A stretch of 64,000 nucleotides of DNA from NCBI GenBank assembly GCA_021782205.1, contig JAJXVH010000002.1, forward strand, positions 1 through 64,000, given 5' to 3'. The notes below the pieces were generated by a model. The model was not told where the DNA came from and made no database searches. It was given only the letters and a program-made list of their open reading frames with translations. A program made the translations under genes and the position numbers. Positions 1 through 64,000 of this stretch are shown one piece after another (the first letter of the stretch is position 1; every line of letters starts with the position of its first letter). The stretch is from a bacterium. GTDB lineage: Bacteria; Elusimicrobiota; Elusimicrobia; UBA1565; UBA9628.

Positions 1-2
1 TG

Positions 3-431
3 GCGGCGCTCGGCGGCACGCGCGGCGCCGACGCCGCCGCGCGCGGCCTCAAGACGCCCAGCTACCGCGACGCGCTGGCCTCGTCGGCGGTGTCGGGACT
101 GTCCGCCTCGCGCGACCCCAAGGCGCTGCCGCGGCTCAAGGCCGCGGCCCTGGCCCCATCGCCGTACGGCGCGCGCGCCGCCGCCTGGCGCGCGCTGGCC
201 GATTACGCCGTCCGCGACGCCGCGCTGGTGCCGTGGATGTGCGCCCACGTGGAAGACGCCGATGAGCGCCTGACCTTGTCGGCCGTGGCCGCTCTGGGAG
301 CGACCGAGGACGAGCGCACCTTGCCCGTGCTCAAACGTCTGGCCAAGAAATCCGGCAACCCGCGCGTGCGCGTCTACGCCGAGGAAGCCGCCGCGCGCGT
401 GAAGGCCGACGGGAAAATGGCCGCACCTTAG
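3..431 (+). CDS. HEAT-repeat protein, C-terminal fragment (5' end outside window; possibly the C-terminal part of an M1-type aminopeptidase)
   Basis: Frame is open from base 3; alpha-helical repeat pattern (RLTLSAVAALGATEDERTLPVLKRLAKKSGNPRVRVYAEEAAARVKAD). Confidence 0.6.
   Translation, partial: AALGGTRGADAAARGLKTPSYRDALASSAVSGLSASRDPKALPRLKAAALAPSPYGARAAAWRALADYAVRDAALVPWMCAHVEDADERLTLSAVAALGATEDERTLPVLKRLAKKSGNPRVRVYAEEAAARVKADGKMAAP
378..411. repeat. Direct repeat copy 1 (gccgaggaagccgccgcgcgcgtgaaggccgacg), at the 3' end of the HEAT gene
   Basis: 33 of 34 nt shared with 4139-4171, one single-base gap; similarity continues weakly to about 425/4183. Confidence 0.85.
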
Positions 432-454
432 ACTTATCGCGACGTGCGCTGATC

Positions 455-754
455 ATGCGCCCTAAAGAGGAAAAACCCAACGACGCCGATCGTTTGCCGA
501 GCGAGTTCTTGGCCGGATTGCTCGACAGCACGCGCCTTGTCGTTTATCTTAAAGACGTTCGTGGGCGCTACATCTACGTCAATCGCCGCTACGAGGAAGT
601 TTCGACGGTGCCGCGAGCCGTCTTGGTGGGCAAGACCGACGACGATTTTTTTCCGAAAGAAGTCGCGGAGCTGTTTCGCACGCAAGACGCCGAGGTGATG
701 AACCGGCGGGAGATGATCGAATACGAAGAAACCATCCCATTGCCGGGGGGGTGA
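455..754 (+). CDS. PAS domain, N-terminal part of a sensor histidine kinase (separated from the rest by a frameshift)
   Basis: PAS pattern LVVYLKDVRGRYIYVNRRYEEV...VLVGKTDDDFFPKEVAE; frame ends at a G7 run. Confidence 0.75.
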   Translation: MRPKEEKPNDADRLPSEFLAGLLDSTRLVVYLKDVRGRYIYVNRRYEEVSTVPRAVLVGKTDDDFFPKEVAELFRTQDAEVMNRREMIEYEETIPLPGG

Positions 755-2406
755 GGTCCTTCATTACCGAGAAATTCCCGCTGTTTGACGCGAACGGCAA
801 AATCAGCGCCGTCGGCGGATTTTGCACCGAGATCACCTCCCAACTCGACCGCGCCGACGAATCCCTCGCGGCGGAACGGGAGCGGCTGGCAGTGACGGTG
901 AGAAGCATCGCGGAAGGGCTTGTCGCGACCGACACGCTTGGTCGAGTGATCCTGCTGAACCCCACCGCGGAAAATTTCGCGGGAACTAAAAGCGAAAGCC
1001 TGGCGGGTCGGACCATCGAGGATGTCTTTAGCGCCGCCGATACGCAGGAACGCGCCGCTTTGGCGAAGCTTGTGGGCGAGGTCCTGTCCGCACCCGGCGA
1101 TGAGCATCTGACGCCTTCTTCGCGCGGGTTGACCCTGACGACGCCGACGAGCGGCAAGCGCGACATCGTGGCGACTTCCGCCGCCGTGCGGGACCGCCAG
1201 GGCAAGCATATCGGCGCGGTGCTGTCGCTTCGCGACGTGACGGAGCAGCGGCGCTTGGACGCGGAGCGCTTTAAAATGCGCGGCCTGGAATCTCTCGGCT
1301 TTTTGGCCGGCGGGATCGCGCATGACTTCAACAATTTGCTGGGCGGCATCATCGGCAACTTGGGCTTGATTCTAGACGAGCCTTCCTTGCCGAAAGAGGC
1401 CCGCGACTCGCTTGAGGAAATTTCGCGCATCTGTGCGCGTGCGACAGCGCTCTCGCGGCAACTCCTGACTTTTGCCGGCGGCGGGTCGCCGGCACGCGCT
1501 CCCATCGACCTGCCTTCATTGCTGCAAGACACGGCTCGCTTGGTCCTGCGAAGCACTTGCGTGCATTTTCATTTGTCCGCGCCCCCCGGCGTGAGCCGCG
1601 TCTTGGGCGATGACGCGCAGCTCACGCAGGTGTTCGGGAATTTGTTCGTCAATTCAAAAGACGCGATGCCCTCGGGCGGCGGAATCTGGGCGTCATTGGA
1701 AAACCATGACTTGACCGTGCCGCTTCTGCATCTTGCCCCCGGCCGCTATGTACGCGCCGTCGTTCGTGACGACGGCCCCGGCATACCGCCAGAAATCCTG
1801 CCGCATATTTTTGATCCCTATTTTTCGTCCAAAAAATCCGGGAGCGGCCTGGGATTGGCCATCGTGCACTCCGTTCTGAAAAGGCACGGCGGCCACATCT
1901 GGACCGAGTCCTCCCCGGGCTCCGGGGCTCATTTCGTCATCTTGTTGCCAGCCACGGATCAGCGACCGGAAGCGCGCGCCGGCGCGGCGCCCGCGCGGCG
2001 CGCGCCGTCCGGTTCGAGCGCCCTCATCATGGACGACGAGCCTTCGATTTTGGCCGCGGCACGGCGCATTCTGAGCGGCGCCGGCTATATCGTCGAGACG
2101 GCCTCCGAAGGGAAGCAGGCCCTGGCCGCATACAAACGGTCGCGCAAAAATGGGCGCCCCTTCTCCGTCATAATTTTGGACCTGACAATCCGAGGCGGAA
2201 TGGGCGGAGTGGAAGCGGCGCGGCGAATTCTTTCCCTGGATGAGCGCGCGCCCGTGATCCTCTCGTCGGGCTACAGCGAGGAGATCATGAGCGCGGCGGC
2301 GTCCCGCGTCGGCAAGCTGCCGATGCTGCGCAAACCCTATACCCGCGAGCAATTGCTGCAGGCTACCGCGCGCGCGTCGCGCCGACGCCGTGTACCCAAG
2401 AAGTGA
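751..2406 (+). CDS. Hybrid sensor histidine kinase: PAS, HisKA (GGIAHDFNNLLGGIIGNL), HATPase (GSGLGLAIVHSVL), receiver domain
   Basis: H-box, N/G boxes and C-terminal receiver motifs (ALIMDDEPSI, VIILDLTI). Confidence 0.9.
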   Translation: MRSFITEKFPLFDANGKISAVGGFCTEITSQLDRADESLAAERERLAVTVRSIAEGLVATDTLGRVILLNPTAENFAGTKSESLAGRTIEDVFSAADTQERAALAKLVGEVLSAPGDEHLTPSSRGLTLTTPTSGKRDIVATSAAVRDRQGKHIGAVLSLRDVTEQRRLDAERFKMRGLESLGFLAGGIAHDFNNLLGGIIGNLGLILDEPSLPKEARDSLEEISRICARATALSRQLLTFAGGGSPARAPIDLPSLLQDTARLVLRSTCVHFHLSAPPGVSRVLGDDAQLTQVFGNLFVNSKDAMPSGGGIWASLENHDLTVPLLHLAPGRYVRAVVRDDGPGIPPEILPHIFDPYFSSKKSGSGLGLAIVHSVLKRHGGHIWTESSPGSGAHFVILLPATDQRPEARAGAAPARRAPSGSSALIMDDEPSILAAARRILSGAGYIVETASEGKQALAAYKRSRKNGRPFSVIILDLTIRGGMGGVEAARRILSLDERAPVILSSGYSEEIMSAAASRVGKLPMLRKPYTREQLLQATARASRRRRVPKK

Positions 2407-2759
2407 GCGGTCGATATTGATACCCCTTGTAATGTGTGCGGGTGGGGGGACGGCGCGAGAAATTCACGCTGACAACGGCGGCCGTCACGCCGCCAGCGGC
2501 GCGAACTCTGACGCTACTGCCTTCCGAAACGTGAGCCCACTCGCGCGGCGATGGTGATTTCACTCCACTGGAGCCATTCGGAAAATTAGATATCATGATA
2601 ATTAATGTCAATAAACTGTTTTATTAAAAAATAGGCGGGCAACGTACAAAGGATTAAAAGAACCTCATGGCGTGAAGTTAAAATTGGTAGCAACCGTAAG
2701 CAAATCGATACGCCGATGAAGGCCAGAGCTGTATGTCGCGGGGCATAAGGACACACATG

Positions 2760-4004
2760 CATAAAAAGTTTAGAGGATACAGCGTGGGGCTTTGGGGGAC
2801 CGGGACTAAGTCCATCGCGCGGATTTTTGGAAATTATCGCGCTGCCCACGAATTTTGGCAAAAGAAAACGCGGACATTTTGGAGTGCCTATGAACGTGGG
2901 GGCATATCAAAGAAGCGGTTTCTCACTTATTTACGTAAACGCGATGCAGCCGGTCAGCTGGAAATGGATTCGGATAACTTTCATAGTTTTTATCTTGACC
3001 TGTTGGACCAAGAATTTACCGGTGCGAAGTATATCTTCACGTTAAGGGATTGCTATTCCTGGTGCGAATCGCAAATCGAGGAATCTTTAACCAAGCTGAT
3101 CGGAATGAAGAAACACCTCATTCGTAGCGACTCGCAAATCTATTCATTAGTATCGGGGGGATCGATAACCGGCGCATTTGCTTCGGAGGGGAAGAACATC
3201 GATGCGGCACTCCGCGCAATGGCGAAAGAAAAAATATGGCGCGAGTGGTTGGACCGAAAGCTGGAAAAGCATGCCGCCCAATGGGCCCGGTTGAATAAAA
3301 GCATTCTTCGGCAGCTCCCACCGGCGCGCTTCCTGCTCGTGAGGTCTCATGAAATCTCCGATAGCCTTGAGCGGATGGCGGATTTTATGGCGATTTCGGC
3401 CCAAACCCTGACAATCTCTCAATCCCACTCCAATCGGATGATCCGCCCGTATGGGATTTTCGAAAAATTTGGATATAGGCATGTTCAAAATAAATTAGAT
3501 GCCCATTGCGCCCCCCTCATGCGACAATATTTTCCCGAGGGAAACATAAATGAATATTGTGCGAGACGTAGGCCCGCCGCCAGCCTTGGCGCGCGTGCGG
3601 CTTCGCGGAGAATGAATGGCGATGGCGATCTTTATCATGAAGCAATTTCCTGTCAAAGGCGAGGCGCCGACGTCCAGGCGCTTGCGATTTTAAAGAGACT
3701 CGCGCGTCGGTATCCCATGGATTCCAACCTGTTCGGCGAGATGGCGATTTCCCGCTGCCGGCTTGGATTAATGGAGGAAGCTCGTACGGATCTAAAAATG
3801 GCGATCCGTCTGAATCCCGCCGGCTCGGCCAATTCGTGGCTGTGCGCAAGCGACATTATCGCTAGGTCGGGATACAGGAAGCAGGGGCTTCAAGCGCTGC
3901 TGCGCGCCCTCAAAATTCAGACGGACGATGAGGTCCGGCGCCAAATACTAGCGGCCTATCGGGGACTCCTGGGCCAGAAGCATCAACTGCCGACTTCTGC
4001 ATAA
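2760..4004 (+). CDS. Sulfotransferase-like protein with C-terminal TPR-like repeats
   Basis: N-terminal PAPS-loop-like GLWGTGTKSI; FTLRDCYSWCES; VRSHEI; TPR-like tail. Track start is 2733; ATG at 2760 is an alternative. Confidence 0.55.
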   Translation, partial: HKKFRGYSVGLWGTGTKSIARIFGNYRAAHEFWQKKTRTFWSAYERGGISKKRFLTYLRKRDAAGQLEMDSDNFHSFYLDLLDQEFTGAKYIFTLRDCYSWCESQIEESLTKLIGMKKHLIRSDSQIYSLVSGGSITGAFASEGKNIDAALRAMAKEKIWREWLDRKLEKHAAQWARLNKSILRQLPPARFLLVRSHEISDSLERMADFMAISAQTLTISQSHSNRMIRPYGIFEKFGYRHVQNKLDAHCAPLMRQYFPEGNINEYCARRRPAASLGARAASRRMNGDGDLYHEAISCQRRGADVQALAILKRLARRYPMDSNLFGEMAISRCRLGLMEEARTDLKMAIRLNPAGSANSWLCASDIIARSGYRKQGLQALLRALKIQTDDEVRRQILAAYRGLLGQKHQLPTSA

Positions 4005-4138
4005 ACGATGGAATCATGACGCGGCGGAACCAATCGGCGATATGAGCGCATGCTTATGAAACGGAAGAAGAACTTTTTGTCCGCGCGCCGCATCAGAGGC
4101 CAGGCCGAGTCAGCCGCCAGGGCCCTCCTTCAGGAGGT

Positions 4139-4171
4139 GCCGAGGAAGCCGCCGGCGCGTGAAGGCCGACG
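4139..4171. repeat. Direct repeat copy 2 (gccgaggaagccgccggcgcgtgaaggccgacg)
   Basis: Near-identical to 378-411. Confidence 0.85.
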
Positions 4172-4185
4172 TAAGAAAGCCGCGC

Positions 4186-4623
4186 TCAAGTCGCCGCCCG
4201 CGCCGCAAGCGTCCGCGCGCGAAACCACGCGGCCGCGGCGCCGGCCGCGCCGTACCACCCCAGGAACGCCACGAAGCCCGCGTCCAGGGGCGCGCGATTC
4301 CATGAGGCGAAGACGGCCAGCCCCGCGCCCAGCGCCGCGCCGCATAAGGCGTAGGTGAGCGCGCCCGCGGCGTTCAGGCGGCCTAGCGCCAGCAGGAGCG
4401 GCGCGCCGATCAGCGCGGCCCACAGCGCGGAGCTGAGCGCCACCACCCCCGCCACGAACGCGAATTCTCCCGCGGACGGCACGCGAGCGCCGTAGGCGGC
4501 CTTGCCCGTCAAGACCAAAACCGCGAACACGACGTGCCCCGCCCAACACAAGAGCGCGCCCTGCACGCCGCCCCGCACGGCGTGCCCGGCCGACGGTGCG
4601 GCGCCGCGCCATAGTCCCAACAT
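4186..4623 (-). CDS. Small multi-pass membrane protein of unknown function
   Basis: Several hydrophobic segments; SD-like GAGGAG upstream of ATG at 4623. Confidence 0.6.
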   Translation of the reverse strand: MLGLWRGAAPSAGHAVRGGVQGALLCWAGHVVFAVLVLTGKAAYGARVPSAGEFAFVAGVVALSSALWAALIGAPLLLALGRLNAAGALTYALCGAALGAGLAVFASWNRAPLDAGFVAFLGWYGAAGAAAAWFRARTLAARAAT

Positions 4624-4642
4624 CCGCGCGCTCCTCTTCAAA

Positions 4643-5677
4643 TCAAAATCTCCAGCCGGCGCTGATGCGATACTCGTCGCCCAGGTAGGTCATGGGCTCG
4701 AAGGCCGCGTCGAACAGAAAGCGGTTGACGCGCAGGCCGATGCCGGCGGTGAGCCCCGCGACGACGCCCAGGTCCACGGCGGGCTGGCTGGTGTAGCCCA
4801 GGCGCAGCCCACCCCAGGCGTTATCGCCGAGCGCGCGGTAGTATTCGACGCCGAACTTGACGTATGGATTGCCTGCATAGGGAATGGAGACATCGAGCGC
4901 GGGCAGCAGGCGCCAGCCCGCGCCGCGGAAGGCATAGGCCGCCGAGGCGCCGATTTCCGAAGGCAGTGGCTCGGAGACGTCGATGTAGCGCAATTGACCG
5001 CCCAAGTTGCGCACCGCCGCGCCGAAGATCAAGTCGGGAGCCGCGGCGGGGCGAAAGATGGCGCCCGCGTCGACGGCGGTGGTGCCCGCGGCGCGCGTGC
5101 CGAGGTTTTCATCGATGTATTTGACCGCAAGGCCCGCGTCAAGCGTGCCCGCGATGGGCGCCGACGGCTGTGCGTCGTCGCCCAAGGGCTTATCGGCGCC
5201 CGGCATCAGCCACTCGCGGTCCATGGCGGACCGGCCCAGCGAGGAGTCTTCTCCGCCCAACGTGAAGCGGTGCGCGTAGGAGAGAGCGTAGGCCTCGGAG
5301 TGGGGGGCGAAGGAGCCCACGGTCTGGTTGCTGGCGGTGACCAAGTCCTGGCCGGGTTGGGTCAGGCTCGTGAAAGCCACGCCGATGTCGCCGTGGAGAA
5401 ATTCAGAAGGAGCGGCGGCGGCGGCGAAGTTGTGCATGATTCCGGCTGGAAGCTGGGTGAGGCTGTAGGCGGCCTCGGGGCTTTTCATCGCGGCCATGCC
5501 CGCGGGGTTCCAATAGATGGCCTCGGGACCCTCGGCGATGGCCGTGTAGGCGCCGGCCATGCCCAGGGAGCGCGCACCCGCTCCGATGGTCAGAAATTGA
5601 GCCGCGACCGTGCCGACGTTCTGCTGGAGCGCGTGGGCCGGCGCGGTCAGCAGGAGCGCGGCCCAAAATAAATTCAT
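4643..5677 (-). CDS. PorV/PorQ-like outer-membrane beta-barrel protein
   Basis: QNVGTVAAQFLTIGAGARSLGMAGAYTAIAEGPEAIYWNPAGMA pattern; ATG at 5677 overlaps the stop of the upstream gene (ATGA). Confidence 0.8.
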   Translation of the reverse strand: MNLFWAALLLTAPAHALQQNVGTVAAQFLTIGAGARSLGMAGAYTAIAEGPEAIYWNPAGMAAMKSPEAAYSLTQLPAGIMHNFAAAAAPSEFLHGDIGVAFTSLTQPGQDLVTASNQTVGSFAPHSEAYALSYAHRFTLGGEDSSLGRSAMDREWLMPGADKPLGDDAQPSAPIAGTLDAGLAVKYIDENLGTRAAGTTAVDAGAIFRPAAAPDLIFGAAVRNLGGQLRYIDVSEPLPSEIGASAAYAFRGAGWRLLPALDVSIPYAGNPYVKFGVEYYRALGDNAWGGLRLGYTSQPAVDLGVVAGLTAGIGLRVNRFLFDAAFEPMTYLGDEYRISAGWRF

Positions 5678-8600
5678 CGGATCAGCACCACGCGACGCAG
5701 GCGCCTGGTCCCACCGGACGAAATCGCGCACAGATAGGTGCCCGAGGCCGCGGCGCGCCCAAAGCGGTTATGGCCGTCCCACGTCGCCACGCCGAAGGCC
5801 GACGACGAACCCTCCCAGACCAGCTCGCCGGACAAGGTGAAGAGCTTGACCTGCGCGCCCGCGGGCAGGTTCGAGAAGGTCAGAACGTTCGCATAGTAGG
5901 GGCTGCCCGGCGCGCCCAGTTCCCACGGCTGGGGGAATATCTGCACCGGCGACAGGTCGCCGGTCGTCGCCGCGGTCATGAAGAACGGCGCGAACAGCGA
6001 GAAGTGCGTGGTGTAGGCGGTCAAGACGTGCGCGGAGGCGACGTCATGAGAGGCCACGATCGTCCACTGGCCGGCGGCGGGATCGTAGCGCATGAGCTGG
6101 AGGGCGCTTTCCGCGTCGCCGGCGGGCAGTTGGCCCGGATTATACGCGACGGAAAAAAGCACGGGCGCGCTGGGCTGGGGGCCGCCGGAATAGAGGCAGG
6201 TCGAAGCGCCCGACACGCAGAACGCGGCCTGCGGCCCCGCCGGCGTGATCGCCGACTCATTGCTGCCGGCCCCCGACAGAGTCGTCAGCGGCGTGCCGAA
6301 GAAGCCCTCGATGGCGGAGGCCGTCGTGCCCGCGGCAAACGCGCCCGCCGGGATGGTCACGGTCAGCGAGATCAGCGGCGGCGACAAGGGCAGGAACAGC
6401 ACGAGGTTTCCCGCGCCCGAAGTCCCGGTCGACAGCGTCGGCGCGCCGGTCGTCGTCGATCCGGCGGCCGAGAAATAATCCGCCGCGCCCTGCCAGTTCA
6501 GCGTGCCGACGCGGGCGTAGTAGGTCGTGTCGTAGAAAAGCCCGGAGACGAGCGCCGAGGACGCCGCCGGCGGCGCGAACACGCTGACGCTCAGCGTCGC
6601 GAACGTCGGCGACGTCGACAGGTCCACGCGGTAGCCCTCGTTGCCGGCCGCCGCCGTCCAGCCCACGCTCAGCGTGCTGACGAAGACCTGCTGGAAGGCC
6701 GCCGCCGCGACCGGCGCGGCCAAGGTCGAGCCGGAGCCGAGGGCGGAGGGCGCGCCGTTGGGGTCCGACGACAAGCTCTGGGCCGCGACCTGGGCGAAAT
6801 AGGTGGTGTTCGGCGCCAAACCCGAGACGACCGCCGAGCCGCCGACGGCGATCGAACTGGCGGCGGCGGTGAACGGCGACGCGGTCAAGGACACCGCCGC
6901 GGAATAGGACGTGCCCGGCGCGAAGCCGTTCGTCGACCATTGGAGCGCCAGCGCCGTCGAGGAAACCGCGACCGGAGCGCCTGCGGCGGCGGGCATGGCC
7001 GCCAAGGTGGCCGTCGCGGCCGGCACGCTGAATGCCGTCTGCGCGCCGGCGGAGTTCAGCGCGGCGACTTGGACGTAGAAGGTGGCGTTGGAGAGCAGCC
7101 CGCCGAACGCGGCGTCCGTCGCCGTGGTCGTCAGCGCGGCGTTGAGCGTGGCGAAGACGGGGCTGGTGGAGAGCTGAAAGACGTAGCGCGTGCCCGCGGG
7201 ATTTCCGGCCGGGTTGACGACGGCGACCAAGGATCCCGTGCTCAGCGCCGTGAAGGGCGGCGCGGCCAGAGCGGGAGGTGCGGCCAGCGTCAGCGTCGAG
7301 CCGATCAGGACGTAGACCGTGGGCGCGCCGGCGCGGCCGAAGGCGCGCGCACGGGCGTAGTAGGTCGTGTTCGCGCTCAGGCCCGCGAACGCCGCGGACG
7401 TCGCCGCGACGTCGGCGGACGAGAACGACGCGAACGTCGCGTAGGAGGAAATATCCGCTTCATACGCGGCGTCGGCCGCGTTGCCGTTCGCCGACCATTG
7501 GACGACGAGCGTCGTCGAGGCCACCGCAACGAAGGCGGGAGAGACGGCCGTCGGCGCGGCCGCGACGGTCGCCTGCGGGCCCGCGTCCAGGAACGGCCCG
7601 CCGGAGCCCTGGACGCGGAAATAGTAGCTCGTGTCGGAAGCCAGCCCATTGAAGGTCTGCGACAAGGCCGTGCCCGATTGGGTGAGCAAGGCGCCGCTGT
7701 AGTCCGGCGCGGTCGAGGCCTGCGCGACGTAGAGCTCGCCGGGCGGATTGCCGCCGGTGCTCCAGGAGAACGTGATCGCCGTCGCGGAAATGCTCGAAAA
7801 AGCGGGCGAGGCCGGGATCAAGGCATTGGTGTTGAAGGTCGTGGACGGGCCGTAGGAAGGAAATCCGTAGGGATTGGCGTAGGCGAGCTTGACATAGTAG
7901 ATGCCGCTGACCAGTCCGTTGAGCGTCAGCGAGGTCAGCCCGACGCTGGGAGTGGCGCTGGAATACAGCGTGCCGGTAAACCCGGCGTCCGTGGAGACGA
8001 GCACCGCGTAGCCGGAACAGGACTGCGCGGACGGAGGCGCCGAACAGGCCGCGTAGGTGAAGGTCGCGCTCGAGGTGTAGCCGACGACGACGGGGGAGGA
8101 GGTTGGAGGCTCGGCGTAAGTGGCCGTCGCCAAGGAAACCGGCGCGGAGCCCTGGATGCCGTCGACCGTCGGATAGACGATCACTCCCGCCGCGGCGTCC
8201 GGCGCCAGACCCGAACGGATGAACGGCGGCTGGATGGCCGAGCCCAGTTGTTGCGCGGGGGCGGTCGCGTTGTAGACGTTATAGGCGGTATTGGCCGCGG
8301 CCGTCCAGTTCCACGTGATCGAGGAAATTCCCAAGGTCGACGCGGACAGGCCCGAGACCGCGACCGTCTCCGGCGCGCTCAGCGAGGCGATCAAATGGTC
8401 GGCCCGAAAGGACCCCCAACCCGTGGCGTTGTCGTAGCCCGTCCCGGCGTTGTAGTAGCCGTTGTTGCCGCTGGTCACGTCGTTGAAGTTGTAGGCGTAG
8501 CCGCTGCCGCCGCCCATCGCCAATTGGTAGAGCGGGGGGTTGGCGAAGCCCAACGTCGAGTAGCCGCCCGCGACGCGCGCCTGGTTGACGAGGTTGGCCA

Positions 8601-10176
8601 GCGCCGCCCACAGCGGCGACGCCGCGCTGGTGCCGCCGATGGCGTTGGCGCAACTGCCGCCGACGCAGACCGCGTAGAAGGAACTGTTGGGGTCGGCGTT
8701 GAGCGAGACGTCGGGCACGTTGCGGTAGGCCGTCGAGTAGAGGGTGCCGACGCCGGATTGGTAGGAGGGAATGGGCCAATACGATCCGTTGGGTCTATCG
8801 GCGATGCCGCCGCCGCCCGCTCCGTAGTTCTGGCAGTTGGCGATGGCGCTGCCTGAACACAGGCTGCCGGGCACGCCGTTCCAGACCGTCTCGGTGATCG
8901 CCCCTCCGACCGTTCCCGAAAGGCTGGTGCCGCCCACGCCGGTGACATAGGGCTGAGAGGCGGGATCGTCGGTGACCAAGGTGTTGGTCGCGTCGATGGA
9001 ACCGGTGACGCTGGCGGCGTCATAGGCACCCTGGTCGCCCGCCGCCGAGAAGATGGACTGCCCCTGCGTCGCCATCTGCTGGAACACCGTCGCCTCCGCG
9101 CTCATGGCGGCGGTTCCTTCATCGTCCTCGTCCAAGCCCCAGGAGGTGCTGACGGCTTTCGCGGCGTCGTCGGCCGCGATCTGCGCGTAGACGTCGACGG
9201 TGGTGGAACTGGGGGCGATGTAGACGGCGATGTTGGCCGCTCCGGAAGACAGCGCCAGCGCCATGTCGATGTCGAGCGCGACCTCACCCATGCCGTTGTC
9301 CGCGCCGGTCGTCGTCTGATCGGGTTGGCCGCCGTTGAGCGTGGTGGAGTTGCACGGATCGCTCTGGTTGGGGCCGCAGAGGTTCGCCTGACCGTCGACG
9401 GCCACGGCCGTCACCGTCGAGTAGGGAGCGGAAAAAAACGTGGTCTCGTAGAGTCCCACATCAGAAGGAGCGAAGCCGTCGTATTCGACAAGCGCCATTT
9501 CCTGGCCAGCGCCGGTCAACTTTCCCGGAGTAAGTCCGTAGATCTTCTTGATGTCGACCGGAGCCAGTTCGCCGCCCGGACCAGTGCCGCCGGAAAGCGT
9601 CCTAGCACCCGCGACGCGCGCGGCGCGGCGCACGTGTGGCTTGGCCGCGCCGCGGTAGTTCGACAGTCCCATCACCGCCAGCAAATGCGGCATGAGCGAA
9701 GCCGGAATCCGGGGGTCGGATTCAGCGGCGCGGAAAATTTGTCCGTCAGGGGCGCGGTAGCGATTCAAAATCAGTCCGAACGCGCCCTGCACCGCGGCCG
9801 CCGAACCGGAAACATGGACGACCAAGTCGTTGGGCGCGGCGGAGGGCGCGACGGCAAGACCCGCCGCGCGCGCGAAGCGCTCCACCGCGCGCCGCTTGGC
9901 CGCGACGCCGAAGAGCGCGCCGAACTGCGCCGGCGTCAAAAAGCTCTTGTTGCGGGGCGCGCCCGGGCCGTAGAGCGCGGCCAGCGTCCGATCCATCTGG
10001 GCCTGGTCCAGGCGCAGGTAGAGGCTGAGCGGGACGTTTTCGTCGGAAGCCGCGCGTCCGAGGAGAGCGGACGCGCGCACGACGCGGGCCACGTGGCCGG
10101 GGAGAACGACCGACCCGGCGGCCGACGAGACGGTCGTCGCGAGAGCCAGAGCGGACGCGATGAAGACAAGCTTCAT
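5674..10176 (-). CDS. S53 (sedolisin) family peptidase with pro-domain, about seven FN3-like modules and a FlgD/T9SS-like C-terminal domain
   Basis: E/D motif GEVALDIDM; Ser motif GGTSAASPLWAAL; repeated NTTYYARA-type modules; C-terminal VKLFTLSGELVWEG...WDGHNRFGRAAASGTYLCAI. Confidence 0.88.
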   Translation of the reverse strand: MKLVFIASALALATTVSSAAGSVVLPGHVARVVRASALLGRAASDENVPLSLYLRLDQAQMDRTLAALYGPGAPRNKSFLTPAQFGALFGVAAKRRAVERFARAAGLAVAPSAAPNDLVVHVSGSAAAVQGAFGLILNRYRAPDGQIFRAAESDPRIPASLMPHLLAVMGLSNYRGAAKPHVRRAARVAGARTLSGGTGPGGELAPVDIKKIYGLTPGKLTGAGQEMALVEYDGFAPSDVGLYETTFFSAPYSTVTAVAVDGQANLCGPNQSDPCNSTTLNGGQPDQTTTGADNGMGEVALDIDMALALSSGAANIAVYIAPSSTTVDVYAQIAADDAAKAVSTSWGLDEDDEGTAAMSAEATVFQQMATQGQSIFSAAGDQGAYDAASVTGSIDATNTLVTDDPASQPYVTGVGGTSLSGTVGGAITETVWNGVPGSLCSGSAIANCQNYGAGGGGIADRPNGSYWPIPSYQSGVGTLYSTAYRNVPDVSLNADPNSSFYAVCVGGSCANAIGGTSAASPLWAALANLVNQARVAGGYSTLGFANPPLYQLAMGGGSGYAYNFNDVTSGNNGYYNAGTGYDNATGWGSFRADHLIASLSAPETVAVSGLSASTLGISSITWNWTAAANTAYNVYNATAPAQQLGSAIQPPFIRSGLAPDAAAGVIVYPTVDGIQGSAPVSLATATYAEPPTSSPVVVGYTSSATFTYAACSAPPSAQSCSGYAVLVSTDAGFTGTLYSSATPSVGLTSLTLNGLVSGIYYVKLAYANPYGFPSYGPSTTFNTNALIPASPAFSSISATAITFSWSTGGNPPGELYVAQASTAPDYSGALLTQSGTALSQTFNGLASDTSYYFRVQGSGGPFLDAGPQATVAAAPTAVSPAFVAVASTTLVVQWSANGNAADAAYEADISSYATFASFSSADVAATSAAFAGLSANTTYYARARAFGRAGAPTVYVLIGSTLTLAAPPALAAPPFTALSTGSLVAVVNPAGNPAGTRYVFQLSTSPVFATLNAALTTTATDAAFGGLLSNATFYVQVAALNSAGAQTAFSVPAATATLAAMPAAAGAPVAVSSTALALQWSTNGFAPGTSYSAAVSLTASPFTAAASSIAVGGSAVVSGLAPNTTYFAQVAAQSLSSDPNGAPSALGSGSTLAAPVAAAAFQQVFVSTLSVGWTAAAGNEGYRVDLSTSPTFATLSVSVFAPPAASSALVSGLFYDTTYYARVGTLNWQGAADYFSAAGSTTTGAPTLSTGTSGAGNLVLFLPLSPPLISLTVTIPAGAFAAGTTASAIEGFFGTPLTTLSGAGSNESAITPAGPQAAFCVSGASTCLYSGGPQPSAPVLFSVAYNPGQLPAGDAESALQLMRYDPAAGQWTIVASHDVASAHVLTAYTTHFSLFAPFFMTAATTGDLSPVQIFPQPWELGAPGSPYYANVLTFSNLPAGAQVKLFTLSGELVWEGSSSAFGVATWDGHNRFGRAAASGTYLCAISSGGTRRLRRVVLIR

Positions 10177-10210
10177 GTCGTGCGAGTCCCGGCGGCGCGC
10201 CGGCCGGTGT

Positions 10211-10894
10211 TTAATCCAATTTTTCGGCGGAGATCAGGCCCAGATCGATGCCCTTGACGACGGCCTCGGTGCGGTTGGACGCGCCCAGCTTCTGGAACAT
10301 GCTGTTGAGGTGGTTCTTGACCGTCTTGACGCTGCACTCGAGAGCCGCCGCGATCTCCTTGTTGGACTGCCCGCGGCCGAGCAAAGCCAGGACCTTGATC
10401 TCGGTCTTGGTCAGCGCCACGATGGAGCCCGGGCTGCCGCCCGCGCCGATGTTGCGCAGGCCGTCGATGAGCTTGCTCATCACGGGCTGGGGGATCATCA
10501 CGCCCTGGTTGGCGAAGGTCTTGAGCGCGTTGACCAGTTCCGCGGCCGGCAGCATTTTGGACAGATAGCCGTTGGCGCCGGCCTGGATGGCCTCCATCAC
10601 GTGCGCCTCGTCCTCGTAGCCGGACAGGATCAGCACGTTCGTGTTCGGGCACTCCTTGTGAATCTGGCGCGTGGCCTCGATGCCGTCCATGTGCGGCAGC
10701 TTGATATCAAGGAGGATCACGTTGGGCTTGAGCTTCTTGACCAGGCGCAGCGCGTCGCGCCCGTCGGCGGCCTCGCCGATGACCGAGATATTTTTCTCGT
10801 CGCTGAGCAGGTCCTTGATGCCCTCGCGGAACAACGTCTGGTCGTCCGCGATGACGACCGTGATCTTCTTCGCCGCCGTTTTCGCCTTGGCCAC
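10211..10894 (-). CDS. NarL/FixJ-family response regulator (receiver + LuxR-type HTH)
   Basis: VVIADDQTLFREG, VILLDIKLPHMDG, LTKTEIKVLALLGRGQSNKEIAAALECSVKTVKNH; GTG start at 10894 with upstream AAGGAG. Confidence 0.92.
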   Translation of the reverse strand: MAKAKTAAKKITVVIADDQTLFREGIKDLLSDEKNISVIGEAADGRDALRLVKKLKPNVILLDIKLPHMDGIEATRQIHKECPNTNVLILSGYEDEAHVMEAIQAGANGYLSKMLPAAELVNALKTFANQGVMIPQPVMSKLIDGLRNIGAGGSPGSIVALTKTEIKVLALLGRGQSNKEIAAALECSVKTVKNHLNSMFQKLGASNRTEAVVKGIDLGLISAEKLD

Positions 10895-10979
10895 GCGTGG
10901 TCTCCTTGTACTCTGCCGCTGATGACGACGCGCGATCATACATAATTTCGCGCCGCGCTGGCCCCGCGACGCGCGCTTG

Positions 10980-10988
10980 TGCTAAAAT
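10980..10988 (+). promoter_or_regulatory. Extended -10 element TGCTAAAAT upstream of tRNA-Met
   Basis: TGnTANNNT match 14 nt before the tRNA. Confidence 0.5.
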
Positions 10989-11002
10989 GCCCCCGGCTTT
11001 TC

Positions 11003-11074
11003 GGCGCGGTAGCTCAGTGGTAGAGCGGAGGTTTCATAAGCCTCATGTCGGCAGTTCGATCCTGCCCCGCGCCA
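11003..11074 (+). tRNA. tRNA-Met (anticodon CAT)
   Basis: GGCGCGG/CCGCGCC acceptor, D-arm GCTCAGTGGTAGAGC, anticodon arm GAGGT-TTCATAA-GCCTC, T-arm GGCAGTTCGATCCTGCC; CCA not encoded. Confidence 0.95.
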
Positions 11075-11085
11075 ATCTTCGTAAG

Positions 11086-11121
11086 ACCCGCGGACATTGA
11101 TCCAGATCAATGTCCGCGGGT
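11086..11121. repeat. Perfect 17-bp inverted repeat (ACCCGCGGACATTGATC-CA-GATCAATGTCCGCGGGT)
   Basis: Read directly; no T-tract on the + side. Confidence 0.85.
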
Positions 11122-11178
11122 TCCGCTTTCGGTCTAATGCGTCGACTTTCACCACACATTCCGCGCGGAGGAATTCCG

Positions 11179-11361
11179 ATGGCCGAGACCCTCGTCGTCG
11201 TCAGCAAGGTCAAGAAGCTCGTGAAGGACGCCGGGCTGCGCACCGGCGGAGACTACGTCGACGCGCTGTCCGCCAAAATCGCCGGCATGATCACCGCCTC
11301 GGTGCAGAAAGTGCAGGCCGACGGCAAGAAAAAGACCCTGAGCGCCGAAGACCTTCTTTAA
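11179..11361 (+). CDS. Bacterial histone-fold protein (60 aa, Bd0055/HBb-like)
   Basis: MAETLVVVSKVKKLVKDAGLRTGGDYVDALSAKIAGMITASVQKVQADGKKKTLSAEDLL; GKKKTLSAEDL matches the histone L2/alpha-3 pattern; GGAGG SD upstream. Confidence 0.7.
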   Translation: MAETLVVVSKVKKLVKDAGLRTGGDYVDALSAKIAGMITASVQKVQADGKKKTLSAEDLL

Positions 11362-11373
11362 AAAGACGGCCTG

Positions 11374-12372
11374 ATGCCCACCTTTCGGGACTTCATGGAG
11401 TCGGCCCTCTATGACCGCGACACGGGCTTTTACACCGTGCGCGAAAAGACCGCCGATTTCTACACCGCCCCGGAGCTGCACCCCGCGTTCGGCGCCGTGG
11501 TGGCCGACCGTGTCGCCGCGCTCCTGCGCCGCGCGCGCGCGGCCAATCCCCGCGCGCGCCTGAGCCTGGTCGAGGCCGGCGCCGGCGACGGTACGCTGGC
11601 CGCGCAGATGGTCAGAAGACTGCGCGAGGGCCACGGCGACGTCGCCGCGGATCTGAGCGTCGTTCTGGTGGAACGCTCGCGCCGCGACCTGACCGAGGCG
11701 GCGCGCCGCGTCACCGCGTTCGGCCTGCCCGTCGACGCCTGCACCGGCCTGGACCGTCTGCCCGCCTTCACCGGCGTGCTGGTCTCCAACGAGCTGATCG
11801 ACGCCCTGCCCGCGCACCTGCTGGTCAAGAGCGGCGGAAAAATGCGCGAGTTGTACGTCGACGAGGGCCGCGAAGCGATCGGCCCGCTCTCGACGCCCGA
11901 GCTGGCCGCGGCCGCCGACACGATCGCCCCCGCTCTGGAAGAGGGGGGACGTCACGCCGTCAGCCTGGAGGCGCGCCTCTGGATGACGGAGGCCGCCCGG
12001 CGCCTTTCGTCGGGCTTCATCGTCACGTTCGATTACGGCAAGCGTTTTTCAGACCTCACGCCCAACGTCCCGCGCGCCTACCGCGCCCACCGTCTGGAGT
12101 CCGACCTGATCGAAGCGCCCGGCACGAAGGACCTCACCGTGCCCGCGGACTTCGGCGCGCTCATCGACGCCGGCGCCGCGGCGGGGCTGGAGCTTGAGAA
12201 CTACGAGAGCCTCTCGCGCTTTTTGATCGACGGCGGCATCGAGCGCTGGCTTGCCGCCGCGGCCGGCGACGGCCCCGAGGCGTACGCCGAGCGCGCCCGC
12301 CTGAAGACTTTGTTCCACCCCGAGGGGATGGGCGAGGCCTTCAAGGTTCTTATACAGAGGAAAGCGATATGA
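11374..12372 (+). CDS. SAM-dependent methyltransferase, MidA/NDUFAF7 family (COG1565-like)
   Basis: YTAPELHPAFGAVVADRV, VEAGAGDGTLAAQMVRRL, SNELIDALPAHL. Confidence 0.82.
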   Translation: MPTFRDFMESALYDRDTGFYTVREKTADFYTAPELHPAFGAVVADRVAALLRRARAANPRARLSLVEAGAGDGTLAAQMVRRLREGHGDVAADLSVVLVERSRRDLTEAARRVTAFGLPVDACTGLDRLPAFTGVLVSNELIDALPAHLLVKSGGKMRELYVDEGREAIGPLSTPELAAAADTIAPALEEGGRHAVSLEARLWMTEAARRLSSGFIVTFDYGKRFSDLTPNVPRAYRAHRLESDLIEAPGTKDLTVPADFGALIDAGAAAGLELENYESLSRFLIDGGIERWLAAAAGDGPEAYAERARLKTLFHPEGMGEAFKVLIQRKAI

Positions 12373-12725
12373 TGAACGCCTACGCCGTGGTGTTCGCCTT
12401 CGTGATCGTCGGCGTCGGCTTCGCCGCGGTCACGCTTCTGGCCGCCAAGGTTCTGCGCCCGAGCGTGCCCTACGCGCGCAAGGAAAGCACCTACGAGTGC
12501 GGCATCCCCGCCACGGGCTCAAGCGAAGTCAAGCTCAACATCCGTTTTCACACGTACGCGCTCTTGTTCGTGCTGTTTGACGTGGAGGTTCTCTACGTCT
12601 TCCCGTGGGCGGTCGTCTCACGCGGATTGGGCGCGCCGGCCCTCGTGGAAATGGGAGCGTTCTTGGCGATCCTGGCGCTGGGGCTGGCGTTCGCCTGGCG
12701 CAAGGGCGCGCTGAGCTGGGAGTAA
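12369..12725 (+). CDS. nuoA: NADH-quinone oxidoreductase subunit A
   Basis: YECGIPATGSSEVKLNIRFHTYALLFVLFDVEVLYVFPWA. Confidence 0.97.
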   Translation: MMNAYAVVFAFVIVGVGFAAVTLLAAKVLRPSVPYARKESTYECGIPATGSSEVKLNIRFHTYALLFVLFDVEVLYVFPWAVVSRGLGAPALVEMGAFLAILALGLAFAWRKGALSWE

Positions 12726-12728
12726 GAC

Positions 12729-13280
12729 ATGGGCATGATACTTGAGAAGCTGCCGGGACTGACGAAGGGACTGCCGGGCGGGGAGCTGGTGCTGACCACC
12801 GCCGATTATCTCATCGACCTGGGCCGACGCCAGTCGATGTGGCCCATGACCTTCGGCCTGGCCTGCTGCGCTATCGAGATGATGGCCTCCTACGCCTCGC
12901 GCCTGGACTTCGACCGCATGGGCGTCATCCCGCGCGCCAGCCCCCGACAGGCCGACGTCATGATCGTGGCCGGCACCGTCTGCAAGAAGATGGCCGACCC
13001 GATCCTTGAAATCTACCACCAGATGCCCGAGCCGCGCTTCGTCATCTCCATGGGCTCCTGCGCCAACTGCGGCGGCCCCTACTATGACTCGTATTCCGTG
13101 GTGAAAGGCGTGGACCGCATCGTGCCCGTGGACGTCTACATCGCCGGCTGTCCGCCGCGGCCCGAGGCGCTTCAGTACGCGGTGATCAAGCTCCAGGAAA
13201 AGATCAAGCGTATGTCGCTGGCCAAGGAAGGCCTGGCCACGCCGCAGATGGAGAAGGGCAGCCGCCCGTTCGGAGCCTAG
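12729..13280 (+). CDS. nuoB: NADH-quinone oxidoreductase subunit B
   Basis: N2-cluster ligands [40 protein letters not shown]. Confidence 0.97.
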
Positions 13281-13282
13281 CC

Positions 13283-13849
13283 ATGACCCAGGACGAACTC
13301 TTCGCCAAGATCGCGGCGCGTTTTCCAAAAATCGAGAAGGCCGCGGTGCCGGTCAAGGACTATCTGACCGTGCGCCTACCTTCAAAGGACGATCTCCTGC
13401 CGCTGGCGCAGTGGCTCAAGACGTCGGGCTTCGACTACCTGGACATGCTCACCGGCACGGACTTCCTCGGACCCGTGGACATGAAGGGCTACATCCGCCA
13501 GCAGAACTTCAACGTGTTCCTGCCCGACGGCGCCACGCCGGAAATCGAGTCGGCCGCCACTCCCGGCTACGCCTATAAGCCCGTCCTCGACCTGCTCTGG
13601 TCGTTCGTGTCGATCAAGGAGCGTGCGCGTGTGATCGTCAAGCTGGAGGTGCCGCGCGACGCGGCCCGCGTTCCCAGCTTGGCGGGACTGTTCAAGACCG
13701 CCGACTGGCAGGAGCGCGAGACGTTCGACCTGCTGGGCGTGACCTATGAGGGCCATCCGAACCTGGTGAAGATCCTCACCCCCGATTTCCTGCAGGGCCA
13801 TCCCCTGCGCAAGGATTACGCGCACGTCAAGGACCGCTTCGATGACTGA
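13283..13849 (+). CDS. nuoC: NADH-quinone oxidoreductase subunit C
   Basis: [38 protein letters not shown]. Confidence 0.95.
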
Positions 13850-13893
13850 GCCTCGCGATGTAATGGTCGCGTCCATCGCCTTGGGAGGCGACC

Positions 13894-15009
13894 ATGACTA
13901 ACGCCGCCGAATTGAAGACGGACCAGCTCTTCATCAACATGGGTCCCCAGCACCCGTCCACGCACGGCGTGCTGCGCATCGGCCTGACCATCGAAGGCGA
14001 GGTCATCGTCAAGGCCGTGCCGGACATCGGCTACCTGCACCGCGGCACGGAGAAGCTGGCCGAGGTGCGCAACTACCACCACTGCGTCGTGCTGACCGAC
14101 CGCTGGGACTACGTCTCGGCCATGCCCAACAACCTGGTCTTCTGCCTGTCGGCCGAGAAGCTCATGGGGCTCAAGGTGCCGCCGCGCGCCGACGCCCTGC
14201 GCGTGATCTCCTGCGAGCTCAACCGCATCGCCAGCCACCTCCTGTTCTTCGGCACCTACGGCATCGACACGGGCGCGTTCACGCCGTTTCTCTACGCGTT
14301 TCGCGAGCGCGAGATGGTGCTGGACCTCTTCGAGATGCTCTGCGGCGCGCGCCTGACCTACAACTACATCCGCCTGGGCGGCGTGATGGTGGACGCCTCG
14401 CCCGAGTGGCGGACGCGGCTGGCGGAGTTCGTGGAGTATTTCAAGCCGCGCCTGGACGAATACGACACTTTGCTCTCCTTCAACCCCATCTTCATGGCGC
14501 GCACCCAGGGCGTGGGACGGCTCAGCGCCGAGGAAGCCGTCAACTGGGGGCTGTCCGGCCCCAACCTGCGCGCCTCCGGCGTGGACTACGACGTGCGCAA
14601 GCACGACCCCTACTGCGGCTACGAGAACTATGAATTCGAGGTGCCGTTGGGCGCCGAGGGCTCGTGCTGGGACCGCTACTTCTGCCGCGTGCGCGAGATG
14701 CGCCAATCCGTGCGCATCATCGAGCAAGCCTTGGCCAAACTGCCCGAAGGCCCCACCATGGCCACGGGCGTGGCCAAGATCCCCAAGCCCGCGGCCGGCG
14801 AGGCCTACGCGCACGTCGAGGCCTCGCGCGGCGAACTGGGCATCTACCTGGTCAGCGACGGCGGCATTTCGCCCTTCCGCATGCACGTGCGCGCGCCGTC
14901 GTTCGTGAACCTGGCGATGCTTGAGAAGACCCTCGTCGGCATGAAGGTGGCCGACGTGATCGCCGTGCTGGGCTCGATCGACATCGTGCTCGGCGAGGTG
15001 GACCGATGA
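13894..15009 (+). CDS. nuoD: NADH-quinone oxidoreductase subunit D
   Basis: NMGPQHPSTHGVLR, GYLHRGTEKLAE, C-terminal GSIDIVLGEVDR. Confidence 0.97.
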   Translation: MTNAAELKTDQLFINMGPQHPSTHGVLRIGLTIEGEVIVKAVPDIGYLHRGTEKLAEVRNYHHCVVLTDRWDYVSAMPNNLVFCLSAEKLMGLKVPPRADALRVISCELNRIASHLLFFGTYGIDTGAFTPFLYAFREREMVLDLFEMLCGARLTYNYIRLGGVMVDASPEWRTRLAEFVEYFKPRLDEYDTLLSFNPIFMARTQGVGRLSAEEAVNWGLSGPNLRASGVDYDVRKHDPYCGYENYEFEVPLGAEGSCWDRYFCRVREMRQSVRIIEQALAKLPEGPTMATGVAKIPKPAAGEAYAHVEASRGELGIYLVSDGGISPFRMHVRAPSFVNLAMLEKTLVGMKVADVIAVLGSIDIVLGEVDR

Positions 15010-16454
15010 GCGAAGCCCCCGAGCCGAAAAAGAATTCCGAGCCCGCCGCGGCCCCCGCGCCCGCCGCCGCGCCGGACGCCGCCCCGGTCCCTGCCGCCGC
15101 GGGCGCGGCCGCGCCCGCCGCGCCCAAGCCGGCCGCCAAACCCGCGCCCGTCAAGGTGCCGCTGCCCGACCCGGTGCTCAACCGCAGAGACGGCCGCCTG
15201 CTGGAAGATCGTTTCGCGACCTGGCCCCAGCCGATTTTCGATTCCAAATGGTCGCGCCCCAGCTACCGCATGGGCGCGGGCCTGCTCGCGGGCATCTTCC
15301 TCGGCTTCGCCGTTCTGGGTATCCTCGTCGGGGAGTTGTCGAAGTGGGGGGATCTAGCCTACGGCCTGCTCGGTCGATTGGTGGACTTCGCCGGGCCGCG
15401 TCTGCTGGGTCATCCTCTGCCAGCCGCGACGACCGACGTGGTGTGGATCGCGATCAAGGTTCTGATCGTGCTGCACGTGATCCTGCTCAACGGCCTGTGG
15501 TCGATCTGGTGGGAACGCAAGATCTCCGCGCATATTCAATCGCGCGTGGGCCCCACGTACGCGGGCAGCCCCAAAGGCTGGAACTTCCACGGCTGGGCGC
15601 AGACCGCCATCGACGGCATCAAGCTCCTCTTGAAGGAGGACATCACGCCCGCCGCCGCCGACGCGCCGGTGCATGCGCTGGCTCCAGCCATCGTGGTGGT
15701 CCCCTGCGTCATCGCCTTCGCGCCCGTGCTCTTTGGCCGTGAATTGGCGGCCGCGAGCCTGGACATCGGCACGCTCTATATTTTCGCGTTCGCGGGCATT
15801 TCCGTGATCGGCGTGGTGATGGCGGGCTGGGCGTCGGGCAACAAGTATTCCCTTCTGGGCGGCCTGCGGGCCGCCGCGCAGATCGTCAGCTACGAACTGC
15901 CGCGCGGCTTCTCCATCGTGCCGGTGCTGATGTTCGCGGGCTCGCTCGACTTGGCGGTCATCGCCAAGGCGCAGGAAGGCTACTGGTGGGGGGTGGTGCC
16001 GCGCTGGTTCGTCTTCTATCCGGTGGTGGGCCAACTGGCGTTCGCCATTTTCCTTATCGCGTCCATCGCGGAGACCAACCGCGTGCCTTTCGACATTCCC
16101 GAAGCCGAGTCGGAGCTGGTGGGCGGCTTCCACACGGAATACTCCGGAATGAAGTGGTCGATCTTCTTCCTGACCGAGTACGGCTACGTCCTGCTCGGCT
16201 CCTTCCTGCTGGCCACGTTTTTCTTGGGCGGCGGCGCTTCTCCCATAAACGCCGTGCCGTTCACGTCCATTCCCAGCTGGCTGTGGATGCTGGGCAAGGC
16301 CATGCTGATGATGTTCACCTTCCTCTGGGTGCGCTGGACCCTGCCGCGCTTTCGCGTCGACCAGCTGATGGACTTCTGCTGGAAGTTCCTCCTGCCGTGG
16401 TCGTTTGCGAACATCGCGCTGGCGGGAATTCTCCTGGCGCTCCGGCACAAGTGA
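15006..16454 (+). CDS. nuoH: NADH-quinone oxidoreductase subunit H with Ala/Pro-rich N-terminal extension
   Basis: WERKISAHIQSRVGPTYAG, ETNRVPFDIPEAESELVGGFHTEYSGMKW. Confidence 0.95.
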   Translation: MSEAPEPKKNSEPAAAPAPAAAPDAAPVPAAAGAAAPAAPKPAAKPAPVKVPLPDPVLNRRDGRLLEDRFATWPQPIFDSKWSRPSYRMGAGLLAGIFLGFAVLGILVGELSKWGDLAYGLLGRLVDFAGPRLLGHPLPAATTDVVWIAIKVLIVLHVILLNGLWSIWWERKISAHIQSRVGPTYAGSPKGWNFHGWAQTAIDGIKLLLKEDITPAAADAPVHALAPAIVVVPCVIAFAPVLFGRELAAASLDIGTLYIFAFAGISVIGVVMAGWASGNKYSLLGGLRAAAQIVSYELPRGFSIVPVLMFAGSLDLAVIAKAQEGYWWGVVPRWFVFYPVVGQLAFAIFLIASIAETNRVPFDIPEAESELVGGFHTEYSGMKWSIFFLTEYGYVLLGSFLLATFFLGGGASPINAVPFTSIPSWLWMLGKAMLMMFTFLWVRWTLPRFRVDQLMDFCWKFLLPWSFANIALAGILLALRHK

Positions 16455-16461
16455 GGATGCA

Positions 16462-16974
16462 ATGATCTCCTATTTCACGGCGATCTGGCGCAACACCAAG
16501 GCGATCCTCCAAGGCCACTGGATCACCTTGCGCTACATGTTCAAGCCGTCCGTCACCATCCACTACCCCGACGAGAAGCTGGTGCCTTTCGAGAAATACC
16601 GCGGCGCCCTGCTCTTCGACGCCGGCGTCTGCATCTCCTGCAACCTGTGCGTGAAGGCCTGCCCGTCCAACTGCATCCAGCTGGAGAACGCCAAGAACGA
16701 GGCCGGCAAGAAGGTCGCGAAGGTGGACTGGTATTCCATCGACTTCGGCAAGTGCAACTTCTGCCGCCTCTGCGAGGAGGCCTGCCCCACCAAGCCGCGG
16801 TCCGTCTGGCATTCCCTGGACTACGAGGTGATCTTCACCAAGCGCGACGAGATGGTGCGCTGCTGGAAGAAGGACTTCCCGTTCGCCGGGAAATACTGGG
16901 ACACGGCGGCCAAGGACTTTTTAGAGCCCGAGGGGCAGATTCACATCCACGACGTGCAACCGCGCCGGAACTAA
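16462..16974 (+). CDS. nuoI: NADH-quinone oxidoreductase subunit I (2x[4Fe-4S])
   Basis: CISCNLCVKACPSNCIQ and CNFCRLCEEACPTKP. Confidence 0.96.
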   Translation: MISYFTAIWRNTKAILQGHWITLRYMFKPSVTIHYPDEKLVPFEKYRGALLFDAGVCISCNLCVKACPSNCIQLENAKNEAGKKVAKVDWYSIDFGKCNFCRLCEEACPTKPRSVWHSLDYEVIFTKRDEMVRCWKKDFPFAGKYWDTAAKDFLEPEGQIHIHDVQPRRN

Positions 16975-16976
16975 TC

Positions 16977-17471
16977 ATGCTTGAACACTTCGTCTTTTAC
17001 TCGTTGGCGGCCGTGGTCCTGCTTTCGGCCTTGGCCGTGGTGACGCTCAAGAACACCGTGCACTCCTCGCTGATGCTGGGCCTGTCCCTGGCGGGCGTGG
17101 CGGGTCTCTACGCGGCGCTGGGCGCGGACTTCCTGTTTGCCGCGCAGATCATGGTCTACGTCAGCGGCATCGCGGTCTTGGTGATGTTCGTGGTCATGCT
17201 CCTGGGACGCGCCAGCGACCTGCACCTGCGCCAGGTCAACGAGTATTGGGTCGCGGCGCTGGCCGTCTGCGGCGTGGCCGGCGTCGGCCTGCTGCGCCTG
17301 GCCGGCGCGCGCTCGGGCACGCTGTCGGCCGCACCCGCCCATCCCGCCACGCAGGCCCTCGGCCGCCTCTTCTTGGGCGAGTACCTGCTGCCCTTCGAGC
17401 TGGTCTCCCTGCTTCTGCTCGCCGCTCTGCTGGGCGCCGTGTTCTTCACCCACAAGGAGTCCGCCTCATGA
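16977..17471 (+). CDS. nuoJ: NADH-quinone oxidoreductase subunit J
   Basis: Membrane protein with [49 protein letters not shown]; operon position. Confidence 0.93.
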
Positions 17472-17773
17472 CCTTGGCCGACTACATGACGGTGTCCGCC
17501 CTGCTCTTCCTGATCGGCGTCTTCGGCGCGCTCACGCGCCGCAACATCATCGGCATCCTGATGTCCATCGAGCTGATGTTCAACGCCGCCAACCTGAACC
17601 TGGCCGCGTTCGACCGCTTCCTGCATCCCGAGGGCCTGATCGGTCAGGCCCTCGCGGTCTTCGTCATCACCGTCGCCGCGGCGGAGATCGTGGTGGGGCT
17701 GGCCCTGCTGCTCGCCATCTACCGCAACACCGACACGACCTACGTCGAGGATTTCCACCTCCTCAAGGGCTAG
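17468..17773 (+). CDS. nuoK: NADH-quinone oxidoreductase subunit K
   Basis: [29 protein letters not shown] overlap with nuoJ. Confidence 0.95.
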
Positions 17774-17779
17774 AGACCA

Positions 17780-19828
17780 ATGATCGAATACGCCTGGCTG
17801 ATCCCGCTGATCCCCGTCGCCGCGTCGCTGATCATCCTCTTCGGCGCCAAGGAGGACCCGCGTTCCCCCCTGCCCTGGATCGGCATCGGCGCGATGACCG
17901 TGTGCCTGGCGCTGGCCGTCTCGATCTTGTGGGGCTTCGTCTCCGGCGGCGTCGCGCTGCCCTACGAAAAAAACTGGGACTGGTTCTCCCTGGCCACCAC
18001 CATCGGCGGGCAATCCTTCGTCTGGACCATGCCGGTGGGCGTGCTCATCGACCCGCCCGCGGCCGTCCTCCTGTTCGTCGTCAGCCTGGTCAGCCTGATG
18101 GTGCAGGTCTATTCGATCGCCTACATGCACGACGACACGCGCTACAAGCGCTACTTCGCCTTCGTGTCCTTCTTCACGGCGGCGATGCTGGGCCTGGTCG
18201 TGTCGAGCAATATTCTGGTGGGCTTCATGTGCTGGGAGCTGATGGGCCTGACCTCCTACCTGCTCATCGGCTTCTGGTTCGAGCGCGAAGGCCCGTGCGA
18301 AGCCCAGAAGAAAGCGTTCATGACCACGAAGCTGGGCGACAGCGGCCTTTATCTGGCCCTGCTTCTGCTGTATGCGAAGACCGGCACCTTCCAGCTCACC
18401 CAGCTTCACCAGCACTTCGCCCTGGGCCTGGTGGCCCCGGCCGCCGCGACCGTCGCGGCCATCGGCATCCTGCTGGGCGCCATGGGCAAGTCGGCGCAGG
18501 CGCCGCTGATGGTCTGGCTGCCCGACGCCATGGAAGGCCCCACGCCCGGCTCCGCGCTGATCCACGCCGCGACCATGGTCGCGGCGGGCATACTCGTGGT
18601 CTCGAAGCTCTACTTCGTGTTCCTGGCCGCGCCCCTGGCGATGGAAGCCGCGGCTTGGATCGGCTTGATCACCGCGTTCATGGCCGCGGCCATGGCGCTG
18701 GTCAGCTTCGACATCAAGCGCGTGCTGGCGTTCTCGACCGTCTCCCAACTGGGCTTCATGCTGTGCGCCTTGGGCTGCGGCGGCTACACCGCGGGCCTGT
18801 TCCACCTGACCACGCATGCCTTCTTCAAGGCGCTCCTGTTTTTGGGCGCCGGCTCCGTGATCCACTCCGTGCACACCAACGACATGCGCCAGATGGGGGG
18901 GCTGTCCCGGCGCATGCTGCTCACCTTCGCGACCATGACCGTCGCGGTGCTGGCGATCTGCGGCGTCTGGCCCTTCGCCGGCTTCTACTCCAAGGACATG
19001 ATATTGGTCGCGGCCTGGAACCACGAGAAATGGATCTTCTGGCCCCTGCTCCTGACCGCGCTGATGACCGCCTTCTACATGACCCGCCTGCTGACCTTGA
19101 CCTTCCTGGGCGACGACCGCGACCACGAGCGCTTCCACCACGCCCATGAGTCTCCCGCGCTGATCACCGCGCCCCTGCTGGTGCTCGCGTTTTTCTCCTT
19201 GACCGCGGGGATGGCCGTCGCCCACGACGGCTTGGCCGCGCGGCTGTTTCCCAAGCCGACGCTTTCCGTCGCCGCGGACGCTGCGGCCGCGACGCCGAGC
19301 GCGTCGGTCGCGGCCTCCGCCGCGAACAACCCGCAGGTTCAAACGCCGGACGCCGAACAGGAACTGCCGGACTGGCTTAAGTTCGGCATTCCCGGGGTCT
19401 TCGTTCCCGGCGCGATGCTGCTCGCGTTCTTCATGTACCGCGGCCCGAAGTTCGAGGCGGCCGAAGGCCTGCGCTCCGCGTTCGCGCCGATCGCGACCTT
19501 GCTGGACCGCCGCTGGTATCTGGACGACGCGTTCCTGGCGCTGGTCGCGTTCTGCGACGGGGTCGCGGCGCTGGCGTTCTGGATCGACGCGAACATCGTG
19601 GACCGCGTGTTCGTCGACGGCTGGGGCCTGCTCATGCGCATCATCGCGGAGATCTCCAGCTTCTTTGACGGGGCCTTCGTGGACGCGGCGGTGGACGGCG
19701 TCGGCGGTCTTTCCACCGACCTGGGCGTGGGCCTACGCTCCTTGGTGGCCGAGGGGCAGGTGCAGGAATACATGATGTATGCGGCCATCGCCGTAAGCCT
19801 CGCCGCGACCTTGATCTTGACGCGCTGA
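17780..19828 (+). CDS. nuoL: NADH-quinone oxidoreductase subunit L
   Basis: YSIAYMHDDTRYKRYFAFVSFFTAAMLGLVVSSN; PLMVWLPDAMEGPTPGSALIHAATMV. Confidence 0.96.
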   Translation: MIEYAWLIPLIPVAASLIILFGAKEDPRSPLPWIGIGAMTVCLALAVSILWGFVSGGVALPYEKNWDWFSLATTIGGQSFVWTMPVGVLIDPPAAVLLFVVSLVSLMVQVYSIAYMHDDTRYKRYFAFVSFFTAAMLGLVVSSNILVGFMCWELMGLTSYLLIGFWFEREGPCEAQKKAFMTTKLGDSGLYLALLLLYAKTGTFQLTQLHQHFALGLVAPAAATVAAIGILLGAMGKSAQAPLMVWLPDAMEGPTPGSALIHAATMVAAGILVVSKLYFVFLAAPLAMEAAAWIGLITAFMAAAMALVSFDIKRVLAFSTVSQLGFMLCALGCGGYTAGLFHLTTHAFFKALLFLGAGSVIHSVHTNDMRQMGGLSRRMLLTFATMTVAVLAICGVWPFAGFYSKDMILVAAWNHEKWIFWPLLLTALMTAFYMTRLLTLTFLGDDRDHERFHHAHESPALITAPLLVLAFFSLTAGMAVAHDGLAARLFPKPTLSVAADAAAATPSASVAASAANNPQVQTPDAEQELPDWLKFGIPGVFVPGAMLLAFFMYRGPKFEAAEGLRSAFAPIATLLDRRWYLDDAFLALVAFCDGVAALAFWIDANIVDRVFVDGWGLLMRIIAEISSFFDGAFVDAAVDGVGGLSTDLGVGLRSLVAEGQVQEYMMYAAIAVSLAATLILTR

Positions 19829-19849
19829 ACCGACTTTGAGGAGAACGAA

Positions 19850-21304
19850 ATGATGCTGAGCTTGATCACCTGGGCGCCGCTGGTGGGCGCGCTGCTCGTC
19901 CTGCTGATTCCCAAGGAGAACGTCAAGGCCATCCAAGGCGTGGGCTTCCTGGCCGCCGGCGTCTCCCTGCTGGCCTCGCTTCTGCTGATCCTGTCCTTCG
20001 ACCGCTCCACAGCCGGTTTCCAGTTCGTCGAGCAGTGGTCCTGGATTCCGTCGTTCAACGTGTCCTACCACCTGGGCGTCGACGGGCTGTCCTTCCCGCT
20101 GGTCCTGCTGACCACGTTCATGAGCTTCATCGCGCTGATCGGCTCGATGGGCATCAAGGAGCGCGTCAAGGAATACTTCTTCTGGTTCCTGATCCTGGAG
20201 ACGGGCATGCTGGGCGTGTTCGTGGCCCTGGACCTGATTTTGTTCTACGTGTTCTGGGAGATCACGCTCGTGCCGATGTATTTCCTGATCGGCGTCTGGG
20301 GCGGCCCGAAGAAGGAGTTCGCCGCGATCAAGTTCTTCCTCTACACGTTGTCAGGCTCGGTGTTCATGCTGTTGGCCATCTTGGCGATGTATTTCAACAA
20401 CCCCGCGCGCACCTTCGACATGATCGAGATGATGAAGGCCGGCGCGGCCTGGTCGCCGCGCTTCCAGGAGATCGTCTTCCTGGGCCTCTACTTCGGGCTG
20501 GCCATCAAGATTCCGGCCTTCCCGTTCCACACCTGGCTGCCGCTGGCCCACGTGGAAGCGCCCACGCCCATCTCCGTCATCCTGGCCGCGGTCCTGCTCA
20601 AGATGGGCGTCTACGGCCTCTTGCGGCTGTGCTATCAGATGCTGCCCGCGGGCTTCGCCTGGTTTTTGCCCGCGCTGGTGGTCATCGCCGTGATCAACAT
20701 CGTCTACGGCGCGCTGTGCGCCATGGCGCAGACCGACATGAAGAAGATGGTCGCCTACTCCTCGGTCAACCACATGGGCTACTGCCTGCTGGGCATCGCG
20801 GGCATGACGGCGGCGGGATTTTCCGGCGCGGTCCTGCAGATGATCAACCACGGCATCATCACCGGCGCGCTGTTCCTGCTGGTGGGCGTGATCTACGACC
20901 GCGCGCACACCCGCGACCTGTCCGCCTTCGGCGGCCTGGCGGCGCGCGTGCCCGTCTATTTCGGACTGATGGCGCTGACCTGCTTCGCCTCGCTGGGCCT
21001 GCCCGGCCTCTCCGGCTTCGTCGGCGAGTTCCTGTGCTTCCTGGGCGCGTTCCCGCTCTGGAAGTGGCAGACGACCATCTCGGTGCTGGGCATCATCGCC
21101 ACGGCCGCGTTCTTCCTGCGCATGATCCAGAAGGTCTTCCTGGGCGCGTTCAACGAGAAATGGGAAGGCCATATGCCGGACATGACCCCGCGCGAGCTGC
21201 TGTCCGTGGCGCCGCTGGCCGTGCTGACGGTCCTCTTCGGCGTGTATCCGAAATGGCCGCTGGACTTGATGAACGCGACCGTCGTGGCCCTGCTGAGAAA
21301 GTAG
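19850..21304 (+). CDS. nuoM: NADH-quinone oxidoreductase subunit M
   Basis: FPFHTWLPLAHVEAPTPISVILAAVLLKMGVYGLLR. Confidence 0.96.
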   Translation: MMLSLITWAPLVGALLVLLIPKENVKAIQGVGFLAAGVSLLASLLLILSFDRSTAGFQFVEQWSWIPSFNVSYHLGVDGLSFPLVLLTTFMSFIALIGSMGIKERVKEYFFWFLILETGMLGVFVALDLILFYVFWEITLVPMYFLIGVWGGPKKEFAAIKFFLYTLSGSVFMLLAILAMYFNNPARTFDMIEMMKAGAAWSPRFQEIVFLGLYFGLAIKIPAFPFHTWLPLAHVEAPTPISVILAAVLLKMGVYGLLRLCYQMLPAGFAWFLPALVVIAVINIVYGALCAMAQTDMKKMVAYSSVNHMGYCLLGIAGMTAAGFSGAVLQMINHGIITGALFLLVGVIYDRAHTRDLSAFGGLAARVPVYFGLMALTCFASLGLPGLSGFVGEFLCFLGAFPLWKWQTTISVLGIIATAAFFLRMIQKVFLGAFNEKWEGHMPDMTPRELLSVAPLAVLTVLFGVYPKWPLDLMNATVVALLRK

Positions 21305-22717
21305 ATGCAGAACCTGTCCTTGCTGAGCCCCGCGATGGCCCTGTCGGGGCTGGCGGTCCTGGTCTTGCTGGCCGACATGCTGGTGCCGCCCTCGCGCTCG
21401 CGCCTCCTCTACCACCTCGGCTGGGCGAGCGCCGCGGGCACGCTCGCCTGGCTGGTCGCGGGGCTCGCCAACCCCGCCTCGCGCGGCGCGGGCAGCCTGT
21501 GGGTCGTCGACGCCTACGCGCAGTTCTTCGGCATGACCATCCTGCTGGCGGCCGTGCTGTGCCTGCTGATGGGGCTGGACTATAAAGCCCTTCCCGAGCG
21601 CCACGCAGGGACCTTCACCGCGCTGATGCTCTTGGCGACCTCGGGGCTGATGATCCTGGTCAGCGCGACGGACCTGCTGCTGATCTTCGTTTCGCTCGAG
21701 CTCGTCTCGCTGTCCTCGTTCGTGCTCGTCGGCTTCGAGCGCGGCAATCCGAAGTCCAACGAGGGCGCGATGAAGTATTTCCTGTTCGGCGCGTTCTCCT
21801 CGGCGATCATGGTCTACGGCATTTCGCTTTATTACGGCGCGGCCGGCACCACGCACCTGATCCGGGGTGCGGCGGCACCGGGACCCATGCTGATGCTGGG
21901 CCTGATCCTGATCCTTCTGGGCTTCGGCTTCAAGGCCTCATTGGCGCCCATGCACTTCTGGGTGCCGGACGCCTACGAGGGCGCGCCCACGCCGGTGACC
22001 ACCTTCCTGTCCGTCGCGCCCAAGATCGCCACGTTCGCGCTGCTGGTGCGCGTGTTCGTCTCCGTGCTGCCGGCCGCGCAGTTCGACCTGCAGGCGCTGG
22101 TCGTGCTCATGGCGCTGACCACCATGACCATCGGCAACTTCACCGCGTTCTTCCAGAACGACGCCAAGCGCCTGCTCGCCTACTCCTCGATCGCGCAGGC
22201 CGGCTATCTGCTCATCGGCCTGGCCGCCGGCAACGGCCGCGGCGTCGAGGCGGTGATGATGTACTCCTTCATCTATCTGGCCATGAACGTGGGCGCCTTC
22301 GCCGTGGTCCAAGCCGTCGGCCAGGACGCGGGAAGCTGCGACCTGTCCTCGTTCGACGGCCTGGCCCAGCGCTCCCTGGGCCTGGCGCTGGCCATGACCT
22401 TCTGCCTGCTCTCGCTGGCCGGCATACCGCCGCTGGCGGGCTTCATGGGCAAGCTCTACATCTTCTCCTCGGCCGTGGAGACCGGACACTGGTGGCTGGC
22501 CACGGCCGGCCTGCTCAACTCGGTGGCCTCCGCCTACTTCTACTTCCGCATCGCGCAGCGCATGTTCCTGCGCGCGCCGCGCGAAGGCGCTTTGCCCGTC
22601 GCCGCCGGACCGTACATCTACGGCGCGGTCGCGGTCGCGGTGGTGGGGGTGATCCTCTTCGGCGTGCATCCCGAACCGCTGATCGCCGGCGTGCGCGCCT
22701 CGGCCGGACTGCCCTGA
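21305..22717 (+). CDS. nuoN: NADH-quinone oxidoreductase subunit N
   Basis: PMHFWVPDAYEGAPTPVTTFLSVAPKIATFALL; KRLLAYSSIAQAGYLLIGL. Confidence 0.96.
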   Translation: MQNLSLLSPAMALSGLAVLVLLADMLVPPSRSRLLYHLGWASAAGTLAWLVAGLANPASRGAGSLWVVDAYAQFFGMTILLAAVLCLLMGLDYKALPERHAGTFTALMLLATSGLMILVSATDLLLIFVSLELVSLSSFVLVGFERGNPKSNEGAMKYFLFGAFSSAIMVYGISLYYGAAGTTHLIRGAAAPGPMLMLGLILILLGFGFKASLAPMHFWVPDAYEGAPTPVTTFLSVAPKIATFALLVRVFVSVLPAAQFDLQALVVLMALTTMTIGNFTAFFQNDAKRLLAYSSIAQAGYLLIGLAAGNGRGVEAVMMYSFIYLAMNVGAFAVVQAVGQDAGSCDLSSFDGLAQRSLGLALAMTFCLLSLAGIPPLAGFMGKLYIFSSAVETGHWWLATAGLLNSVASAYFYFRIAQRMFLRAPREGALPVAAGPYIYGAVAVAVVGVILFGVHPEPLIAGVRASAGLP

Positions 22718-22723
22718 CGCGCT

Positions 22724-24283
22724 CTAGCTCGTCCAGTTGAGACGGCGGTCCTTGGGCTTGGCCTGACCCGTCGTGCGCAGGCCGCGCGTGGCCGTCAGCG
22801 CGACCGCGAACGCGACCACGCCTCCCCAGCGCCAGCCGGCGCCGGTGTCGATGAGAATGCGCCAAGTTCCCGCGGCCTCCGCGCGCAGCGCCACGCTCCA
22901 GTCCGGACTCTCCGGCGCCGCCCACGCCAGGGCCGAGACCGCGGTGAGCGCCGCGCCCGCCGGCGCGAGCAGGCGCGCCCAGAGCAGCTCCTCGCGGTCC
23001 GCGCCCCAATAGGCCAGATACGCGCCGGCGCCGCCGGTCAAAAGCCCGAAGGCCGCCGCGATCAAGGTCTCAAGCCCGGGGTCGCCGCGGCCGCGCTTCA
23101 AGACGAATTGCGCCGCGCACGCCGTCGAGCCAAGCCACAGAACGGCGCCGAGCGCGCGCCGCCCCGCGCCGAACCGATCGCCGAACCCCAGCAGCAGCGG
23201 CGCGCAAGCGCCGACCACTCCGGCCGCCAGCCAGTCCTCGACGACGGCGCGGCGCCACGGCCAGACGGCGGCCGTCGCGCACAGCGTGACGAGTATCGCC
23301 TGGAACGACGCGCGCGAGCCCAGCGCGGAAGCCGCGGGCGCGGGGGGAGAGGGCGGCGGCGCGTAGCGCTCGCGCGGCGGCTCGGAGGCGATGTCGCCGG
23401 CGGCGGCGGCGGGTTCGGCCGGCGCCAGAAGGCGCAAGGGGGAACCGCTGTCATCCACGTCCAGAAGAAGTCCCGGATCGGCCAGTTCCGCCGCCAGCGC
23501 CGCGCCGTCGGCCGGGCGGCCCGAGGGATCCTTGTCGAGCAGGCGGCGCAGCAGCGCCGCGGCGCGGGTGGAGACCTCCGGCCGCGCGCGCCGCACGTCG
23601 GGCGGCGGCGCCTCGCGGTGCGCGACGACCACGTCGCCGGGCGCTCCTGAAAACGGGGCAAGACCCGTCAAAGCGAAATACCACGTCCCGCCCAGCGCGT
23701 AGACGTCCATGCGCGGGTCCGGAGGAGCGCCCCAGCCCTGCTCCGGCGGCATGAAGTGAAAGCTGCCCACGGACTCGCCGCCCGCGTCGGCCCGGCCCGC
23801 GCCCGCGGCCAGGCCGAAATCGGCGAGCTTCGCGCCGCCGCGCGCGTCCAGAAGCACGTTGGCGGGCTTGACGTCGCGGTGGACGACGCCGGCGGCGTGC
23901 GCGGCGGCCAGCGCCCCGGCCACGTCGCGGGCGACGGCCAGCGCGCGCTCGACGGAAAGCGGCCCGTCGCGCCGCACGCGGGACTCCAGGCTATCACCTT
24001 CGACCCATTGCATGACGATGTAGCCCACGCCGCGGTCCTCGCCGACCTCATGGATGGCCACGATGCGCGGGTCCTCCAGCTTCGCCGCGGCGCGGGCCTC
24101 GGCGAACGCCGCCTCGCGCGCGGCCGCGCCCGCCGACGCCCCCCGGTCCACCAGTTTGACGGCCACGTCCCGGTCGAGGGCCAGGTGCCGGGCCTTATAG
24201 ACGCGCCCCATGCCCCCGACGCCCAACAGTCGCTCAAGCCGGCAGGGGCCCACCACGGTTCCAACGAGGGGATCTTCGGCCAT
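22724..24283 (-). CDS. Serine/threonine protein kinase with C-terminal transmembrane segments
   Basis: GVGGMGRVYKARHLALDRDVAVKLV, HRDVKPANVLLDARGGAKLADFGLA; start ATG at 24283. Confidence 0.93.
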   Translation of the reverse strand: MAEDPLVGTVVGPCRLERLLGVGGMGRVYKARHLALDRDVAVKLVDRGASAGAAAREAAFAEARAAAKLEDPRIVAIHEVGEDRGVGYIVMQWVEGDSLESRVRRDGPLSVERALAVARDVAGALAAAHAAGVVHRDVKPANVLLDARGGAKLADFGLAAGAGRADAGGESVGSFHFMPPEQGWGAPPDPRMDVYALGGTWYFALTGLAPFSGAPGDVVVAHREAPPPDVRRARPEVSTRAAALLRRLLDKDPSGRPADGAALAAELADPGLLLDVDDSGSPLRLLAPAEPAAAAGDIASEPPRERYAPPPSPPAPAASALGSRASFQAILVTLCATAAVWPWRRAVVEDWLAAGVVGACAPLLLGFGDRFGAGRRALGAVLWLGSTACAAQFVLKRGRGDPGLETLIAAAFGLLTGGAGAYLAYWGADREELLWARLLAPAGAALTAVSALAWAAPESPDWSVALRAEAAGTWRILIDTGAGWRWGGVVAFAVALTATRGLRTTGQAKPKDRRLNWTS

Positions 24284-24287
24284 CGCG

Positions 24288-24299
24288 CGCAGGATAGCA
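24288..24299 (-). promoter_or_regulatory. Extended -10 TGCTATCCT, 7 nt before the kinase ATG (hexamer at 24291-24296)
   Basis: TGnTANNNT-N7-ATG on the minus strand. Confidence 0.5.
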
Positions 24300-24327
24300 G
24301 GCGGTCCGAGCCGGACGCAAGGGCAAA

Positions 24328-24336
24328 TGTTAGTAT
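24328..24336 (+). promoter_or_regulatory. Extended -10 TGTTAGTAT, 7 nt before ATG 24344
   Basis: TGnTANNNT-N7-ATG. Confidence 0.5.
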
Positions 24337-24343
24337 CTCCCGC

Positions 24344-25363
24344 ATGCTCGGCCTGCGCACGACGGTCGTTCTTCTCGCGGCGCTGGCCGCGGCCTTGGCG
24401 ACGGCCGCGCGCCTCGGCTCCGAGTGGAACCGGCGCATCGCCCAATACCCGGCCGGCGGCGACCTCCTGGCCGGACAGATCGACTTCTCGATCGGCGGCG
24501 GCTTCGATGGCGCCGCGGACGTCTATCAGAAGATCGTCGACCTGGGCTCCCTGCGCCTGTCCGAGTACGGCTTCAAGAACTTCAATCAGGATATTCTGCA
24601 CCTGACCTACAAGATCCCGACCGAGCAGTTCCAAGCCTACAACGCCGCCTACGGCTATTTTCCTGAGGACGTGCGGAAGCTTCAGCAGTGGCGCGACGAC
24701 GCGCGCCAGAGCGCCTACCGCCTGGCGGTCAAGACCGGCAAGAACCAGGCGCAGTTGAACGCGGCGCTGGCCGCCATCGACGGCCTTTATCAGCGCAAGC
24801 TGCGCGACTATCTGGAATCGCGCGGCTTCCGCCTGGAGGCAGGCAACGTCACGCGCATCGACATGCCGCAGGTGGTGCGGCGCAACGCGCCCCTGCTCAA
24901 GCCCATCGCCTTGGTCATCGACCGCGTGGCCACCCAGCACCGCTATCAGTCCATGGACATCATCGGCGCGGGGCTCTCCTTCGTGCAGACCGGCCTGCGC
25001 TACCAGCAACCCGAGGACGTCTGGAAGGGCAAGCACACGGGCGCGTTCGTGCCGCCGCTGACCTCGGTGGTGCTGGGCTGGGGCAACTGCGACTCGAAAA
25101 GCGCGTTGCTGGCCTCCATTCTGTCCAACTGGGCGCAGATGCGCATGATCGGCATCTTCATGCCCGGCAACCCCGTGGGCCACTACGTGATGGGCGTGCT
25201 GCAGATCCCCGACGAGGGCGACGTGTATGTCGAATACCAGGGCCTCAAATACGTGCTGACCGAGCCCGCCGGCCCCGCGTGGCTGCCGCCGGGCCGCGTC
25301 GGCGACGAGACCTTGGCCAAGCTCAACGCGCCGGAAGGCTACAAGATCGACCAATTCTTCTAG
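24344..25363 (+). CDS. Exported transglutaminase-like protein
   Basis: N-terminal hydrophobic signal; GNCDSKSALLASIL (Cys), HYVMGVLQIP (His), YVEYQGLKYVLTEP. Confidence 0.6.
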   Translation: MLGLRTTVVLLAALAAALATAARLGSEWNRRIAQYPAGGDLLAGQIDFSIGGGFDGAADVYQKIVDLGSLRLSEYGFKNFNQDILHLTYKIPTEQFQAYNAAYGYFPEDVRKLQQWRDDARQSAYRLAVKTGKNQAQLNAALAAIDGLYQRKLRDYLESRGFRLEAGNVTRIDMPQVVRRNAPLLKPIALVIDRVATQHRYQSMDIIGAGLSFVQTGLRYQQPEDVWKGKHTGAFVPPLTSVVLGWGNCDSKSALLASILSNWAQMRMIGIFMPGNPVGHYVMGVLQIPDEGDVYVEYQGLKYVLTEPAGPAWLPPGRVGDETLAKLNAPEGYKIDQFF

Positions 25364-25370
25364 GAGAGCC

Positions 25371-25913
25371 ATGTACAACGAGAGAATCGTCGTCGCCGTC
25401 TTCCACTTCCTGCTGATGGTGCTGTCCTCGGGCCTGGTCGTCACCTTGACCTACCGCGTGTTCATCGGCGCCAATCCCGACTTCCACATGGGCACGGAGA
25501 TCCGCGACGGCAACGTCGCCACCGGCATCTTGGTCGCCGCGATCCTCTACGGCGCCTCGCTGATCATGATGGCGGGTACGCAGTCGGCCGTGGAGATGTT
25601 CCGCATGCACATGCTGGCCCCCAGCGAGCAGAGCGAGAGCCTGGTGAAGCTCTTCTTCCTGATCGTCGCGCACATGGCGGTGTCGCTGATCCTGGCGGTG
25701 ATCTCCATTTCCACCACCTTGCGGCTGTTCGGCCGCCTGACGCGCCGCGAACTGCACGCGGGCCAGGAGCTCAAGCGGGGCAACACCGCCGTCGGACTCG
25801 TGCTGGCCAGCGTGGTGATCGTGTCGAGCCTGTACGTGCGCGACGGGGTGCTCTCCCTGTCCAAGGCCCTGGCGCCTCAGCCGTCTTTCGGCCACATCGA
25901 AATCGAGAAATAG
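25371..25913 (+). CDS. DUF350-like membrane protein
   Basis: Four hydrophobic segments; charged linker TRRELHAGQELKRGNTAVGLVLAS. Confidence 0.55.
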   Translation: MYNERIVVAVFHFLLMVLSSGLVVTLTYRVFIGANPDFHMGTEIRDGNVATGILVAAILYGASLIMMAGTQSAVEMFRMHMLAPSEQSESLVKLFFLIVAHMAVSLILAVISISTTLRLFGRLTRRELHAGQELKRGNTAVGLVLASVVIVSSLYVRDGVLSLSKALAPQPSFGHIEIEK

Positions 25914-25928
25914 GTTACAATCGTTCCA

Positions 25929-27317
25929 ATGGCACGCCGGCCGCCCAGTTCCGTCTGGCGCGACAACTTCGCGGAGCTTAAAAAACCTCTGGCGCGGGAG
26001 GAAGCCCGCGTCGAGGCGTCGCGCTGCCTCTACTGCTACGACGCGCCCTGCGTGAAGGCCTGCCCCACGCACATCGACATCCCGCGCTTCATCCGCCAAA
26101 TCGCCGCGGCCGACGTCTTGGGAGCGGGGGAAACCATTCTGGAAGCCAACGCGCTGGGCCATTCCTGCGCGCGCGTCTGCCCGGTGGAGGTGCTCTGCGA
26201 GGGCGACTGCGTCTATCACGACTGGCACGAAAAACCCATCCACATCGCGCGGCTTCAGCGCCGCGCGACCGACGCGGTGCACGCGTCGGACGAACTGCCT
26301 TTTGAACCGGGAGCCGACACCGGGCGGCGCGTGGCGGTGGTGGGCGCGGGTCCGTCCGGCGCGGCGTGCGCGGTCTACCTGCGCCGCCTGGGCCACGCGG
26401 TGACGATCTTCGAGAAGCGCAAGCTTCCCGGCGGGCTCAACACCTCGGGCGTGGCCGAGTATAAGATGCCCGCCAAGACGTCGCTTGAAGAGCTGCGGAT
26501 GCTGTTCCGTTTGGGCTGTTCCGTGAAGACGGGCGCGACCGTGGACGGCGCTTTGGCCGCGAAGCTTTTGCGGGACTTCGACGCCGTCTTTTTGGGCGTC
26601 GGCCTGGCTAAGACCCGCGGCCTGGGCATCCCGGGCGAGAATCTGCCCGGCGTGATGGACGCTTTGTCTTTCATTGAGCGCGTGAAGGCGCACGACCCCA
26701 AGCTTCCCGGCTCCAGCGCCGCCACCGTGGTCATCGGCGGAGGCAACACCGCCGTGGACGCGGCCACCCAGTCGCGGCGCACGGGAACCGGGAAGGTCGT
26801 GCTCGCCTACCGGCGCGGGGCCGAGGACCTGTCGGCCTATGACTTCGAGGTGGCGCTGGCGCGCACCGACGGCGCGGAGGTCCTGCTGAACGCCGCGCCC
26901 AAGCGCATCCTGGGCCGCCGGACGGTCGAGGGCGTGGAGTTTTCGCGCACGAAGACGGTGAAGGGCAAGCTCATCGAAGAGAAGAAGACCTTCGTGGTGG
27001 CGTGCGACCGCGTGATCACGGCCATCGGCCAGAGCAAGGATCGCGCTCTGCCGGAGCTGTTCGGCGCGGCGCTCAACGATGACGGCACGGTCCGGGTGGA
27101 CGCCGAGACCCTGCGCACGTCGCACGCGAAGGTGTTCGCCGGCGGCGACATGGTCAACGGCGGCAAGGAAGTGGTCAACGCCGCCGCCGACGGCAAGCGC
27201 GCGGCCTGGGGCATCCATCGCCTGCTCGCGCCGGGCGCGCGGCCCGACGGCGACAACGCCTATTGGGTCTCCACCATCGACGGCCGCGTCGTCGCGCCGA
27301 TCATACCGCGAAATTGA
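25929..27317 (+). CDS. preT: Dihydropyrimidine dehydrogenase (NAD+), subunit PreT-like FAD/FeS protein
   Basis: CLYCYDAPCVKACPTHIDIPRFIRQIA, GAGPSGAACAVYLRRLGHAVTIFEK, FAGGDMVNGGKEVVNAAADGKRAA. Confidence 0.9.
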   Translation: MARRPPSSVWRDNFAELKKPLAREEARVEASRCLYCYDAPCVKACPTHIDIPRFIRQIAAADVLGAGETILEANALGHSCARVCPVEVLCEGDCVYHDWHEKPIHIARLQRRATDAVHASDELPFEPGADTGRRVAVVGAGPSGAACAVYLRRLGHAVTIFEKRKLPGGLNTSGVAEYKMPAKTSLEELRMLFRLGCSVKTGATVDGALAAKLLRDFDAVFLGVGLAKTRGLGIPGENLPGVMDALSFIERVKAHDPKLPGSSAATVVIGGGNTAVDAATQSRRTGTGKVVLAYRRGAEDLSAYDFEVALARTDGAEVLLNAAPKRILGRRTVEGVEFSRTKTVKGKLIEEKKTFVVACDRVITAIGQSKDRALPELFGAALNDDGTVRVDAETLRTSHAKVFAGGDMVNGGKEVVNAAADGKRAAWGIHRLLAPGARPDGDNAYWVSTIDGRVVAPIIPRN

Positions 27318-29884
27318 AGCGATCCGCCGCGCGCGTCATCGCCTTGTTGAGCGTGTGCGCCGCTCTTGGCGTCGGCCCTCAGCCTCCCGACCCGATCCGG
27401 CTCCATTTGCAGCTCGCCAAGACAAAGCTTCAAGTGGGCGAGTATCCTTGGTATCGCCTCTCGGTGTCCAACATCGGCCGCAAGCCCATTGCGCTGGACT
27501 CTTTTTTCTGCCGTCAGTCTGAGCTTCATACGCCGGACGATGGGAAAATCTTCGGCTGGGTCACTATTCAGATCGCCGACAGGTCCGGCCATCTGATCGC
27601 TTCCGACGGTAGCGGGAGCCATCCCCATTATTGGACGAACGAGTGCGGCGCAACGACCGGTTGCCCGTGCTCGGCGACCGGGGGAGGATTGTCCCTGGAA
27701 GGCGGCGAAACATTCGATGCAACCGCGTCGATCGTCGGCCCCGTCGATGAGGAGAGGGGAAAGAGGCGGTCGATGTTTGACGATTACACATTTTCACTGC
27801 ATCCACGTCCGGCACCGATCGGGGATCCACGGCAGGTCGGCTGGCCGATCGACACTTCCTCGCCCGCGCAACGCCGAGCCCTGGCCGCGCAATGGAAACT
27901 CGCCGTCGAGCGCGAAGGATACCTGCTGGGCGATGCCGTCTTCACGTCGCCGATGACGGGCAGCGGCTCCCCGTATACCGGTTATCCGAAAGCTCTCTAC
28001 CCAGGCTACCGCATTTTCGACGGCATGACCGTCGAGAAGCCGGGGCGCTATCGCATGCGCGTCGTTTACCGTCCCTTTGGCGAAGACATGAACTATGAAT
28101 CCATTAGAAAGAAATGGATGCAAGCCGACGGGGAACAGGACGACATTCGCGGCTGGCCCAAGGAAACGCGCCAATTTGACTACGCTTCAAATTGGGTGGA
28201 TTTCGAGTTGGAGCCGGCGCCGTTCCCCGAGCACTTGTTCGCCCGCAGAAGATCCAGCGACCCTTGCACGAAGGCCATCGACTGCTGGATGCGCCGGGCT
28301 TTGCGGGATTCACGAATATGGCAAGGCGATCGTTCCGACAAAACGACCCGCGAACCTCGTTACCGTATTCCGTTGGAGTGCCGTTCGAGCTCGGGAGAAA
28401 TTCCACCCGCTGCGGCCGTCATGAGACACGCCATGGAGGACGGTTCGACATTCAAGCTGATCAATCTGCTCTGGGGAGACGATCGCGATGCCGCGCTCAG
28501 GCAGGCTGGCTTTCATCCTCCCCAAAACGACGCTGCCTTCGTGCTCCTCCTGCGCCGAATGCGCCGCAGGTCGACAAATGTGGCCCGAGCATCGCAGGCC
28601 GTTCCTCGCATGATCGCCGAAGCGCTGGTCCAAGATGAACGGGCGAAGCAGGATGTTAGCCGCGCGTTTCTTCGCGCCATGCGACGCAATGGAGATATTG
28701 CCGAGGCGATGCGCTCGGAAAAAATTAGCGATCAAGAGGTCTCCGCGCTGATCGAGGAATGGGTGAGCTCGAACACTCTGGATGCGGCGACGCTCTATTT
28801 CGCCGACAACTCCACGGCGCCTTCCCCAGGCTGGCTGGAGGCCGACCCGAAGCCACTAAAAACATACGCCGCCGCGTGGAGCGGCTTGCCGGCATGTCTT
28901 GCTCACTGGAAGAGCGACGGCTACGAACCCGTTGAATTTCCACGCAATAAACCTGCGGAACTGCTGGTGCGCCATCTTTCAGACGCAAGCGCGTACGCCC
29001 GAATGGCTTTGTTTTTCTGTTTCGACAACATGCCCGATTCGAGAGGAGCACGCATCCAGAACGCTCCGATGGCGGTGCCTCCCTCGAAGAAGGACTTCGC
29101 GACAGGGGCGCGCAAGGCTGGCCGCAAAGAAACTCAGTGGCCGCCCGCTTTCAAGAACCTGTATGAAGACGGGGGCTTGATTGCCGACGTCCGCCGCGAC
29201 AGCCGGGACGCACATCACAAGCTCTCGATCAAGGTTTACACGCTCAAGGATACTGATGGCGCGTTGACCAACATGATCGGCATCGCGGACATCACCAACC
29301 CGAGTCGCGTCTATGCGCCGGTCTATTTCCCGATGAGCGTTTCTGGTCGAAAATATTTCCGCCTGTATCGCGGCCTCGACAACGGCAAGACCGCCGAGAA
29401 TGAATATGAACTCCGGGTCGGCCCCGACGGCGCCGTCATTATTCTAAGACCGAACACGGAATTCAACGAGGGTCAGATCTCCGTGTTCGCCCGGGAGAGC
29501 TTGGCGATGCTCAGGGCCGAGCAGGTCGCAGATGTGGGCACCGTGACGACCGTGAATGGCAGGAACTATTACGTTTTTGGCCAGGGTGGGGCGGAGGGTT
29601 CCTATCTCTTTTTTGAAAAATGCTTGATCGACGCGCGCGACAACATCGGGGACATGACCCACCTCCTTCCCGCGGCCATGGCTCTGGGAGTCGAAAGAAA
29701 AGACGCCCCAGGCGCGGCCGCGCGAGTCCACGCGATGGAATTGGGTTCGTTTCCGAACGCGGTGATGGGAGCGTTTCGCCGCTATCGCTTGCTGTGGGAT
29801 TCCACGCGGCGCCAATGGACGATTCGCCGGGATAATAGCGCGCGCGGTGCTTTCCTCAATAAACTATTTGGCCGCGGAAAATAG
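27314..29884 (+). CDS. Large exported protein of unknown function, between preT and preA
   Basis: TTG start overlapping the preT stop; hydrophobic N-terminus LKRSAARVIALLSVCAALGV; no recognisable domain. Confidence 0.6.
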   Translation: MKRSAARVIALLSVCAALGVGPQPPDPIRLHLQLAKTKLQVGEYPWYRLSVSNIGRKPIALDSFFCRQSELHTPDDGKIFGWVTIQIADRSGHLIASDGSGSHPHYWTNECGATTGCPCSATGGGLSLEGGETFDATASIVGPVDEERGKRRSMFDDYTFSLHPRPAPIGDPRQVGWPIDTSSPAQRRALAAQWKLAVEREGYLLGDAVFTSPMTGSGSPYTGYPKALYPGYRIFDGMTVEKPGRYRMRVVYRPFGEDMNYESIRKKWMQADGEQDDIRGWPKETRQFDYASNWVDFELEPAPFPEHLFARRRSSDPCTKAIDCWMRRALRDSRIWQGDRSDKTTREPRYRIPLECRSSSGEIPPAAAVMRHAMEDGSTFKLINLLWGDDRDAALRQAGFHPPQNDAAFVLLLRRMRRRSTNVARASQAVPRMIAEALVQDERAKQDVSRAFLRAMRRNGDIAEAMRSEKISDQEVSALIEEWVSSNTLDAATLYFADNSTAPSPGWLEADPKPLKTYAAAWSGLPACLAHWKSDGYEPVEFPRNKPAELLVRHLSDASAYARMALFFCFDNMPDSRGARIQNAPMAVPPSKKDFATGARKAGRKETQWPPAFKNLYEDGGLIADVRRDSRDAHHKLSIKVYTLKDTDGALTNMIGIADITNPSRVYAPVYFPMSVSGRKYFRLYRGLDNGKTAENEYELRVGPDGAVIILRPNTEFNEGQISVFARESLAMLRAEQVADVGTVTTVNGRNYYVFGQGGAEGSYLFFEKCLIDARDNIGDMTHLLPAAMALGVERKDAPGAAARVHAMELGSFPNAVMGAFRRYRLLWDSTRRQWTIRRDNSARGAFLNKLFGRGK

Positions 29885-29971
29885 GTATGCTGGTGGTGTC
29901 GGACTCATTTTTGGAAGACCTCGGGAGCGGCGACCGGTGCCGGGGACGATTTCAAGTGGAACGAGCGCAAC

Positions 29972-31282
29972 GTGAATAAAAAAAAGAGATCCGTGATAGA
30001 TCTTTCGGCCAACACGGCCGGCATCAAGTCACCCAATCCTTTCTGGCTGGCCTCGGCGCCGCCCACCAACTCCGGCGCGCAGATCATGCGCGCCTTCGAG
30101 TACGGCTGGGGGGGCGCGGTGTGGAAGACGCTGGGCCAGGACCCGCCGGTGGTCAACGTGACCTCGCGCTACGGCGCGATGGACTTCGGCGGACAGAAGA
30201 TCGCCGGCTTCAACAACATCGAGCTGATCACCGACCGCCCATTGGCGGTCAATCTGAAGGAAATCTACGAGGTCAAGAAGCGCTTTCCCAAGAACGCCGT
30301 CGTCGCCTCGCTGATGGTGCCGTGCGAGCGTCAGGCCTGGCACGACATCACGAAGAAAGTCGTCGACGCCGGTTCCGACGGCATCGAGCTGAACTTCGGC
30401 TGCCCGCACGGGATGAGCGAGCGCGGGATGGGCGCGGCCGTGGGTCAGGTGCCCGAGTACGTGAAGATGGTGACGGAGTTCGTCAAGGAGGCGTCCTCCA
30501 TCCCGGTGCTGGTCAAGCTCACGCCGAACGTGGCCGACGTGCGCTTCCCGGCGCGCGCGGCGAAGGCGGGGGGCGCGGACGGCGTGTCGCTGATCAACAC
30601 GATCAACTCGATCATGGGCGTGGATTTGGAGACCTTGGCTCCGAAATTCGCGGTCGACGGCAAGGTGTCGCACGGCGGCTACTGCGGACCCGCCGTCAAG
30701 CCCATCGCGCTCAACATGGTCAGCCAGATCGCCACGGACCCGCAGACGCGGGGCCTGCCCATCTCCGGCATCGGCGGCATTTCCAATTGGTCGGACGCCG
30801 TGGAGTTCATGCTGCTGGGCGCCTCCTCCGTCCAGCTCTGCACGGCGGTGATGCACCACGGCTTTCGCATCGTCGAGGACTTGAACGCCGGCCTGGCCGG
30901 CTGGATGCGGCGCAAGGGCTTTGCGCAGCTCGACGACTTCATCGGCAAGACCGCGCCGAACATCGTGGATTGGAAGCACCTCAACCTCCACCACAAGACC
31001 GTCGCCTCCATCGACAAGAGCAAGTGCATCGGCTGCGACGTCTGCTACGTGGCCTGCAACGACACCACCCACCAGTGCATCGCCATCGACGTCAAAAAGA
31101 AGAACCGCAAGCCCCACGTGGTCCAGGACGACTGCGTGGGCTGCAACCTGTGCTCCTTGGTCTGCCCGGTGGACGGCTGCATCACCATGACGCCGGTGGA
31201 GACCGGCCTTAAGCCGCTGACCTGGGAAGAGCTGACCAAGAACGGCATGAAGGGCTACGGCGAAGTCTACAGGCGGCATTGA
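29972..31282 (+). CDS. preA: Dihydropyrimidine dehydrogenase (NAD+), subunit PreA
   Basis: GIKSPNPFWLASAPPTNSGAQIMRAFEYGWGGAVWKTLG; ferredoxin motifs CIGCDVCYVACNDTTHQC and CVGCNLCSLVCPVDGC. Confidence 0.94.
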   Translation: MNKKKRSVIDLSANTAGIKSPNPFWLASAPPTNSGAQIMRAFEYGWGGAVWKTLGQDPPVVNVTSRYGAMDFGGQKIAGFNNIELITDRPLAVNLKEIYEVKKRFPKNAVVASLMVPCERQAWHDITKKVVDAGSDGIELNFGCPHGMSERGMGAAVGQVPEYVKMVTEFVKEASSIPVLVKLTPNVADVRFPARAAKAGGADGVSLINTINSIMGVDLETLAPKFAVDGKVSHGGYCGPAVKPIALNMVSQIATDPQTRGLPISGIGGISNWSDAVEFMLLGASSVQLCTAVMHHGFRIVEDLNAGLAGWMRRKGFAQLDDFIGKTAPNIVDWKHLNLHHKTVASIDKSKCIGCDVCYVACNDTTHQCIAIDVKKKNRKPHVVQDDCVGCNLCSLVCPVDGCITMTPVETGLKPLTWEELTKNGMKGYGEVYRRH

Positions 31283-31800
31283 TGCCCCCCGAAACCGACA
31301 ACCTGCGTTTGGAAGAGCTGCACGCGGCCGATCAGAACGACCGCGCGCGCGTGCTGACCTCGGCCAAGGACGTGGAGGCGCTTAAAAAACGCGACCTGGA
31401 GCGCCGCCGGGAAATATTCGAGATGATCGCCCGCGGCGAGATCAACACCCAAAACGACCTCTACCGCGCCGCCGTCATCTTCCTGCACGGCGCGGAGCCC
31501 AAGGATTTTCTCGCCGCGCACCGCCTGGCGGTGATGGGCGCCGTCAACGGCCACCGCGCCTCGCGCTGGCTTGCCGCCGCAAGCCTTGACCGCTTCCTGA
31601 TGTCCTTGGGCCTGCCCCAGACCTACGGCACCCAGTTCGAGCACGACGCCGAGCTCAACCGCTACCAGCTGCGCCTGCCCATCGACGACGCGTCGCTGCT
31701 GCATTTTGAAAAACGCTTCTTCAACGTGCCCTCGGTGATGGAACGGCTGTCCCAGCTCAACGGCCAGATGAACCAGGACGCGGGAAGGAAGCCGGCGTGA
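31282..31800 (+). CDS. DUF6624-like protein
   Basis: NDLYRAAVIFLHGAEPKDFLAAHRLAVMGAVNGHRASRWLAAASLDRFLMSLGLPQTYGTQ. Confidence 0.65.
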   Translation: MPPETDNLRLEELHAADQNDRARVLTSAKDVEALKKRDLERRREIFEMIARGEINTQNDLYRAAVIFLHGAEPKDFLAAHRLAVMGAVNGHRASRWLAAASLDRFLMSLGLPQTYGTQFEHDAELNRYQLRLPIDDASLLHFEKRFFNVPSVMERLSQLNGQMNQDAGRKPA

Positions 31801-31893
31801 GCCGTCACGTCTTCCGTCTCAAGGCGCGATACCGACCAAAATTGTCGACGGACGCTGGCGTCACCAAATAATGCATCGTCGTTAGGAGAGACC

Positions 31894-32765
31894 ATGGCCC
31901 GAATCGTGAAGTGCGGACTCATCCAGGCGTCGTGCCCGTGGACGACGCCGAAATACACCTTGCCGCAGATCAAGAAGCTGATGATCGACAAGCACGTGGC
32001 CATGATCGAGACGGCCGCCAAGAAGGGCGTGCAGATGATCGGCCTGCAGGAGATTTTTTACGGGCCGTATTTCTGCGCGGAGCAGGAGACGAAGTGGTAC
32101 GACACGGCCGAGCCCATCGACGGGCCGACGACGAAGCTCATGCAGAAGCTCGCCAAGAAGCACCAGATGGTGATCGTCTCGCCCATCTACGAGACGCCCT
32201 CCACCGGCACCTACTACAACACCGCCGCGGTGATCGACGCCGACGGCTCGCTCAAGGGCATTTACCGCAAAAACCACATTCCGCACTGCGCGCCGGGTTT
32301 CTGGGAGAAGTTCTACTTCAAGCCGGGCAACCTGGGCTATCCCGTCTTCCAGACGCGCTACGCGAAAGTGGGCGTCTACATCTGCTACGACCGCCACTTC
32401 CCCGACGGCGCGCGCATACTGGGCCTCAACGGTGCGGAGATCGTGTTCAATCCGTCGGCCACGGTGAAGGGCCTGTCCGAATATCTCTGGAAGCTGGAGC
32501 AGCCGGCGCACGCGGTGGCCAACCAGTATTTCGTGGGCGCGTCCAACCGCGTCGGCGTCGAAGGCCCGTGGAAGATCGGGGAGTTCTACGGCCAGTCCTA
32601 CTTCTGCGACCCACGCGGCAAGCTGCTCAAGGTCGGCTCGCACGACAAGGACGAGTTGGTGATCGCGGATCTGGACTTCGACCAGATTCTGGAGGTCCGC
32701 AAGGTCTGGCAGTTCTTCCGCGACCGCCGGCCCGAGACCTACGGGGAGCTCGTTCAACAGCTGCC

Positions 32766-32769
<4 letters not shown>
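31894..32769 (+). CDS. Beta-ureidopropionase / N-carbamoyl-beta-alanine amidohydrolase (nitrilase superfamily)
   Basis: Glu-Lys-Cys motifs LQEIFYGPYFC, YRKNHIPH, VYICYDRHFPDGAR. Confidence 0.88.
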
Positions 32770-34255
<1,486 letters not shown>

Positions 34256-34259
<4 letters not shown>

Positions 34260-35650
34260 GCTACGACCTGATCGTCAAGAACGGCACCGTCGTCTCCGCC
34301 TCGGACACCTTCATCGGCGACGTGGCCGTCGCGCAGGGCCGCGTCGTGGCCGTGGGAAAAATCGAGGGCGCGGCCAAGACCGTGGTCGACGCCAAGGGCA
34401 AGGTCGTGGTGCCCGGCGGCATCGACGTGCACACCCACTTCGACATGCCCTTCATGGGGGCCACCACCATCGACGACTTCACCTCCGGCTCCACCGCCGC
34501 GGCCTGCGGCGGCACCACCACCGTCGTGGACTTCGCCATTCAAAAGAAGGGCGAGACGTTCCGCCACGCGCTCGACGACTGGCACCGGCGCGCCGACGGA
34601 CGCTGCGCGGTCGACTACGGGTTCCACATGATCGTGGTGGACTTCCCCGAGAAGGCCGAGAAGGAAATGGACAAGCTCGTCGACGAGGGCGTCTCCTCGT
34701 TCAAGCTGTTCATGGCCTACCCCGGCATCTTCATGAGCGACGACTCCACCATCTTCCGCGCGCTGCTGCGCACCAAGGACAACGGCGGCACCATCTGCAT
34801 GCACGCCGAGAACGGCTCCGTCATCGACGTTCTAGTCAAGAAGGCCATGGCCGCGGGCAAGATCAGCCCCGAGTGGCACGCGCTCACCCGCCCCATGACC
34901 GCGGAGGCCGAGGCCACGCATCGCGCCATCGCGCTGGCGGAGATCGCGGGCGTGCCGATCTACTTCGTGCACCTCTCCGCCGGCGACGCCATGGAGGAGG
35001 TGCGCGCGGCGCGCGCGCGCGGCCTGCCGGTGTTCGCGGAGACCTGCCCGCAATATCTCTATCTGTCCGAGGACGACTATCGCCGCCCCGGCTTCGAGGG
35101 CGCGAAGTTCGTCATGTCCCCGCCGCTGCGCCCGGAGGGGAACTCCGAGCGCCTGTGGCGGGGACTGGCGCGCAACGACCTGCAGGTCGTCTCCACGGAC
35201 CACTGCTCGTTCTGCATGAAGGCCGGCGCCAACCAGCCCGGCAAAGAATTAGGCAAGAAGGATTTCTCGAAAATTCCCAACGGCGCGCCCGGAGTCGAGT
35301 ACCGCATGCTCCTGCTCTGGGACGCCGTGCAGAAGGGCCGCATCACCGAAAACCGCTTCGTCGAGATCACCGCCACGGCCCCGTCGAAGTTGTTCGGCCT
35401 CTATCCGCGCAAAGGCCACCTCAACCCCGGCGCCGACGCCGACATCGTCATCATCGACCCCAACAAGCCGCACACCTTCTCGCTCAAGAACCACCACTCC
35501 GCCGCCGACTACAATCCCTACGAGGGCGTCACGGTCAAAGGCTCCATCCGCGACGTGTTCTCGCGCGGCGACGCGCTCATCGAGGGCGGCAAATGGGTCG
35601 GCTCGACGCGCCACGGCAAGTTCCTCAAGCGCACGCCGAGGACTTTTTGA
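34256..35650 (+). CDS. Dihydropyrimidinase
   Basis: GGIDVHTHFDMPFMG, SSFKLFMAYPG, ADIVIIDPNKPHTFS. Confidence 0.93.
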
Positions 35651-37032
35651 GAGGGCCCGCCGGCGTTCTGCTCTGCGCGATCTTCGCCTCCGCGACGTGG
35701 GCCGGCTGCGCCGATCCGGGCAGCCTCGCGGGCGGCGGCGCCTTCGGCGGCGGCATGATGGCGGCAGCACCCGCTGCCGACGCCGGCAACGCCGCGCCCA
35801 CCAGCGGCCTGCAGGGAAATTTGATGCAGTCGTTGGTCGCCGCGCAGCTGGCCGCGCGGCAGGCTCAAGCCCCGGCGCAGGCGAACGCCGACGCGTCCGA
35901 GCCCTCCGCGCTCCATGACGCGGCGCGCGACTGCGACGTGGCGCGGCTGAACCAATTGCTGGACGCGGGCGGCAACGTCGACGCGCGCCTGCGCGGCACC
36001 GGAGATCAGGTTTCCGAAGGCATGACGCCGCTGATGACGGCCGCGAAGTCCGACCAGCTCGACTGCGTGCGCCTACTGCTGGCCCGCGGCGCGCGCGTCG
36101 ACGCGCAGAGCCGCTGGGGCTGGACGGCGGAGAACTACGCCGATCACTTCCACGCCAGCGCGGACGTGCGCGCGATGCTGCACAACGCCTACCTTGAAGC
36201 GCACCCCGAGACCGCCGCCGCTCCCGCAACGCCCGCCGCCGCGGCGGACGCCCCGGTCGCCGCCGCGCCTTCCGCTCCGGCCGCCCCCGTCTCCGACGCG
36301 GACGCGACCGGTCCGCGGGCCGCCGAACGCCCGCACGACTACGCCCTGGTCATCGGCATCGAGAAATACTCGCGCGTGCCCGACGCGCGCTTCGCCGAGC
36401 ACGACGCCGACGCGATGAAGAACCATCTGATCGCGCTCGGCTACCCGGAGCGCAACATCATACTGCTCAAGGGCGGCCATGCCACCCGCGGCGAGGTGCA
36501 GGGCTACGTGGAGGAATGGCTGCCCCGCAACGTGGGACCGCAGTCCGAGGTCTTCGTCTATTTCTCCGGCCACGGTTCTCCGGACCCGAAGAACGGCGAC
36601 GCCTACCTGGTGCCCTGGGACGGCGACCCCATGTTCCTGAAGTCCACGGCCTACCCGCTCAAGAGCCTCTACGCATCCCTGGGGAAACTCAACGCCCGGC
36701 GCGTGCTGATCGCGCTGGACTCCTGCTTCTCCGGCGCGGGGGGACGCTCCGTGCTGGCCGACGGCGCGCGCCCGCTGGTCTCCCGAGTGGACACGACCGC
36801 GGCGCCCGCGCGCGTGACCGTGCTGAGCGCCGCCTCCGGCGACGAGATCACGGGCACCATCGACTCTCAAGGCCACGGCGCGTTCACCTACTATCTGCTG
36901 AAATCACTCAACGACGGCAAGCTCACCGCGCGCGCCGCATACCGTGAACTCAAGCCGCGAGTCGAAGACGAGGCGCACCGCCAGAACCGCGAGCAAACGC
37001 CGCTGCTGCTGGGCGCGGACGCGCCCTTTTAA
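35647..37032 (+). CDS. Putative lipoprotein with ankyrin repeats and a C14 caspase-like peptidase domain
   Basis: Cys after signal-like VLLCAIFASATWAGC; ankyrin MTPLMTAAKSDQLDCVRLLLARGARVDAQ; His motif VYFSGHGSPD; Cys motif IALDSCFSGAGGRS. Confidence 0.83.
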   Translation: MRGPAGVLLCAIFASATWAGCADPGSLAGGGAFGGGMMAAAPAADAGNAAPTSGLQGNLMQSLVAAQLAARQAQAPAQANADASEPSALHDAARDCDVARLNQLLDAGGNVDARLRGTGDQVSEGMTPLMTAAKSDQLDCVRLLLARGARVDAQSRWGWTAENYADHFHASADVRAMLHNAYLEAHPETAAAPATPAAAADAPVAAAPSAPAAPVSDADATGPRAAERPHDYALVIGIEKYSRVPDARFAEHDADAMKNHLIALGYPERNIILLKGGHATRGEVQGYVEEWLPRNVGPQSEVFVYFSGHGSPDPKNGDAYLVPWDGDPMFLKSTAYPLKSLYASLGKLNARRVLIALDSCFSGAGGRSVLADGARPLVSRVDTTAAPARVTVLSAASGDEITGTIDSQGHGAFTYYLLKSLNDGKLTARAAYRELKPRVEDEAHRQNREQTPLLLGADAPF

Positions 37033-37060
37033 TTCCCATTGTTCCAACCGCCGCGCACGA

Positions 37061-37069
37061 TGCTAGAAT
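37061..37069 (+). promoter_or_regulatory. Extended -10 TGCTAGAAT (possible -35 TTGTTC at 37040-37045)
   Basis: TGnTANNNT, 9 nt before ATG 37079. Confidence 0.45.
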
Positions 37070-37078
37070 AAGGTCATC

Positions 37079-37702
37079 ATGAAGGCACTCGCCCCGATAG
37101 CGGCCGCCGTTTTTTCCGCGTTCCTGCTTGCGGCCTGCGCCGAACAGCCCGTGTTCCAGAGCGCGGCGTCGCCCCTCTCGGCCCCGGCCGCCGCGCCGCA
37201 GGTGGTGCAGGCCTACCAGCCCTCTTCGGCCGTCTCCGCGCCGAACCCGCCGCCCGAGCCTGCGCCGGCGCCTGAGGCCGAAGCCGCTCCTGCCGCGCAA
37301 GCGGCCGCGCCAGCCGAGGAGGCGTCTGCCGGAGCCGGGCTTGTCGGCCTGCGCATCGGCGTGGTCCGCGGAGGCGTCGCGGTGGCGTCGGTGACGCCGG
37401 GCTCGTCGGCGGACCAGGCCGGAGTACAGGTGGGAGACCTGGTGTTGGCCGTGGACGGCGCCCGCACCGGCCCCATGACCTTGGCTCAGATCGCCGGCCG
37501 CGTGCGCGGCCCCGCGGGAACCTCGGTCACGATGACGTTCCAGCGCGCAGACGGCGCGCCCTTCGACAAAACCCTGCTGCGCCGCGGCGCGGCCGCCGTT
37601 GCCGCGGCGCCGGCCGCGGCCGTCTCCGCACCGGCGGCGTCAGCGTACGCCGACGACTCCTCCGGAGACGACGCGGACCTGGACGCGCGCCTCCTGCCTT
37701 GA
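37079..37702 (+). CDS. PDZ-domain lipoprotein
   Basis: Lipobox FLLAAC; PDZ core VTPGSSADQAGVQVGDLVLAVDG. Confidence 0.8.
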   Translation: MKALAPIAAAVFSAFLLAACAEQPVFQSAASPLSAPAAAPQVVQAYQPSSAVSAPNPPPEPAPAPEAEAAPAAQAAAPAEEASAGAGLVGLRIGVVRGGVAVASVTPGSSADQAGVQVGDLVLAVDGARTGPMTLAQIAGRVRGPAGTSVTMTFQRADGAPFDKTLLRRGAAAVAAAPAAAVSAPAASAYADDSSGDDADLDARLLP

Positions 37703-37749
37703 AAATTGCCAGTCACACTGGTCATTTCCAAGGATGAATTTTCGGCGGT

Positions 37750-37773
37750 CCGCATGCGCCTTCCGCATGCGCC
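37750..37773. repeat. Two 11-bp direct repeats CCGCATGCGCC separated by TT
   Basis: Read directly, about 65 bp upstream of the ALDH promoter-like element. Confidence 0.7.
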
Positions 37774-37834
37774 TATTGTATCCCCGACGCCGCGGCAGCG
37801 GCCGCGGCGCGACGGCTTGGAGTCGGCCGCGAAC

Positions 37835-37843
37835 TGATATAAT
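37835..37843 (+). promoter_or_regulatory. Extended -10 TGATATAAT upstream of the ALDH gene
   Basis: TGnTATAAT; SD GGAGG before ATG 37870. Confidence 0.6.
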
Positions 37844-37869
37844 CTAGCAACACGCACACCGGAGGCAAC

Positions 37870-39378
37870 ATGTCCACCGCCACGAAGCCCGAAATCTCCG
37901 CCGCCGTTCTTCAGCAGTTCATCGCCGGGCGCTGGGTCGACGGCTCGTCGACCAAGCAGATCGTCTCCACCAACCCCGCCGACTCGCGCCAGGTGCTGGC
38001 GACCTTGCGCGGCGCCGACCGCGCCGACGCGCTGCGCGCCATCGAGGCCGCGCACCAGGCCTTCCCGGCCTGGCGCGACACTCCGGCGCCGGTGCGCGGG
38101 CGCATTCTGGCCAAGGCCGCCCAACTTTTACGCGCGCGCAAGGAGGAACTGGCGCGGCTCATGACGCGCGAGGAGGGGAAAATCCTTCCCGAGGCGCTGG
38201 GCGAGATGGAGAAGGGCATCACCTTGATCGAGTGGTTCGCCGGCGAGGGCCTGCGCCTGGGCGGCGTGACCATGCCCTCGGAGCTGCCCAAGAACATCCT
38301 CTACACCACCCGCCACCCGCGCGGCGTCGCCTCCATCATCACGCCGTGGAACTTCCCGTTCGCCATTCCCGCGTGGAAGATCGCGCCGGCGCTGGTCTCC
38401 GGCTGCACGGTGGTCTTCAAGCCCGCGTCCTTGGTGCCCGCCATGGCCGTGGAGTTCGTCAAGATACTGGACGAGGCCGGCATCCCCAAGGGCGTGATCA
38501 ACCTGGTGCTGGGTTCGGGGGCGGCGATGGGCGACGTGCTGGTCGAGGACCCGCGCGTGAAGGTGGTCTCCTTCACCGGGTCCAACGAGATCGGCCGGCG
38601 CGTGCACACGATCTGCGGCGCGCGCGGCGTGCCCGTGACCTGCGAGATGGGCGGCAAGAATCCGGCGGTCGTCTGGGGCGACGCGGACCTGGACCTGGCG
38701 CTGGGCGGAGTCATGAAGGGCGCCTTCGGCTCCACGGGCCAACGCTGCACGGCCACCTCGCGGCTGATCCTGGACGAGCGCATCGCCGACAAGTTCCTGG
38801 CCATGCTCTTGGCCGAGGTCAAGAAGATCAAGCTCGGCGACGGGCTTGAGGCGGGCATCGGTATGGGACCGGCGGTCGACGAGTCCCAGCTCAAGACGGA
38901 CCTGGACTACATCGAGATCGGCAAGAAGGAGGGGGCGAAGCTTCTGTGCGGCGGCGCGCGCCCTCAAGGTGAGGCGTTCGCGCACGGCTGTTTCGTGGAG
39001 CCCACCGTGTTCGACCGCGTGAACCCGAAATCCCGGCTGTGGCAGGAGGAAGTCTTCGGGCCGGTGCTGGCCGTGGCGCGCGCGAAGACTTTCGACGAAG
39101 CGCTGGAGCTGGCCAACGACTGCGCCTTCGGCCTGACCTGCGCCGTCTACACGCAGGACCTGACCTTGGCCATGCGCTTCTCGGAGAAGATCGAGGCGGG
39201 CATGGTCCACGTCAACAGCCCCACCATCGGCGGCGAGGCGCAGGTCCCCTTCGGCGGCGTCAAGGGCTCCGGCGTGGGCGAGCGCGAGATGTCCAAGGAA
39301 GGCCTGCACTTCTACACCGAGCTCAAGACCGTGTTCCTGGACTACACCGGCGAGCGCCGCAGTTCGAACATCTACTGA
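37870..39378 (+). CDS. Aldehyde dehydrogenase (semialdehyde-type)
   Basis: TPWNFPFAIPAWKIAPAL, EMGGKNPAVV, GSTGQRCTATSR. Confidence 0.93.
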   Translation: MSTATKPEISAAVLQQFIAGRWVDGSSTKQIVSTNPADSRQVLATLRGADRADALRAIEAAHQAFPAWRDTPAPVRGRILAKAAQLLRARKEELARLMTREEGKILPEALGEMEKGITLIEWFAGEGLRLGGVTMPSELPKNILYTTRHPRGVASIITPWNFPFAIPAWKIAPALVSGCTVVFKPASLVPAMAVEFVKILDEAGIPKGVINLVLGSGAAMGDVLVEDPRVKVVSFTGSNEIGRRVHTICGARGVPVTCEMGGKNPAVVWGDADLDLALGGVMKGAFGSTGQRCTATSRLILDERIADKFLAMLLAEVKKIKLGDGLEAGIGMGPAVDESQLKTDLDYIEIGKKEGAKLLCGGARPQGEAFAHGCFVEPTVFDRVNPKSRLWQEEVFGPVLAVARAKTFDEALELANDCAFGLTCAVYTQDLTLAMRFSEKIEAGMVHVNSPTIGGEAQVPFGGVKGSGVGEREMSKEGLHFYTELKTVFLDYTGERRSSNIY

Positions 39379-39416
39379 AACTGGAAGCGCCGAGGCACGC
39401 AAATCCCGTGCGGAAG

Positions 39417-40358
39417 ATGCTCCGCGCCTCTTCGGTCGCGCTCTTGCTCGCCGGATGCGCGGTTCCGTCGATCAAACAGATGTCGCCGTCGCTCGGCAAG
39501 TCGGCCGTCATTGAAACGGCGGCCTCCGCTGAAATCGTCAAAATTGACGAGCGGCTGAACCTCCTCTATTTTTTCCCCTGGAAAAGCGCGGCCTTGACGG
39601 AGGGCGAGCATGTCCTGTTCTTTTTTTGCGGGCCGCCCATAAAGGCTATTCGCACTTACAAATTCACCGCGCAGCCCGCCCACGTCTATCGGCTCGAGTG
39701 CAAGCATGTTTCGTTCGGCCCACTACGGGGCGAGAACACGCGCATAGTCGATGTCCAGACGGGCGCGGATGTCGGCCGAATCCTCAGCGCCAGCGGGGAC
39801 GCGGTTATTGAGAGCGCGCCTGAATCGGTGGATTACCCCCTTTTCAAGTGGCGGCCTACAAATAATGCCGGCTGGTACATCCTGAGACGCGACGCTTACG
39901 GCATCTCATTGCTGCAGGCAGGCGAAAATACGGACGGACTCTATGCCGTCAACATCGGAACGATGACGCTCCCCGAATTCGGCAAGCGTGACGACTTCCT
40001 TGCCTTCGTCGGCCGCCAGGAACCCTCCGCCCTCGACCCGCGGCGGTTCCAAGTTCTCCAGGACAGCGTGACCTACCAGGTCGGACAACCCGGACCCTGC
40101 GCAATGATTCATCGCAAGGCAATAGATGACGAGCCCGACACCGCGCGAGATTTGCCGTCGAGCCTGGCGAATGCGCTTGGGCGGAAGATCGGCACGGTAC
40201 CGCCGCTCATTTTCGAGAGCTACGGATATGTTTGCCGCTCCAGGCGCGATAGAAGGATCGCGATCGTCTTCTTTTTTTCGCACCAATACTACGACGGCCA
40301 ACAGGTTGGATCTTTGCCTGAACGGGCGCAGAACGCGTTCAATCGTCTAGAACTATGA
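39417..40358 (+). CDS. Putative lipoprotein of unknown function
   Basis: MLRASSVALLLAGC lipobox; lower-GC region. Confidence 0.65.
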   Translation: MLRASSVALLLAGCAVPSIKQMSPSLGKSAVIETAASAEIVKIDERLNLLYFFPWKSAALTEGEHVLFFFCGPPIKAIRTYKFTAQPAHVYRLECKHVSFGPLRGENTRIVDVQTGADVGRILSASGDAVIESAPESVDYPLFKWRPTNNAGWYILRRDAYGISLLQAGENTDGLYAVNIGTMTLPEFGKRDDFLAFVGRQEPSALDPRRFQVLQDSVTYQVGQPGPCAMIHRKAIDDEPDTARDLPSSLANALGRKIGTVPPLIFESYGYVCRSRRDRRIAIVFFFSHQYYDGQQVGSLPERAQNAFNRLEL

Positions 40359-40425
40359 TCCTTGCACCGGACCTGCCGGGTCGCATGATAGTTCGAGGAC
40401 GCCTTCCAGAGAAGCTGGTCACTCC

Positions 40426-40801
40426 ATGCGCGATGAAGAAATAAATCTAGCGGGATTGTTGAAAGGTCGAACCTTGGCCGAATTTTTATCTAGTGGCAAG
40501 AGCGGTCGATTTATCACATCCGAGCAATTTCTTGTCCATCTGGATGAAGGCCTCTGGCATACAACATCGCCCATTCGTTATGACGGCATCCTCAACGCCA
40601 AGGCGATCCTCCCAGAACCGGTCATATCGGACTCTGAGCGCTGGAATACGGCCGCAGGACCAGAATCTGATCGGGCATCGTCAACTCCCCACAACTATGT
40701 ATTATTACACTATGGGAACTATGGAGCGGTTGAAGCTGGCACCTGGTTATACGGGCAGCGCCCAACGCACCGACATCCTCGTCGTAGACGAATTTTACTG
40801 A
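40426..40801 (+). pseudogene. Small gene apparently split by a frameshift
   Basis: Coding-like YVLLHYGNYGAVEAGTWLY in the 40426 frame, then YTGSAQRTDILVVDEFY* in the 40493 frame. Confidence 0.4.
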
Positions 40802-40825
40802 CGAGCCTCGAAAAGGAGAAAATTT

Positions 40826-42172
40826 ATGAAGCATAAACCGCCGACAAAGCCCGCCCCTGCCGCGTCCAAGATATCCACCGTGCCTTCGGCCGCGGAGACC
40901 GCCGCGATCCGCGCCAAGCACCTCCTGCCCCTGCCCGGCCCCATGTTCTCAAAGCCCGTGCAGATCGTGGAGGGGAAGATGCAGTTTCTCTACGATGAAA
41001 ACGGCAAGCAATATCTGGACGGCTTCGCGGGCGTGGCCACGGTCTCCATCGGCCACTCGCATCCGCACTTCGTTCAAGCGCTCAAAAACCAGATCGACAA
41101 GCTCCAGCACAACCCGCCGCTCTACCTGCACCCGGCCGTGGGCGCGTTCGCCAAGCGCCTGGCCGACAAAGCCAAGACCGTCAACCCGGACATGGACGTG
41201 TGCTTCTTCACCAACTCCGGCTCCGAGGCCAACGAGATGGCCGCCCTGCTCGCCAAGGCCCATACCGGCCGCCACGAGTTCGTCGCCGTCCAGCGTTCCT
41301 ATCACGGCCGGACCTTGCTCACCGTGGCCCTCACCGGCCAGCACAACTGGCGCAATCAAGCGCCCTATCCCGCGGGCGTCAGCTTCACGCCCACCGATTA
41401 CGCCTACCGCTTCAACGGGACCGCTCCGCAGTCGACGGAGGCCGCGCTCAAGGGCCTGGCCGAGACGCTCAAGACCTCGACCCAAGGAAAGATCGCGGCG
41501 TTTTTCGCCGAGACGATCATGGGCGTGGGCGGCGCCATCACGCCGGGCAAGGAGTATTTCCCGCAGGCCGTGGAACTGGTGCACAAGCACGGCGGGCTGT
41601 TCATCTGCGACGAGGTGCAGGCCGGCGTGGGCCGCACCGGAAAACACTACTTCGGCATCCAGCACTGGGGGGCCAAGCCCGACATCCTGGTCATGGCCAA
41701 GGGCCTGGCCAACGGCTATCCCATCGGCGCCGTGATCACCACGCCCGAGATCGCCGCCTCGGTCAAGGGCATGCTCCACTACAACACCTTCGGCGGCGGG
41801 CCCATGGCCATGGCCGCGGCCGACGCCGTGATGGACGTGGTGGAACGGGAAAACTTGGCCGACAACGCGCAGAAGGTGGGCGCGCGCCTGTGGTCCGCTC
41901 TCAAGGAAATCCAATCCCGCGACGAGCGCGTGGGCGACGTACGCGGCATGGGCCTGATGCTGGGAGTGGAGCTGGTCAAGTCCGGCAAAACCAAGGAACC
42001 CGCGCCGGAGCTGACCGCGGCGGTCGTCGAGAGAATGAAGGACCTCGGCGTGCTGGTGGGCAAGGGCGGCCTTGAGGGAAACACCGTGCGCATCAAGCCG
42101 CCGCTGTGCCTGACCGCCGCCGACGTGGACCGCATCGCCAACGCGTTCCAGGCCGCGCTGAAAGGCGCCTGA
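40826..42172 (+). CDS. Class-III aminotransferase (AGXT2-like, candidate beta-alanine/pyruvate aminotransferase)
   Basis: FFTNSGSEANEMAALLAKA, FICDEVQAGVGRTG, VMAKGLANGYPIGAVI. Confidence 0.88.
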   Translation: MKHKPPTKPAPAASKISTVPSAAETAAIRAKHLLPLPGPMFSKPVQIVEGKMQFLYDENGKQYLDGFAGVATVSIGHSHPHFVQALKNQIDKLQHNPPLYLHPAVGAFAKRLADKAKTVNPDMDVCFFTNSGSEANEMAALLAKAHTGRHEFVAVQRSYHGRTLLTVALTGQHNWRNQAPYPAGVSFTPTDYAYRFNGTAPQSTEAALKGLAETLKTSTQGKIAAFFAETIMGVGGAITPGKEYFPQAVELVHKHGGLFICDEVQAGVGRTGKHYFGIQHWGAKPDILVMAKGLANGYPIGAVITTPEIAASVKGMLHYNTFGGGPMAMAAADAVMDVVERENLADNAQKVGARLWSALKEIQSRDERVGDVRGMGLMLGVELVKSGKTKEPAPELTAAVVERMKDLGVLVGKGGLEGNTVRIKPPLCLTAADVDRIANAFQAALKGA

Positions 42173-42190
42173 ACGAAATTCCAAGTCCTG

Positions 42191-42219
42191 TTGACTGCCG
42201 CGCGTCGACTTCTTAAAAT
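42191..42219 (+). promoter_or_regulatory. Sigma70-type promoter TTGACT-N17-TAAAAT
   Basis: Near-consensus hexamers with 17-bp spacer, about 37 nt upstream of ATG 42257; SD AGGAGG. Confidence 0.7.
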
Positions 42220-42256
42220 AATCTAATTCCTTAGGCCGTATCTCAGGAGGGAAACC

Positions 42257-42820
42257 ATGTTCACCTCATTTAGAAAAACGTTGGCGTTGGCGGCGACCGT
42301 CTTAATTTTCGGGGCGGGTCACGCCCGTGCAAATCTTTCTGGAAGCACGATTAGTAATAGTGCATTTAACACGATTCCCGTAACGGTCGTCGGCACAACC
42401 AAAGCAACGGTCATGGTTAATGGGCAGCCGTATAAGCCCGGGGCGACGATCCAGCCCGGCCAGTCGATCACGGTGACGGGCGGGTCGGCTGTACTCGACA
42501 TTGGGACAACCGAAGTCACCGCGAACGATGGGAGCTCGATGCAAATGCATGCGGGGAGTCAGGGCGATCCCTGGAGTGGTATTCCGCCTGTTGACCCCAG
42601 CTTCTCTCTTACAAAGGGAACGATCAACGTAATTGGTTCAACATTATCCTCTGGATCCATACTCTCCACCGTTGAAGATAATGCTTATACTGCGGTACTT
42701 GTTGCAGAAGGGGATCTAGGCCTTTATACCGATAACAAAGAACTTATCAACGAGGTCGTCAATCTCGTTCCAACCCCGGCGCAGGCGTCGGCGGTGATAT
42801 CGCCGTCCGCCCCGCATTAG
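42257..42820 (+). CDS. Exported FecR-like domain protein
   Basis: Signal peptide; KPGATIQPGQSITVTGGSAVLDIGTTEVTANDGSSM. Confidence 0.55.
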   Translation: MFTSFRKTLALAATVLIFGAGHARANLSGSTISNSAFNTIPVTVVGTTKATVMVNGQPYKPGATIQPGQSITVTGGSAVLDIGTTEVTANDGSSMQMHAGSQGDPWSGIPPVDPSFSLTKGTINVIGSTLSSGSILSTVEDNAYTAVLVAEGDLGLYTDNKELINEVVNLVPTPAQASAVISPSAPH

Positions 42821-42855
42821 TCTTCACGCAAACAGATACAACAACGGTCGAAAGA

Positions 42856-43692
42856 TTGGCGCGCGCCGGAAGTAGTTGCGGATGCGGCTTAAAGTTCGCG
42901 CGTTTGACGGCATCGGCATTGTCGGCACTCTTGGCGGCGTGCGCCGCGTATGTGCCGCGGGCGCAGTTCACGTGTCCAAGCGGGGTGCTCGTCTCGCTGA
43001 ACCCCGAAACGACGGCTTGCAAGATGGACGCCGCGCCACCGTCGCCCGCAGGCGACTGCCGGACGGTTTATGTTTATTGGCCGAACGGCGCGGGGAATCA
43101 CAGTTCGTTTTTGATTCAGCGCCAGGATTTTCCTGTCCCGGAGGCCGTCGTCGTTTCGACGGGGGCCGATGCGCACGCGGGTTTTGTCGGAACACTGACG
43201 GGCCTGCCCACGGATTGGGTGGAGGTGGGCTTCGGCAACCTGGACCATTACCTGGCTGGACTTACGGGGAAGGATTTCCCCTGGTGGAAAATAGCCGCCG
43301 CGACCCGCGGGGCCGTGCAGGTCCGGCCATTTCCATTGGGAGGCTCTCCCGCGCGTTGGCTCAGCCCTAACATGATGTTTTTTCCCGTCGATCTGCCGGA
43401 GGATCGCTATACAGTCCTCATGAACTACATCTCCGCCTCATTCGCGCGTGGAAGGGACGGCACCCCCATTCTGGAAGACGGGACGCACGGGTCGGGCATC
43501 TATCTCTCCACGCTGACCTACAGCTACCGCCGCTTTTGCAACAGTTGGCTGCTCCAAGGACTGAAGGTGGCAGGATTTCCCACGGACACCTGGATGCCCC
43601 ATCAGGATTCGGTGAAGGAATGGTTTCGCGAGGACTATCGCGAGCCGGCCGCCTGCGCGAGGCCGGCTCGTGATGCCGCGTCCGCCCGATGA
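42856..43692 (+). CDS. Lipoprotein, DUF2459-like
   Basis: Lipobox LLAAC; CRTVYVYWPNGAGNHSSFLI...VEVGFGNLDHY; TTG start uncertain. Confidence 0.45.
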   Translation: MARAGSSCGCGLKFARLTASALSALLAACAAYVPRAQFTCPSGVLVSLNPETTACKMDAAPPSPAGDCRTVYVYWPNGAGNHSSFLIQRQDFPVPEAVVVSTGADAHAGFVGTLTGLPTDWVEVGFGNLDHYLAGLTGKDFPWWKIAAATRGAVQVRPFPLGGSPARWLSPNMMFFPVDLPEDRYTVLMNYISASFARGRDGTPILEDGTHGSGIYLSTLTYSYRRFCNSWLLQGLKVAGFPTDTWMPHQDSVKEWFREDYREPAACARPARDAASAR

Positions 43693-44369
43693 GATGGGCC
43701 GCGGCCCTGGCCTGCGCGCTGGCCGCCTGCGCGCCCCGCTCCTCCCTGTTTCCCGTGAGGTTGTGCGGTACGGGCCCGATGTCCCCGGCGCGCGCGCGGA
43801 GACTGCGCGCGGCGGCCATGCGCGTGGGTCTGTCCACGGCGGGGGACGCCACCTGCGCAGAAGCGGCGAACGTCCCTCCCGCGCCGGCCATGCTCCCCGT
43901 CTTCGATCCTCGCGACGGCCGACCCGTCGGCGCCATGCGGCTCGGACTCCAAAGCTACTGCGCTCTCTTGGACGGAGTCGGCGGACTGTTCTACTCCGTG
44001 CCGGCGCAAAAGGACGAGGCCCCGCCCGAACAATGGATAGCGCTCCGTCTGGTGGCCGAACAGATGAGCGCCCTTCAGCAGATACTGACGGGTGGCCGCG
44101 CTTGGGCTGCGCCGTTCGGGCCTCTGCCCGAGGGTCTGCGCGCGCGCGCCTGGCGCTACCACGGCCGCGATTACGTGATCGTCGCGGACCTGGGTCGCGA
44201 CTCCTTGAAGATTCCGGTGCAACTGCTGGAGCCGCGCTGGCGGCTGCTGTTCCAGCGCCGCCGCGACGTCCAAGATGTTCTGCCTTTCGCCGGCGACGGC
44301 TGGTACATGGCCCCGTTCCAAGTCCTGGTCTTCGAAAGCCGGCCAAGCCTTTTCGGGCTGAGTTTTTAG
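43689..44369 (+). CDS. Putative lipoprotein of unknown function
   Basis: MRWAAALACALAAC lipobox; overlaps the previous stop. Confidence 0.55.
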   Translation: MRWAAALACALAACAPRSSLFPVRLCGTGPMSPARARRLRAAAMRVGLSTAGDATCAEAANVPPAPAMLPVFDPRDGRPVGAMRLGLQSYCALLDGVGGLFYSVPAQKDEAPPEQWIALRLVAEQMSALQQILTGGRAWAAPFGPLPEGLRARAWRYHGRDYVIVADLGRDSLKIPVQLLEPRWRLLFQRRRDVQDVLPFAGDGWYMAPFQVLVFESRPSLFGLSF

Positions 44370-44400
44370 TCGCGCTTCGCGCGTCAACGCGCCCGGCGTT

Positions 44401-44409
44401 TGATACTAT
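44401..44409 (+). promoter_or_regulatory. Extended -10 TGATACTAT, 7 nt before rocD ATG
   Basis: TGnTANNNT-N7-ATG. Confidence 0.5.
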
Positions 44410-44416
44410 CTCGTCC

Positions 44417-45622
44417 ATGTCCGCCAAAACGACGGCTCTCATCGCGCTGGAAGAGAAATACGGAGCGCACAACTACCACCCGCTGCCGGTGGCGCTGACG
44501 CGCGGCAAGGGCGCCCTCGTCTGGGACGCGGATGGAAAAAAATATTTCGACTTTCTCTCCGCGTACTCCGCGCTGAACCAGGGCCACAACCACCCCAAGA
44601 TCGTGGCCGCGGCCAAGGCGCAGTTGGGACGCCTGACGTTGACCTCACGCGCGTTCCACAACGACAAGCTGGGCGCGTTCTTGAAGCTGCTCTGCGAGAC
44701 CACGGGCATGGAGCGCGCCCTGCCCATGAACTCCGGCGCGGAGGCCGTGGAGACCGCGATCAAGGCCATGCGCCTGTGGGGCTACCGCTCCAAGGGCGTG
44801 GACCAGGACCGCGCCGAGATCATCGTCTGCGAAGGAAACTTCCACGGCCGCACCACCACCATCGTCGGCTTCTCCTCGGACGAGGGCTCCTGGAACGGCT
44901 TTGGCCCCTCCACGCCGGGCTTCGTGAAGGTCCCGTTCGGCGACGCCGACGCGCTCAAGGACGCGATCAACGCCAACACCGTGGGCTTTCTCTTCGAGCC
45001 TATCCAAGGGGAGGCCGGCGTGATCCTGCCGCCGCCCGGCTATCTCAAGAAAGTCCGCCGCCTCTGCTCGACCTACCGCGTCTTGATGTGCGCCGACGAG
45101 ATCCAGTCCGGCCTAGGGCGCTCCGGCGCGCTGTTCGCCTGCGATCACGACGGCATCAAGCCCGACCTCTACGTGCTGGGCAAGGCGCTGTCGGGGGGAC
45201 TCTATCCCATCTCCGCGCTGGTCGGAGGCGAGGACGTGCTGGGCTTGTTCACGCCCGGCACGCACGGCTCCACCTTCGGCGGCAACCCGCTGGCCGCGGC
45301 CATCGGCGAGGCCGCGCTGCGCGTCATCCTCTCCGAGAAGCTGCCCGCGCGTTCGGCGCGCCTGGGCGCCCTGTTCCTGTCGCGCCTGAAGACCTTGCGC
45401 CACCCGAAGCTCAAGGAAGTCCGCGGCCGCGGCCTGATGCTGGCCATGGAGTTCACCGAGCCCGTCCGCCCGCTGGTCCTGGACCTGATGAAGCGCGGGC
45501 TGCTGGCCAAGGACACGCATGAGAACACGTTGCGCCTCGCCCCGCCGCTGGTGATCTCCGAAAGCCAGCTCGCCGCCGCCTTCCGCGTAATTTCCGCGGC
45601 ACTCGCAGCCTTGCCCGAATGA
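44417..45622 (+). CDS. rocD: Ornithine aminotransferase
   Basis: EKYGAHNYHPLPVALTRGKGALVWD, MNSGAEAVETAIKAMRLWGY, ADEIQSGLGRSG, YVLGKALSGGLYPISA. Confidence 0.93.
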   Translation: MSAKTTALIALEEKYGAHNYHPLPVALTRGKGALVWDADGKKYFDFLSAYSALNQGHNHPKIVAAAKAQLGRLTLTSRAFHNDKLGAFLKLLCETTGMERALPMNSGAEAVETAIKAMRLWGYRSKGVDQDRAEIIVCEGNFHGRTTTIVGFSSDEGSWNGFGPSTPGFVKVPFGDADALKDAINANTVGFLFEPIQGEAGVILPPPGYLKKVRRLCSTYRVLMCADEIQSGLGRSGALFACDHDGIKPDLYVLGKALSGGLYPISALVGGEDVLGLFTPGTHGSTFGGNPLAAAIGEAALRVILSEKLPARSARLGALFLSRLKTLRHPKLKEVRGRGLMLAMEFTEPVRPLVLDLMKRGLLAKDTHENTLRLAPPLVISESQLAAAFRVISAALAALPE

Positions 45623-45804
45623 CCGCGCCGTCTTTCGGCCTGTGCGGCTCCTGCCGCCACGCCCGGCGCCTGACCGCGACTTCCGGCGCGCAGTTCGTGC
45701 AGTGCCGCCTGGCCGAGAGCGACCCGCGCTTCGCCAAGTGGCCGCGCCTGCCCGTGCTCACGTGCGCCGGCCACGAGAGCGGCGAGGGCGAGGCGGTGGT
45801 ATAA
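45619..45804 (+). CDS. Small Cys-rich (zinc-ribbon-like) protein
   Basis: LCGSCRHARRL...FVQCRLAESDPRFAKWPRLPVLTCAGHE. Confidence 0.6.
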   Translation: MTAPSFGLCGSCRHARRLTATSGAQFVQCRLAESDPRFAKWPRLPVLTCAGHESGEGEAVV

Positions 45805-45805
45805 T
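45797..45805 (+). promoter_or_regulatory. Extended -10 TGGTATAAT, 7 nt before GTG 45813 (potA)
   Basis: TGnTATAAT overlaps the annotated ATG at 45804. Confidence 0.6.
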
Positions 45806-45812
45806 GCCGGCC

Positions 45813-46928
45813 GTGGCCGACGACAACCTGCTGGAGCTCGGGCCCGTCAGCAAGTCCTTCGGCTCGACGCCCATCCTGCGCGACGTAACCCTCAGCGTGC
45901 GCCGCGGCGAGTTCATGACCTTGCTGGGACCCTCGGGCTGCGGCAAGACCACGACCTTGCGCATCATCGCGGGCTTCGAGAGCCCGGACACGGGACGCGT
46001 GAAGCTCGACGGCGCGGACGTGACCGACCAGCCGCCCTACGAGCGCGACGTGCACACGGTCTTCCAGCACTACGCGCTGTTTCCGCATCTGGACGTGGCC
46101 GGCAACATCGCCTTCGGCATGAGGATGGACAAGGTGCCCGAGGCCGAAATACGCCGGCGCATCCCGGAGGCGCTGGCCATGGTCAAGCTGTCCGGCTACG
46201 AGACGCGCCGCGTGGGCTCCCTGTCCGGCGGGCAGATGCAGCGCGTGGCCTTGGCGCGCGCCATCGCGGGACGTCCCGCGGTGCTTCTGCTCGACGAGCC
46301 GCTGGGCGCGCTGGACCTCAAGCTGCGCAAGGAGATGCAGCTGGAGCTCAAGAATCTTCAGAAGAAGATCGGCCTGGCCTTCGTCTACGTCACCCATGAT
46401 CAGGAAGAGGCGATGACCATGTCCGACCGCATCGCCGTCTTCAACGGAGGGCGCATCGAGCAGTTGGGCACCCCGGGGGAGATCTACGAGTCCCCGCGCA
46501 CCAGCTTCGTGGCCGACTTCATCGGGGGGGCCAACATCTTCACCGCGAAGGTCCTGCCCGGCGCCGCCGGCCGCGCGCACCTGCTGCTTGAAGACGAGCA
46601 CGAACTCGACGTGCCGCTCGACGCGCACGAGACCCTGCCCGCGCCCGGCCGCAAGGTCAAGGTCGCCATCCGCCCCGAACGAGTGAAGGTGTTCTACAAA
46701 GACGAACTGCCGTTCGGCGCCCTGCGCTTTGACGCGGTGCTCCAGGACTCGATCTTTCTGGGCGACGGTTGCCAGATCTACCTGCGCATGTTCAAGAAGG
46801 CCCCCGAGCGCCTGACCGTGGCCCTGGCCGGCGGCGACCGCTACGCGGTGCACGACGACCTGGGCGTGCCCGTCATCGCCGCGGTCCAGCCCGAGGACGT
46901 CTACATCCTGGAAAGCGATGGCGACTGA
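45813..46928 (+). CDS. potA: Spermidine/putrescine ABC transporter ATP-binding protein (start GTG 45813 or ATG 45804)
   Basis: LLGPSGCGKTTTLRIIAGFE, LSGGQMQRVALARA, LLLDEPLGALDLKLR. Confidence 0.93.
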   Translation: MADDNLLELGPVSKSFGSTPILRDVTLSVRRGEFMTLLGPSGCGKTTTLRIIAGFESPDTGRVKLDGADVTDQPPYERDVHTVFQHYALFPHLDVAGNIAFGMRMDKVPEAEIRRRIPEALAMVKLSGYETRRVGSLSGGQMQRVALARAIAGRPAVLLLDEPLGALDLKLRKEMQLELKNLQKKIGLAFVYVTHDQEEAMTMSDRIAVFNGGRIEQLGTPGEIYESPRTSFVADFIGGANIFTAKVLPGAAGRAHLLLEDEHELDVPLDAHETLPAPGRKVKVAIRPERVKVFYKDELPFGALRFDAVLQDSIFLGDGCQIYLRMFKKAPERLTVALAGGDRYAVHDDLGVPVIAAVQPEDVYILESDGD

Positions 46929-47976
46929 CGTCTCCCGCCGCGATTTCGTCAAGGCCGCTTTGCTGGCACCGCTCCTGCCGTCCCTGCTGGCCGCCTGCCG
47001 CCGCGCCGACCGGGGGCCCGTCGTCAACTTCTTCAATTGGTCGAACTACATCGGCAAGGACACGTTGCCGAACTTCACCAAGGAGACCGGCATCGCCGTG
47101 CGCTACGATCTGTTCGCCGACGAGGAGGAGATGTTCGCCAAGCTGCGCGCCGGCGCGGCCGGCTACGACCTGATCGTCGTCGGCGACTACCTGATCCCGC
47201 GCTTTCGCGCGCTGAACATGATCGACCCCGTGCCGCCGGGCGTGCTCAAGAACCAGGGCAACCTGGCGCCCGGCTTCCGCCACCCTCCCTACGATCCCGA
47301 CGAGGCCACCGTGCCCTACCTGTGGGGTACCACCGGCATCGCCTACAACCGCAAGACGCTGAAGACCAAGCCGACCTCGTGGTGGGATCTCTGGGACCCC
47401 AAGTATAAAGACCGCCTGTCCATGCTGGACAACGTGCGCGACTGCGTGGCGCTGGCCATGCAGCTCTTGAACATACCGCAGACCACCAGCGATCCCGCCG
47501 ATTTTAAAAAAGTGCGCGATCTGCTGGTGCGCCAGAAGCCGCTGGTCAAGATGTACTCCAGCACGTCCTATTTGAACAGCCTGGTGGCCGGAGAGATCGA
47601 CCTGGCCATGACCTGGTCCGGCGACCTGTTCCAAGCCGCCAAGGACAACCCCGACCTGGACTATTGCCTGCCCAAGGAAGGCACCTACATGTGGGTGGAC
47701 TGCCTGGCCCTGATGCGCGGCTCCCGCCACCGCGAGAACGCCCTGCGCCTGATCGACTATCTGCTGGAGCCGCAAGTCGCCGCCGACAACGCCAACTACG
47801 TGCGCTACGCCTCGCCCAACGCGAAGGCCTGGCCGCTGGCCGACCCGGTCCTGCGCCGCGACCCGCGCGTCTATCCGCCGCCCAAGCGCATGGCCGAACT
47901 GAAGATGCACCACGTCCTCGACCCCGAGCAGACGGAGTTGTGGAACCAGACCTGGGCCGACGTCAAGGTGGCGTGA
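46918..47976 (+). CDS. potD: Spermidine/putrescine-binding protein, Tat-type lipoprotein signal
   Basis: SRRDFVKAALLAPLLPSLLAAC; NFFNWSNYIGKDTLPNFTKETGI. Confidence 0.92.
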   Translation: MATDVSRRDFVKAALLAPLLPSLLAACRRADRGPVVNFFNWSNYIGKDTLPNFTKETGIAVRYDLFADEEEMFAKLRAGAAGYDLIVVGDYLIPRFRALNMIDPVPPGVLKNQGNLAPGFRHPPYDPDEATVPYLWGTTGIAYNRKTLKTKPTSWWDLWDPKYKDRLSMLDNVRDCVALAMQLLNIPQTTSDPADFKKVRDLLVRQKPLVKMYSSTSYLNSLVAGEIDLAMTWSGDLFQAAKDNPDLDYCLPKEGTYMWVDCLALMRGSRHRENALRLIDYLLEPQVAADNANYVRYASPNAKAWPLADPVLRRDPRVYPPPKRMAELKMHHVLDPEQTELWNQTWADVKVA

Positions 47977-48845
47977 AGACGCTCGACCGCGGCTTGTCGT
48001 GGCTGCTCGCCGGCCGCCGCTCGGCCGCCAGCCACCTCCTGCTATCACCCGCGGCGGCGTGGCTGATCGTATTCCTCGTGCTTCCCGCGCTCGGCCTGGT
48101 CGCGCTGTCGTTGGCCCGCAACGGCGCCTACGGCACGGTGGTTTGGTCGTTGAATCTGGACAACTACCAGCGCGCCGTCGATCCGCGCTACGTGCCCGTG
48201 CTTCTGCGCACGCTGGCCTTTGCCGGGGCGACGACGGCGCTGTGCCTGGTCCTGGGATATCCTCTTGCCTACTTCCTGAGCTTCCGCGCCGGCCGCTTTC
48301 GCGGCGCGCTGATCATCGCGCTGATGGTGCCGTTCTGGACCTCGGCGTTGGTCGCGTTCTACAGCTGGATGGTGATCCTCGGCAAGGAGGGCCTGCTCAA
48401 CACCGCGCTGCTGCGCTTCGGCTTCATCTCCGCGCCCCTGGGCATTCTCTACACGCCGTTCTCGGTCCTGCTGGGCCTGGTCTACTTCTATCTGCCCTTC
48501 ACCGTTCTGCCTCTGTACGGCTCGCTTGAGAAAATCCCGCGCTCCTACGTGGAGGCCGCCTACGACCTGGGCGCCGGCCGCTGGACCGCGTTTCTCAAGG
48601 TCACCTTGCCGCTCTCCCTGCCCGGCGTGATCGCCGGCGCTCTGCTGACCTTCATCCCGTGCCTGGGAGACTTTCTGACCGCGGAACTGCTGGGGGGGCC
48701 GCGCTACTACCTGCTGGGCAACTTGATCTCCAATCAATTCCTGATGGCGCAGGACTGGCCGTTCGGCGCGGCGCTGACCACGCTCCTGCTGGCCGGGATG
48801 ATCGGCGGGTTGTGGGCCTACCGCCGCTGGGAGCCGGACGCATGA
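47973..48845 (+). CDS. potB: Spermidine/putrescine ABC transporter permease
   Basis: Membrane permease; EAAYDLGAGRWTAFLKVTLPLSLPGVIAG loop. Confidence 0.92.
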   Translation: MKTLDRGLSWLLAGRRSAASHLLLSPAAAWLIVFLVLPALGLVALSLARNGAYGTVVWSLNLDNYQRAVDPRYVPVLLRTLAFAGATTALCLVLGYPLAYFLSFRAGRFRGALIIALMVPFWTSALVAFYSWMVILGKEGLLNTALLRFGFISAPLGILYTPFSVLLGLVYFYLPFTVLPLYGSLEKIPRSYVEAAYDLGAGRWTAFLKVTLPLSLPGVIAGALLTFIPCLGDFLTAELLGGPRYYLLGNLISNQFLMAQDWPFGAALTTLLLAGMIGGLWAYRRWEPDA

Positions 48846-49633
48846 AAAAAGGCCGCGGGCTGGCGCTGTACTGCGCCGGGCTGTACGCTTTTCTTTATAT
48901 CCCGCTGGCCGTGATGACCGTGTTCTCCTTCAATAACGCCCACCGCAACGTCGTGTGGCTGGGCTTCACGCTCAAGTGGTATGCGCGGCTGTGGAAGGAC
49001 GCCGACTTGATGAACGCGATGCTCACCTCGGTGGAGCTGGCCGCCGCGGCGGCGGCCATCGCCGCGGTGCTGGGCGTGCTGGCGTCCTACGCGCTGACGC
49101 GTCACAAGAACTTCCACGGCCGCGAGGGCTACGCGGCCCTGCTCGACGCCCCGCTGATGATTCCCGAGGTCGCCCTCGGCGTGGGCCTGCTGAGCTTCCT
49201 GGTGCGCGCCGGCTTCGAGCTGAACTTCGGCGCGCTGGCCTGCGCCCACGCACTGATCTGCCTGCCCTACAGCGTGGGCGCGGCGCGCGCGCGGCTCAAG
49301 TCCATCGGCGGCGAGCGCCTGGAGGAGGCCGCCATGGACTTGGGCGCCAGCGAATGGGCCGCCTTCGTCAAGGTCACCCTGCCTCTGCTGGCCCCCGCCA
49401 TCGTCTCCGGCTCCCTGCTGGCCTTCACCGTCAGCTTCGAGGATTTCGTGACCTCGTTCTTCCTCGCCGGCATCGGCATCGTGACCTTGCCCATCAAGAT
49501 CTACGCGATGATGAAGTTCGGCGTCACGCCCGAGATCAACGCCCTCTCCGTCGTCCTGCTGGCCGCCACCTTCATCTTGCTCGGCCTCAACGCCTGGCTG
49601 GCCGTGCGCACCGGCGAAGCCACGCGGCTCTGA
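48842..49633 (+). CDS. potC: Spermidine/putrescine ABC transporter permease
   Basis: EEAAMDLGASEWAAFVKVTLPLLAPAIVSGSLLAFTVSFEDFVTSFF. Confidence 0.93.
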   Translation: MKKGRGLALYCAGLYAFLYIPLAVMTVFSFNNAHRNVVWLGFTLKWYARLWKDADLMNAMLTSVELAAAAAAIAAVLGVLASYALTRHKNFHGREGYAALLDAPLMIPEVALGVGLLSFLVRAGFELNFGALACAHALICLPYSVGAARARLKSIGGERLEEAAMDLGASEWAAFVKVTLPLLAPAIVSGSLLAFTVSFEDFVTSFFLAGIGIVTLPIKIYAMMKFGVTPEINALSVVLLAATFILLGLNAWLAVRTGEATRL

Positions 49634-49717
49634 AACATACGTCAGCGGGCCGATCTGTTGCGCCCCACGAAGGAAGGATCACGCACGACGGGTCAAGCGG
49701 ACCTCCGGGAGGCTCTA

Positions 49718-50434
49718 ATGGACATCGGCAAACTGACTCAGTATCTCTCCGGGATGTCGCGCGCGCTCAGCGCGGAGCAAGCACCTGAGCTACGGCGCTT
49801 TCCCTTTGTCGCCATATCCCGGCAAACCGGCGCAGGCGGCCACTCATTGGCCGAAGCCATACTGACGGAACTGGAAAAACGAACGGACGGAGATCTTTTC
49901 TCCGGCTGGCAGATGTTCGACGAGGAGATTTGCCGGAAGATCGCCGCCAATCCAAGGCTCAAGGTGCTCATGGATTCGCTGCTCACGGAAAAGTTTCGCT
50001 CGGGCATGGAGGACTTTTTGACGCACGCCATCGCCGGAGTCAGCACTCAAGACCAGGTGATCGGAGAGATATTCCGCATGTTCCGTGACGTGGCCGCGGC
50101 GGGCAAATGCGTGCTCGTCGGGCGCGGCGCGGCCTCCCTGATGAGGCGAAACCCTCGCGGCGTCTTCGTGCGCGTGATCGCTCCTATCGAAGCGCGGACG
50201 GCCCGCATGATGGCCCGGCTCAACACGAGCCGGGAAAACGCGCTCCTGCACATTCAACAGCAGGACGCCGACCGCGCCCGGCTGGTGCGGCATTATTTCG
50301 GACAAGACGTCGGCGATCCTCTGCACTACGACTGCGTTTGGAACACGGGCAACGTACCCGTCGAACTGGCGGCCCGTGCGATCGTCGTCTTGATCGAGGA
50401 GCGGGCCCGCGCCAGGCTCCCGCTCGCGCGCTAA
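49718..50434 (+). CDS. Cytidylate-kinase-like protein
   Basis: FVAISRQTGAGGHSLAEAIL; VLVGRGAASLM; RVIAPIEARTARMM. Confidence 0.75.
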   Translation: MDIGKLTQYLSGMSRALSAEQAPELRRFPFVAISRQTGAGGHSLAEAILTELEKRTDGDLFSGWQMFDEEICRKIAANPRLKVLMDSLLTEKFRSGMEDFLTHAIAGVSTQDQVIGEIFRMFRDVAAAGKCVLVGRGAASLMRRNPRGVFVRVIAPIEARTARMMARLNTSRENALLHIQQQDADRARLVRHYFGQDVGDPLHYDCVWNTGNVPVELAARAIVVLIEERARARLPLAR

Positions 50435-52296
50435 AAGTCGGTCAGATCCCGCGGCGGCAGAGCCGCGCGCACCGCGTTGAGCACGGCGGCCAAGTCGATG
50501 ATTTCTTGAAGGATCGCGCCCTCGAGCGGCGACAGGCGTCCGGACGCCGCCAACGCCATGCCCACAGCACTCAGCGCCATGCCGCCGATCGCGCTCTGCA
50601 AAGCGATGCGCCGCATGCGCTCGCCGATATGGATCAACTCGTCGACTTTTTCGATCGACGCGGTCATGATCACCGCGCCCGCGGCCTGCGCGCTCACGTC
50701 GCTGTCATGGCCGATGGCGACGCCGACGTTGGCGGCGGCCAGAGCCGGCGCGTCGTTGATCCCGTCGCCGACGAACAACGTCTGCGCGGCCGCGGTCTCC
50801 ACGCGCACGATCTCCAACTTCTGCTCCGGAGAGCGTTCGGCCCTAATCTCCCGAACGCCGACGCTGCGCGCCAGGTCCCGCACCGCGGACTCGCGATCGC
50901 CCGAAACAATGAGCACGCGGTCGACGCCGTGCTTCGGCGTCAGGTGCGCCAAAAATGGGCGGCTTTCCGGCCGCGCTTCATCTCGAAAACGCAGCGTGGC
51001 GGCCGGAGCCCCGTCCAACAGGACGACGCACTCCAGGCCCGGCGCCGGGGGCGGCAAGGCGGCGCGCGCCGCCGCCGCGACTGCGCCGCGCCCGATGACG
51101 CGCACGTCCCGCCCGCCGACGACTCCGGACAGCCCGTGACCCGGCTCCTCCGAAACGCCGGAAGCCTCTTCCAAGGCCAGCCCGCGAGACTCGGCGCCCG
51201 TCACCACGGCGCCCGCCAGAGGATGGCGCGAGTAGCGCTCCAGGCTGGCGGCCAGGCGCAAGGCCTCGGTCCCGTCCGCGCCCTCAAACGGCAGGATCTC
51301 GGTTAGTGACGGGCGGCCGAAGGTCAAGGTTCCCGTCTTGTCCAGGATCACGGTCCGGCAACGGCCAATGCGCTCGAGTATGGCCGGGTTTTTGATGATG
51401 ATGCCGCGCGAGGCCGCCAGTGAAACCGCCCCGATCACGGCCACGGGAATGGCAATCAGCAGCGGGCACGGCGTGGCCACGACGATCACCGCCAGGAAGC
51501 GCCCGGGCTCGCCCGTTGCGGCCCACGCCGCCCCGGCGATCGCCAGCGCCAGCGGCGTGTAGAATGCGGCCAGGCGGTCTCCCAGGCGTCGCAGCTGCGG
51601 ACGGCCGTTCTCCACGTCCTTCATCACGCGCATGATGCCCGCGTAGCGCGAGTCCGCCGCGCGTCTTCCCGCGCGCACGACCAGAGCTCGCGCCCCGTTG
51701 ACCGCGCCGGAGAGCACCGCCGAACCTGGCGCCTTCTCGATTTGATAGGGCTCGCCGGTCAGGTAGGCCTCGTCCATGCTCCCGCGGCCTTCCAGCACGG
51801 CGCCGTCCACCGGACAGAGTTCATGCGGAAGCACGACCAACTCGTCGCCGGCGGCGATCTGGGAGACTTCGATGTCGGTCAGGCCTTCCGGGCCGCGCCG
51901 ATGCGCGACCTGCGGCATGCGCCGGGCCAGCGCGTCCAGCACGGACGACGCTCGGCGCGAGGCCGCGCGTTCCAGCCCCTGGCCTCCGGACAGCATCAGA
52001 ACGATGATCGCCGCGACCAGGAACTGACCCATCGCCGCCGCCGCGACGATGGAAACGCCCGCAAGCAGGTCAGAGCCGAAATCGCCCGCCCACATTTTTT
52101 GGCCGACGCGCAGGGTCAACGGAACACCGCCAAGCACGACGACCAGCGCCAGCGGCGCCTCACGCGTCCAGACGGGCACAGACGTCAACTGCAGAAGCAG
52201 GTGCGCGCCGATCCCGCCGGCGGCCGATGCCGCCAGAAGGTTCTCCGCCAGAAGCCGACGGCACCGGTCGGCGACGGCCGCGCAAGGGGGCTTCAT
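50431..52296 (-). CDS. Heavy-metal P1B-type ATPase
   Basis: ATPCPLLIAIPVA, ILDKTGTLTFG, GDGINDAPALAAANVGVAIG. Confidence 0.92.
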   Translation of the reverse strand: MKPPCAAVADRCRRLLAENLLAASAAGGIGAHLLLQLTSVPVWTREAPLALVVVLGGVPLTLRVGQKMWAGDFGSDLLAGVSIVAAAAMGQFLVAAIIVLMLSGGQGLERAASRRASSVLDALARRMPQVAHRRGPEGLTDIEVSQIAAGDELVVLPHELCPVDGAVLEGRGSMDEAYLTGEPYQIEKAPGSAVLSGAVNGARALVVRAGRRAADSRYAGIMRVMKDVENGRPQLRRLGDRLAAFYTPLALAIAGAAWAATGEPGRFLAVIVVATPCPLLIAIPVAVIGAVSLAASRGIIIKNPAILERIGRCRTVILDKTGTLTFGRPSLTEILPFEGADGTEALRLAASLERYSRHPLAGAVVTGAESRGLALEEASGVSEEPGHGLSGVVGGRDVRVIGRGAVAAAARAALPPPAPGLECVVLLDGAPAATLRFRDEARPESRPFLAHLTPKHGVDRVLIVSGDRESAVRDLARSVGVREIRAERSPEQKLEIVRVETAAAQTLFVGDGINDAPALAAANVGVAIGHDSDVSAQAAGAVIMTASIEKVDELIHIGERMRRIALQSAIGGMALSAVGMALAASGRLSPLEGAILQEIIDLAAVLNAVRAALPPRDLTDF

Positions 52297-52427
52297 CGGC
52301 TCACGCTCACGACCTCACGCAACGCGGCGGCCGAGGGGCCCCCGTCCCCTCGGCTGTGGAATTCTTGTTGCGTGCGTTCATGTAATCTATGGCGTAAATA
52401 AAATATTTAATTTTTGAGGGAGTCGGC

Positions 52428-53363
52428 ATGATGAACTTTAAGACGAGTTCAGGCAAGCGGTGGGCCGTCGTGTTGTCGGGCGGTGACGGCGAGCGCATGA
52501 GGGCTTTCGTTCGAAAACGCCTGGGCCGTTCGCGGCCGAAGCAATACTGCGCGTTCACGGGCCGGCGGACCATGCTCGAGCACACCCTCGACCGGGCCGT
52601 CGCCGTCGCGGGCCCAAGCCGCGTGGTCACGGTCATCAATCCGGATCATCGCATATTCCTGGAGCGCCCCCGGCGCCTGAACGTCCCCGGCTGTCTGATC
52701 GTCCAGCCGCGGCGCTGCGACACCGGCCCCGGCGTCTTCCTTCCCTTGACCGTCGTGGCGGCGCGCGATCCAGAGGCCGTCGTCGCCGTCATGCCTTCGG
52801 ACCACTTCATCCACCCCAAAGAGCGCTTCCAGGCGGCGCTCGACGAAGCGTTCGGCTTGGCTGAGCGGCATCACGAGAGGATCGTCCTGCTGGCGGCGCG
52901 GCCCGACTCGGCCGAACCCGACTACGGCTGGATCACGCCCGGAGCGCGTGTCAGCGGCTCGCGGGCATTTCTCGTCGACAGCTTCAAGGAAAAGCCCGGG
53001 CCTGAGGAGGCCGCCGCGCTCCATCGCCGCGGCGGGCTATGGAACACGATGCTCGTCGTCGCGCGCGCGACGGCGCTGTGGGAGGCGGCGCGAGAATTTC
53101 TGCCCGCGATGCTGGCGCGCTTCGCGCTGCTGCGTACGCACCTCGGCACGCCGGGAGAGCCTCAGGCCCTGGAACTGGCCTATCGGAGCATGCCGTGCGT
53201 CAATTTCTCGCGCGATCTTCTGGAGCATGCCGCCGCGAGGACGGTCGTCCTGCCCCTGCGGGGAGTGAACTGGTCGGACTGGGGAAGGCCGCAACGAGTC
53301 CTGAGGACCCTGGAGGAAATCGACGCCGCGTCCACGCTGGAGGAGGGCGTGCATGTTTCGTGA
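52428..53363 (+). CDS. Mannose-1-phosphate guanylyltransferase-like nucleotidyltransferase
   Basis: VVLSGGDGERM...RPKQYCAF, VVAVMPSDHFI, FKEKP. Confidence 0.83.
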   Translation: MMNFKTSSGKRWAVVLSGGDGERMRAFVRKRLGRSRPKQYCAFTGRRTMLEHTLDRAVAVAGPSRVVTVINPDHRIFLERPRRLNVPGCLIVQPRRCDTGPGVFLPLTVVAARDPEAVVAVMPSDHFIHPKERFQAALDEAFGLAERHHERIVLLAARPDSAEPDYGWITPGARVSGSRAFLVDSFKEKPGPEEAAALHRRGGLWNTMLVVARATALWEAAREFLPAMLARFALLRTHLGTPGEPQALELAYRSMPCVNFSRDLLEHAAARTVVLPLRGVNWSDWGRPQRVLRTLEEIDAASTLEEGVHVS

Positions 53364-54021
53364 CCGCCAGGCCGCCGGCGCGCTCCTGGCGCGCGAATTG
53401 TCGCGCTATCGCGTCGACAAGGACGCGGTCGTTCTCGCCGTGCCGCGCGGAGGCCTGCCGGTCGCCGGCGTGCTGGCGCGCGAGCTGGCCCTGAAGCTGG
53501 ACGTGATCCTGACCAAGAAGATCGGCCACCCCGACGACCCGGAGTTCGCGATCGGCGCGGTGAGCCTGACCGACGAGTCCGTCGATTCCGCGCTGGTCGC
53601 GCGAGAATCGATCTCGCGCGACGACATCGCCTGGGAGATCGAACGTCTCCGCGCCTCTCTTCACGGCCGCTACCGCCTCTACCGCGGGATTTCGGGGCCG
53701 CTGCCCGTGGCGGGCAAGACCGTCATCCTGGCCGACGATGGGGCCGCGACGGGGCAAACGATGCTCGTGGCCATCGACCTGCTCCGCCGCCAAGGGGCGC
53801 GCAAGATCGTGGCGGCGCTCCCCGTCGCGCCGAGAAGCACCGTCGAGCTCCTCACGAAACGCGCCGACGAAATGGTCTGCCTCTTGGTGCCGGACGACTT
53901 CACCGCGATCAGCCGGTTCTACACGGACTTCAGCCAGGTCTCGGACGAGGAGGCTCTGCGATTCTTGAAAGACGCCCGACTCGACGAACGCCGCGCCGAG
54001 ACGAAGGAGAAACGCCGATGA
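53353..54021 (+). CDS. Phosphoribosyltransferase-family protein
   Basis: VLAVPRGGLPVAGVLA, VILADDGAATGQTM. Confidence 0.88.
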   Translation: MFRDRQAAGALLARELSRYRVDKDAVVLAVPRGGLPVAGVLARELALKLDVILTKKIGHPDDPEFAIGAVSLTDESVDSALVARESISRDDIAWEIERLRASLHGRYRLYRGISGPLPVAGKTVILADDGAATGQTMLVAIDLLRRQGARKIVAALPVAPRSTVELLTKRADEMVCLLVPDDFTAISRFYTDFSQVSDEEALRFLKDARLDERRAETKEKRR

Positions 54022-54917
54022 AAAGATTCCCGCCCAAGCGCGTGCTCGCGGCCGCCGACTTGTCGGCGACGTCGCTGTCCGCTCTCGACGCCGCGAAGGC
54101 CCTCGCGCGGCTCTGGGGCGCCGCGCTTGAGATCGTCTATGTCCAGCACCCGCCGGCGTTCGACGCGTGGGGCGGCCCAGGCGGCGTCCCGGCCGTCTCG
54201 CCTCCGCCCGATGAGCCGCCGCTGAAGGAGGTCGAGCTCCGGTTGCGCCAAGCCGCCGCGGATTTCCCCGCCGCGCGCCTGACTCTGAGCACGCCCCTCG
54301 GCTGGCCGACGGCCTGCCTGCTGGACATGGCCCGTCCCGAACTGGCGGACTTGCTGGTCATGGGCACGCATGGCCACTCCGGGCTGCACCGCCTGCTTAC
54401 GGGCTCGGTCGCCGAGACCGTCATCCGCCGCGCCCGCGTCCCCGTGCTCGCCGTGCCCGAAAAGACGAGCCTGGCCGCGGTATCGCGGGTGCTCGCGCCC
54501 TGGAACGGACGCCCCTACGCGACGCGCGCGCTGCGCTGGGCGCGGGAATTCGCGCGCGGCTTCGGCGCGACGCTGGATGTGCTCCACGTCAAGGAAGGGG
54601 GGCTTGCGATAGGCACGGACGCCGTGATGCTGCGCCGCATCCTGCTGGCCATCCTCGGCCCTGGAACCGATTGGACTTTGAGCACGCGCGCCGGGGACGC
54701 GAGCGCTCGGATCGTCACGCAGGCGAATTCCGGACGCTATGGGTTGGTGGTTCTGTCGGCGCACCGCCGCCCGTTCGGCGCGGACCTCGCCCTCGGCTCG
54801 ACGGTCGAGCGGGTGCTGCGCCACGCGCATGCCCCCGTCCTGGCCATACCGTCGGGGCGGCCGTTGTCCGGGTTCATGCGCCGCGTTGTCGCGCGCGCCG
54901 GCTCGCGATTGTATTGA
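54018..54917 (+). CDS. Universal stress protein, tandem UspA-like domains
   Basis: VLAAADLSATSLSALDAAKALA; LLVMGTHGHSGLHRLLTGSVAETVIRRARVPVLAV; second domain GLVVLSAHRR. Confidence 0.88.
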   Translation: MKRFPPKRVLAAADLSATSLSALDAAKALARLWGAALEIVYVQHPPAFDAWGGPGGVPAVSPPPDEPPLKEVELRLRQAAADFPAARLTLSTPLGWPTACLLDMARPELADLLVMGTHGHSGLHRLLTGSVAETVIRRARVPVLAVPEKTSLAAVSRVLAPWNGRPYATRALRWAREFARGFGATLDVLHVKEGGLAIGTDAVMLRRILLAILGPGTDWTLSTRAGDASARIVTQANSGRYGLVVLSAHRRPFGADLALGSTVERVLRHAHAPVLAIPSGRPLSGFMRRVVARAGSRLY

Positions 54918-55157
54918 TTCAGTCCGCCGCGCAGCGCGGCGAGAAACTATGCCGTTCAAGTCGAGGCGCCGCCCGATAGGCTCCGCGTCGAACTTCGCAT
55001 CAACGATTCCGGCTGGAGCGCGTGCCGCGAGGCTCTGAGGTTATTTTGGTACGACTGGGCCGGCTACGAGCCCGGAAACCATCGCCTCGTCGCGCGAGTC
55101 ATGACGCAGGACGGCGACATTCTGCAATCGGCCGAGCGAGAGATCCTCGTGATCTAA
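54918..55157 (+). pseudogene. Startless ORF remnant, beta-sandwich-like C-terminal fragment
   Basis: Open frame with no ATG/GTG/TTG until late: YAVQVEAPPDRLRVELRINDSGWSACREALRLFWYDWAGYEPGNHRLVARVMTQDGDILQSAEREILVI*. Confidence 0.5.
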
Positions 55158-55169
55158 GCCCGCGGACGT

Positions 55170-55346
55170 TCACCGAGGAGCTTCGTCGGCAGACTGCGCG
55201 CTCATCCCGGAATGGAAAGCGCAGCCTCCGCCGCCCAGCGGACAATCCTCGCCGCAGGCAAGGCGGCGCACGCCGACGACGACGCCGATCAGGAGCGCCA
55301 AGGCCAGGACCCGCCCCAGAAGGTTGCCGTCCTCGTTGAAATTCAT
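55170..55346 (-). CDS. 58-aa small membrane protein with Cys-rich tail, coupled to riboflavin kinase gene
   Basis: MNFNEDGNLLGRVLALALLIGVVVGVRRLACGEDCPLGGGGCAFHSGMSAQSADEAPR; ATGA overlap. Confidence 0.55.
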   Translation of the reverse strand: MNFNEDGNLLGRVLALALLIGVVVGVRRLACGEDCPLGGGGCAFHSGMSAQSADEAPR

Positions 55347-55726
55347 GCGTTCAGTGTAGCGGTCGGCCGCGCGCGCGTCAAGGCGGCCACGTCGCGGCGG
55401 ATCTGAGCCTTGAGCGCGGCCAGCGAAGCGAATTTCTTTTCCGCGCGGAGGGGGGAGACGAATGCGACGCGCAAGACACGGCCGTAGAGGTCTCCGCGAA
55501 AACCGGGAACGTGGACCTCGACGACCAGGCGCGTGCCGCCCACGGTCGGCCGCACGCCCACGTTGCAGACCGCCTCGCGCTCGCCCAGGGTCGTGCCGCG
55601 CACCGTCACGCGCCAGACTCCTCGCGGCGCGCGCATGGAGGGCGCAAGCTTCAGGTTCGCGGTGGGAAAACCCAGCTTGCGGCCCATCCCCTCGCCGCGG
55701 ACCACGCGGCCGCGCACCGTCCTCAT
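55343..55726 (-). CDS. Stand-alone riboflavin kinase (RibF C-terminal domain only)
   Basis: GRVVRGEGMGRKLGFPTANLKL, VCNVGVRPTVGG; 127 aa, no FAD-synthetase domain. Confidence 0.85.
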   Translation of the reverse strand: MRTVRGRVVRGEGMGRKLGFPTANLKLAPSMRAPRGVWRVTVRGTTLGEREAVCNVGVRPTVGGTRLVVEVHVPGFRGDLYGRVLRVAFVSPLRAEKKFASLAALKAQIRRDVAALTRARPTATLNA

Positions 55727-56463
55727 TTCTTCGGGGCCGCCTTGAGCGCGCGGTCGAGAAGCGGGAGGGACTCAAGCAGGCGGCGCGCCAGGTCGGCCGG
55801 GGCCAGCGCGCGCGCGGCGTCGAGCGCCAGCGCGTCGGCCACGTCGAAGGGACCGATTTTCTCGCGGCGCAGACTCGACACCGTACCGCCGCAGCCCAGG
55901 CGCTCGCCCAGAACCTCCGCCAGCGAGCGCACGTAGGTGCCGCTGGCGCAGGAGACGCGGTGCGTCAGTTCCGGCGCGTCCCAGGCCAGCGCCGTCCAGG
56001 CGTACACCGTCGCGGTGCGCGGCTTGACCGGCACCTCCAGCCCCGCGCGCGCGTATTCATAGAGGGCTTTGCCCTTGTGCTTGACGGCCGAATAGGCCGG
56101 AGCGGGAGCGTCCACGGTGCCGACCAAGGCGGCCAGCTCCCGGCCCAGGCGGTCCAGGGTCAACGGCGGCACCGGCTCTTGCGCGGTGACCTTGCCGGTG
56201 ACGTCGCCGGTGTCCGTCTTGATGCCCAGCCGGATCGTGCCCGAGTAGACCTTGTCGAAGCCCTGCAGGCGCGCCTGCAGGCGCGTGCACGGACCCACCA
56301 GGACCGCCAGCAGTCCCGTGGCCAGAGGATCGAGCGTGCCGGTGTGACCCACCTTGGTCCCCCTCGGGAACAATTTCCTCAATACCGCGACGACGTCGTG
56401 AGAGGTCCAGTCGCGCGGCTTGTCGACGAGCAGAAGTCCGCCCGCCGCGGCTGCGGAGTTCAC
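55723..56463 (-). CDS. truB: tRNA pseudouridine synthase B
   Basis: LLVDKPRDWTSHDVVAVLRK, KVGHTGTLDPLATGLL. Confidence 0.96.
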   Translation of the reverse strand: MNSAAAAGGLLLVDKPRDWTSHDVVAVLRKLFPRGTKVGHTGTLDPLATGLLAVLVGPCTRLQARLQGFDKVYSGTIRLGIKTDTGDVTGKVTAQEPVPPLTLDRLGRELAALVGTVDAPAPAYSAVKHKGKALYEYARAGLEVPVKPRTATVYAWTALAWDAPELTHRVSCASGTYVRSLAEVLGERLGCGGTVSSLRREKIGPFDVADALALDAARALAPADLARRLLESLPLLDRALKAAPKK

Positions 56464-56810
56464 GCGCCGCGCTCTTTTTCCAGCTTGTTCAAGAGCGCGT
56501 CGATGCGCGAGGCCTTGCGCGGCGTCTCGTCGAATTCGAAGCGCAGTTGGGGCACGACCTTGACCGTCACCTTTTTCTTGAGCAGGCCGCGCAAATAGGG
56601 AGCGGCGCGCTCCAGGGCCTTGGCCGCGCTCGCGCGTTCCGCGTCCGATCCCATGACGGAGTAGTACACCGTCGCGTTCTTTCGGTCCGCGGACAGGCGC
56701 AGGTCGGTGACGGTCAAAAAACCCGTCAGCCCGGGATCCTTGACCTCGCGCAAGAGCCCGGTGATGAGCTCCTTGAACAGCTCCCGCAAACGCTCGCCGC
56801 GATCGAACAT
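56460..56810 (-). CDS. rbfA: Ribosome-binding factor A
   Basis: KDPGLTGFLTVTDLRLSADRKNATVYYSVMG; KVVPQLRFEFDET. Confidence 0.94.
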   Translation of the reverse strand: MFDRGERLRELFKELITGLLREVKDPGLTGFLTVTDLRLSADRKNATVYYSVMGSDAERASAAKALERAAPYLRGLLKKKVTVKVVPQLRFEFDETPRKASRIDALLNKLEKERGA

Positions 56811-56827
56811 GGAAGCCTCCGCCGCGC

Positions 56828-59425
56828 TCAGCGCGGCGACTGCGACAGACGCCGGGTGCGCGTTTCCTTGACGTAGAACTCGAGGAGGTCGCCGACCTGG
56901 AAGCCGGAGAAGCCGTCGATGCCGATGCCGCACTCCTGGCCCTTCTCCATTTCCTTGACGTCGTCCTTGAAGTGCTTGAGCGTGGTGACCTTGCCTTCGT
57001 GAACCGTCTGGCCGTTGCGCACCACGCGGATCATGCCGCCGCGGGACACCTTGCCGTCGCGGATGGCGGAGCCGGCCACCGAGCCGCCCTTGACGGCGAA
57101 CACCATCTTGACCTCGCCCTTGCCGACGGTCACGTCGACGATCTCCGGCGCGAGCAGTCCCTCGAGCGCGGCCTTCACGTCCTCGATGAGCTCGTAGATG
57201 ATCTCGTAGCGGCGGATCTCCACGCCCTCGTGCGCGGCCACTTCCTCGGCGCGCGCCTCGGCGTCGGCGTGGAACATCAGCACGACCGCGTCGGACGCGG
57301 AGGCCAGAAGGACGTCGGACTCCGAGGCGTTGCCGATGGCGCCGTGGATCACGCGCACGCGGCACTCCGTCGTCGCCATCCCTTCCAGGGAGTCGCGCAG
57401 GGCCTGCAATGAGCCCTGCGTGTCGGCCTTCAGCACGATGTTCAGATCTTTGGCCTTGGAGGAGCCCGTGGTCAGCGCGGAGCGCAGGCCGACCAAAGTC
57501 ATGTGCTTCTGGTGGGCCATCATCTGCTCGCGGTGGATGAGGCGCCGCTTCTCGGCGATGTCGCGCGCGGCCTTCTCGTTCTCGACGACGGTGAACGCGT
57601 CGCCGGCCTGCGGGTTGCCCGTCAGGCCCAGGACTTCCACCGGGGTCGCGGGACCGGCGGCCTCGATGCGGGCGCCGGAATCGTTGACCAGAGCCTTGAT
57701 CTTGCCGTGCGCCAGACCCGCGACGAACGCGTCGCCGCTCTTGAGCGTGCCGGCCTGCACCAGCACCGTCGCCACGGAGCCGCGCTTGGGGTCCATCTTG
57801 GCCTCCAAGACAGTTCCATAAGCCAGGCGGTCAGGATTGGCCTTGAGCTCGAGTATTTCGGCCTGCAGCAGAACGGCTTCCAAAAGCTTGTCCAGGTTGA
57901 GGCGCTTCTTGGCGGAGACATCCACGAACATGGTCTTGCCGCCCCACTCCTCGGCCTGCAGGCCGTGGTTGGCCAGGTCCTGACGGATCTTCTGCGGGTT
58001 GGCGCCGGGCAGATCAATCTTGTTGACCGCGACGACGATGGGCACGCCGGCCGCCTTCGCGTGATCGACGGCCTCCAGCGTCTGCGGCATGATGCCGTCG
58101 GTCGCGGAGACCACGAGGATGACCAGGTCGGTGACCTTGGCACCGCGCGCGCGCATGGCGGTGAAGGCCTCATGACCGGGAGTGTCGAGAAAGACCACCT
58201 CGCCCTTTTCGATCTTCACTTTGTAAGCGCCGATGTGCTGGGTGATGCCGCCGGACTCGCCCTCGGCCACGCGGGAGGAGCGAATCGCGTCGAGCAGGGA
58301 GGTTTTGCCGTGGTCGACGTGGCCCATGATCGTGACGACGGGGGACCGGGACTTGAGCTTGGCGGGGTCTTCCTTCTCGGCCTTGACGACCGCCAACTCT
58401 TCTTCTTTGTACATCGCGACGACTTCCATCTCGTAGCCGAAATCGGAGGCGACGACCTGCGCCGCCTCGGTGTCCAGGCGCTGGTTGATGGTCGCGAAGA
58501 TGCCCAGCGACATCAGCTTCTTGATGACGTCGTTGGTCTTGACCTCCATCTTCTCGGACAGTTCGCGCACGGTGATCATCGACGAGACCTGAATCTTCTT
58601 GAGCGCCGGCTTGGCGCCCGGCTCCGCCGGCTTCTGCGGGGCGGGGGTGGGACGGGACGCGGCCTGCTGAGGCTTGGGGCCGCGATGCTGGGAACCGGGA
58701 CGGAAATTGGCGTGCTGCCCGGGACGCGGCGCGCCGGGGCGAGGAGGAACGAAGGTCGGCGACTTGGTGGTGATCGCGTTCGGACGCAGAATCGTGGGCT
58801 TGGCCGGAGCGCTCGGCGCCGGGGTGCCGGAGACCGGCGGCTTGACCGGTGAAGGCGCGCCGGGAACGGCCGGACGGGGTGTTGCCGCCGGGGCCGCGCC
58901 GGCTGGCGACGCGGGGCGAGGCGCCGGCATGCCGGGAGGCACGGGCGCGCGCACCGGCAGAGCCGGAGCGCCGGGAATGACCGGACGCGGCGCGGGCATG
59001 CCGGCCGAAACCGCAGGCCGCGGCGCGGCGACAGGCGCCGGGGCGGAAGCGGCGGGAGGCGCAACAGGGGCGGGCGTCACGGGCGTCACCGGAGCCGGCG
59101 GCAGCTTCGGCGCGGGCGGCTTGGGCAAGGCCGCGCCCGCGGCCAGTCGCGTGACGGCCGGACCGGCGGCCGGACGGCTCTTCTTAAAAAGAGAGAACGC
59201 GGAAACCAGGTTCGAACTCGGCGGCGCGATGGAGCCTTCTTCCTGCGCCGAGCGCACTTCCGCCGCAGCGGTGACCACGCCTTTGGCGTCCTTCTTCACC
59301 GCCGCCTTCTTGGGCGCGCCCGTCTTCTTGGCCGAAGACTTGGCGTCCTCGCCCTCGTCATTTTTCGCGGCCGGCTTCTTTGTCGTGATCTTTTTTTCCA
59401 TGCTCTCGGGGCCTTCGGAGGTCAT
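56828..59425 (-). CDS. infB: Translation initiation factor IF-2
   Basis: [38 protein letters not shown]; Ala/Pro-rich N-terminus. Confidence 0.98.
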
Positions 59426-59441
59426 GATAGCATTTTCGCGT

Positions 59442-60722
59442 TCACGCCTGCTCCGGGAGCGTTCCCGCCGCCGCCGCGACCGCGGCCTTCGCGGACGCGA
59501 TGATCTTCAGCGCGGTTTTCTCCCCGATTCCGGCGCGAGCGCTGAGGTCCTCGGGCGCGCTCGACGCGAGAGCCGCCGCGTCGATGATGCCCGCCTTGAC
59601 CAAAGCCTCGACGGTCTTCGGGCCGACGCCTTCCAGATTGGAAAGGCCCGTGTTCGCGCCGGGGGCTTCGGCCGCCGGTTCCGCGGCCTTGCGGCCCAGG
59701 GACTTGACCTCCATCGTCCAGCCCGTGAGCTTCTGCGCCAGGCGCACGTTCTGGCCGTCCTTGCCGATGGCCAGCGCCAACTGCTCCTCGGCGACCAGCA
59801 CCTCCGCGACGCGGTTCTCGGCGTCGGTAATGCGCACCGACGCGACCTTCGCCGGGTTCAGCGCGTTGGCCAAAGCGGCTTCCGCCTCGTCGGCGTAAGG
59901 GATCAGGTCGATGCGCTCGCCGGCGACTTCGTTCATGATCGAGCGGATGCGCGAGCCGCGCAGGCCCACGCACGCGCCGATGGCGTCGACCTTCGGGTCG
60001 TTCGATTTCACGATGACCTTCGCGCGGAAGCCGGGATCGCGCACCAGGTGGACGATCTCCACGGTCCGGTCTCCGATCTCCGGGACCTCCAGTTCCATCA
60101 GGCGCTGCAGAAAACTTTCCGAGGCGCGCGAGAGGACCACGGCCGGGCCGCGCTGGGCGCGGTCGACGCGCAGGATCACCGCGCGCACGTTGCCGCCGAT
60201 GCCGTAGCGTTCGCGGCGGATCTGCTCGCGCAGGGGGAGGATCGCCTCGGTCTTGCCCAGGTCGACGATGATGTTGCGGTCCAGGAAGCGGTGCACCGCG
60301 CCGCTGACGATCTCGCCTTCCTTGGGCTTGTACTCCTCGTAGAGCTTGTCGCGCTCGACCTCGCGCACGCGCTGGGTCAGCAACTGCTTGGCGGTCTGCG
60401 CGGCGATGCGCGCGAAGTCGGCGGCGGGGGCGGCGTAGATGATCTCGTCGCCGATCTGCGCGCCCTTCTTGTACTTCTGCGCGGCCTCGACGCTGAGCTC
60501 CAACTCCGGCTCCGTGACCTTCTCCACGACCTTCTTGGCCACATTCGCGGAGAACGCGCCGCTTTCACGGTCGATCGACGCGCGGATGTCCGCGTCCTTG
60601 CCCACGTGCTTGCGCAAGGACGACACGACCGCGCCTTCGATCATCGTCAGAATTTCCTCGACCGGGATGTTTTTCTCCCGGGCGATCTGTTCCAAAGCCG
60701 CCATCAACTCGGACTTCGCCAT
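59442..60722 (-). CDS. nusA: Transcription termination/antitermination protein NusA
   Basis: KVDAIGACVGLRGSRIRSIMNEVAGERIDLIPY; S1/KH domains. Confidence 0.97.
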   Translation of the reverse strand: MAKSELMAALEQIAREKNIPVEEILTMIEGAVVSSLRKHVGKDADIRASIDRESGAFSANVAKKVVEKVTEPELELSVEAAQKYKKGAQIGDEIIYAAPAADFARIAAQTAKQLLTQRVREVERDKLYEEYKPKEGEIVSGAVHRFLDRNIIVDLGKTEAILPLREQIRRERYGIGGNVRAVILRVDRAQRGPAVVLSRASESFLQRLMELEVPEIGDRTVEIVHLVRDPGFRAKVIVKSNDPKVDAIGACVGLRGSRIRSIMNEVAGERIDLIPYADEAEAALANALNPAKVASVRITDAENRVAEVLVAEEQLALAIGKDGQNVRLAQKLTGWTMEVKSLGRKAAEPAAEAPGANTGLSNLEGVGPKTVEALVKAGIIDAAALASSAPEDLSARAGIGEKTALKIIASAKAAVAAAAGTLPEQA

Positions 60723-60725
60723 GAC

Positions 60726-61196
60726 CTAGTCCTCCCCGAAATCGGCTTGCGCGGCGTCGTCGAGACGCACCTCATCGACGTTCGCGCGCGAAAACAGCTT
60801 GAGGTCCGGACCGACCTGCACGGCGACGGCTCCGTCCCTCAAACCCTTGAGTATCCCCGCGAAACGGCGCTGGCCGTTCTCCGCGATCTTGATGCGAACC
60901 TTCACGGGCTTGCCCGCGAAGCGCTCGAAATCCTTTTCCTTCTTGACGACGCGGTCGAGTCCCGGGGAAGAAATTTCCAACACGTAGGATTGCTCGATCG
61001 CGTTCGTGTCGTCCAGCAGCGCGCCGACACGGTCCGAAAAATAGGCGCAGTCGTCCAAGCTGATGCCCTTGGGCTTGTCCAGGAACAGGCGCAAGACCCA
61101 CTGATGGCCCTCGCGCCGCCATTGCAGGTCCACCAGCTCCCCGCCCTCCTGCTCGATGACGGGCGTGATCAGCGTCTCGATTTCTTTGGCGTCCAT
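60726..61196 (-). CDS. rimP: Ribosome maturation factor RimP
   Basis: ELVDLQWRREGHQWVLRLFLDKPKGISLDDCAYFSDRVGALLD. Confidence 0.95.
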   Translation of the reverse strand: MDAKEIETLITPVIEQEGGELVDLQWRREGHQWVLRLFLDKPKGISLDDCAYFSDRVGALLDDTNAIEQSYVLEISSPGLDRVVKKEKDFERFAGKPVKVRIKIAENGQRRFAGILKGLRDGAVAVQVGPDLKLFSRANVDEVRLDDAAQADFGED

Positions 61197-61206
61197 GTTT
61201 TTTCAA

Positions 61207-61238
61207 TAAAAAAAGTGGCTCAAAACGGAAGCCACTTT
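61207..61238 (-). terminator. Rho-independent terminator downstream of proS
   Basis: Minus strand AAAGTGGCT-tccgttttg-AGCCACTTT followed by T-run. Confidence 0.88.
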
Positions 61239-61299
61239 CAATGCGCGTCCCCGATCGGAGGCGAACGGCTACATTATAGCACGGATTCCGACGCGAAAG

Positions 61300-63018
61300 T
61301 CACGCGCCTGACAGCGCCTGCTTCAGGCGGCTTGCCGCTTCCTCTAGCTTCCACCGCGTCGCGTCGGCGGCGCCCCGGCGCTTGTGCTCGACCGAGCCTT
61401 CGTCGAGCGTGCGCTTGGAGACCACCAGGCGGTGCGGGATGCCCAGCAGGTCGATGTCCTTGAACTTCACGCCGGGCTTGCCGTCACGGTCGTCTTCGAG
61501 CGCGTCCAGGCCCGCGGCGGCCAGAGCCTTGAGCAGGGCGTCGACGGCGGGGCGCACGCGCGCGTCGTCGGCCTCGTCGAGCACCACGACCGCGCAGTCG
61601 AACGGGGAAATCTCCGCGGGCCAGACGATGCCGTCCTTGTCGTGTCCCTGCTCGATGGCGGCGGCCACCACGCGGCTGACGCCGATGCCGTAGCAGCCCA
61701 TGACCATCGTCTGGGGCTTTTGCGCCTTGTCCAAGTATTCCGCCTTCATGGACTTGGAATATTTCGTGCCGAGCTTGAACGTGTGTCCGACCTCGATGCC
61801 TTTATAGAATTCGGTGCGCGAAGCGCACCGAGGGCAGGGGTCCTCGCTGGTCGCCGACCGGAGGTCGGCGAAGCCCTTGAGGCCGGGCAGGTCGCGGGCG
61901 ATGTTGAAGCCGTCGGCGTGCAGTCCATCCTTGTTGGCGCCGGTCACGCCGTTGAGCACCGCGCGCGTCGCGAAGTCGCAGTAGACGGCGACGCCGTCGT
62001 GGCCCTGGGGGCCGCCGAAGCCGACCTTGCAGCCCATGACCTGCTGATACTGCGCCTCGGACGCGCGGTACAGCGCGGGCGAGCCGACGGCGGCGGCCAG
62101 CTTGGCCTCGTGCAGTTCGTGGTCGCCGCGCATGAGCGCGATCACCGGGACCTTGCCGTCGATCATGTACAGCTGGGTCTTGAGGAAATCGGTCGTCGGC
62201 CGTCCCACCAGCGCGGCCACGTCGGCCACGGTGGTCTTGTTCTGCGTGTTGAATTCAGTCAGCGGCTTAAAAGACGCGGCGCTTGGCGCCGCGTACTGAT
62301 CCTTGACCTCGGCGCGCTCGATATTGGCCGCATACTCGCATTTCGTGCAGGAGACGATGGTCTCCTCGCCGGTCTCGGCCAGCACCATGAACTCGTGGGA
62401 GAAGGAGCCGCCGATGGCTCCCGACTGGGCCTCCACAGGCTTGAACTTGAGCCCGCAGCGCTTGAAGACGTTTTTATAGGCGTCATACATGCGCTTGTAG
62501 TAGGCGCTCGCGTCGGCCTCGTCGGCGTGGAACGAATAGGCGTCCTTCATCAGGAACTCGCGCGCGCGCATCACGCCGAAGCGCGGGCGGATCTCGTCGC
62601 GGAACTTGAGGCCGAACTGGTAGAACATCGCCGGCAACTGGCGCCAGGAGCGGATCTCGCGGCGCGCCAGGTCGGTGATCACTTCCTCGGCGGTCGGCGC
62701 GAAGCAGAACTCCGCGTCCTTGCGGTCTTTCAGGCGCAGCAGTTCTTTTCCGTAGACCGGCCAGCGGCCCGTCTCCTCCCACAACTGCTTGGGCTGGATC
62801 ACCGGCAGCCACACTTCCTGGCCGTCGGCCGCGTTCATCTCCTCGCGCACGATCTTCTCGACCTTGCGCAGGACGCGCAGCCCCAGCGGCAGCCAGTCGT
62901 AGATGCCGCTGGCGACCTTGCGGATCATCCCCGCGCGCTGCATGAGCTGGGCGGAGACGTTGTCGGCGTCGCTGGGCGCCTCGCGCAGGGTGGGGATCAA
63001 GGTCTTGGAGTATTTCAT
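61300..63018 (-). CDS. proS: Prolyl-tRNA synthetase
   Basis: LMQRAGMIRKVASGIYDWLPLGLRVLRKVEKIVREEMNAADGQEV; VMGCYGIGVSRVVAAAIEQ. Confidence 0.97.
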   Translation of the reverse strand: MKYSKTLIPTLREAPSDADNVSAQLMQRAGMIRKVASGIYDWLPLGLRVLRKVEKIVREEMNAADGQEVWLPVIQPKQLWEETGRWPVYGKELLRLKDRKDAEFCFAPTAEEVITDLARREIRSWRQLPAMFYQFGLKFRDEIRPRFGVMRAREFLMKDAYSFHADEADASAYYKRMYDAYKNVFKRCGLKFKPVEAQSGAIGGSFSHEFMVLAETGEETIVSCTKCEYAANIERAEVKDQYAAPSAASFKPLTEFNTQNKTTVADVAALVGRPTTDFLKTQLYMIDGKVPVIALMRGDHELHEAKLAAAVGSPALYRASEAQYQQVMGCKVGFGGPQGHDGVAVYCDFATRAVLNGVTGANKDGLHADGFNIARDLPGLKGFADLRSATSEDPCPRCASRTEFYKGIEVGHTFKLGTKYSKSMKAEYLDKAQKPQTMVMGCYGIGVSRVVAAAIEQGHDKDGIVWPAEISPFDCAVVVLDEADDARVRPAVDALLKALAAAGLDALEDDRDGKPGVKFKDIDLLGIPHRLVVSKRTLDEGSVEHKRRGAADATRWKLEEAASRLKQALSGA

Positions 63019-63042
63019 TGGAGGGTCAGTCCTTTACTTCTT

Positions 63043-64000
63043 TTACTTCTTTCCCTTCGGCGAAGAATCCGCCGCGCCCGCGGTGGGAGTTGCCGCGGCT
63101 TTCGCCTGGCGTTCCGCTTTCGCGGCCCGCTCGGCGCGGATGCGCACGACGTCGTTGTAGGTCGCGAAGGCCAGCAGGGACATCAGGAAGGCGAAGCCGA
63201 CGGTCTGGATCTTCTCGAGTGTCTGCGGGGTCGGGCGCTTGCCGCGCAGGCCTTCCCAAATGTAGACCGCGCCGTGGCCGCCGTCGAGCAGGGGCATGGG
63301 CAGGAAATTGAAGAAGCCGATCGCCACCGAGATGAAGCCGATGAAGAACAGATACTCCTCCCAGCCCGCGCGCGCCGCGCGTGTGACCATCTGGAATATC
63401 CCCACCGGTCCGGCCAAGTCGGGGCGCTCGTGACGCCAAAGCTTGCCCGCGATGGTGGTGACGGTCTGCTTGCTCTGCAGCCAGCACATGCTCGCGGCCT
63501 CGTTCATGGCGGCCGGCAGGCTTGCGGGCTTGTAGGTCATCTCCGGCATGATGCCGATGACGCCGCGGTCCTCCGCGTCGTCCTTGCGCGGGGTCACGGT
63601 CACGTCCAAGGCGGCACCCGCGCGGCTGACGGTCAAGGTGACGGGACGCCCCGGAGAGCGGTGGATGGAGCTCGCCAGGTCGTCCCAGCCCGCCAGGGCG
63701 CGGCCGTCGAAGGCCGTCACGCGGTCGCCGATCTTCAGGCCCGCCGCGTCGGCCGGCATGCCCGTCATCATGTTGCCGATGACCGGGTCCGACGAAGGCT
63801 GGGGCAGGCCCTGGGCCCAGATCAAGCCGGTGTAGAGCAGGAAGGCCAGCACGTAGTTCATCGTGGGTCCGGCGTAGACGATGATCAGGCGGCGATACCA
63901 CGCCTGGCCGAAATACTCGTCGGCCTTCGGCGTGATCGCGGCGTCGGTCGCGGGATCTTCGCCGGCGGGCTTGACGAAGCCGCCGAACGGAATCGCGCAC
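63043..64000 (-). CDS. rseP: Site-2 (M50) zinc metalloprotease RseP, C-terminal part (5' end outside window)
   Basis: Frame open to window edge (CAIPFGGFVKPAGEDP...FGQAWYRRLIIVYAGPTMNYVLAF); PDZ; LPMPLLDGGH. Confidence 0.93.
   Translation of the reverse strand, partial: CAIPFGGFVKPAGEDPATDAAITPKADEYFGQAWYRRLIIVYAGPTMNYVLAFLLYTGLIWAQGLPQPSSDPVIGNMMTGMPADAAGLKIGDRVTAFDGRALAGWDDLASSIHRSPGRPVTLTVSRAGAALDVTVTPRKDDAEDRGVIGIMPEMTYKPASLPAAMNEAASMCWLQSKQTVTTIAGKLWRHERPDLAGPVGIFQMVTRAARAGWEEYLFFIGFISVAIGFFNFLPMPLLDGGHGAVYIWEGLRGKRPTPQTLEKIQTVGFAFLMSLLAFATYNDVVRIRAERAAKAERQAKAAATPTAGAADSSPKGKK

Follow-up and report, generated by a model that had tools for sequence, protein, structure and literature searches.

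The histone gene and its surroundings

The window, by which we mean the whole analysed stretch of 64,000 nucleotides from a bacterium of the phylum Elusimicrobiota, contains on its forward strand a small histone gene, which lies between a tRNA gene and a run of genes leading into complex I. The features of this region are as follows:

11003..11074, forward strand: tRNA-Met (CAU), which family f1 and several other families keep as the upstream neighbour
11167..11172, forward strand: GGAGGA, the Shine-Dalgarno motif for the histone; 83 of the 84 loci have a strong one
11179..11361, forward strand: alpha3-type bacterial histone gene, 60 aa plus stop
11374..12372, forward strand: Methyltransf_28 (MidA/NDUFAF7-type) gene (PF02636, 1.3e-38), beginning 12 nt past the histone stop
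12369..12725, forward strand: nuoA (PF00507, 3.1e-32)
12729..13280, forward strand: nuoB (PF01058, 6.5e-28)
13283..13849, forward strand: nuoC (PF00329, 1.3e-29)
13894..15009, forward strand: nuoD, named by sequence and position, the order being conserved in relatives

The histone gene was recognized by sequence matches, predicted fold and ortholog alignment. Its open reading frame translates to MAETLVVVSKVKKLVKDAGLRTGGDYVDALSAKIAGMITASVQKVQADGKKKTLSAEDLL, and the ATG follows 6 nt past the end of the GGAGGA motif, whose duplex with the anti-Shine-Dalgarno sequence amounts to -9.5 kcal/mol. Frame, start and Shine-Dalgarno motif are kept across 83 distinct orthologs; together with the profile match to the Bdellovibrio histone HBb (E = 1.1e-18) this places the histone match far beyond chance. 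The Methyltransf_28 family includes NDUFAF7, an assembly factor of mitochondrial complex I.

A sequence-only reading had described a minimal single-fold histone between tRNA-Met and the complex I operon. The 60-aa open reading frame, its strong Shine-Dalgarno motif and all peptide stretches quoted there are present in the sequence. The placement is right in that both the tRNA gene and the nuo genes flank the histone gene, but the Methyltransf_28 gene before nuoA went unmentioned, and the operon linkage and the loop changes described below were missed.

Two other features of the window may be mentioned. Between tRNA-Met and the histone gene lies a hairpin (11086-11121) with a perfect 16-bp stem and the loop CCAG, which is nearly identical in the closest relative (L002) and has no clear T-run; it may be a tRNA 3' end, an operator or a 5' UTR element. 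On the reverse strand, positions 5674-10176 encode a protein of 1500 aa that combines fibronectin type III repeats with a Pro-kumamolisin activation domain and is probably a secreted sedolisin-type peptidase.

Fold, category and DNA-contact loops

A single-sequence phmmer search against the PDB sequences retrieved HBb (2.5e-8), the Leptospira histone HLp (2.2e-6) and HTkC (1e-5). A profile of 30 sequences retrieved the same proteins with 1.1e-18, 5.5e-12 and 1.3e-11, followed by 8bdk and 1f1e, and the matches in these searches were histones only. The predicted monomer (mean pLDDT 88.8) consists of alpha1 (residues 2-17), alpha2 (24-48) and a one-turn alpha3 (56-58). In Foldseek the top eight PDB chains are HBb with DNA, HBb, HLp and HTkC at probabilities of 0.96-1.00 and TM values of 0.69-0.77; owing to the tiny size of the protein the Foldseek E-values are poor, starting at 0.02, and the weight lies on the ranking and the sequence E-values. 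Prediction and Foldseek thus both give a histone fold with the truncated alpha3 of 3-4 residues that characterizes the alpha3 family. Searches of Pfam, NCBIfam and PADLOC with the protein gave no match, and members of the histone alignment gave only weak matches to CBFD_NFYB_HMF and DUF1931, so these collections model the family poorly. A DUF1931 pseudodimeric histone, which carries two fused folds per chain, was rejected due to the length of 60 aa, the one fold and the missing Pfam match. An HU/IHF protein (PF00216) was likewise rejected, as no Pfam match was obtained and HU is encoded by a separate gene (G000:C142). We assign the histone fold with high confidence. The earlier reading is borne out here in its single histone fold: the alpha1-alpha2-alpha3 arrangement appears in the predicted monomer, and the best match is a known bacterial histone and no unrelated family. 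As to its fold the protein is an ordinary member of the recently described alpha3 histone family.

According to the main text of Schwab et al. (PMC11390915) the alpha3 family is mainly divided into FtF tetramers and bacterial dimers. The FtF histone HLp uses R49, N53 and R55 for its tetramer (PMC12701072), and the 60-aa protein has K44, D48 and K50/K51 at these positions. Because these residues differ and HBb scores best by a wide margin (1.1e-18 versus 5.5e-12 for HLp), we file it with the bacterial dimers. The conserved alpha1 lysines K10, K12 and K16 are found in 83/83 orthologs. The RKT...D motif of loop 2 and alpha3 is matched in part: K-K-T and D58 are conserved, but the clamp position holds Lys (79 of 83) more often than Arg (4 of 83), and loop 2 is one residue longer. 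It is highly improbable that the protein forms an FtF-type tetramer which wraps DNA like HLp or HTkC; both are among the best sequence and Foldseek matches, but the tetramer residues are replaced, HBb scores far better than either of them, and true FtF-like paralogs occur separately in related genomes. Such a second histone, ending KRAKANGRKTVRAHDF, is encoded for example in G181, G189, G219 and G293, and the R-x3-N-x-R tetramer signature was found at the loci L102-L109 (G181, G189, G062, G219, G293, G279, G259, G274). In some genomes the FtF-like paralog co-occurs with the complex-I-linked histone; a search of the window's own genome brought up no second histone.

In comparison to HBb, loop 1 is one residue shorter and loop 2 one residue longer in all 83 distinct orthologs of the phylum. 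The column of the loop-2 insertion varies with the aligner, the profile alignment setting it right before K-T, and comparison with those Planctomycetota proteins that share the same loop 1 leaves no doubt about the additional length. The insertion was seen in none of 30 Planctomycetota and neither of two Chlamydiota histones. Published simulations of HBb give N22, R57, S9, T53, T8, S24, K10, K12, K52 and K16 as its main DNA contacts, with R57 as the second most frequent one (PMC11317129). The HBb counterparts of S9, K10, K12, K16, K52, T53 and D58 are DNA contacts or the clamp Asp (PMC11317129); in the phylum K52 is present in 82 of the 83 orthologs and all others are invariant. Kept among the contacts are therefore S9, K10, K12, K16, K52 and T53. 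The contact R57 is lost, its position being occupied by Glu in 82 orthologs and by Gln in one, while the orthologs gain the invariant R21, equivalent to N22 of HBb, and a loop 2 that is longer and rich in Lys. From these residues we infer that the altered loops form a rearranged surface which still binds DNA, and as R57 is Glu here the DNA geometry may differ from that of HBb.

A quick FastTree analysis, limited in resolution by the 60 residues available, groups the 83 orthologs into one clade (local support 0.85) next to a phage protein (L166) and three Planctomycetota proteins. A histone of 73 aa with the Elusimicrobiota-type loop-2 insertion (KKMTLGAEDI) is encoded at 10001-10219 of the tailed-phage contig L171 (IMGVR_UViG_3300021440_000040), which also encodes a terminase, a portal protein, a DNA polymerase and a primase; in a tree this histone falls beside the clade of the phylum. 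The contig may stem from a phage that infects these bacteria and carries a host-type histone.

Gene order at the complex I locus

Within the class, 53 of the 61 distinct orthologs, spread over 11 families, have the nuo genes directly downstream and in the same orientation; this number includes loci at contig ends which show only the gene that precedes nuo elsewhere. Over these 53 loci the median gap between the histone stop and the next gene is 21 nt, some gene pairs share 4 nt, and two loci show a terminator-like element. The intervening gene belongs to Methyltransf_28 in families f1, f2, f3, f8, f13 and f14 and encodes a UbiE-type methyltransferase in f6, f7, f9, f10 and f12; some members have no gene between histone and nuo. 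The upstream genes vary as well: f1 carries tRNA-Met and a response regulator there, other families Rex or an MPN-domain gene. Histone and nuo have thus remained neighbours through changes on both sides.

The Shine-Dalgarno motifs point in the same direction. Across 84 loci the histone gene has a median of -9.5 kcal/mol, and the genes after it have medians between -4.4 and -6.8; nuoD in the window also has a strong one (-10.2). A strong histone motif followed by weaker ones fits a single transcript from which a small protein would be made in abundance and an enzyme in lower amounts. A promoter scan gave nothing.

The linkage is not universal. Eight class members, from a few lineages of f1 and from f5, lack it, and in all five unlinked f1 genomes tested nuoA is located elsewhere in the genome. 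No nuo gene was seen near the 22 orthologs from other classes, whose neighbours include NusG_II plus Hpre_diP_synt_I, RnfC, an rpsB-tsf-like run and exbB/exbD-like genes, the latter two named by sequence only. We also considered whether the presence of the histone tracks that of complex I. This was rejected, since mismatches of both kinds occur among the genomes.

Our confidence that histone and nuo genes form an operon is good. It could be argued that the histone, as an ordinary nucleoid protein, is transcribed alone, and that its place before nuo is inherited gene order with neither a shared transcript nor a shared function. Adjacency among related species can be mere inheritance, several genera lost the linkage while keeping both genes, and the main text of Schwab et al. 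(PMC11390915), the main survey of prokaryotic histones, describes NAP genes including those of alpha3 histones as generally forming single-gene operons. Against this stand the short or overlapping gaps, the almost complete lack of terminators and a linkage that survived the change of upstream and intervening genes. We regard inherited order as rather unlikely, but with an appreciable chance of being right.

Role of the histone and comparison with known systems

One clear HU-family gene is present in the window's genome, which answers the question about HU or IHF raised with the earlier reading. Of the phylum's 296 genomes, 277 gave an HU-family match, nearly all histone carriers among them; the histone itself was found in 89 at an E-value limit of 0.01, with six marginal cases. 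The idea that the histone replaces HU was rejected on these numbers; the histone supplements HU and is no substitute. The earlier reading also suggested a major nucleoid protein. The pointers to that are the strong conserved Shine-Dalgarno motif and the relatives Bd0055 and the Leptospira histone, which are abundant and probably essential according to the main text of Hocher et al. (PMC10627809). It may play such a role, and as HU is present it need not. Codon adaptation, tried as a proxy for abundance, was uninformative; the histone gene ranks at the 73rd percentile of whole genes and at the 57th percentile of 60-codon pieces.

We consider it quite probable that the gene encodes an HBb-type dimeric histone which bends DNA nonspecifically alongside HU, and that it opens a transcript which continues into the methyltransferase and complex I genes. 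Two chains would pair via their long alpha2 helices, and the paired loops 1 and 2 (R21, T22; K51, K52, T53) together with the start of alpha1 (S9, K10, K12, K16) would grip successive minor grooves, by which the DNA would be bent irrespective of its sequence. The histone would work as a nucleoid protein beside HU, and its strong Shine-Dalgarno motif would allow more histone than enzyme subunits to be made. The exclusive matches to histones in the PDB, the HBb-like fold, the kept contacts and the 53 linked loci argue for this reading. The Glu at the position of HBb R57, the presence of HU and a codon adaptation that gives no sign of very high expression count against it, as do, for the operon part, the loss of the linkage in some genera and its absence outside the class. 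For DNA bending itself, which is proposed by analogy to HBb, our confidence is moderate.

As first gene of the operon the histone-fold protein could also act mainly as a local regulator, which binds near the nuo promoter and tunes complex I with no general chromatin role, and the NADH-sensing repressor Rex lies directly upstream in some families. However, the histone is kept where no nuoA was found (e.g. G006, G024, G027, G035, G041) and where nuo is located elsewhere, and its contact residues match those of a nonspecific DNA bender (PMC11317129). Such a purely local role is very unlikely.

A Rex-type redox repressor (PF06971 plus PF02629) is encoded directly upstream of the histone at L007:3288-3998 and also at L010, L058, L069 and L081. 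A search of the window's genome for Rex found none, and Rex was rejected as a regulator there.

The closest known system is HBb (Bd0055) from Bdellovibrio bacteriovorus, an alpha3 bacterial dimer (PDB 8FVX, 8CMP, 9EZZ, 9F0E) with 40-44% identity in structural alignment. Both proteins share a single fold of about 60 aa, the short alpha3, the SK motif, K12, K16, K52-T53 and D58; apart from the two loop lengths they differ in N22 to R21, clamp R51 to K51 and R57 to E57. HLp from Leptospira perolatii (FtF, PDB 9QT0) is an alpha3 histone with 36% identity and the same short loop 1, but it forms a tetramer with residues absent here, and its gene adjoins smc (PMC12701072). Conserved multi-gene operons are also known for the IHF and RdgC histones, the RdgC histone always being the first gene, as stated in the main text of PMC11390915. 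These histones belong to other categories with extra domains or tails, and the partners given there are IHF-like, topoisomerase VI-like and RdgC-like, none with complex I. Bacterial dimers are listed for the Elusimicrobiota in the main text of PMC11390915, and that of PMC10627809 reports that histones persist in Elusimicrobia; the window histone is one of these, same in phylum and category.

The histone is therefore of an already published kind. Neither the loop changes nor the nuo linkage is contained in the main texts of these two papers, and a search of openly accessible main texts found no paper linking bacterial histones to nuo. What appears to be new and undescribed is the phylum-wide loop variant and the conserved first-gene position in a complex I operon.

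Experimental studies exist for very few bacterial histones (HBb and HLp in the papers cited), and the Elusimicrobiota branch adds a variant with changed DNA-contact loops, by which predictions on DNA bending become testable. A possible role of the Methyltransf_28 or UbiE-type gene before nuo in bacterial complex I assembly is worth attention. The position at the head of the complex I genes runs counter to the published generalisation that alpha3 histones form single-gene operons, and it raises the question whether chromatin supply is tied to respiration in a bacterium. One may speculate that co-expression with complex I in most of the class, and a place behind Rex in some other families, would tie the supply of chromatin protein to the redox or energy state, with the altered loops giving a DNA-binding geometry of their own. 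We consider this broader scenario unlikely, and our confidence in a physiological coupling of chromatin to respiration, with any benefit it might bring, is low.
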